From Cyanobacteria bacterium MAG CAR3_bin_5 (GTDB lineage: Bacteria; Cyanobacteriota; Cyanobacteriia; PCC-6307; Cyanobiaceae): DNA of 32,423 bases. Under the pieces are notes generated by a model that saw only the letters and a program-made list of their open reading frames with translations, had not been told where the DNA came from and searched no databases. Position 1 is the first letter of the stretch. Each line of letters starts with the position of its first letter. The position numbers were made by a program, and so were the translations under genes. The stretch lies in assembly GCA_026709085.1 (NCBI GenBank), contig JAPOTR010000058.1, positions 1 through 32,423 on the forward strand, read 5' to 3'. Of the stretch, positions 1-32,423 are shown one piece after another.

Positions 1-120
1 CACTCCCTCAAGCTCCGCTTCTCCCTCCTCTTCTGATCGGCTCCTCACACCGAGAGGGCGGGGGGTTCGATCACGGGTTATTATTGAGTCCTGCGCCTGG
101 CTGTCCACGCCATGGGGTGA

Positions 121-131
121 TAGGTGAAAAG
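121..131 (+). promoter_or_regulatory. Shine-Dalgarno site that fixes the cysH start
   Basis: An AGGTGA core at 122-127 lies four bases before the ATG at 132. A longer reading from a TTG at 84 is open, but the extra 16 residues do not look like the family and have no such site, so the ATG at 132 is preferred. Confidence 0.5.
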
Positions 132-965
132 ATGGAGCACAGCGCCACCGCCACCATGATGGTCGATTCAGCCGGGCCTGCACGCTTTGCCGATCTCAAT
201 CAGGGTGTGACGGGGCCTGCCGTGGGGGAGGTGGTGACCGGCCAGGATCTGATCACGGTGCGCAACAGCCTGTCCGCCCTTCCCCCCGCCGGCCAGTTGG
301 CCTGGTGTGCTGCGGAGTTTGGGCGCAGCTTTGTGCTCACCACCAGTTTCGGGATCCAGTCTGCCGTGCTGCTGCACATGGCCCACCGTGCGGCGCCGGC
401 CATTCCCGTGGTGTGGGTGGATACGGGCTATCTCCCCCCGGAAACCTATCGCTATGCCAGGGAATTGGAAGAGCGCCTGGGGTTCGAGTTGCACGTGGCC
501 CAACCCGTACTCAGCGCCGCACGCATGGAGGCGCTGTATGGCCCCCTCTGGGAGTCGGACCAGGCCGAGGACATGGAGCGCTACCTGCAAATGCGCAAGG
601 TGGAGCCACTGGAAACAGCCTTGGATCAACTGGACGTGGTCTGCTGGGCCAGCGGTGTGCGCCGCAACCAAACCCCCCACCGCCGTTCCATGACCGTGCT
701 GGATCGGTTGCGGGGCCGTTGGACCCTCCATCCCCTGCTGGACTGGACCAGCAAGGACGTCTACTACTATCTGGAGGAGCACGGGCTGCCGCAGCATCCA
801 CTGTTCAAGGAGGGCTACAGCACGGTTGGGGACTGGCATTCCAGCGCCCCTGACGGCCAGGTGGCCGGCCGGTCCACCCGTTTCCGGGGGCAACGCCCCC
901 ACGGGGAATGCGGCCTTCATCTGGATGAAACCGCCTCGGCCGCCACAGGCCGCCCACCGGGTTGA
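132..965 (+). CDS. cysH: Phosphoadenosine phosphosulfate (PAPS) reductase, thioredoxin-dependent
   Basis: This 277-residue cytoplasmic enzyme of assimilatory sulfate reduction reduces PAPS to sulfite and 3',5'-ADP using thioredoxin. The adenylyl-sulfate PP-loop-like segment TTSFGIQSAV follows a short N-terminal extension. WVDTGYLPPETY, HPLLDW and the C-terminal catalytic ECGLH motif are all present. The paired cysteines (CC near RKxxPL and a later CxxC) that bind the 4Fe-4S cluster in APS reductases are absent: the sequence reads MRKVEPLE. This points to the iron-free PAPS type. The gene overlaps the next gene (coaX) by one base, so the two are probably co-transcribed. Both the family and the PAPS-versus-APS choice are clear from the motifs. 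Confidence 0.93.
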   Translation: MEHSATATMMVDSAGPARFADLNQGVTGPAVGEVVTGQDLITVRNSLSALPPAGQLAWCAAEFGRSFVLTTSFGIQSAVLLHMAHRAAPAIPVVWVDTGYLPPETYRYARELEERLGFELHVAQPVLSAARMEALYGPLWESDQAEDMERYLQMRKVEPLETALDQLDVVCWASGVRRNQTPHRRSMTVLDRLRGRWTLHPLLDWTSKDVYYYLEEHGLPQHPLFKEGYSTVGDWHSSAPDGQVAGRSTRFRGQRPHGECGLHLDETASAATGRPPG

Positions 966-1747
966 TGACCGTTACGGTGCTGCTGGTGGGCAACAGCCGT
1001 TTGCACTGGGGCCTGGGAACACCGCAGAACTCTGGTCCCGGGCCCTTGCTCCGGCATTGGCACGGGAACTGGCCCCCCTGGCTGGTGCAGTCCGCCACGA
1101 TGCGCTGGGCCGCGGTGGGGTTGATTCCCCCGTCCCTGGAGACCCGCCTGGGATCATGGCCACCGCCGGTTGAGACCTGTCAGGTTCCCCTGGCCAACTG
1201 CCCTGCCCACGTGGGTGTGGATCGGGCCTTGGGCGCCTGGCAGGCGTCCGGCTGCAGTGCTGGCGGCGGCGTGCTGGCGGTGGATGCCGGCACCGCCTTG
1301 ACCATGACCGCCGTCACCGCCAACGGCAGCTTTGCCGGCGGGCGGATCCTGCCAGGTGTGGCGTTGCAGCTTGAGAGCCTGCATCAGGGCGCCGCCTCCC
1401 TCCCGTCCGTGGCCTCCCCACGGGCCGGGGCGGGGCCAACCGCGCCCCGCAAGAATCCGGCCGAGGGTGGTTTTCTGGCTACCGATACCGTCACCGCCAT
1501 GGTGGACGGGGTGATCCATGGCCTGGCGGCCGCCGTGGCCAGCACCATAACGGGGCTGGCGGCCGCTGGGGTGATTCGGGAGTGCTGGCTCACCGGCGGC
1601 GATGCTCCCCTTCTTCAGGATTCCATCCGCCGGCAACTGGGTGGGGGGCAATCGCCTGCCAGGCAACTGGCCCTCCATGACGACCCAGATCTGGTGTTGA
1701 AGGGTCTGCTGCGCTTGCCGGGCAGGGCAGAGGGGGACAGGGTTTGA
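965..1747 (+). CDS. coaX: Type III pantothenate kinase (Baf/CoaX family)
   Basis: It phosphorylates pantothenate with ATP, the first committed step of coenzyme A synthesis in the cytoplasm. The 260-residue chain belongs to the ASKHA fold. The first phosphate loop reads LLVGNSRLHWG at residues 6-16, the second VDAGTALTMTAV begins at residue 106, and the substrate segment GVALQLESL and the late TDTVTAMVDG motif are present. The usual family motif is DxGNT; here the aspartate position is Leu7. From memory many cyanobacterial members look like this, so it is probably not inactivating, but it stands out. The start is the ATG at 965, which overlaps the cysH stop by one base; a TTG one codon earlier is less likely. 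Confidence 0.88.
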   Translation: MTVTVLLVGNSRLHWGLGTPQNSGPGPLLRHWHGNWPPWLVQSATMRWAAVGLIPPSLETRLGSWPPPVETCQVPLANCPAHVGVDRALGAWQASGCSAGGGVLAVDAGTALTMTAVTANGSFAGGRILPGVALQLESLHQGAASLPSVASPRAGAGPTAPRKNPAEGGFLATDTVTAMVDGVIHGLAAAVASTITGLAAAGVIRECWLTGGDAPLLQDSIRRQLGGGQSPARQLALHDDPDLVLKGLLRLPGRAEGDRV

Positions 1748-1756
1748 GGCCGGGCT

Positions 1757-2224
1757 TCAGTTGAGGTCCAGATCACTGAGGATCTGGCTGGCCATGGCAT
1801 CGGCCTTCACCTTGGTGTACACCTTTTCCAAACGGCCTTGGGGGTCCACCACAAACGTGTGGCGGAACATGCCCGTGTATTTCCGGCCCATGAACGCCTT
1901 GACGCCATAGCTGCCGTAGGCCTGGGCCACGGGGCACGGTTCCGCGTCCGTGAGCAGGGTGAAAGGCAGTTGATACTTGTCGATGAACTTGGTGTGGCTG
2001 CTGGCGGGGTCTTTGCTGATGCCCAGCACCTTGATGTTGTGCTTCTCGAAGAGGGACCATGCATCCCGAAAGCCGGATGCCTCTTTTGTGCAGCCCGGGG
2101 TGTCGTCCTTGGGGTAGAAGTAGACCACCACCCGTTGTCCGGCAAAATCACCCAAGGAAATCGACTGGCCAGAGGCGTCTGGCAGGGTGAATGGAGGAGC
2201 CGCCTCGCCAACTTGGGGAGTCAT
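1757..2224 (-). CDS. bcp: Peroxiredoxin of the Bcp/PrxQ family
   Basis: This thiol peroxidase reduces H2O2 and organic hydroperoxides in the cytoplasm. The 155-residue protein has the AhpC/TSA fold. FTLPDASG lies near the N-terminus, and the peroxidatic motif PKDDTPGCTKEA has Cys45. Classical PrxQ proteins have a resolving cysteine five residues later (CTxEAC); here that position is Ser, and the only other cysteine is in EPCPVA, so it may act as a 1-Cys type or use another partner. GISKDPASSHTKF and FVVDPQG are typical. The start chosen is the ATG at 2224 (MTPQVGEAAPPF); an upstream extension to 2275 is open but is not family-like. It is divergent from the phosphopantetheinyl transferase gene, with a 49-base spacer. 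Confidence 0.92.
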   Translation of the reverse strand: MTPQVGEAAPPFTLPDASGQSISLGDFAGQRVVVYFYPKDDTPGCTKEASGFRDAWSLFEKHNIKVLGISKDPASSHTKFIDKYQLPFTLLTDAEPCPVAQAYGSYGVKAFMGRKYTGMFRHTFVVDPQGRLEKVYTKVKADAMASQILSDLDLN

Positions 2225-2273
2225 CACGGTGGAAACAACGCAGGGCCACCCTAGGCAATCCTGGCGCCACGGC

Positions 2274-2945
2274 ATGGGCGCCCCTTTGATCCTGTGGCTG
2301 AGCCCCCTGGATGAGCGGCTCCATTGCCTGGAGTGGCTCCACCCCTCCGAGCGGGCCGCCCTGGAGCACCTGTCACCGCAACGGGCCCTGGAGGCGTTGA
2401 GGAGCCGGGTGCTGCTGCGACGATTGGCGGCCAGGATTCTGGGTTGCGAACCCTGGACGGCGCCCCTGCGGGCCGATCCCGGTCAGCCCCCCCGGCTGCA
2501 ACCCGCCCTGGGCTGGCATCTGAGCTTGAGCCACAGCCGTGGCGCTGCCCTGGCGGCCATGGCCCGCCAGCCCCTGGGGGTGGATCTGGAAGCCAGCAAC
2601 CGCCCCATCGCCCCTGCCCTGGCCCGCCGATTTTTCTCGCCCCGGGAGGCAGGGATACTGGCGGCCCTGGAACGGGAACGGGGTCCCCGCTGGGGGCAAC
2701 GCCAACGGCTGCACTGCTGGCTGGCCAAGGAAAGCCTCTGCAAGCTCCTCGATCAACCCCTGCTCCCCGTCCTCAAGTCCTGGCGCTACGACCCCCACGG
2801 CCAAGCCTTGATCCATGGGCGGAGGGGCCAGATGATCCCTTGCCGGATCGGCTCCGACGGGCCATGGTCCTGGGGGTGTTGCGCCATGGCGCCGGCCCCC
2901 ATCAGTTTCTGGACAGGGGCGGCGCCCATGCCCGGCTTGAAGTGA
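2274..2945 (+). CDS. 4'-phosphopantetheinyl transferase (Sfp/HetI type)
   Basis: It transfers phosphopantetheine from CoA to the serine of acyl carrier or peptidyl carrier proteins; in cyanobacteria a single Sfp-type enzyme often serves fatty acid synthesis. The 223-residue protein shows HLSLSHSRGAAL (residues 82-93), the Mg-binding GVDLE motif with Asp104 and Glu106, and the late WLAKESLCKLL motif at 149-159. It is two-lobed and of Sfp-like length, rather than a short AcpS. The start is the ATG at 2274; the reading continues upstream to 2187, but that overlaps the divergent bcp start. The link to CoA metabolism with coaX two genes away is suggestive only. Confidence 0.88.
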   Translation: MGAPLILWLSPLDERLHCLEWLHPSERAALEHLSPQRALEALRSRVLLRRLAARILGCEPWTAPLRADPGQPPRLQPALGWHLSLSHSRGAALAAMARQPLGVDLEASNRPIAPALARRFFSPREAGILAALERERGPRWGQRQRLHCWLAKESLCKLLDQPLLPVLKSWRYDPHGQALIHGRRGQMIPCRIGSDGPWSWGCCAMAPAPISFWTGAAPMPGLK

Positions 2946-2976
2946 AGGCGATGTTCATTTTTCTGTTATAGAGTTT

Positions 2977-2989
2977 TCTCGTCACGAGA
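2977..2989. promoter_or_regulatory. Short interrupted palindrome upstream of guaA
   Basis: TCTCGT-C-ACGAGA is a perfect 6-base inverted repeat around one base, placed in a 191-base gap between the phosphopantetheinyl transferase gene and guaA, just after an AT-rich TTATAG stretch. It could be an operator, or it could be chance. No gene is visible in this gap. Confidence 0.2.
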
Positions 2990-3136
2990 GCGATGTGGCC
3001 ATTTCCCCTCAGAAGAGGAGGGGGAGCGCCCGGCTGGGCTCAAGGCATCACCAACGCCTCCCATCTGTACCCCAACACCCTCTCTCGGTGCTGTCTCTTC
3101 AGCCTCTTAGGCTGAGTGCAGTCTGGTTGCGCTCCC

Positions 3137-4771
3137 ATGGCATCATCGTCCCCTGCCCTGGCACAGCCGCCCACAGTGGCGGATCCCAACGGGGAATTAC
3201 GACGGGACCTGGCGCGCCATCCCACCATCGTGATCCTGGACTTCGGCTCCCAGTACGCCGAACTCATTGCCCGACGCATCCGGGAGACGGAGGTGTTTTC
3301 CGTGGTGCTGGGCCATGGAACCAGCGCCATGGAATTGCGACAACTCCAGCCGTGCGGGCTCATTCTCAGCGGCGGTCCCAACTCCACCTACGGGGAAGGG
3401 GCGCCTCAATGTGATCCCGACCTCTGGGACCTGGGCATCCCGGTGTTGGGAGTCTGCTACGGGATGCAATTGATGGTGCAACAATTGGGGGGTCAGGTGG
3501 AGCCGTCCCGGCAACGGGAATATGGCCGTGCCCGGCTTTGGGTGGATGATCCCACGGGCCTGCTCACCAACGTGGACCATGGCTCCACCATGTGGATGAG
3601 CCATGGGGATGGGGTCAGCCGCCTGCCGGAGGGGTTCACCCGTCTGGCCCACACGGATAACACGCCTTTGGCGGCCATCGCCGATTCCCGCCGCCGTTTG
3701 TACGGGGTCCAGTTCCACCCGGAGGTGGTCCATTCCATCTGCGGGATGGAGTTGATTCGCAACTTTGTCTTCCACATTTGTGGGTGCAGCCCCAATTGGA
3801 ACACCGCAGCGCTTGAGGAGGAGGCCATTGCCGACGTGCGGGCCATGGTGGGGGATCGCCGTGTGCTGCTGGCCCTCTCCGGTGGAGTGGATTCATCCAC
3901 CCTGGCCTTTCTGCTCCACAAGGCCGTTGGCCCGCAGCTTACCTGTGTCTTCATTGATCAGGGCTTCATGCGCAAGGGGGAGACGGAGTTCCTGATGGGT
4001 TTCTTCCAGGAACGATTTCATATTGACGTGCATCACATCCAGGCCCGGGAACGTTTTCTCAAGCGACTGAAAGGAGTAACGGATCCGGAAGAGAAACGCA
4101 AAGCCATTGGGGATGAGTTTATTCGCGTCTTTGAACAGGAAAGCAAACGTCTTGGCCCCTTTGATTATCTCGCCCAAGGGACTTTGTATCCTGATGTCAT
4201 TGAATCTGCCGGCACCAACGTGGATCCCAAAACGGGAAAACGGGTGGCAGTGAAAATCAAGAGCCACCACAACGTGGGTGGGCTGCCGGAGGACCTGTGC
4301 TTTCAGTTGGTGGAGCCGCTGCGGCGTTTGTTCAAAGACGAAGTGCGCAAGCTGGGCCGCAGCCTCGGACTCCCGGAAGAAATTGTAAAGCGCCATCCCT
4401 TCCCAGGACCCGGCCTGGCCATTCGCATTCTAGGAGAAGTAACGGAAGACAAGCTGGAGATGCTGCGGGATGCGGACATGATTCTCCGGGAGGAAATCAA
4501 GGCTGCTGGTCTTTACCATGAAATCTGGCAGGCGTTGGCTGTGCTGCTGCCGGTGCAGTCCGTGGGGGTGATGGGAGATCAGCGTACCTATGCCTATCCC
4601 ATTGTGCTGCGTTGTGTCACCAGCCAGGACGGCATGACGGCCGATTGGTCTCGCCTTCCCCATGGGGTGCTTGAGCGCATCTCCAATCGCATTGTCAACG
4701 AGGTGAGGGGAGTCAACCGGGTTGTGTACGACATTACCAGCAAGCCGCCCGGCACCATCGAGTGGGAATGA
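3137..4771 (+). CDS. guaA: GMP synthase (glutamine-hydrolysing)
   Basis: It converts XMP, ATP and glutamine to GMP in the cytoplasm, the last step of guanine nucleotide synthesis. The 544-residue protein has a class I glutamine amidotransferase domain with GVCYGMQ (nucleophile Cys107) and QFHPEV (His194, Glu196). The ATP pyrophosphatase domain follows with the PP-loop LSGGVDSS around 247-254. Next come the conserved stretches [20 protein letters not shown] and [11 protein letters not shown], and the C-terminal dimerisation domain ends in KPPGTIEWE. The ORF is open from a GTG at 3116, but the ATG at 3137 gives a normal N-terminus with a short low-complexity leader before [10 protein letters not shown]. 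It stands alone. The DNA just downstream carries a transposase relic. Confidence 0.98.
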
Positions 4772-4786
4772 GCGGGAATGGGCTCG

Positions 4787-4996
4787 ATAGATGGGGGCTT
4801 GTGCCCTGTCACACGAGTGGCCAGGCCCGGTTTCACGGATCATAGAGGTCTCTGGCGAGAACGCCTCTCCCCGTGCAGTAGCCCCAATCCCGGAGGCCAG
4901 GATGTTCTGCGCTGCGTTTAGACCGGCATTGGCCCAGTAGCCGCAGCTTGTGCAGATGACTCCCTCGCCAAGCTGGTTGAGCAGTGGGAACGGCGC
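4787..4996 (-). pseudogene. Remnant of an IS200/IS605-type TnpB (OrfB) C-terminus
   Basis: Read on the minus strand, this stretch gives GVICTSCGYWANAGLNAAQ followed by NILASGIGATARGEAF and a tail with SMIRETGPGHS. That is the typical end of TnpB: half of the zinc ribbon (CxxCG), then the D/G-x-NAAxNIL segment carrying the last RuvC-like residues, then the GATARGxAF tail seen in cyanobacterial copies. The usual DxNAAxNIL aspartate is Gly here (AGLNAAQ). The rest of the gene is missing, the frame runs without a stop into the antisense of guaA, and the upstream sequence does not continue as TnpB. It is therefore a dead fragment of about 65 codons. No terminal hairpins were recognised. Confidence 0.7.
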
Positions 4997-5264
4997 CACC
5001 GGCTCCCCCTCGGTGAGATGCTCTTCAGACGGCGCCGTTGCCCAACTCGGCCGACAAGGGCTGCAGCATGTCTGGCGCTATGGCCTCCCACAAGAGTACC
5101 GGGATGTGTTGCCATCCCGGCTATGGCCGGCTTGTGAGCCTGGCTGATGCTCCCTGCTGCCGGATCACTGCCATTCCTGCCGGTGGCCAGGACGTCTGGA
5201 TTGCCCTCCATGCGCGTCCCTGGCAACCCTAATTCCAGGTTTTCAATTCCCTGTGTAATTCCTG
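4997..5264. other. Non-coding, probably degraded DNA
   Basis: No convincing gene was found between the TnpB relic and the small ORF at 5265. A minus-strand frame ending at 5025 reads a short plausible peptide (containing VLLWEAIAPDML) but is closed by a stop about 35 codons upstream. The stretch is probably leftover sequence from the same transposon insertion or from a lost gene. Confidence 0.4.
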
Positions 5265-5378
5265 ATGGATATCCGTCGAATTTTCGCCATCGGTCTGGTG
5301 GGTCTGAACATCGGCAGTTGCTTCGGATCCCATGGTATGCAGCCTACCAGGACTCTCCCATCCAGCCCCATCCGGTAG
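5265..5378 (+). CDS. Possible tiny lipoprotein-like peptide
   Basis: A 37-codon ORF starts at an ATG and reads MDIRRIFAIGLVGLNIGSC, then a short polar tail rich in Ser, Pro and Thr. This has the layout of a lipoprotein signal: charged N-terminus, hydrophobic core, then small residues before Cys19 (IGSC, an imperfect lipobox). No good Shine-Dalgarno is seen upstream. Short entericidin-like or orphan lipoproteins of this size exist, but no family is recognised and the ORF may be a chance reading in otherwise non-coding DNA. Confidence 0.3.
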   Translation: MDIRRIFAIGLVGLNIGSCFGSHGMQPTRTLPSSPIR

Positions 5379-5413
5379 CGATTCCTGCGCCTTTCAGGCT
5401 CCGCCTCCTTGGC

Positions 5414-5656
5414 TCAGGGATTCTCCGCCAACTCCAGTTGACGCCCCGGCCCGGCCTCGTCCAGGAAGCCGAATGCCGCAAACACGGCGGGATCCGTGTG
5501 GGTGATGTGTTGTTGATCACCCTGGTGTTCCAGACGGAAGCCGTCATGGGCGAGGCGCCGCATTAAAGTTGCGGCCTCCTCAAAACGGGTAGCCATGGCG
5601 GCCAGGCTATGGCAATCCTCACTCAATCCTTTGTTGCGCCAGGTGAAGTGGGGCAT
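5414..5656 (-). CDS. Small conserved hypothetical protein of unknown function
   Basis: An 80-residue soluble protein starts at MPHFTWRNKGLS (ATG at 5656; a GTG three codons earlier is possible). It has an amphipathic helix, SLAAMATRFEEAATLMRRLA, then a GFRLEHQGDQQHITHTD segment and the FAAFGFLDE motif near the end. It has no signal peptide or membrane segment. It looks like a small protein I associate with marine picocyanobacteria, but no function is known to me. It lies 24 bases downstream of mraY on the same strand and may share its transcript. The good codon content and helical periodicity support a real gene. Confidence 0.6.
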   Translation of the reverse strand: MPHFTWRNKGLSEDCHSLAAMATRFEEAATLMRRLAHDGFRLEHQGDQQHITHTDPAVFAAFGFLDEAGPGRQLELAENP

Positions 5657-5680
5657 GGCGAGCACCGGAATCCGCTCCCC

Positions 5681-6790
5681 CTAGCCTGACAGCAACAGCA
5701 AGCCCAAGGCAACAGAAGCCATGGCGGCCAACCAGAACCCTACCACCACGGTCACCTCGCTGTACCCACTCAACTCGAAGTGGTGGTGCAGGGGCGCCAT
5801 GCGTAGCAGGCGCCGGGGTTCCCCCCACCAGCGGCGGCTCAGCTTGAACCAACCCACCTGGAGCACCACGGAGAGGGATTCGGCCATGGGTACCGCACCC
5901 ATGATCAGCAAGGCCCAAAGGCTATCGCTCAGCAGAGCCAGACCCGCCAGAACCCCCCCCAGCGCCAGGGATCCCGTATCCCCCATGAATGCTTTGGCAG
6001 GGCGGCGGTTATGCACCAGAAATCCCAGATAGGATCCCGCCATGGCCGCTGCAAACCCTGCCATGGCAGGGTCACCGCCGTTGCCCCGCAACATCAACTG
6101 AATGGCCATGCCCAGAAGGACGACGGCGCCGCAACCGGCTGCCAGACCATCCAGGCCGTCGGTGAGATTGGTGGCGTTGCTTTCCGCCAGAAAGGTCCAC
6201 AGGCCCAGCGGCCAGATCAACGGCCCCAACTCCAGTACCCCGCCAAAGGGGAACGACACCTGGGTGGGCAGCCAACCCTGCTGACCGGCCTTGGTCAGAA
6301 AGACAATGGCCACCAATCCCTGGAGCAGCAGCTTTGTGCAGGGCCTCAGCCCCTGGTTTTTCCTGTGCCGCAAGCTCTGCCAGTCATCCAGACCGCCAAT
6401 GGTCATGAAACCCAGGGCGGTGGCGGCCAGCAGCAGCAGCCGACTGTCACTGGCATCCACCCATCCCCCCAGCACCACGCCACAGGGCGCCAACAGCAAC
6501 CCGGCCATGGTGGGGGTGCCGCTTTTTGCCTGGTGGCTGCCGGGGCCATCGACACGAATGGCCTGGCCCATGCCCAGGCGCCGCAGGACGGGAATCCCCA
6601 GGCCACAGACCAGGGCGCTCACCAGGCCGGCAAGGAGAAGGGGCGGGCTGAGCTGGAGTTGGCGCATGTGACGATCCACCAGCAGCGCCGCCAGCAGCAC
6701 CAGACCGATGAGGAGAACCGCCCACAGGGCGCCGGGGCCAGGCAGATTGTGTCGTGGCGGGGAGGCTGCTGGGCCATGTCCTGCACCCAT
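5681..6790 (-). CDS. mraY: Phospho-N-acetylmuramoyl-pentapeptide transferase
   Basis: An integral inner-membrane enzyme that moves phospho-MurNAc-pentapeptide from UDP to undecaprenyl phosphate, making lipid I for peptidoglycan. The 369 residues form about ten hydrophobic segments. Family motifs are in order: the SGTPTMAGL loop, IGGLDDWQSLRHRKNQGL with the catalytic Asp pair, ATNLTDGLDGLA, FMGDTGSLALGG and the PLHHHFELSGYSE histidine loop. The start is the ATG at 6790; the N-terminal extension before LWAVLLIG is proline- and glycine-rich. murD, the other muropeptide gene in this window, is about 22 kb away, so the mur genes are scattered here rather than in a dcw cluster, as is common in cyanobacteria. 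Confidence 0.97.
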   Translation of the reverse strand: MGAGHGPAASPPRHNLPGPGALWAVLLIGLVLLAALLVDRHMRQLQLSPPLLLAGLVSALVCGLGIPVLRRLGMGQAIRVDGPGSHQAKSGTPTMAGLLLAPCGVVLGGWVDASDSRLLLLAATALGFMTIGGLDDWQSLRHRKNQGLRPCTKLLLQGLVAIVFLTKAGQQGWLPTQVSFPFGGVLELGPLIWPLGLWTFLAESNATNLTDGLDGLAAGCGAVVLLGMAIQLMLRGNGGDPAMAGFAAAMAGSYLGFLVHNRRPAKAFMGDTGSLALGGVLAGLALLSDSLWALLIMGAVPMAESLSVVLQVGWFKLSRRWWGEPRRLLRMAPLHHHFELSGYSEVTVVVGFWLAAMASVALGLLLLSG

Positions 6791-6843
6791 GCCGTGGCGG
6801 CTGACTGGCGCCAGCCTAAACCTTGAGCATCACAAGGCCGGGT

Positions 6844-7113
6844 TCAGTCTTCCCAGTTGTCGTCCTGCTCATCGTCTTTGCTGTAGTTCTCCCGTTCACC
6901 CATGAGGACGGAGAGTTCCTCCTCTTCCATGGTGCTCAGGTCTTGAGCCTGATACTTTTCTTCCTGCAACAGCCGCCCTGTGGTCTGCAGCCAACTGAGC
7001 AGGTCCGGCTCTTCCCGCAGGGGCAGCACCGGCGCAGGCTCATCCCGCTGGTAGTAGCTGAGGGACGGGTTGGGGTTGTCCAGGTTCAGTGGGTCAACAG
7101 GGGCGCCGCTCAT
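6844..7113 (-). CDS. DUF3134 family protein
   Basis: This 89-residue acidic protein has the pattern of the cyanobacterial DUF3134 family: an N-terminal NPSLSYYQRDEPAPVLPL, then EEPDLLSWLQTTGRL, an EEEELSVLMG helix and a C-terminal run of Asp and Glu (DDEQDDNWED). It has no signal peptide or membrane segment. Its function is unknown. It lies just upstream of mraY on the same strand, 53 bases away, and may share its transcript. The start is the ATG at 7113. The family assignment is from memory of the conserved pattern. Confidence 0.75.
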   Translation of the reverse strand: MSGAPVDPLNLDNPNPSLSYYQRDEPAPVLPLREEPDLLSWLQTTGRLLQEEKYQAQDLSTMEEEELSVLMGERENYSKDDEQDDNWED

Positions 7114-7173
7114 CCGGGAAGGGGAGGTGGGTCATCATCCTAAGGGCATTCTGGAAGGGTGTAGCGGTTTCCC

Positions 7174-7401
7174 ATGGCCTCCGGTTCGTTCTTCAAACTG
7201 CAATTCACCCTGTCCATCTGGGGCCTGGCCTGGCTCCCGTCGTTACTGATTCATCACTGGGGGCGCTCCTCCACCACCCTCACCCCTCCCCCGGGGCCGG
7301 TGTTGCTGGTGGTGGTTCTGGGGCCTGGCGTTGCGGCAGCAGCGGCCATCTTGAACCATTGGCTGGCAGCACGTCAGAATCAAGTATTCAGGATGAAGTG
7401 A
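7174..7401 (+). CDS. Small hypothetical membrane protein upstream of argG
   Basis: A 75-residue protein with two hydrophobic segments, [20 protein letters not shown] near residues 9-28 and [19 protein letters not shown] near 42-60, joined by a Ser/Thr/Pro loop, with a basic tail. It is probably a two-helix inner or thylakoid membrane protein. No named family is recognised. It ends four bases before the argG start on the same strand, so the two are almost certainly co-transcribed. Small membrane proteins beside argG seem familiar from marine Synechococcus, but no role is known to me. Confidence 0.6.
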
Positions 7402-7405
7402 ACCC

Positions 7406-8605
7406 ATGGTCCGGGCGCGTCGCGTGGTGCTGGCCTACTCTGGAGGGGTGGACACCAGTGTCTGCATTCCCTACCTGCGGCAGGAGTGGGGTGTGGAGGA
7501 GGTTATTGCCTTTGCGGCGGACCTGGGCCAGGGGGACGAGCTGGAGCCCATCCGTCAGAAGGCCCTCCGCGCCGGAGCCAGCCAAGCGCTGGTGGAGGAC
7601 TTGGTGGAGCCGCTGGTGAAGGAGTTCGCCTTGCCGGCCATTCGCGCCAACGGGCTCTATCAGGGACGCTATCCCCTCTCCACCGCCCTGGCGCGCCCCT
7701 TGATTGCCCGCGCCCTGGTGAAGGTGGCCCGCACACTGGGGGCGGACGGGGTGGCCCATGGCTGCACCGGCAAGGGGAACGACCAAGTGCGCTTTGATCT
7801 TGCCATCGCCGCCCTGGCGCCGGATCTCGCCATTCTCACCCCGGCCCGGGAGTGGGGCATGAGCCGCGAGGACACCATTGCCTATGGCGAGCGCCATGGC
7901 ATTCCGGCCCCCGTGAGCAGGAGTTCCCCCTACTCCATTGACCTCAACCTGCTGGGGCGCAGCATCGAGGCGGGTCCGCTGGAGGATCCCTGGCGGGAGC
8001 CTCCAGCGGATGTGTACGATCTCACCTGCCGGCCGGAGGCCGCCCCCGATGAGGCTGTGGTGGTGGAGATCGGCTTTGCCCACGGCAACCCCGTCACCCT
8101 CAACGGCCAGTCCCTGGACCCGGTGACCCTGATCCGCCAGGTCAACGTCATTGCCGGGACCCATGGCTATGGGCGGATTGACATGATCGAGGATCGGGTG
8201 GTGGGGATCAAGTCCCGGGAGATCTATGAAACCCCGGGCATGCTGCTGCTCATCCGGGCCCACCAGGAGTTGGAATCCATTTGCCTGGCAGCCGACGTGA
8301 CAGCCACCAAGCGCCAGTTGGAGCAGCGCTGGGCAGAACTTGTCTATCAGGGGCTCTGGTTCGGTCCCCTCAAACAGGCCCTGGATGCCTTCCTTGACAC
8401 CACCCAGAAGGAGGTCAACGGCCGGGTGCGCCTCAGGGTCTACAAGGGCGGTTGCACCGTGATCGGCCGCGAGGCCAGCAACGGTCTCTACGCCATGGAT
8501 CTGGCCACCTACGGCAGAGAGGACCAGTTCGACCATCGGGCCGCGGCAGGTTTCATCTACGTCTGGGGTCTGGCCACCCGCCTTTGGGCCAGCCGTCACC
8601 CCTGA
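7406..8605 (+). CDS. argG: Argininosuccinate synthase
   Basis: It joins citrulline and aspartate with ATP to form argininosuccinate in arginine synthesis; it is cytoplasmic and usually tetrameric. At 399 residues it has the standard length. The N-type PP-loop [10 protein letters not shown] lies at residues 9-18, followed by the [13 protein letters not shown] citrulline/ATP site, the [13 protein letters not shown] segment and the [20 protein letters not shown] stretch. The ATG at 7406 follows the small membrane protein gene closely. Its 3' end overlaps the convergent rpsF by 10 bases, leaving no room for a conventional terminator between them. Confidence 0.98.
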
Positions 8606-9012
8606 TTCTGACGGGTCTGGGGCTGACCGTCGGCAACGGCTGCCCCCTTGTCCTGTTCCCCGCGGGAGTCACGGGATACGGGAGTAAAGTTCAGCTTGAT
8701 GGTGAGGTAGCGGATCACGTCATCGCTCAGACCCATGGTCTGCTCCAACACCGCCACCTGTTGGCCATTGCCGGAGTGGTGCAGTTGCACGTAAATCCCT
8801 TCGGTGTGCTTGCCGATGGGATAGGCCAGGCGCCGCTTGCCCCGCATCTGGGTGTCAATCACCTGACCTTCGGCGCCCAGGATGCAGTCCCGGTACTTGC
8901 TCACGTGGCTGTCCACGGCATCCTCGGCAATGTCGGGCCGAAGGATGTACAGGGTCTCGTAGTAGCTGGAATCCTGCTGAGTTGAGGCTGGGGCTTCGGG
9001 GGTGGTGGTCAT
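8596..9012 (-). CDS. rpsF: 30S ribosomal protein S6
   Basis: This small-subunit protein binds S18 and the central domain of 16S rRNA. The 138 residues include [15 protein letters not shown] at the start of the fold, then [18 protein letters not shown] and VIRYLTIKL. The hydrophilic C-terminal tail of about 20 residues, rich in Gln, Asp and Gly, is usual for cyanobacterial S6. The ORF continues upstream to 9141, but the ATG at 9012 (MTTTPEAP) gives the normal short acidic leader. Its end overlaps convergent argG by 10 bases. Confidence 0.95.
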
Positions 9013-9076
9013 GGAGGTGGTGATGGGACGCGGGGCGGGAAGGGGCAATCTACGCTGCCGACACTGCTGGGGGACT

Positions 9077-9568
9077 CTAAAAGAGTTGGAGTCGTACCGC
9101 ATCCGAGAGGCTGGGCAGTTCCGGCTCTCGTCCGCGGACACACTCCACGAAGGCGAAGATCACCAGCAACAGGCTGCCAAGAAACAGGGTGTTGCTGAAG
9201 GTGTCGCAGGCGAAGCCACCCATACTGCCGGGGCGGCACCCGAAAACGGCCAATCCAACGCCGGCCACCACCAGAACAATATCCACCAGAATGGCTTGCA
9301 GGGCGTTGAAGCGGAGGAAATAGGGCACTTGTGGATTGCGCACCACCGCAAAAAACAACACCAGAAACAGCAGCAGGGTTCCCAGGCCAAAGGGCGCCAG
9401 GCCATTGATCCAGTCCAGGGGCAGCGCCGGGAGAATCAGAGCTATCCGCACCGGGGGCGGCACCAGGCCCAGGCCGAAGAAGGGACGTCCGAAAGCCAGG
9501 GCGTCACTCCAGGGCAGGAGGTACATGGCCAGCCCCAGCCCACGCTGCCAGAGGGGAATGGAGTTCAT
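9077..9568 (-). CDS. Tic20-like membrane protein
   Basis: A 163-residue membrane protein with four predicted hydrophobic segments. The pattern [20 protein letters not shown], then [29 protein letters not shown] and a last [12 protein letters not shown] matches the Tic20/Ycf60 family, which in plastids forms part of the protein import channel; the role of the cyanobacterial members is not settled. It lies 64 bases upstream of rpsF and 27 bases downstream of aroE on the same strand, so the three may be transcribed together. The start is the ATG at 9568. Confidence 0.8.
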
Positions 9569-9595
9569 GGGAGGGTTTCAAGGTAGGGCCACAGG

Positions 9596-10498
9596 TTAAG
9601 CCGAGGCATCGTGGGGTTCGGTGGGGGATTGCGGTGGCGCCGTCAGCGCGGCGCTGGCGGCCGTGAGCATGGCGTCCTCGTCCACCCCATGGCAACCACT
9701 CCACAGGCGCAAGGCGGCGGCCCCCTGCCCCACCAGCATGGCCAGTCCGTCAACCGTGGCGCATCCCCGGGCGCTGGCCTGACGCAGCAGGGTGGTGGGC
9801 CGGGGAGTGTAGATGATGTCGTAGACCCAGGCGCGGGGTCTGAGGCGATCCAACTGGGCGGGGGTCAAGGGGCAGGCAGTGGTTGCGGGGCTCATGCCCA
9901 CGGGTGTGGTGTTGACCACCAGCTCCACCGAGGCCAGAACGGCGTCCAGCCCGGACCAGAGAACCCCCTCCGGATGGTCCGCCAGGCACCGGGCATCCGC
10001 CACAAACCGCTGCAGCCGTTGGGGATGACGTCCGGCCACCAGAATCCTTCTACAGCCCAGGGCGTTGCAGCCAGCCACCACCGCCCGGGCGCTGCCCCCC
10101 CCACCCAGCACCAGAGCGGTTGTGTTGCGCAGATCCACCTCCTGGCGCTGCAGCGGCGCCATGAACCCCGCCATGTCGGTGTTGTCCCCGGCCCAGCCAT
10201 GGGGCTGCCGCAGCAGGGTGTTGACAGCGCCAAGGCGCTGGGCCAGGGGCGTCACCTCCCGCAGCAGGGGCGTCACCGCCTGCTTGTGGGGAATGGTCAC
10301 GTTGAGTCCGACGGCTCCGAGGGCATGCAGACCCTCCAGGGCCACAGGCAAGGCGGCGGCAGACACCGGCAGCGCCATGTAGCGCCAATCCAGCCCCAGC
10401 TTGCGGATGGCGGCATTCTGCAAGACGGGCGAGAGGGAGTGGCCCACCGGATCACCCAACACCGCCAGAAGCTTTGTGGACCCCCTGATTCCGGTCAT
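9596..10498 (-). CDS. aroE: Shikimate dehydrogenase (NADP+)
   Basis: It reduces 3-dehydroshikimate to shikimate in the aromatic amino acid pathway; it is cytoplasmic. The 300-residue protein shows GDPVGHSLSP (residues 15-24), NVTIPHK with catalytic Lys72, GDNTDM with Asp108, the NADP loop VLGGGGSARAV, the AGRHPQR phosphate-binding segment and the late MLVGQGAAAL. The ORF is open to 10726, but MTGIRGSTKLLAVLG at 10498 is the family-like start. It is divergent from dnaK, 121 bases away. Confidence 0.96.
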   Translation of the reverse strand: MTGIRGSTKLLAVLGDPVGHSLSPVLQNAAIRKLGLDWRYMALPVSAAALPVALEGLHALGAVGLNVTIPHKQAVTPLLREVTPLAQRLGAVNTLLRQPHGWAGDNTDMAGFMAPLQRQEVDLRNTTALVLGGGGSARAVVAGCNALGCRRILVAGRHPQRLQRFVADARCLADHPEGVLWSGLDAVLASVELVVNTTPVGMSPATTACPLTPAQLDRLRPRAWVYDIIYTPRPTTLLRQASARGCATVDGLAMLVGQGAAALRLWSGCHGVDEDAMLTAASAALTAPPQSPTEPHDASA

Positions 10499-10619
10499 GT
10501 GACTTGGAAAGCGCTGGGTCGAGGGTAGGCAGGGTTCGGGAACCACACCTCTTCCCGGTGGGCATGGCCGGGGAGGATGTATCACGCTTTTAGCAGTTAC
10601 GTTCTCCGGTATTGAAACC

Positions 10620-12554
10620 ATGGGCAAGGTCGTTGGCATTGATCTCGGCACCACCAATAGCTGTGTCGCTGTGATGGAGGGCGGCAAACCCACGGTGATC
10701 GCCAATGCCGAGGGGTTCCGCACCACCCCGTCCGTGGTGGCCTACACCAAGAACAAGGATCAGCTTGTTGGGCAGATTGCCAAGCGTCAGGCGGTGATGA
10801 ATCCTGACAACACCTTTTATTCCGCCAAGCGCTTCATTGGCCGGCGCACCGAGGAGGTGGGCGAAGAACTCAAGGAAGTGGCCTATGGGGTGAAGAATGC
10901 CGGCAGCCGGCTGAAAATTGATTGCCCGGTCCTGGCCAAGGAGTTTGCGCCGGAAGAGGTGTCTGCCCAGGTGTTGCGCAAACTGGCGGATGACGCCAGC
11001 AGCTACCTGGGGGACAAGGTGACCCAGGCGGTGGTGACGGTGCCCGCCTACTTCAACGACTCCCAGCGCCAAGCCACCAAGGACGCAGGCAAAATTGCCG
11101 GCCTGGAGGTGTTGCGCATCATCAACGAACCCACCGCCGCGGCCCTGGCCTACGGCCTGGACAAGAAGAACAACGAGCGCATCCTGGTGTTTGACCTGGG
11201 CGGCGGCACCTTCGACGTCTCGGTTCTGGAAGTGGGGGACGGAGTGTTCGAGGTGCTGGCAACCAGCGGAGACACCCATCTGGGAGGAGACGACTTTGAC
11301 AAGGTGATCGTGGACCACCTGGCCAATATGTTCAAGTCGGAAGAAGGGATTGACCTGCGTCAGGACAAGCAGGCCCTGCAGCGACTCACCGAGGCGGCCG
11401 AGAAGGCGAAAATCGAACTCTCCAGCGCCACCCAGAGCGAGATCAACCTGCCGTTTATCACCGCCACCCAGGATGGTCCCAAGCACTTGAACGTGACCAT
11501 CACCCGGGCCCGCTTCGAGGAACTCTCCAGTCATCTGATCGACCGCTGCCGCACCCCGGTGGAGAGGGCTCTTGCCGATGCCAAGCTTTCCGCCGGCGAA
11601 CTGGACGAGGTGGTGATGGTGGGTGGCTCCATCCGCATCCCCGCTGTGAAGGATCTGGTGAAGAAGGTGACCGGCAAGGATCCCAACCAGTCGGTGAACC
11701 CTGACGAGGTGGTGGCCGTCGGCGCCGCCATCCAAGGGGGTGTGCTCTCCGGCGACGTAAAAGACATTCTCCTGCTGGACGTGACGCCCCTATCCCTCGG
11801 GGTGGAAACCCTGGGCGGAGTGATGACCAGGATGATTGACCGCAACACCACCATTCCCACCAAGAAGGAGCAGGTGTACTCCACGGCGGTGGATGGTCAG
11901 ACCAACGTGGAAATCCAGGTGCTTCAGGGCGAGAGGGAGATGGCCAGGGACAACAAGAGCCTGGGCACCTTCAAATTGGAAGGCATCCCCCCGTCCCCCC
12001 GTGGCGTACCCCAGATCAAGGTGACCTTCGACATTGACGCCAACGGCATTTTGAACGTCACCGCCCGGGATGAAGGCAGCGGCAAGGAGCAGTCCATTTC
12101 CATTACCGGATCCTCCACCTTGAACGACAAGGAGGTGGATCGCATGGTGAAGGATGCCGAAGCCAATGCCGATGCCGATAAGCAGAAGCGTGAGCGCATT
12201 GACCTGCGCAACGAGGCCGATAGCCTGGTCTACCAGGCAGAAAAGCAACTGGCCGATCTGGGGGACAAGCTGCCCGCAGCAGAGAAGGAAAAGGTGGAAT
12301 CTCTCAACAAGGATCTCAAAGAGGCTCTGGAGAGTGAAGACCTGAACCGCATCCGGTCCCTGAAGGATCAGGTGCAGCAGGCCCTCTATGCCGCGGGGGC
12401 GTCTGTCTACCAGCAAGCCGCTGGCCAGGCCCCGGGCGCCGCGTCCCCGGGTCAGGACCCCACCACCGCTACTGCAGGGGCTGGAGCCGCCACAGGTGGC
12501 GCCGGCGCCGGCAGCGATGATGTCATTGATGCGGACTTCACGGAAACCAAGTAA
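10620..12554 (+). CDS. dnaK: Chaperone protein DnaK (Hsp70)
   Basis: An ATP-driven chaperone that binds exposed hydrophobic peptides with DnaJ and GrpE. The 644 residues cover the nucleotide-binding domain, with IDLGTTNS at residues 7-14 and the [15 protein letters not shown] signature near 194-208, then the interdomain linker [16 protein letters not shown], the substrate-binding domain and an Ala/Gly-rich tail ending DDVIDADF. The third Hsp70 signature, normally VGGSTRIP, reads VGGSIRIP: residue 338 is Ile (ATC) where Thr (ACC) is nearly invariant. Cyanobacteria carry several dnaK genes; this full-length form with the acidic tail is of the DnaK2-like main type. No complete CIRCE element is seen upstream. 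Confidence 0.98.
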
Positions 12555-12661
12555 CCCCCAATCCTGGATAAGGGGACCAGGGAAAGTCGCGATTTTTCCA
12601 GCAGCTTCCCTCGGATCTCCTTACCCGGAACTCCGGTTCCATAGATCTCCCAGGCGATACG

Positions 12662-13498
12662 TTAGTCGTCTCTGCATAGCCGGGCAAAAAGTTGCCCCGC
12701 ATCCTGGGAACTTAGTTGGTGACGGGTAGCTTGACCGTCCAGGGAGCGGATGGGGCGGCAACTGACGCTGTTGAGAAGAATGCCGCCCCCAGCCAGCAGG
12801 GCTTGGCGGCTCACGGCTTCCTCATGGCTTCCAGGTCGTTGCAGGAGTTGCCCCCGCATGATGCCGGGCAGGCAACCTTGATCCAGACCCGGCGTCAGCC
12901 AGTCCATCCCCCGCTGGATCCAGAGGTTGGCGGCTGTGGCACAGGCGTAGCGGCCGGTGCTGCCGAGGAGCAAGGCGTCGTCGGCAGCAGCCATCCAGGC
13001 TTCGCGCCGGGCGATGACGGCATCGGTGTAGTTCAGGGTTTTACAACGGCTACTGGCGGAGTCCCCGTGCCGACGCACCAGACGGCTGGTGATCACGTCC
13101 ACCGGCGCAAAACAGGGGGTGACGGTATGGAATTGGAGCCAGAGGCGCGGCTGTTGGGGTTGGGGAAGCGCCAGACCCCGCTGGCCTGGCCCACGGCTGA
13201 CGGTGATCCGCAAGGCCGCCTGGCCACTAGCGGAATTCAGGCGCCGGAAGCCCTCCGCCGCCAAGTCCTGAATCCGGTCGGTATCCGGTTCAGGCGTCAG
13301 GCCCAGCAAGGCGCATCCCCGCCGTAGCCGCCGGCAATGTTGCGGCCACAATACAGGGCCGTCAGGGCGCCACAGCAGGGTTTCAAATACGCCATCCGCC
13401 AGGTTCAGACCCCGGTCATCCAGGGGCACGGCCAAGCGCTGCGGCTGGTCCCATCTCCCCTCGAACCAGGCCAGGCTTTCTGCGGGGGCTCCACTCAT
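12662..13498 (-). CDS. pabC: Aminodeoxychorismate lyase (class IV PLP enzyme)
   Basis: It releases pyruvate from 4-amino-4-deoxychorismate to give p-aminobenzoate for folate. The 278-residue protein has the branched-chain aminotransferase-like fold IV. It shows LNLADGVFETLL near residues 31-42, the PLP lysine Lys153 in CKTLNYTDA, and a pattern ending with SVSCRPIRSLDG. It could be a D-amino acid or branched-chain aminotransferase of the same fold, but its 4-base overlap with pabB makes the folate role much more likely. The start is the ATG at 13498; the longer reading to 13615 lies inside pabB. Confidence 0.87.
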   Translation of the reverse strand: MSGAPAESLAWFEGRWDQPQRLAVPLDDRGLNLADGVFETLLWRPDGPVLWPQHCRRLRRGCALLGLTPEPDTDRIQDLAAEGFRRLNSASGQAALRITVSRGPGQRGLALPQPQQPRLWLQFHTVTPCFAPVDVITSRLVRRHGDSASSRCKTLNYTDAVIARREAWMAAADDALLLGSTGRYACATAANLWIQRGMDWLTPGLDQGCLPGIMRGQLLQRPGSHEEAVSRQALLAGGGILLNSVSCRPIRSLDGQATRHQLSSQDAGQLFARLCRDD

Positions 13499-14961
13499 GG
13501 CGCGGGCTGCAGCAACTGGAGCAGGGGCGCCATTTTGAGGTCCATTTCCCGGGTCTCTTCGGCTGGGTCCGAGTCGGAGACAATGCCACAGCCGGCATGG
13601 GCCCGTAAGCGACAACCCTTCTGGATCACGCTGCGGATGACGATGTTGCTATCCAGACTGCCATCCAGCCCCAACCAGAACAGGGAGCCGCAATAGGGTC
13701 CCCGGGGCAGGGGTTCCAGTTCCGCCAACCGCTGGCAGGCCCGCACCTTGGGCGCCCCTGTGATGGACCCACCGGGCCAGGCATTGCGCAGCAGGTCCAG
13801 GGCGTCACGGTCCGTCCGCAACTGGCCGGTGACGACGGAGGTGAGATGGTGAACCTGCCGATAGCTCTCCAGCCCCACCAGGGTGGGCACGGTAATGGTC
13901 CCAGGACGACAGACACGGCCCAGGTCGTTGCGGAGCAGGTCCACAATCATGATGTTTTCAGCGCGATCCTTGCTGCTGGTGATCAGCTCCACCGCCAGGG
14001 CGGCATCTTGTGCCGGGTCCTGATGGCGGGCGCGGGTCCCCTTGATGGGTCGGGTTTCCACCCGGCCATCGCCCCACACCCGGAGAAAACGCTCGGGGGA
14101 CGCCGAGAGCAAGGCATGTTCACCACGAATCACCAGGCCGCCAAAGGGGACCGGACTCCGCTGGCGAAGACGGCCGTAGAGTTGCAAGGGATCAGGCGGT
14201 TTGGGCAGAAGCGCCTCACAGCAACAACTCAGATTGGCCTGGAAGATGTCCCCTGCTTCAATCCGTTCTTTAAGCTGCGCCACCTGCCGGGCAAATTCCG
14301 CGCCACTGGTGTGCCACGCCCAGGCGCCCTGAACTGGCTCCGCCTTCTCCAAGGCGGGGGGCGGCGATCCGGCCCAGAGTTCCACAAGCGTGTCCTGACG
14401 CTGGACGGCGAGTGCGGCGTTGCGCTCCCGTCCCGCACCGGTGAACCCATGGCTGACGGCAAGCACCCGCCGCTCCAGTAGATCAAAGCAGAGCAGGGGG
14501 TCGTGAAGTCCGGCCCAGAGGAGGGGTTGATCCGGCCGCCGCCAGGGCGGGTGGCGCTCCAGCCATGCGCCCGCTTCATAGCTGAGCCAACCCATCCACC
14601 CACCCATGAAGGGGGTTTCAGCGGCAGGGCACCGCCAACTCCCGCGCTCCGGCATAGCTTGCCGTAGCAGGGTGAAGGGATCGTCTCCATGGGGGGGAGA
14701 ACAACCATGGCCTGGTGCGGGCCAGCTTTGGCAGCAGACCTGGCGGATGGGCGCCGTACCCAGAAAGGACCAACGGCTGACGCCAGCCTGGTGGGGATGG
14801 GCGCCTGGTTCCCCGGAGGAGTGGGTGTCCAACAACACAAGCCCGTCACGCCCCCAGCGCCGGGCCAGGAGCAGGGCGGCGGCATAGGGTTCCCGCCATG
14901 GCAGTGTGCGCACCAGGGGGAGAGGCACGGCGCTCCCATGGGTTTGGTGGTGGACCACCAT
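13495..14961 (-). CDS. pabB: Aminodeoxychorismate synthase component I
   Basis: It converts chorismate and ammonia (from the PabA subunit) to 4-amino-4-deoxychorismate. The 488-residue protein belongs to the anthranilate synthase/PabB family. Its chorismate-binding half has LLSASPERFLRV, PIKGTRAR, ENIMIVDLLRNDLGRV, PGGSITGAPK and the GPYCGSLFWLGLDGS motif. The PIKGT signature with Lys307 is the PabB hallmark; anthranilate synthase has PIAGT. No glutaminase domain is fused. The last four bases overlap the pabC start, so translation is probably coupled. The start is the ATG at 14961. Confidence 0.93.
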   Translation of the reverse strand: MVVHHQTHGSAVPLPLVRTLPWREPYAAALLLARRWGRDGLVLLDTHSSGEPGAHPHQAGVSRWSFLGTAPIRQVCCQSWPAPGHGCSPPHGDDPFTLLRQAMPERGSWRCPAAETPFMGGWMGWLSYEAGAWLERHPPWRRPDQPLLWAGLHDPLLCFDLLERRVLAVSHGFTGAGRERNAALAVQRQDTLVELWAGSPPPALEKAEPVQGAWAWHTSGAEFARQVAQLKERIEAGDIFQANLSCCCEALLPKPPDPLQLYGRLRQRSPVPFGGLVIRGEHALLSASPERFLRVWGDGRVETRPIKGTRARHQDPAQDAALAVELITSSKDRAENIMIVDLLRNDLGRVCRPGTITVPTLVGLESYRQVHHLTSVVTGQLRTDRDALDLLRNAWPGGSITGAPKVRACQRLAELEPLPRGPYCGSLFWLGLDGSLDSNIVIRSVIQKGCRLRAHAGCGIVSDSDPAEETREMDLKMAPLLQLLQPAP

Positions 14962-15831
14962 GGATGATTGATCCTAGGCTCGGGATTCCATAAGCCGGGG
15001 GAGCCTTCAGCAGAGAGAAGCGCCTACGAGACCTTCAAAGAGTGGTGAGGGGTTGTTATGTAGATATAGGTACGTTGGAGAGGCCAGAGAAGCCCTCGGC
15101 GGTTGGGGAGGAGAGGTTTGCCCGGAGAGATCGCAGACGGAGGCGTTGGAGTTCAATGCATTGAGGCGCTCACAGATGTTCTGGATTTGCGGAGGCGCCT
15201 GCCCATAAGCAGTGGGGGAGAAGTAAGCAGGGCTGCCAGTGGCGCCGCCGTCCAGGCCAGGGCCGATGCCTTGGCTTGCAAGGAGGGCAGGGCAGAGTTC
15301 ATGGCATCTCCGGGGAGAGGACGGGAGGAGGAGAGGGAGCTACCGGTGGTGGGGCAGTAATGGGAGAGGTGGCAGAGGGGGTGGGCAGGCGCACAAGGCT
15401 GTCCGCTCCGCTGGGGGGTGAGGCCTCCTGGGTGGAAGGGGACGTGAGGGGGTTGGGGCAGAGCGCGGCAGTGGCCGCTGCTTCACCACCGCTGATGCAG
15501 GGGGGAGAACCGGGTCTATGGAGCGGGTGGGCGCCCTGGCAAAGACTGAAGCGACCCGTTGCTGGAGGTGGGCCAGGGTGCCGGGAGCCTGACGGCTTGA
15601 TGGCCAGCCCAGTGACTCTCGAATTGCACAACCCTTAACATCACGAATAGACGTAACCGATCACACCGGACGTGGTGCTGTCCTGGCTTATGGAACCCTT
15701 GCCGTACCCCTGAAGACCGGCTGGCCTGCCTTGTGGGGAAGAAGGGGATTCCCGCTCTACCGAGAGGGGCCACTCCCTCAACTTGCGGGTGATGAGCTTA
15801 GAGTGGGGCCTGAATTCTCCCTGGGCACAAC
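14962..15831. other. 870-base G-rich stretch without an intact gene
   Basis: The plus strand is strikingly G-rich and C-poor here, for example around 15301-15440. That is the strand bias expected if a Pro/Ser/Thr-rich protein had been coded on the minus strand. No ORF with a credible start, family or ribosome site is seen. The most gene-like reading is listed separately at 15007-15339. Part of the stretch near 15640-15831 should hold the petL promoter, but no clear -35/-10 pair was recognised. Confidence 0.5.
15007..15339 (-). pseudogene. Possible remnant of a secreted, Pro-rich protein gene
   Basis: A minus-strand frame is open for 110 codons between stops but has no proper start codon. It reads protein-like sequence in its second half, including GQAPPQIQNICERLNALN, NASVCDLSGQ and SPTYLYLHNNPSPLFEG. 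A second frame from 15631 to 15299 is also Pro/Ser/Thr-rich and ends where this one becomes convincing, which suggests one ancestral gene broken by a frameshift. No family is recognised, so this is a tentative call. Confidence 0.3.
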
Positions 15832-15924
15832 ATGGGCGTTGCATTTTATCTGATCTTCATGGCCGGCGGCCTGGCCGGTGCCGTGGTCATGTTCAAACTG
15901 CTGCGGGGCATCAAGCTGATCTGA
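15832..15924 (+). CDS. petL: Cytochrome b6f complex subunit VI (PetL)
   Basis: A 30-residue single-helix membrane protein. It starts MGVAFYLIFMAGGLAG, has one hydrophobic span, and ends FKLLRGIKLI. The family has the same length, an N-terminal small hydrophobic segment and the basic xxIKLI ending, as in the known cyanobacterial PetL. PetL is a peripheral small subunit that stabilises the dimeric b6f complex in the thylakoid membrane. It is too short for most ORF callers. The ATG at 15832 is followed by an uninterrupted reading to TGA. Other one-helix photosynthetic peptides are possible, but the ending favours PetL. Confidence 0.65.
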   Translation: MGVAFYLIFMAGGLAGAVVMFKLLRGIKLI

Positions 15925-15940
15925 TCCCTGAGTTCCCGCC

Positions 15941-16427
15941 TCAGAGGGCGTCAAGGAGAGGCGTCACCACCAGCCCCAGGCTCAGGAGGAGGGCGGCCCA
16001 GAATAATGCCGGCAAGGCCAGGCTGATGAGTGGTTTTTCCACCTGCGGGCTGGTCCAGTTGAGGGGAGTGACGCCGCCCCGGCCAGAGCACTGGGAACAC
16101 CGGCCAGAAAGCGCTGACCCCTAGGCTTCGGCGGATGTGCTGCAGCAGCGGTGCGCCATCAGGATGAACAGGACCCTGGGCAGGAAGACGGTGGCCGTGG
16201 CCACCCATGCCCCCAGCAGGGCTATTGCGGGGCCGGCAGCCCAACCCGCCTGGTAACCCACAAACGTGCTGGTGAGCACCACCGGCTCCAGAGACACTTG
16301 GCCAATGGACACTCCCTCCAGGAATTGGAGCCCCACTAAGCCAGCCCATCCCCACCACCTGATCCTGCAGCAGGGGGGTGATCACCAATCCACCGCCAAA
16401 CCCCAGCAAACCAATGCGCAAGAACAC
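15941..16427 (-). pseudogene. chrA: Frameshifted and truncated chromate transporter (ChrA)
   Basis: Pieces of one ChrA half are found in order on the minus strand but in different frames. The first is FLRIGLLGFGGGL followed by TPLLQDQVVGMGWLS (16427-16330). In another frame come QFLEGVSIGQVS, STFVGYQAG and ALLGAWVATATVFLPR (about 16330-16150). A further frame gives VSAFLAGVPSALAG, and a last one LISLALPALFWAALL ending near 15941. At least three frameshifts and loss of the whole N-terminal half make it non-functional. Intact ChrA exports chromate across the inner membrane. The break at the N-terminal side lies about 95 bases from the restriction-modification gene start and may mark where the island joined. 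Confidence 0.85.
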
Positions 16428-16522
16428 CTGATCAATTCAGACCAGGGGGACGGTTCACGGCCACTGTGAGCCTGCGTACAGTTGGGCCACAAGCCCGATC
16501 CAAATTTCCTGGTGATCCCCCT

Positions 16523-19500
16523 ATGGCCAGCGCCGAGACACAGAACCTTATCACAAAGGCCATACGTGTTATCCACGAGATGAGCCCACAGGAGACGGAT
16601 GGAATCTGGCTTGAAGACCTTACCGTTCAGATTGGCCCCCACATCAAGGAGTGGGACATCACCTGTTGCTACCCCTGGTCGCAGTGGCCGGAGAGGGAAA
16701 GGCTCTATCCCGCTTCCAACCGCCAGGATGTGGGAATCGATGTTGTGGGGGTCCGCAGCGATCACCAGCTTGTCGCCATTCAGTGCAAGTCCCGCAAGCT
16801 GAACGCGGATGGCCGAGGTGGCCCCATCCACAAGGCTGAAATCGATAAGTTCATCAGCGCAACCGCAGCCCCCCACTGGACAGAGCGGTGGATCGTCACC
16901 AACGGTGACAACCACCTCAGCGACAACGTCCACGCGGCCGTTGCCCAGGGCCAGATCCCCATCAAGACAGTCAACATCACCAACGACCTGTTGCAACAGC
17001 AGACCGCCTTCGCCGATGAAGAAGGCTCTCACTGCCATCCCGGCCCCGATAGCGAGGAAGGCCATCAGACCAAAACCGACATGCAAGCCGAGGCCATCGC
17101 CGCAAGCGTCCGCATCCTCAGAGAGCATGAGCGGTCGGAGAGTGGCGGACTGCCCGTCGGCCAAGCCCGGGGCAAGATCATTCTGCCCTGCGGAACCGGC
17201 AAAACCCGCATCTCCTTGCGCATTGTGGAGGAACTGACGCCGCCGGGGGAACTGTCCGCTGTCCTCTGTCCGTCCATTGCACTGGTGGCCCAGATCCGGC
17301 GGGAATACCTGCAGAACGCCAAAGACAGCATTCGTGTCCTGGCGGTGTGTTCCGACGAGACAGCGGGCTACGATCCGAAGAAGGAAGGATCGCGCAATAC
17401 TGCCAAAGATCCCACGGTTGACAACAGTAACGTCAGCGCTTCGGAGGTGAGAGGCAAGGTCACCACCAGCCCGGATGAAATCGCTGACTGGATTCGCGAG
17501 GGACGGGAAAGTGGCAGGAGAAGCGTAATTTTCGGAACCTACCAGAGCGGCCATCGTGTGGCCGAGGCTTTGACAAAGACGGGCACCACGGCCAAAGTCC
17601 TTATCGCTGACGAAGCCCACCGCACCGCCGGACTGCGGAGGAGGAGGCGCAAAGCCAGCGAAGGCGTGCTCTCAGAGGAGGCGCAACGGATACGGGATTT
17701 CACCTTGTGCCATGACAATGACGCTTTTCCAGTTACCTACCGGGTGTACCAGACGGCCACGCCGCGAATCTACGATACGCGGAAGGTCAACCGGGACCAG
17801 GCCAGCGATTGGGTCGTCCGAACCATGGACGACGAAACAGTTTTCGGGGTGGAACTCTACCGCAAGAGCTACGTTGAGGCGGTGGAGAAAGGCTGGCTGG
17901 CTGATTACCGCATTATTGCCCTGGGCATCAACGATCCAGAGTCCTATCAGGCCGCCAAGCGACTGGCCAACAACACCAAGAGCAAGGGCCGCCATGCCCT
18001 GACCACAACGGACTACCTCCGCGGTTTGGCCTTTGTCCTGGCCATGGGCGGGGCGACGCAGGGGCGTGGGAACGCAGACGTGCCGCTCAAGTCTTGCATT
18101 GCCTTCATGAACACCGTGGACAAGTCCAAGAACATGGCGCAAGACCTGGCAACCGATACGGTCAGAGAATGGCTTCAGAAGTGGCTGCACGACAACCGGG
18201 GACACCAGGCTGCCGCCAACTACACCCTGGAACATCTGGATGCCACAAGCAACGTTGCCGCCCGGGACAGCGCCAAGCGCCGGCTGGCGAAATCCAGCAA
18301 AACCAGTCCCTACGGCATCATCAATGTCGGCATCTTTGGCGAGGGTACCGACTCGCCTTCATTGAGCGCCGTAGCGTTCCTCGAACCTCGCAAGAGCCCC
18401 ATCGACGTCATCCAGGCAGTAGGCCGGGCCATGCGCACTGCCCCCGACAAAGACACGGGATACATCATCTGCCCCATCCTGATTCCCGCCAGCGCCGACC
18501 CTGAACAGTGGCTCAGCGTCAGCAGCATGGAAGAAGGCTGGCAGGAACTGGGCCAGATTCTCCTGGCCTTGCGCGCCCATGATTCCCGTATTGAGGACAA
18601 CCTGGAGGATTTGCTGCAACTTTACGTCCCCAAGCCGCCGGAAACTCTGGGGACCATCGTTGCCGTTGCCAGAGGGGAGGACAGACGTATCTCTTACTGG
18701 AAACACCAGGGACCGCCTGGAGAGGCGCAAAAAGCCATGGAGCGCGTCCTGGGGGGTAAAAGCACCCCGGCCGATGAATTCAATCCCATCGTTGAGGAAC
18801 AGTTCAATGATTCCCATACCAGTAGCGTCCCGGGGAACGTGGCGGAACCCACGCAGATCATTGCCGGCAAGAAGAACGATGACGGCAGCCTGGAATTGCG
18901 CATGGATAGCGTCGCCAGAACCGACCCGGCGCCTGACGGCACTCCCGGAAGGCTGGATATCAGGAAATCCAAAGGCAAAGGCAAAGACATGATCAATAAG
19001 GGGACGGGTGTAAGACTGCCCCACAGCAGCAAGCAGAGAAAACGCCGGACCCGCCGGGAAATGGGGGAACATTACGCCCTGCAGATGTTGCTGCTCAGCG
19101 GCATGGACGAATACGGTAACGCCATCAAGATGAACCTGCTGTCCAGGTCCGGCCTGGTGAATAACAAGGTGGTTCGAGATTTGAACATCCTGGAAAGCAG
19201 TGTCAAAGAGGCTGCCCACCACCTGAATGCCGACGGCCTGCAATCAGAGCTATGCAGACACTTTGGATTGGGCAACCTGAAGAAGAAAGATCTTAATAAG
19301 CAGGCCGACGGTTGCACCATTGCCGCCCTGCTGATGATGAACGCGGCCATGCTCCACCAGCGCATCGCCAACGGCCGCTGGCTCTCCGGCGTCAGCCACC
19401 TGGACAGCGTGAAGAACGACGTCAACGTGGTGCATCGGATCAGTCAGGAATGGAACCAGATCATGCGCCACGACTTCCGGCCTGTGTTGAAACCAGCGGT

Positions 19501-21847
19501 CAGTGTAATAGAAACCATTGAAGATACTGGCAAGCTGGCCGGGTTGGAACGTGCCCTGCGGCACATCGCCGCTGAAGCAGAACGTATTGCGGAAACCTAT
19601 GCTGATATGGGAGCCGACCACGCTGGACCGCTGTTCAACCGGGTTATGGGCAACCAGGAGAGCGACAGCGCCTTCTTCACCCGCCCCGTTGCCGCTTCCA
19701 TCGCCGCCCGCCTCACCCTGGACGTTTGTGGCGATGTGAACTGGGCAGACCGAAATGTTTGGGAAGCCCATAAGACTGTGGACCTGGCCTGTGGCAGCGG
19801 CACCCTGCTGGCAGCGATGCTTACCGATATGAAACGCCGCGCCAGAAATCATGGAGCTAATGAGGATGAAATAGCAGAACTGCAAAAGCTGGCTGTTGAA
19901 GAAACCATCAAGGGACTGGATATTAACCCGGTGTCCTTGCAACTGGCAGCATCACAACTGACTGCTGGAAACCATGAGATCCGTTACCGGAATATGGGAT
20001 TGTATAAGATGTCCTATGGACCGTCTCAGGACAATAAGTTTACTTATCTTTCAGCAGGTACTATCTCAGCAGGTAGCTTAGAACTATTAATGCAAAAGGC
20101 AATTGTATCCAGAGATAACGAACTAGATTTATCCGAATACAATGCACTCAAGTCTAAGAATGTCTGGGGTAAATCTGACAATTCTGAATTAGGAAATGAA
20201 GTAAGCGCATCTAAAGATGCTCAAATCATAATAATGAATCCACCATTTTCAAGCAGAAGCAATGTGGGAAAGAAGTTTCAATCTTATGTACAAAAAGCAT
20301 TACGGAAACGCATTGACTTAATTGAGACAAATCTGATACATAATGATGAGAATATGAATGACTTTGTAGATAAGAATTCTATAGGTCCATTATTTATTGC
20401 GTTGGCAGACCGATGTGTAAATCAAGATAATGGCATTATTACTATGATTCATCCTACAATTTCATTATGCAATGTATTGGCAGAGCAAGAAAGGAAACTT
20501 CTTACGCAAAGATACCATATTCATACCATTCTTACTTGTCATGAACCCAGCAATTATAATCTTGTTCAACAAAGTAATATTAATGAAAGCATTATGGTAC
20601 TGAAACGCAATAATAGTCATGATTTTCCTACTAGATTTATTCAACTAGACAGGCTTCCAGTAAATGAAGTTGAAGTAAATAAATTGCATCAATGTATCAT
20701 TCACTGCCAGAAAGGACAAATGCAAGAAGGTTGGGGAGAAATATTCTACTGGCCTGCTGAGTATATCAAGGCTGGAGATTGGACGCAAGCAATTTGGCGT
20801 TCTAATAAGTTGGCAAAAGCAGCGACAAAGTTTTCTAATGATAAGGAATTAATTGCAATCAAAGAAATCTCAGGTGTACATATCCATTCAACTTATCAAA
20901 CATTATACAAAAATTTTGAAGAATCAGAACTGGAAATACCAGAGAGTTTTCCAATTTTAGCATCTACTGGAGCCGACGGCCAGCTTACCATTAAGAGTAA
21001 TCCAGATCAACATCGACGAAAAAATAAAAATAGTTCCCATTTAACAACTGAAAAGATGCTCAATAAGGCTGCTTATTTGCTAATTGTCATGGCTCAACGT
21101 AATACAACTGGTCGTCTTGCTGCTTGTGCTGATCTCAGAAAATACGTAGGAATAGGATATATTCCAATAACGGGATTTACTATAAATGAGTCTAAAGCAG
21201 TTGCTGTATTTATCAATTCAACCCCAGGAAGGCTGCAACTGATGAGAAATCCAACACGTACATTGGAATTTCCTAGATATAATCCAGCAGCATCTGAGAA
21301 GATTCGCATACCCAATATTAAGGATAATAATATCATCTGCCAAACCCTTGCCAACTGCTGGGAGCACACAAAAAATATGGAAGTGCCCCAGTATAGAGAC
21401 GGCGAGTGTGAAGTGCGACGCCTGTGGGATGAAGCTGTTGCCAAAGCCATGGACTGGGATCCTGCCGAACTGGAGCGCTTGCGCCTGTTGCTCCATCGGG
21501 AACCCCATGTCTGTGGCATGGGTTACAACCAGTACGCCGACGAAGTGGAAGTCCAACCCGCAGATCGCCAAAGCTTCCAGGAATTGGCTGACCGATGGGA
21601 GGCGGAAACAGCACTGTTGTCCAACTTGGAGCGGTCAGCCCAACATCCCGCCCATCAGGAAATTGTCACCATGGGAAAAGCGGCGGTCCCCCTGATCCTG
21701 GAGAGGATACGCTCCCAGGGGGGGCTCTGGTTCCATGCCTTGTCCGCAATCACCGGCGCCAATCCGGTAGCGCCTGACGATCACGGAAACGTTGCAGCCA
21801 TGCAGGAATCCTGGCTGAAGTGGGGCGAACGTAATGGATATGGTTAG
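16523..21847 (+). CDS. Single-chain restriction-modification enzyme, type ISP (LlaGI/LlaBIII-like)
   Basis: This intact 1774-residue protein has the domain order of type ISP enzymes, which cut DNA after ATP-driven translocation and methylate adenine in the same chain. An Mrr-like nuclease comes first, with GID at Asp73 and the QCK pair Gln87/Lys89. The SF2 helicase follows: CGTGKT (223-228), DEAH (363-366), TATPRIY (411-417) and QAVGRAMR (631-638). A basic spacer (KQRKRRTRR) leads to the N6-adenine methyltransferase with DLACGSG (1087-1093) and NPPF (1239-1242), then the target recognition region. Family members I know are near 1,600 residues; the extra length includes a C-terminal domain of about 95 residues that looks like a separate small protein. 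The start chosen is the ATG at 16523; a GTG at 16466 is also open. Residues about 1157-1610 are coded by AT-rich DNA unlike the rest. Promoter and target site are unknown. Confidence 0.88.
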   Translation: MASAETQNLITKAIRVIHEMSPQETDGIWLEDLTVQIGPHIKEWDITCCYPWSQWPERERLYPASNRQDVGIDVVGVRSDHQLVAIQCKSRKLNADGRGGPIHKAEIDKFISATAAPHWTERWIVTNGDNHLSDNVHAAVAQGQIPIKTVNITNDLLQQQTAFADEEGSHCHPGPDSEEGHQTKTDMQAEAIAASVRILREHERSESGGLPVGQARGKIILPCGTGKTRISLRIVEELTPPGELSAVLCPSIALVAQIRREYLQNAKDSIRVLAVCSDETAGYDPKKEGSRNTAKDPTVDNSNVSASEVRGKVTTSPDEIADWIREGRESGRRSVIFGTYQSGHRVAEALTKTGTTAKVLIADEAHRTAGLRRRRRKASEGVLSEEAQRIRDFTLCHDNDAFPVTYRVYQTATPRIYDTRKVNRDQASDWVVRTMDDETVFGVELYRKSYVEAVEKGWLADYRIIALGINDPESYQAAKRLANNTKSKGRHALTTTDYLRGLAFVLAMGGATQGRGNADVPLKSCIAFMNTVDKSKNMAQDLATDTVREWLQKWLHDNRGHQAAANYTLEHLDATSNVAARDSAKRRLAKSSKTSPYGIINVGIFGEGTDSPSLSAVAFLEPRKSPIDVIQAVGRAMRTAPDKDTGYIICPILIPASADPEQWLSVSSMEEGWQELGQILLALRAHDSRIEDNLEDLLQLYVPKPPETLGTIVAVARGEDRRISYWKHQGPPGEAQKAMERVLGGKSTPADEFNPIVEEQFNDSHTSSVPGNVAEPTQIIAGKKNDDGSLELRMDSVARTDPAPDGTPGRLDIRKSKGKGKDMINKGTGVRLPHSSKQRKRRTRREMGEHYALQMLLLSGMDEYGNAIKMNLLSRSGLVNNKVVRDLNILESSVKEAAHHLNADGLQSELCRHFGLGNLKKKDLNKQADGCTIAALLMMNAAMLHQRIANGRWLSGVSHLDSVKNDVNVVHRISQEWNQIMRHDFRPVLKPAVSVIETIEDTGKLAGLERALRHIAAEAERIAETYADMGADHAGPLFNRVMGNQESDSAFFTRPVAASIAARLTLDVCGDVNWADRNVWEAHKTVDLACGSGTLLAAMLTDMKRRARNHGANEDEIAELQKLAVEETIKGLDINPVSLQLAASQLTAGNHEIRYRNMGLYKMSYGPSQDNKFTYLSAGTISAGSLELLMQKAIVSRDNELDLSEYNALKSKNVWGKSDNSELGNEVSASKDAQIIIMNPPFSSRSNVGKKFQSYVQKALRKRIDLIETNLIHNDENMNDFVDKNSIGPLFIALADRCVNQDNGIITMIHPTISLCNVLAEQERKLLTQRYHIHTILTCHEPSNYNLVQQSNINESIMVLKRNNSHDFPTRFIQLDRLPVNEVEVNKLHQCIIHCQKGQMQEGWGEIFYWPAEYIKAGDWTQAIWRSNKLAKAATKFSNDKELIAIKEISGVHIHSTYQTLYKNFEESELEIPESFPILASTGADGQLTIKSNPDQHRRKNKNSSHLTTEKMLNKAAYLLIVMAQRNTTGRLAACADLRKYVGIGYIPITGFTINESKAVAVFINSTPGRLQLMRNPTRTLEFPRYNPAASEKIRIPNIKDNNIICQTLANCWEHTKNMEVPQYRDGECEVRRLWDEAVAKAMDWDPAELERLRLLLHREPHVCGMGYNQYADEVEVQPADRQSFQELADRWEAETALLSNLERSAQHPAHQEIVTMGKAAVPLILERIRSQGGLWFHALSAITGANPVAPDDHGNVAAMQESWLKWGERNGYG
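19990..21350 (+). other. AT-rich block inside the restriction-modification gene
   Basis: Hand counts of single 60-base lines give about 63% GC at 17221, 55% at 19801, 43% at 19981, 33% at 20101, 27% at 20341, 38% at 21241, then 52% at 21361 and 58% at 21421. The block begins after methyltransferase motif I and ends after the presumed recognition region, with frame kept throughout. Codon choice shifts to AAT, ATT, AAA and TTA. This is what a recently swapped specificity cassette would look like. Confidence 0.8.
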
Positions 21848-22286
21848 ATGGACGCAGCAACTTATCTCAGCGTTTCCGCAGCTTGCCAGCGAAGGTTATG
21901 AAATCGTAGGTGATCCTACAGAGCAATACAACTGCATTGCCTACGCTGCAGGTGACACCAGCCGATGGTGGGAGCACAGCGAAAACCACCACTGGCCCGG
22001 CTACGCGAGCCGTTCCAACAGCATGGAGAGCCTGAAACAAGTCTTCCTCGGCCTAGGTTTCCAGCCCTGCAACGACAGCAGGATGGAAGACGGCTACCAG
22101 AAGGTTGCCCTGTACGAACAGGAAGGAGCCTGGACACACGCGGCTGTTCAGATGCCCAACGGACGCTGGCGCAGCAAAATGGGCCGAGGCCCTGTTATCG
22201 AACATCAAAGCCCCCAGTCCCTATCCGGCGGCATTTACGGAGAACCCTCAACCTGCATGCGGAGAGCCACGGGCACGGTGAGTTGA
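21834..22286 (+). CDS. DUF7689-type protein overlapping the restriction-modification gene
   Basis: A 150-residue soluble protein with the conserved YNCIAYAAGDTSRWWE (Cys34), a segment around LGFQPCNDSRMEDGYQKVAL, WTHAAVQMPNGRWRSKMG (His102) and IEHQSPQSL (His124). This pattern matches what I remember of DUF7689 proteins, whose function is unknown. The invariant Cys and His are reminiscent of papain-like or NlpC/P60 catalytic pairs, but that is a guess. Its ATG at 21834 lies inside the last codons of the large upstream ORF (14-base overlap), so translation is probably coupled. A second ATG two codons later could also serve. There is no signal peptide. Confidence 0.75.
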   Translation: MDMVRWTQQLISAFPQLASEGYEIVGDPTEQYNCIAYAAGDTSRWWEHSENHHWPGYASRSNSMESLKQVFLGLGFQPCNDSRMEDGYQKVALYEQEGAWTHAAVQMPNGRWRSKMGRGPVIEHQSPQSLSGGIYGEPSTCMRRATGTVS

Positions 22287-22329
22287 GGGTGACGCCAGGC
22301 CCTTGCGCCAGAGAAAAAGCAGCTTGCCC

Positions 22330-23670
22330 TCAAGAACCGGCATGGTCCACCGTGACGGCTTCCAGATCGTAGAGATGGGCGGCGGTGATGCGGGCCTGGA
22401 CCAGGCTGCCCACCCGGGCCATTCCTTGCAGGTGAACCACCCCGTCCACCTCCGGCGCAAAGCGGCTGCAACGGCCCCGCTTTTCCCTGGTGGCGGGGTC
22501 TTCCTTTTCCACCAACACGGGAACAACGCGCCCCACCCAGGCCTGATTCCGCTCCTGGGCAATGGGTTGCTGAAGCTGCATGAGCCGGTCCCGGCGCGCC
22601 TGGGCCACGGCATGAGGCACGGGGTTGGGCAGGGTTGCCGCAGCGGCGCCCTCCTCCGGGGAGAAGGCGAACACCCCCACATGGTCAAACCGTTGTTGCT
22701 GGACAAACGCCTCCAGATGGGCGAAGTGGGCCTCCGTTTCCCCAGGGAACCCCACGATGAGGGTGGTGCGGATGGTGGCATCCGGCAGTTGCCGGCGCAG
22801 ACGATCCAGCAGGGCGCCGTTGACATCCGCCTGCCAGGGGCGATTCATGGCCCTGAGGATCTCCGGGTGGCTGTGTTGCAGAGGCAGATCCAGGTAGGGC
22901 AACACGTTGGGGGTCTCCCGGAACGCCGCCAACACCTGGGGCGTCAGGCCGGTGGGATAGGCGTAGTGGACCCGGATCCAGGGAATCGCCACGGTCCCCA
23001 GCATCCGCAACAACTCCGCCAGCATGGGCTTGCCGTAGCGGTCACGGCCGTAGTTGGTGGTGATCTGGCTGATGAGGATCAACTCCTGCACCCCCTGTTC
23101 CGCCAACTGCTGCGCTTCGGACCGGATGGATTCCATGGACCGGGAGCGCTGGTTGCCCCGCAGGTGGGGAATGATGCAAAAGGCGCAGCGGTAGTCGCAG
23201 CCCTCCGCCACCTTCACATAGGCCACGGCATTGGCGGTGGTGCGCTGGCGGGGCAGGTGCTCATCCGCCAGGAAGGTGGGTACAGCGCTCACCTGCTGCA
23301 CCCGCTCCCCCGCCACAACCCGCTCCAGCACGGAGACGATGTGTTGATAGTCGCCACTGCCCACCACGGCCCGGGCCTCCGGTAGGGCCTCCAGCAACTC
23401 CGCCTGGAAGTGTTGCGCCAGACAACCGGCAATGATCAGTTGTTTCCCCTCCTCCGCCAGCCGCACCAGAGTGCGCACCGACTCCTCACGCGCCTCCTGG
23501 ATGAAGCTGCAGGTGTTCACCACCACCAGATCAGCGGCGGTCTCGTCACTGCTCACCCCGTAGCCGGCCGCATCCAGCAGCCCCAGCATGTGCTCACTGT
23601 CCACCCGGTTTTTCTCGCAGCCCAGATGGGCAAAGGCCACTGTGGGGGGCTTGCCGCGGGAGCGGGTCAT
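22330..23670 (-). CDS. rimO: Ribosomal protein S12 methylthiotransferase
   Basis: A radical-SAM enzyme that adds a methylthio group to the conserved aspartate of ribosomal protein S12. The 446-residue protein has the N-terminal cluster domain with Cys18 ([12 protein letters not shown]), Cys54 (NTCSF) and Cys83 (AGCLAQ). The radical-SAM CxxxCxxC reads CDYRCAFC at 158-165, followed by [17 protein letters not shown] and [12 protein letters not shown], and a C-terminal TRAM domain from about residue 370. HLGCEKNxVD separates RimO from MiaB. The start is the ATG at 23670; the ORF is open 13 codons further. It lies tail to tail with the DUF7689 gene, 43 bases apart, and marks the return to housekeeping genes. 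Confidence 0.95.
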
Positions 23671-23766
23671 GGCGGCGGGGGCAAGCGGGAGGGGATGGGA
23701 AGTGGGCAAGGGGCTGGCAGAGTGGTGTTGCCATCATGATCCCTCACCCCGGCCGGTGCTTTAGCG

Positions 23767-24588
23767 ATGGATTCCGATCACCCAAGGATGAACCGCTGGC
23801 GCCAACTCTTCGGGAACCGACGGCCGTTGATTGGCGTGATCCACCTGCCCCCGTTGCCGGGGGCCCCGGGCTGGGGAGGGGATATGGACGGGGTGGAAAC
23901 CTGGGCCTTGGCGGATGCCCAGGCCTATGCCAGTGGCGGCGCCACCGCAGTGCTGGTGGAAAACTTTGGCGACCACCCCTTTTTTCCCCGTCAGGCGCCA
24001 CCGGAGACCGTTGCCGCCATGGGCCGCATTGCCACCGCCGTGGTGCGGGCGGTTTCCCTGCCGGTGGGCATCAACGTGCTGCGCAACGACGGCGCTGCCG
24101 CCCTGGCTGTGGCCGTGGCCAGTGGGGCCCGGTTTATCCGGGTGAACGTTCTGAGCGGCGCCATGGTGACCGACCAGGGGCTGATTCAGGGGTGCGCCGC
24201 CCAGCTTCTGCGGCAGCGACGGCTCCTGGCTGCCGACCATGTGGCTGTGTTGGCGGACGTGCTGGTGAAGCACGCCCTGCCCCTGGCGCCATTGCCGGCG
24301 CCCATGGCGGTTCAGGACACCTTGAAACGGGGTGGCGCGGATGGGGTGATCGTGTCGGGGGACAGCACCGGAACTCCAGTGGAACCGGAGATCCTGCAGC
24401 AGGCCCGCCATGCCGCCCAGGGAGCGCCTGTGCTCATTGGCAGCGGCTTCGGGCCAGCCACTGCAGACCACCTGGGTCCCCTGTGTGACGGGGTGATCGT
24501 GGCTTCAGCGCTGAAGCGGGACGGCCAACTGTGCAATCCGGTGGATCCCCAGCGGGTTGCGCAGTTGCGGGGCAGGTTTCACCCTTGA
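23767..24588 (+). CDS. btpA: BtpA family protein, photosystem I biogenesis
   Basis: BtpA is a thylakoid-associated protein needed for stable photosystem I reaction-centre proteins in Synechocystis. Homologues outside phototrophs look like TIM-barrel enzymes, so its exact chemistry is unclear. The 273 residues show LIGVIHLPPLPGAPGW, GGATAVLVENFGDHPF, PVGINVLRNDGAAAL, ARFIRVNVLSGAMVTDQG, VLADVLVKHALPL, DGVIVSGDSTGTPV and VLIGSGFGPA, all typical. The start is the ATG at 23767; an ATG seven codons later (23788) is an alternative. The gene is divergent from rimO and overlaps the convergent small gene at 24579 by 10 bases. Confidence 0.93.
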   Translation: MDSDHPRMNRWRQLFGNRRPLIGVIHLPPLPGAPGWGGDMDGVETWALADAQAYASGGATAVLVENFGDHPFFPRQAPPETVAAMGRIATAVVRAVSLPVGINVLRNDGAAALAVAVASGARFIRVNVLSGAMVTDQGLIQGCAAQLLRQRRLLAADHVAVLADVLVKHALPLAPLPAPMAVQDTLKRGGADGVIVSGDSTGTPVEPEILQQARHAAQGAPVLIGSGFGPATADHLGPLCDGVIVASALKRDGQLCNPVDPQRVAQLRGRFHP

Positions 24589-24836
24589 GACCGCAGACGG
24601 CGGGACGCGGGAACAGCCAGCAGAGCGCAGCCCAGGCCCGCAAGCCATAGGGGAGCCGGATTCGTGGACCGAGGCGGTGTGGCCCCCTCATGGGTGTGGG
24701 GAACGACAGTGCTGCCGGGAGCGTGGGGATGGGCGGACGCCTCGGGGGACCAACTGCCGAAGGCCAGGATGCTGCAGCTAACGCCAGCGAACAGCAGGGC
24801 TGCCCGTTGGCAACGGGTGGGTGATTGCGTTGTCAT
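24579..24836 (-). CDS. Small secreted or membrane-anchored His-rich protein
   Basis: An 85-residue protein with a signal peptide-like start (MTTQSPTRCQRAALLFAGVS, cleavage likely after the ASA near residue 35). A short mature part follows with His residues (HPHAPGSTVVPHTHEG). A C-terminal hydrophobic stretch, LWLAGLGCALLAVPA, is followed by the basic tail SRRLRSQ. That end resembles a sorting or PEP-CTERM-like anchor (hydrophobic span, then Arg cluster), although the usual PEP motif is not clear. The His pairs could bind metal. No family is recognised. It overlaps btpA by 10 bases at the 3' end. Confidence 0.5.
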   Translation of the reverse strand: MTTQSPTRCQRAALLFAGVSCSILAFGSWSPEASAHPHAPGSTVVPHTHEGATPPRSTNPAPLWLAGLGCALLAVPASRRLRSQG

Positions 24837-24930
24837 CAAGGTGTGGGCTGAGGAAAAGCGACCTGCCGGCCATTGTGCCATTCACCGGTCCATCCTGGTG
24901 TCAAGATGGGTGGAACGCGACAGCGCTTGC

Positions 24931-25908
24931 ATGGGCAGTTCACGTCTGGGCCGATACAATCGCAACGAAGCTATCGACCGGTGGCCCCGTCTGGTGATGG
25001 CTGTTCTGGCTTCAATCGGGGCGGTTGATACAGGCCTCATCACCCTCAAGCGCTGGCAGATTGTGCCGGAGTTGGCCTGCCCCGTCACGGGAGACGGATG
25101 CGACATCGTACTCAATAGCCCCTGGGCCACGGTTCTGGGGCAACCCTTGGCCCTGTTCGGCTTTCTGGCCTATGCCACGGTGCTGGCGGTGGCCGCGGCG
25201 CCCCTGTTGGCGCCGCGGCAAAGCCGCTGGCAACTCAACCGCGCCACCTGGCCGTTGCTCATGCCCCTGTGCCTGGCCATGGCCGTGTTCAGCCTCAGCC
25301 TGGTGGTGTTGATGGTGGCGGTGATTCAGGCCTTCTGCTTCTTCTGCCTGCTCTCGGCCGTCCTCTCGGTGCTGTTGTTTCTCATTGCCCTGTTGGGCCA
25401 CAGTTGGGATGACGTGGGCGCCCAGGTGTTTCGGGCGTTGATTATTACCCTGGTGGTGGCGGTGGTCTCCTTTGCCTGGATTCAGGCCAGTCACCCTGAT
25501 CGCCAGGTGGCCAACCGCGACGGCCGCCATCCCCCCGCTATCACCACCCCCAGCAACGAAGCCCAGATTGCCCTGGCCCGGCACCTCAACGCCACCGGCG
25601 CCGTCGTCTACACCGCCTACTGGTGTCCCGCCTGCCGTGTGCAGAAGGAATTGTTCGGTAAGCAGGCCGCCAAGGAACTGGCCATTGTGGAGTGTGCCCG
25701 GGACGGTTACAAGGCACAGCCCCAACTCTGCGGGGAGAAGGGCATTGAGTCCTATCCCACCTGGGAATTCGATGATGCCCTGCTCACGCCGGGGATCAAG
25801 AACCCGGAAGAGTTGGCGGATGTTTCCGGTTACGCCGGGGAGCGTCTGTTCCCCACCCTGCCCTCCGAACCCTACTCATCTCCATCCGGCAGTTCCCCTC
25901 GGCCATGA
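24931..25908 (+). CDS. VKOR-thioredoxin fusion, disulfide-bond forming enzyme
   Basis: A membrane enzyme that makes protein disulfides, passing electrons to quinone, as in the cyanobacterial VKOR whose structure is known. The 325-residue chain has an N-terminal VKOR domain with several membrane spans. The loop cysteines Cys50 and Cys57 lie in CPVTGDGCDIVL, SPWA and the GQPLALFGFLAY segment follow, and the quinone-side pair Cys136/Cys139 sits in CFFC. After the last span a thioredoxin-like domain carries WCPAC (Cys232, Cys235), which should face the lumen or periplasm. All four cysteine pairs or sites expected for the fusion are present. The start at 24931 (MGSSRLGRYNR) is preferred over the much longer open reading. 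Confidence 0.92.
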   Translation: MGSSRLGRYNRNEAIDRWPRLVMAVLASIGAVDTGLITLKRWQIVPELACPVTGDGCDIVLNSPWATVLGQPLALFGFLAYATVLAVAAAPLLAPRQSRWQLNRATWPLLMPLCLAMAVFSLSLVVLMVAVIQAFCFFCLLSAVLSVLLFLIALLGHSWDDVGAQVFRALIITLVVAVVSFAWIQASHPDRQVANRDGRHPPAITTPSNEAQIALARHLNATGAVVYTAYWCPACRVQKELFGKQAAKELAIVECARDGYKAQPQLCGEKGIESYPTWEFDDALLTPGIKNPEELADVSGYAGERLFPTLPSEPYSSPSGSSPRP

Positions 25909-25944
25909 CCATCTGAGGGGTTAACCTGTAGTCCATAGGTTCCG

Positions 25945-26334
25945 GTGCATGCAGTGACCTCCGGTACGCCGACAACCAAATCTCAGGTCCCGCCCCCGCC
26001 AACAGCAGGTGTTTCCCCAGTGGAGCGGTGGCGGCGGTGGGGAGAGCCTGCAGTTGCCAGTCCCATCATCACCGCCCTGGTGATTTCCCTGGTCAGCATT
26101 GGCGCAGTGGCTTTTCAAGCCCTGAAAGCCGATATCAGGGCCGTTGAAACCAGGCTCATCACCGTTGAGGCCACACTCCGGGAAGAGATCAGGGCCGGTG
26201 AAGCCCGGCAACGGGAAGAGATCAGAGCCGGTGAAGCCCGGCAACGGGAAGACGTGACGGCCTTGAGGGAAGACGTGACGGCCTTGAGCGACAAGCTGGA
26301 TCGGGTGTTGGAAAACCTGCTGGCGGCCCGGTGA
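25945..26334 (+). CDS. Coiled-coil membrane protein with tandem repeats
   Basis: A 129-residue protein of unknown function. It has a Pro/Ser/Thr-rich N-terminus, one membrane helix (SPIITALVISLVSIGAVAF, residues about 39-57), then a long charged helix: KADIRAVETRLITVEATLR, two copies of EEIRAGEARQR and two of EDVTALR/S, ending DKLDRVLENLLAAR. The 11- and 7-residue periods are those of a coiled coil. The start is a GTG at 25945, after a weak ribosome site; the true start may differ. No family is recognised; bacterial proteins with this helix-plus-coil layout are common and diverse. Confidence 0.6.
   Translation: MHAVTSGTPTTKSQVPPPPTAGVSPVERWRRWGEPAVASPIITALVISLVSIGAVAFQALKADIRAVETRLITVEATLREEIRAGEARQREEIRAGEARQREDVTALREDVTALSDKLDRVLENLLAAR
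26182..26247 (+). repeat. Tandem 33-base direct repeat, two copies
   Basis: Copies at 26182-26214 and 26215-26247 differ at one base (GGG/GAG within the unit). Each codes 11 residues of the coiled coil, and the repeats lie wholly in frame, so copy number can change without breaking the gene. Confidence 0.9.
26248..26289 (+). repeat. Tandem 21-base direct repeat, two copies
   Basis: Copies at 26248-26268 and 26269-26289 start GAAGACGTGACGGCC and differ only in the last base. Each codes one heptad of the coiled coil. The run follows the 33-base repeats without a gap. Confidence 0.85.
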
Positions 26335-26387
26335 GCGGTGGGTGCGCCAAGGCGCTCTAACCAACAAGCGCTCTCAACGGTCAGTCT

Positions 26388-28046
26388 TCAAGGCCCGCAA
26401 TCCACAGGAGCGCTGCTGATGGCTTGGCCCTGTTGCTGGCGGCTGTGGCGGCGCCAGAAGGGCTGTTGAGCCGGATGATCCAGGCGGTGATGACCACCCC
26501 GGCTTTCCCGGCGGAAGCGGGCCGCCTCCAACAGCAACAGCCCCAGGGAGCACAGGTGCTCCAGCTCGACCCAACGGCGCAGCAGTCCCATGGCCTGGGG
26601 CTGGACGGGATGACGATCACCGGGGGCGCTGGTTTTGAGCCAAGCCAGTTCCGGCCTGTGGTCCAACCCATGGGCCAGTATCTGTAATTGCTGTTGGGCC
26701 ATGGCCATGGCCCCCTCCTGGCGATTGACCCCGGCCATGGTCCAGCAGAGATGCCGAATCCGGCGGCCCATCTCCTGTGCCGTCACCATGGACCGGCTGG
26801 TCACGGCAACCGGCGCCCCTGGACAGCGGGCAGGAACAGCTTTGGATCCAGGGTCCAGATCCAGAGCGCCCCGCCCCAACTGGTGGGCCCAGACCAGGCA
26901 TTCCATCAGGGAATTGCTGGCCAGGCGATTGGCGCCGTGTACCCCGCTGCTGGCCACCTCCCCCAGGGCGTAAAGCCCCGGCACCGTGGTGCGGGTCTGG
27001 AGATCGGTCTCCACCCCGCCCATCCAGTAGTGGGCAGCGGGGGCCACGGGGACCGGCATGGCGAGGGGGTCAATTCCCCAGGCGCGGCAGCGCTTCAGGA
27101 TCGAGGGGAATTGCCGCAGCAGGCGCTCCTGGCCGATGGGACGCAGATCAAGCCACACATGGGTGTCGCCGCGACGCACCATGTGTCCGGCCACGGCCCG
27201 GCTCACCTCATCGCGGCTGGCCAGGTTGCCTCCCCCCACCGCAGCCACCGGATCACTGCCGTCCAGACTGTTGAGGACAGCCCCTTCCCCCCGGGCCGCC
27301 TCACTGATGAGGAAGTGGGGCGCTCCCGGAATCATCAGGGCCGTGGGGTGAAACTGCACAAACTCCAGATCCCGCACCACGGCGCCGGCGCGGTAGGCCA
27401 TCACCACCCCGTCCCCGCTGGCAAGAGGGGGGTTGGTGGTCTGGGCGAACAGGCGGCAGCCGCCGCCACTGGCCAGCACCACGGCCCCGGCCCGCAGCCA
27501 GCCGATCATCCCGGCCGCCATAAGCTGCAAGCCACAACAGCGCCGGCCATCCCGCCAAAGCTGCAACACCACGGCCTCGTTGTGCTGATGCAGACGGGGC
27601 CGTTCCCGCACCCTGGCCTGGAGCACCTCCACGATGGCCCGTCCGGTTTGATCCGCCGCGTGGAGCACCCGTCGCTGGCTGTGGGCCGCTTCGATGGTGC
27701 GGCTCAACTGCCCCCCCTGGCGGTCAAACCGCACCCCCAGAGACAGGAGCCGCTCCACACAGCGGGACGCCTGTTCCACCAGCAGTCGCACGGCGGGGGG
27801 CTCACAGAGACCGGCACCGGCCGCCAGGGTGTCGTGAAAGTGGGCCTCCGTGGAATCATCCGGACCCAGGGCCGCGGCAATGCCCCCCTGGGCCCAGCGG
27901 CTGGCGGAGCGGGCGCGGGAATCCTTGGTGAGCAGCAGGATGTCGAGTTCGGCCGGCAACTCCAGGCAGGCCATGAGGCCGGCAGCGCCGCTGCCCACCA
28001 CCACCACGTCCCACGCTTGGTCAAAGATGGGGAAATCAGGCTTCAT
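26388..28046 (-). CDS. nadB: L-aspartate oxidase
   Basis: This FAD enzyme oxidises L-aspartate to iminoaspartate for quinolinate and NAD synthesis. The 552-residue protein shows the N-terminal dinucleotide loop VVVGSGAAGLMACLELP, SRWAQGGIAAALGPDDST, the FVQFHPTAL motif, LISEAARGEGAVL, and GLYALGEVASSGVHGANRLA with SNSLMECLVW, then the helical C-terminal domain with the SRGGHHRLD motif. Fumarate reductase and succinate dehydrogenase flavoproteins share the fold, but the EVASSGVHGANRLASNSL pattern is that of NadB. The C-terminal 25 residues are Gln/Arg-rich. It follows psbU on the same strand with a 49-base gap and may be co-transcribed with it. Confidence 0.95.
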   Translation of the reverse strand: MKPDFPIFDQAWDVVVVGSGAAGLMACLELPAELDILLLTKDSRARSASRWAQGGIAAALGPDDSTEAHFHDTLAAGAGLCEPPAVRLLVEQASRCVERLLSLGVRFDRQGGQLSRTIEAAHSQRRVLHAADQTGRAIVEVLQARVRERPRLHQHNEAVVLQLWRDGRRCCGLQLMAAGMIGWLRAGAVVLASGGGCRLFAQTTNPPLASGDGVVMAYRAGAVVRDLEFVQFHPTALMIPGAPHFLISEAARGEGAVLNSLDGSDPVAAVGGGNLASRDEVSRAVAGHMVRRGDTHVWLDLRPIGQERLLRQFPSILKRCRAWGIDPLAMPVPVAPAAHYWMGGVETDLQTRTTVPGLYALGEVASSGVHGANRLASNSLMECLVWAHQLGRGALDLDPGSKAVPARCPGAPVAVTSRSMVTAQEMGRRIRHLCWTMAGVNRQEGAMAMAQQQLQILAHGLDHRPELAWLKTSAPGDRHPVQPQAMGLLRRWVELEHLCSLGLLLLEAARFRRESRGGHHRLDHPAQQPFWRRHSRQQQGQAISSAPVDCGP

Positions 28047-28095
28047 CGGCCCGCAGGACCGGGCCGGCCCCTACCGGCAAAGCCTGTTGCCGCCC

Positions 28096-28473
28096 CTAGC
28101 GGTATTGACCATCGTTGATGCGGTCAAAGCCCACGTTCAGCGCCAGTTCAGGGTCTGTCACAGTGAAATTGCCCTTGTACTTCTCGAACAACTCCTGCTG
28201 ACGCTGGGTCAGGTCCAGGTTGAGCACGTCGTCAACGTTTTCATAGGGGCCGCCAACAACGATTTTGCCCGCCAGGGTGGGATACATGCCGGGGAACTGC
28301 TGGAAGCGCCGCACAGAAGCGTTGTTCAAGTCCACCAGACCCTTTTTCTGCTCTGCCAATTTGGCATCAGCGGCATTGCGCAACTCAATAGCCACGGCGG
28401 CCTTCGGCGCCATGGCGCCGAGCAGCCCGACGGCCATCACTGCCGCCAACAGCCAAGTACCAAAACGCTTCAT
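28096..28473 (-). CDS. psbU: Photosystem II 12 kDa extrinsic protein (PsbU)
   Basis: A lumenal subunit that caps the oxygen-evolving complex of cyanobacterial photosystem II. The 125-residue precursor has a clear signal peptide, MKRFGTWLLAAVMAVGLLG, with likely cleavage after AVA near residue 28. The mature part begins IELRN and includes the helix-hairpin-helix segment with DLNNASVRRFQQFPGMYP and AGKIVVGGPYENVDDVLN, then LFEKYKGNFTV. Both the length and the motifs are as in other PsbU proteins. The start at 28473 gives the normal leader; the frame continues seven codons upstream. It is the strongest single indicator that the organism is an oxygenic cyanobacterium. Confidence 0.95.
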   Translation of the reverse strand: MKRFGTWLLAAVMAVGLLGAMAPKAAVAIELRNAADAKLAEQKKGLVDLNNASVRRFQQFPGMYPTLAGKIVVGGPYENVDDVLNLDLTQRQQELFEKYKGNFTVTDPELALNVGFDRINDGQYR

Positions 28474-28581
28474 CGGAATCGTGCCATGGATCATCGGGGA
28501 GTGGCCCTCTTCAAGGCCCCCAGCAGCCTGACAGATGGAACGAACAAATCCCCCGTTCAGGGGCGGGGCTTTTGCAGTTCT

Positions 28582-29994
28582 TCAAGGATACCCCTGGGGG
28601 TGTTCGGGATTTGCCCGGGGCGTTGGTTCACCCAAGGCCTGTACCAGAGCACGAAAATGTTCCCCCCGGGCCTCGAAGTCGGAGTATTGATCGAAGCTGG
28701 CGCAGGCTGGAGAGAGGAGCACCGTTGGGGCCCCCTGCTCCAGGGCCAGGGCATGGCTGCGGGCAACCGCCTCCTCCAGGCCCTGCAGCCGTTGGCACAC
28801 AACCTGGGGACATGTCTGCCGCACCTGGGCGGCGAAGGCGTCTCCCGCTTCCCCGTAGCAAATCACGGCAGCGGCCTTGGCGGCAATGCCCTCCAGCCAG
28901 CCATGGGCTTCCCCCTGTTTGGCCCGTCCCCCCGCCAACAGCACCAGGGGACCATCCAGGGCCGCCATGGCGATGCGGGCCGCATCGTAGTTGGTGGCCT
29001 TGCTGTCGTTGATGTAGGCCACCCCCTGGTGGCGGGCGATGGTTTCCAGGCGGTGGGGTACCCCGGGAAACGAGCGCAGTCCGGCAGCGATCCCACCGGG
29101 CTCCAGGCCGGCTTCCAGGGCGGCCGCCGTGGCCAGCAGCATGTTGACGCGGTTGTGTTGACCGGGCAGGGACAGGACGTTCGCCCTGAAGAGGGGGCCG
29201 GAGGGGGTGGTGACCATGTCCTCCTCGATGGACAGGGCCGCCTGCCGGTGGGGCTGCAATGCCGCCCCGCTGCGACAGGTGATCCAGCGGGCTGTGGGCC
29301 AGCAGTGGCGGCGGCGCCAGATTTCGGGATCGTCGCCGTTGAGCACGGGGATGGCGCTGCGGGTTATCAGGGCCGCCTTGACGGCGCCGTAGGCGGCAAA
29401 ACTGCCGTGGCGGTCCAGATGGTCAGGGGTGAGGGTGCTCCAGATGCCGATGTGGGGGGCAAGGGTGGGGGAGGCCTCAATCTGGAAGCTGCTCAGTTCC
29501 GCCACCACCCAGTCGGGGCGGTGGCGCCCCCTGTGGCATTCCAGGGCCAGTTCGGTGGCGGTGGCGCCACTGTTGCCGCAGATGGGGGCCTCCCGGCCGG
29601 CCTGCTGCAGCAGATGGCTCACCATGGCGGTGACGGTGGTCTTGCCGTTGGTGCCGGTGACGCCAATCCAGGGGGTGCTGGCCACGGTTTGCCAGGCCAG
29701 TTCCGTTTCCCCATAGACCGGCACGCCCCGGCGGCGCAATTGAACCAGGACGGGCTCTGACCAGTCCACACCGGGGCTGAGCACCACAGCCCGGGGATTC
29801 AGTTGCTCCAGGAACGGCAAAGCGCAATCCAGTTGCACGTGCAAGCCCTCCTGACGCAATGCCGCGGCTGTGCTGTGCAGTTGAGGAGTCCGATGCTGTT
29901 CCAGGAGCCACACCGTGTGCCCCTGGGCGTGAAGGAGTCGGGCAGCGCTGATGCCGGAGCGTCCCAACCCAACCACAGCAGTGGCACGCACCAT
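28582..29994 (-). CDS. murD: UDP-N-acetylmuramoylalanine--D-glutamate ligase
   Basis: It adds D-glutamate to UDP-MurNAc-L-Ala in peptidoglycan synthesis, using ATP, in the cytoplasm. The 470-residue protein has an N-terminal Rossmann-like UDP-binding domain (VVGLGRSGISAARLL), VLSPGVDWSEP, the Mur ligase P-loop GTNGKTT (114-120), SSFQIEAS, HLDRHGSFAAY, the FPGVPHRLE motif, INDSKATNYDA and LLAGGRAKQGE. The last is GGxxKxx in the family and confirms MurD rather than MurC, E or F. The start is the ATG at 29994. It stands alone; mraY is about 22 kb away on the same strand. Confidence 0.96.
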   Translation of the reverse strand: MVRATAVVGLGRSGISAARLLHAQGHTVWLLEQHRTPQLHSTAAALRQEGLHVQLDCALPFLEQLNPRAVVLSPGVDWSEPVLVQLRRRGVPVYGETELAWQTVASTPWIGVTGTNGKTTVTAMVSHLLQQAGREAPICGNSGATATELALECHRGRHRPDWVVAELSSFQIEASPTLAPHIGIWSTLTPDHLDRHGSFAAYGAVKAALITRSAIPVLNGDDPEIWRRRHCWPTARWITCRSGAALQPHRQAALSIEEDMVTTPSGPLFRANVLSLPGQHNRVNMLLATAAALEAGLEPGGIAAGLRSFPGVPHRLETIARHQGVAYINDSKATNYDAARIAMAALDGPLVLLAGGRAKQGEAHGWLEGIAAKAAAVICYGEAGDAFAAQVRQTCPQVVCQRLQGLEEAVARSHALALEQGAPTVLLSPACASFDQYSDFEARGEHFRALVQALGEPTPRANPEHPQGYP

Positions 29995-30135
29995 GGATCC
30001 TGCTGGAAATATCAATGTTAAGCCGGGTTACCTGATCCTTCAAAATATCTTCATGGTCAGATTTCAAGATCACAGATTTTCCATCCAGTTATCCAGGAGC
30101 AAACATTCTCCACAGGTATTGATTCCGTGGGTTAT

Positions 30136-30411
30136 TCAGTAGGGGCCAAACTCCTGGTTGCCAATGGTGAAGAGGGGGCTGTTTTTCTTGAACCAGAGCC
30201 AATCCCGCAATGGCGGCGTCTCGGCCAACTCCCGCCGGCTCAGGTCCAGGCCGATTTTGTCCGACGCCTGTTGGAGCAGATCAAGCATGGCCTCCTGGTC
30301 CGGCGCCTTGGCGAGGGCTTCGTTCCAGCGCTTATGGCCCTGGATGCCTTTCACCAGGGCTCTCACCTTCTGGGCGGGGGAATACTGGCTGTAGGGGTTG
30401 GTTTCCGCCAT
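30136..30411 (-). CDS. Small conserved hypothetical protein, Nif11-like helix pattern
   Basis: A 91-residue soluble protein. After a short polar leader come YSPAQKVRALVKGIQGHKRW, NEALAKAPDQEAMLDLLQQA, then IGLDLSRRELAETPPLRDW and a C-terminal LWFKKNSPLFTIGNQEFG. The middle helices recall Nif11-type domains (xALxKAxDxEAxLxLxxxAGxxLSxxEL), but the double-glycine leader site of Nif11 peptides is lacking, so it is probably not a peptide precursor. I recognise a similar protein in other picocyanobacteria but no function. The start is the ATG at 30411. It is preceded by a 202-base gap to the GNAT gene. Confidence 0.6.
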   Translation of the reverse strand: MAETNPYSQYSPAQKVRALVKGIQGHKRWNEALAKAPDQEAMLDLLQQASDKIGLDLSRRELAETPPLRDWLWFKKNSPLFTIGNQEFGPY

Positions 30412-30543
30412 GGCGAGACGCTGAAGGTCTCAAACGCTAGCAGGTGCGCCGCCCAGGTCAGGACAAAATGGATCACGGGCCATGTCCGAATTTGACGATT
30501 CGGAGGTGAGGGTGTCCTGTTGGCAATAATTTTCCTGGAAATG

Positions 30544-30588
30544 TTGTTGAGAAGTTTCTGGTGATATCAAGAGGATCAAACTCAACAA
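30544..30588. repeat. 8-base inverted repeat with 29-base spacer in an intergenic gap
   Basis: TTGTTGAG at 30544-30551 pairs with CTCAACAA at 30581-30588. The surrounding DNA (30412-30613) holds no gene. It could be a weak hairpin or an operator; chance occurrence is also possible. Confidence 0.25.
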
Positions 30589-30613
30589 TGGATCCGGCGC
30601 CCAACGGCGCTCC

Positions 30614-31105
30614 TCATTCCAGTTGCAGTTCCATCAACAGATCCCCACGGCAAGGATTGCCGGTAATTGAGGCCATGGACACAAACCCCATGGAGCGATA
30701 AAGATGCCTGGCGGCTACCATGGTGGGAAGCGTATGCAGGCGGATGGCGGAACTGCCCGTCTCCCGCGCCATGGAGACGGCTGCTTCCACCAGCCTTTTC
30801 CCCAACCCATGTTTTCTGTTTACCGGGCCAACGTACAGACGCTTCATTTCAATAACCCCGTCTCCACAATTCCGAAGACCCACGCAGTCTGCACTGTTAC
30901 AACCGAGACGCAGGAGAAGGAAGCGTCCCTGTGGTGGCCCGTAGACAAGTTCCATGGTCCTGCATTCCTCCGCAAATCCTTCAGCGCAGACGGTCCCTGC
31001 AATGCCGGCCCCATACTCCCGCAGCATACTCCTTGCCTCAAGGTAGTCCGCCGTCGTCGTTGCAACGATTGGCTCCGGTATGGGCTGGTGGTTCCGGGAG
31101 TCCAT
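30614..31105 (-). CDS. GNAT family N-acetyltransferase
   Basis: A 163-residue cytoplasmic acyl-CoA-dependent acetyltransferase. The acetyl-CoA binding motif reads MKRLYVGPVNRKHGLGKRLV (R/Q-x-x-G-x-G/A type: RKHGLG), followed by the usual SAIRLHTLPTMVAARHLYRS and MGF segments. The N-terminal half is variable (YLEARSMLREYGAGI) and contains no second domain. The substrate cannot be predicted from sequence: small molecules, amino acids and ribosomal proteins are all possible. The start is the ATG at 31105 (MDSRNHQPIPEP); the reading is open to 31243. It is divergent from the PfkB gene, 145 bases away. Confidence 0.85.
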   Translation of the reverse strand: MDSRNHQPIPEPIVATTTADYLEARSMLREYGAGIAGTVCAEGFAEECRTMELVYGPPQGRFLLLRLGCNSADCVGLRNCGDGVIEMKRLYVGPVNRKHGLGKRLVEAAVSMARETGSSAIRLHTLPTMVAARHLYRSMGFVSMASITGNPCRGDLLMELQLE

Positions 31106-31250
31106 GATGAAAATTGCCGGCCATGGGGGTGGGAGGTGACGTCTCCATAGCGACTGAGGAAAGCCTGTTGATGGATGCATCGGCTTGCCTGGTCGGATTG
31201 CCGGATCCACCACGGCTGTTGCAGGCTGAATCCAGTTGAGCAAGGGAAGA

Positions 31251-32207
31251 ATGCCTGAGGTGATTTGCTGTGGGGAGGCGCTGGTGGATCGCCTGGGTCC
31301 ACCAGGGGGAGATCCGGCCCAGGGAGGAGAGGATTACCTGGGGGGCGCCCCTGCCAACGTGTGTTGCGGACTGGCCCGGTTGGGCACGTCAACCGGCTTT
31401 CTGGGGCGGCTGGGGCGGGATGGCATTGGCGCCGCCTTTGCCCGACTGTTTCAGGAGCGGGGGGTGGACCAGCAAGGCTTGCAATGGGATGAGGGACGCC
31501 CCTCCCGGATTGTGCTGGTGCAACGGCAGCACAACGGCGAACGCAGCTTCGGGGGCTTCCTGGGGGATACCGGCCCAGGCTTTGCCGATACGGCCTTCGC
31601 CAAGGACAAGATTCCACCCTCCCTGTTCCGGTCTGCCCACTGGTTGCTGTTCGGCACCATCCCCCTGGCCAGCCCCACCGCAGCGGCGGCCCTGGAGCAG
31701 GCCACGGCATTGGCCGAGGCCCGGCAGGTGCGGTTGGTTCTGGACGTGAACTGGCGGCCCACCTTCTGGCGCTGTAGTGAAGCCATGGCCCGGCAACGGA
31801 TTGCTCCCTTGCTGGAGCGGGTATGCCTGCTGAAGCTGGCGGTAGAGGAGGCGGAATGGCTGTTCGGGCAACGGGATCCCCGGGCCATTGCTCTGGCGTT
31901 GCCCCAGCGGCCTGCGGTGGTGGTGACCGCCGGCGGGGACGGGGTGACCTGGTGGATGGGGGGCTGTGGTGGGCGGCAGCCCGCCTATCCGGTATCCGTG
32001 GTGGACAGCACCGGTGCGGGAGATGCCTTCCTGGCGGGGTTGTTGCACCAGTTGGTGCGCCAGCCCCGGCTGCTGGATCAGCCCTCGGGGGATGACGTTG
32101 CCCAGGCCATGGTCTTTGCCAGCGCCTGTGGCGCCATGGTCTGCACAGGGGCAGGGGCCATCGATCCCCAACCATGGCCTGAGGCCGTGGCCGCCTTTCC
32201 GGGTTAG
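31251..32207 (+). CDS. PfkB family carbohydrate kinase (probable fructokinase)
   Basis: It phosphorylates a sugar with ATP, most likely fructose, in the cytoplasm. The 318-residue protein has the ribokinase fold: ICCGEALVDRLGPP at the start, the GGAPANVCCGLARLG signature, TGFLGRLGRDGIG, DVNWRPTFW in the substrate region, and DSTGAGDAF with the catalytic base Asp258 and the anion hole at 255-257. The DVNWRPxxW motif and the GGAPANV signature are typical of the fructokinase group, but sugar choice cannot be proved. The start is the ATG at 31251 after AAGGGA; an upstream TTG at 31236 is in frame. Confidence 0.88.
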   Translation: MPEVICCGEALVDRLGPPGGDPAQGGEDYLGGAPANVCCGLARLGTSTGFLGRLGRDGIGAAFARLFQERGVDQQGLQWDEGRPSRIVLVQRQHNGERSFGGFLGDTGPGFADTAFAKDKIPPSLFRSAHWLLFGTIPLASPTAAAALEQATALAEARQVRLVLDVNWRPTFWRCSEAMARQRIAPLLERVCLLKLAVEEAEWLFGQRDPRAIALALPQRPAVVVTAGGDGVTWWMGGCGGRQPAYPVSVVDSTGAGDAFLAGLLHQLVRQPRLLDQPSGDDVAQAMVFASACGAMVCTGAGAIDPQPWPEAVAAFPG

Positions 32208-32423
32208 GAGTACCCTAATTCCGGACAAGAGGCCCCCTGGCGTTGGCGGACTGGGCTTGTGAGCGTGTCGTCCCCGTTGCCCTTGTCAGAGCTACAGGTC
32301 ACGGTGGCGGGGAAGAACTCTCCACCACCACACCATTGGCGGAGAACGAGGGGCATGGAGCAAGTTGTTGGGCTTCGAGACCGTCAGCAGCCCCCACCTG
32401 GTGACCGGCTCCGCCTTCTCCTT
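32208..32423. other. Window end, nothing assigned
   Basis: Frames remain open near the right edge, for example one reading KLLGFETVSSPHLVTGSAFS on the plus strand, but none has a recognisable start or family. A gene may begin here and continue beyond the window. Confidence 0.4.

Follow-up and report, generated by a model that had tools for sequence, protein, structure and literature searches.

A putative toxin-antitoxin-like cassette of a helical tail and DUF7689, with the tail fused to single-chain restriction-modification enzymes

Several restriction-modification (R-M) and toxin-antitoxin systems provide a frame for the locus described here. PrrC is kept silent by EcoprrI until Stp of phage T4 blocks the enzyme (PMC2610378), and PARIS is counted among the RM guardians (PMC12707154). 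The Panacea domain is a known antitoxin, able to neutralise many toxins (PMC8832971), and antitoxin domains are known to recombine with new toxins (PMC8832971, PMC10440598). In the type ISP enzymes known so far (LlaGI, LlaBIII), the C-terminal end of the chain is the TRD (PMC4872093). The locus lies in a stretch of 32,423 nt (contig JAPOTR010000058.1), hereafter the window; coordinates follow the numbering of the whole stretch on its forward strand. In it, a single-chain R-M enzyme ends in an additional domain, the tail, and is followed by an overlapping DUF7689 gene. We propose, with a probability of roughly 0.6, that tail and DUF7689 form a toxin-antitoxin-like cassette for which the R-M enzyme acts as antitoxin carrier, the toxicity, the neutralisation and the trigger being inferred. 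The elements of the locus are:

16523..21571, forward strand: body of the R-M enzyme (aa 1-1683), with Mrr-type nuclease, SF2 helicase, N6-adenine methyltransferase and target-recognition region
21572..21847, forward strand: C-terminal tail (aa 1684-1774, nucleotides 21572-21844, plus stop codon), the proposed antitoxin/inhibitor half
21834..21847, forward strand: overlap of 14 bases between the tail stop and the DUF7689 start
21834..22286, forward strand: DUF7689 gene (150 aa), the proposed papain-like toxin half

The ORF of the enzyme starts at ATG 16523 (alternative start, GTG 16466) and stops at 21847, giving 1774 aa counted from the ATG. Pfam matches in the body were Mrr_cat_2 (aa 50-153), ResIII (186-415), Helicase_C (559-639) and N6_Mtase (1224-1374); the body also matched REase_MTase_IIG of PADLOC (1.8e-95) and, over aa 67-710, the LlaBIII structure 4xqk (E 1e-48). 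It had originally been labelled a type ISP enzyme, and this label stood only in part: the first ~700 residues (N-terminal half) are related to LlaBIII/LlaGI, but the Pfam families ISP_coupler (PF22240) and Type_ISP_C (PF18135) gave no match in the window enzyme up to E 1. Like LlaGI and LlaBIII, it combines an Mrr nuclease, an SF2 helicase, a methyltransferase and a recognition domain in one chain, so that the type ISP layout is met, the specificity region being assigned from position only. Unlike them, it carries an extra tail after the recognition region, and its C-terminal half falls outside both Pfam families. Since both are absent here and present in locus L040, a canonical type ISP enzyme that bears the tail, the window enzyme is, judged from these domain matches, ISP-like in layout rather than a canonical member. 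In a plasmid search, matches of canonical type ISP enzymes covered only the N-terminal half of the enzyme, at ~30%, and no match was obtained for the tail.

The original prediction had singled out the last ~95 residues of the enzyme as an all-helical extra domain that elsewhere forms a free-standing gene beside DUF7689 genes, and it would have fallen if the domain were a constant part of all type ISP homologues or if DUF7689 never adjoined a free version of it. The tail, of ~91 residues and containing the motifs quoted at that time, proved to be a real module, predicted as all-helical with six helices (pLDDT 86.9). No family was matched in Pfam, NCBIfam or PADLOC, and the model had no match among solved structures (best Z 4.0); since the structure comparison gave nothing, the tail could not be assigned to any known antitoxin or inhibitor fold. 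Free-standing homologues, with E values down to 3e-25 and thus far beyond chance, were found in 15 of 244 cyanobacterial genomes, one of them that of the window; the tail occurred 20 times in these, mostly in ORFs of 75-260 aa immediately followed by DUF7689. Scanning 84,980 species genomes confirmed 244 tail relatives, and the 80 analysed further came from Cyanobacteriota, Chloroflexota, Planctomycetota, Nitrospirota, Armatimonadota, Verrucomicrobiota, Chlorobiota, Pseudomonadota and others; as a free-standing gene, the tail occurs in about ten phyla.

Within the enzyme family of the window, the members bearing the tail (the window, L173 from genome G244, L057 and L041) were ~59-66% identical along the whole chain. 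Two relatives lacked it. L199, 64% identical to the window enzyme over 1662 aa, ends ...LLHREPHVRGLGYNQFADEPAA-stop, exactly before the tail, and had no DUF7689 within ~1.1 kb downstream; L200, 48% identical, has the same end point, with just 300 bases of downstream sequence to the contig end. In a tree of enzyme bodies, the tail-less L199 fell within the tail-bearing group. Because these close relatives are devoid of the tail, it is not constant in the enzyme family, and the first of the two outcomes that would have refuted the prediction did not occur. The same homologues rule out that type ISP enzymes carry the tail as a standard component. Nearly every pair compared indicated purifying selection on tail and DUF7689 (dN/dS mostly 0.1-0.3; 0.19 and 0.26, respectively, between the window and L128).

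Among 78 tail-centred loci with enough downstream sequence, an intact DUF7689 was found directly downstream in 48, mostly overlapping the tail gene or at most 40 bases away, a broken or partial copy in 20, and none in 10. Intact DUF7689 loci from separate DUF7689-centred searches had the tail upstream in 42 of 43 cases, and on viral contigs this was so in 21 of 22 loci. Intact DUF7689 genes from Planctomycetota, Gammaproteobacteria and Cyanobacteria were likewise preceded by the tail, except one at a stretch end; L031, a DUF7689 gene without visible tail, is 149 bases away from where the available stretch ends and was excluded from the counts. DUF7689 thus does adjoin free versions of the tail, almost always, and the second refuting outcome did not occur either. 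In the window, the two genes share 14 bases, counted from the ATG of DUF7689 to the last base of the R-M stop codon, exactly the overlap first described, and the same 14-base overlap was also present in L040 and L128. Over all loci, tail and DUF7689 distances were correlated (Mantel r 0.76; reached in 0 of 2000 permutations). No natural fusion of both in a single ORF was found among the tail and DUF7689 loci examined, and free-standing pairs showed no clear enrichment in defence islands, their neighbours being mostly metabolic.

Loss of the two partners was asymmetric: an intact DUF7689 was without tail in 1 of 43 loci, versus 30 of 78 for the tail without intact DUF7689 (Fisher p 2.7e-6). Either search is biased towards intact copies of what it queries, and draft-assembly errors may account for some of the broken DUF7689 copies. 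As far as gene content can tell, this asymmetry is the pattern expected for toxin and antitoxin. The pair meets the retention criterion of type II toxin-antitoxin systems, in which the toxin is kept only with its antitoxin and the antitoxin may outlive the toxin, and also their gene arrangement, with two adjacent or overlapping co-directional genes and the tail first (as part of the R-M fusion in the window).

The product of the DUF7689 gene matched PF24738 over residues 24-142 (E 4e-35; 121.5 bits versus a curated cut-off of 22.6), and its AF2 model had a mean pLDDT of 95.7. The best fold matches given by two programs were NlpC/P60 peptidases, AvrPphB, staphopain, Tse1/Tae3 and a papain-like toxin/immunity pair, with Z 4.3-6.0. 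Individually these matches were weak (best Foldseek E ~0.03, Z at most 6.0), and since no single one is strong, the assignment of a papain-like fold rests on the agreement among them. Asn33-Cys34, His102, Trp112 and Ser114 were invariant across all aligned sequences (alignments of 49 and 75), and two of these positions are proposed to be catalytic:

21933..21935, forward strand: Cys34 codon, proposed nucleophile, in the invariant Asn33-Cys34 and at the beginning of helix 34-38 in the model
22137..22139, forward strand: His102 codon, proposed catalytic His, invariant and on strand 99-106 in the model

Because the papain-like matches agree and the Cys and His are invariant, DUF7689 is likely a cysteine hydrolase, its papain-like fold being predicted and its activity inferred. 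Many papain-like enzymes are not toxins, which weighs against a toxin reading of DUF7689.

In nearly every locus the tail was located at or near the C-terminus of its carrier, before DUF7689, and the N-terminal part was variable. N-termini matched SocA_Panacea (L019; E 1.8e-23) and DUF433, an antitoxin-type domain (L014; E 2.6e-22); an RHH-like domain was common to about a dozen cyanobacterial loci, with a marginal RHH_1 match in L066 (E 5e-4). Since a sigma-70 region 2 fragment (L151) and GAF domains (L015) were also matched, carriers are not restricted to antitoxins. Most of the 60 N-termini scanned had no Pfam match at all; the view that carrier domains are antitoxins in general was ruled out, just a minority being recognisable as such. 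Some carriers on viral contigs start with hydrophobic, signal-like segments, which is awkward for a purely cytosolic pair.

Among the carriers, the RHH-like loci are the most informative, as they allowed a direct comparison with a known toxin. In genomes G039 and G229, tail-less relatives of the RHH-like domain end ...KNAELYKKLA-stop (or similar), and the next gene, which overlaps them or almost does, encodes a Doc toxin (TIGR01550 above cut-off for two of them), whereas the tailed version in the same genomes is followed by DUF7689. Since RHH-like genes precede Doc without the tail and DUF7689 with it, DUF7689 occupies the toxin position and, by the same gene order, the tail takes the place of the antitoxin's toxin-specific part. 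No match to the standalone RHH-like antitoxin, which is present in genomes, was found on plasmids. The toxin-antitoxin-like character initially guessed for the pair thus finds support in the antitoxin-type carriers, in the tail-less RHH-like genes linked to Doc and in the asymmetric loss, with toxicity itself inferred.

R-M enzymes bore the tail in seven loci, on four unrelated single-chain backbones:

Backbone 1: the window family (the window, P1; L041; L057; L173)
Backbone 2: canonical type ISP, with PF22240 and PF18135 (L040)
Backbone 3: HSDR_N_2, N6_Mtase and Methylase_S (L070)
Backbone 4: HSDR_N and N6_Mtase, with a specificity-like region (L215)

Seven of the eight carriers longer than 400 aa were R-M enzymes, always nuclease-methylase single chains. 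Between backbones, tails were up to 62% identical and bodies shared at most a helicase or methylase core. The R-M tails fell into two supported clades of the tail tree, one with the window, L173, L041 and L040, and the other with L057, L070 and the free-standing L114 and L141; this conclusion rests on the starred forks only, and the count of changes on the tree was inflated because L030, a duplicate of the window locus, was left unlabelled. L057 combines a body of the window family with a tail and a DUF7689 that are both closest to those of L070. From the two clades and this mosaic it follows, on phylogenetic grounds, that at least two graftings or exchanges of the cassette as a whole have taken place. 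The capture of a two-gene module into an R-M operon with fusion of one half, as first suggested, was borne out by comparison with the tail-less and free-standing versions.

The same loci can be read as a plain addiction cassette, that is, a toxin-antitoxin pair to which fusion with an R-M gene gives expression and gene retention without any sensing of restriction inhibition. The diversity of carriers is in keeping with this, as are the existence of tail-less enzyme relatives and the mobile, sporadic character of R-M genes (no close relative of the window enzyme was found in nine same-genus genomes); however, R-M enzymes are strikingly over-represented among the large carriers, on unrelated backbones and always in the same single-chain form, and we regard this explanation as possible but rather unlikely. 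It is still less probable that the tail is a docking domain bringing a papain-like hydrolase to its carrier, here a DNA-bound R-M enzyme, so that DUF7689 would cleave or deamidate a target or the carrier itself without being a self-toxin: a C-terminal tail constant across many carriers and paired with a papain-like enzyme would suit such recruitment, and so would the sigma-factor and GAF carriers, but the asymmetric loss and the Doc comparison better fit toxin-antitoxin logic. Short overlapping genes fuse easily, but a chance 3'-end fusion of neighbouring genes without joint function is very unlikely because of the recurrence on unrelated R-M backbones (seven R-M fusions), to which the conserved junction and overlap, the joint transfer and the purifying selection are added.

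For the toxin-antitoxin-like cassette, comparison of the loci has shown that it is modular, that its halves are obligately paired and transferred together, that R-M enzymes have captured it repeatedly and that it has an antitoxin-type domain in common with Doc loci, and has yielded a predicted fold. DUF7689 would act within the cell as a papain-like cysteine hydrolase, neutralised by its partner, the ~90-residue helical tail. With the antitoxin half joined in frame to a carrier gene at its 3' end, the cassette would draw its expression and translational coupling from that gene. Because the carrier in the window genome is a single-chain R-M enzyme, this enzyme would itself be the antitoxin, and the overlap may favour translation of DUF7689 only once the enzyme has been translated to its end. 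When the enzyme disappears, is degraded or is blocked, for instance by an anti-restriction protein of a phage, DUF7689 would become free and arrest growth, so that the cassette might serve both as an addiction device for the R-M gene and as a second defence line after restriction failure. The specific guard reading, inferred from architecture, is more tentative and falls somewhat short of even odds: the C-terminal domain of the enzyme would neutralise a co-encoded papain-like toxin, which a phage disabling the enzyme, or a cell losing it, would set free, and the cassette would have been swapped between unrelated R-M enzymes and ordinary antitoxin genes.

The DUF7689/tail pair was absent from the defence libraries used and from the literature searched (open-licence papers only), in which nothing resembling antitoxin-restriction fusions or papain-like toxin-antitoxin pairs was found either. 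Within the limits of that literature, the toxin-antitoxin and RM-guard logic is known, and the family and the covalent fusion of an antitoxin half to R-M enzymes appear to be new. DUF7689 had no assigned function, and the genomic evidence gives both genes of a cassette that spans about ten phyla a testable role. If the R-M fusions act as guards, domain grafting has repeatedly equipped restriction enzymes with a built-in fail-deadly switch, which would help to explain the persistence of restriction loci and would add a family of RM guardians beside PrrC and PARIS.

Among known systems, papain-like toxin/immunity pairs (PDB 9l5u, Tse1, Tae3-Tai3) share with this cassette the predicted papain-like fold (Z 4.5-5.3) and a dedicated partner; their toxins are delivered to other cells, whereas the window DUF7689 lacks a delivery domain, and the gene of its partner comes first. 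Type II toxin-antitoxin systems (Phd/Doc-like, VapBC, Panacea panTA) are alike in having two overlapping genes with the antitoxin, here a putative one, first and, as far as the minority of Panacea, DUF433 and RHH-like carriers goes, an antitoxin made of a DNA-binding or Panacea N-terminus and a toxin-specific C-terminus; they differ in that the proposed antitoxin half of the DUF7689 cassette can ride on large enzymes. The proposed logic is that of PARIS and of PrrC with the type Ic R-M enzyme EcoprrI, in which a growth-stopping effector silenced by or tied to a restriction enzyme is released on inhibition (PMC2610378, PMC12707154). PrrC, an anticodon nuclease, is encoded within a type I locus, whereas the effector proposed here is the predicted papain-like DUF7689, and the putative neutralising domain belongs covalently to the R-M chain and is found as a separate gene family, too.

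The island formed by the restriction-modification (R-M) gene and the DUF7689 gene (16523-22286) lies upstream of a gene that converges on it:

22330-23709, minus strand, rimO-like gene, named from its sequence only, without a database search

Since no close relative of the R-M enzyme was found in any of nine same-genus genomes, the island looks recently acquired. Near relatives of the complete locus, comprising the R-M body, its helical C-terminal tail and DUF7689, were detected in Gammaproteobacteria and Dehalococcoidia MAGs (loci L041, L057 and L040/L173), which implied transfer across phyla. Sample names alone hint that these MAGs may come from host-associated communities. Within the R-M gene, the GC profile revealed a sharply bounded segment of 32-38% GC at 19850-21400, in the methyltransferase/recognition part, the rest of the ORF and its neighbourhood having 57-65%. 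This suggests that the specificity segment was exchanged by recombination while the gene ends were retained.

The tail also occurred on other carriers. Tail proteins of viral contigs L155, L157, L158, L159, L164 and L165 formed a divergent group with a hydrophobic, signal-like N-terminus (MQL...KP.TL..G...) resembling no other carrier, and their cellular location could differ from that of other carriers. At another locus, L151, the tail was joined to part of a sigma factor:

L151, 3115-3993, fusion of the tail with a sigma-70 N-terminal half (Sigma70_r2 match, E 4e-11); DUF7689 comes next

Among the NCBIfam matches is MzaA, a component of MZA, which is an anti-phage system.
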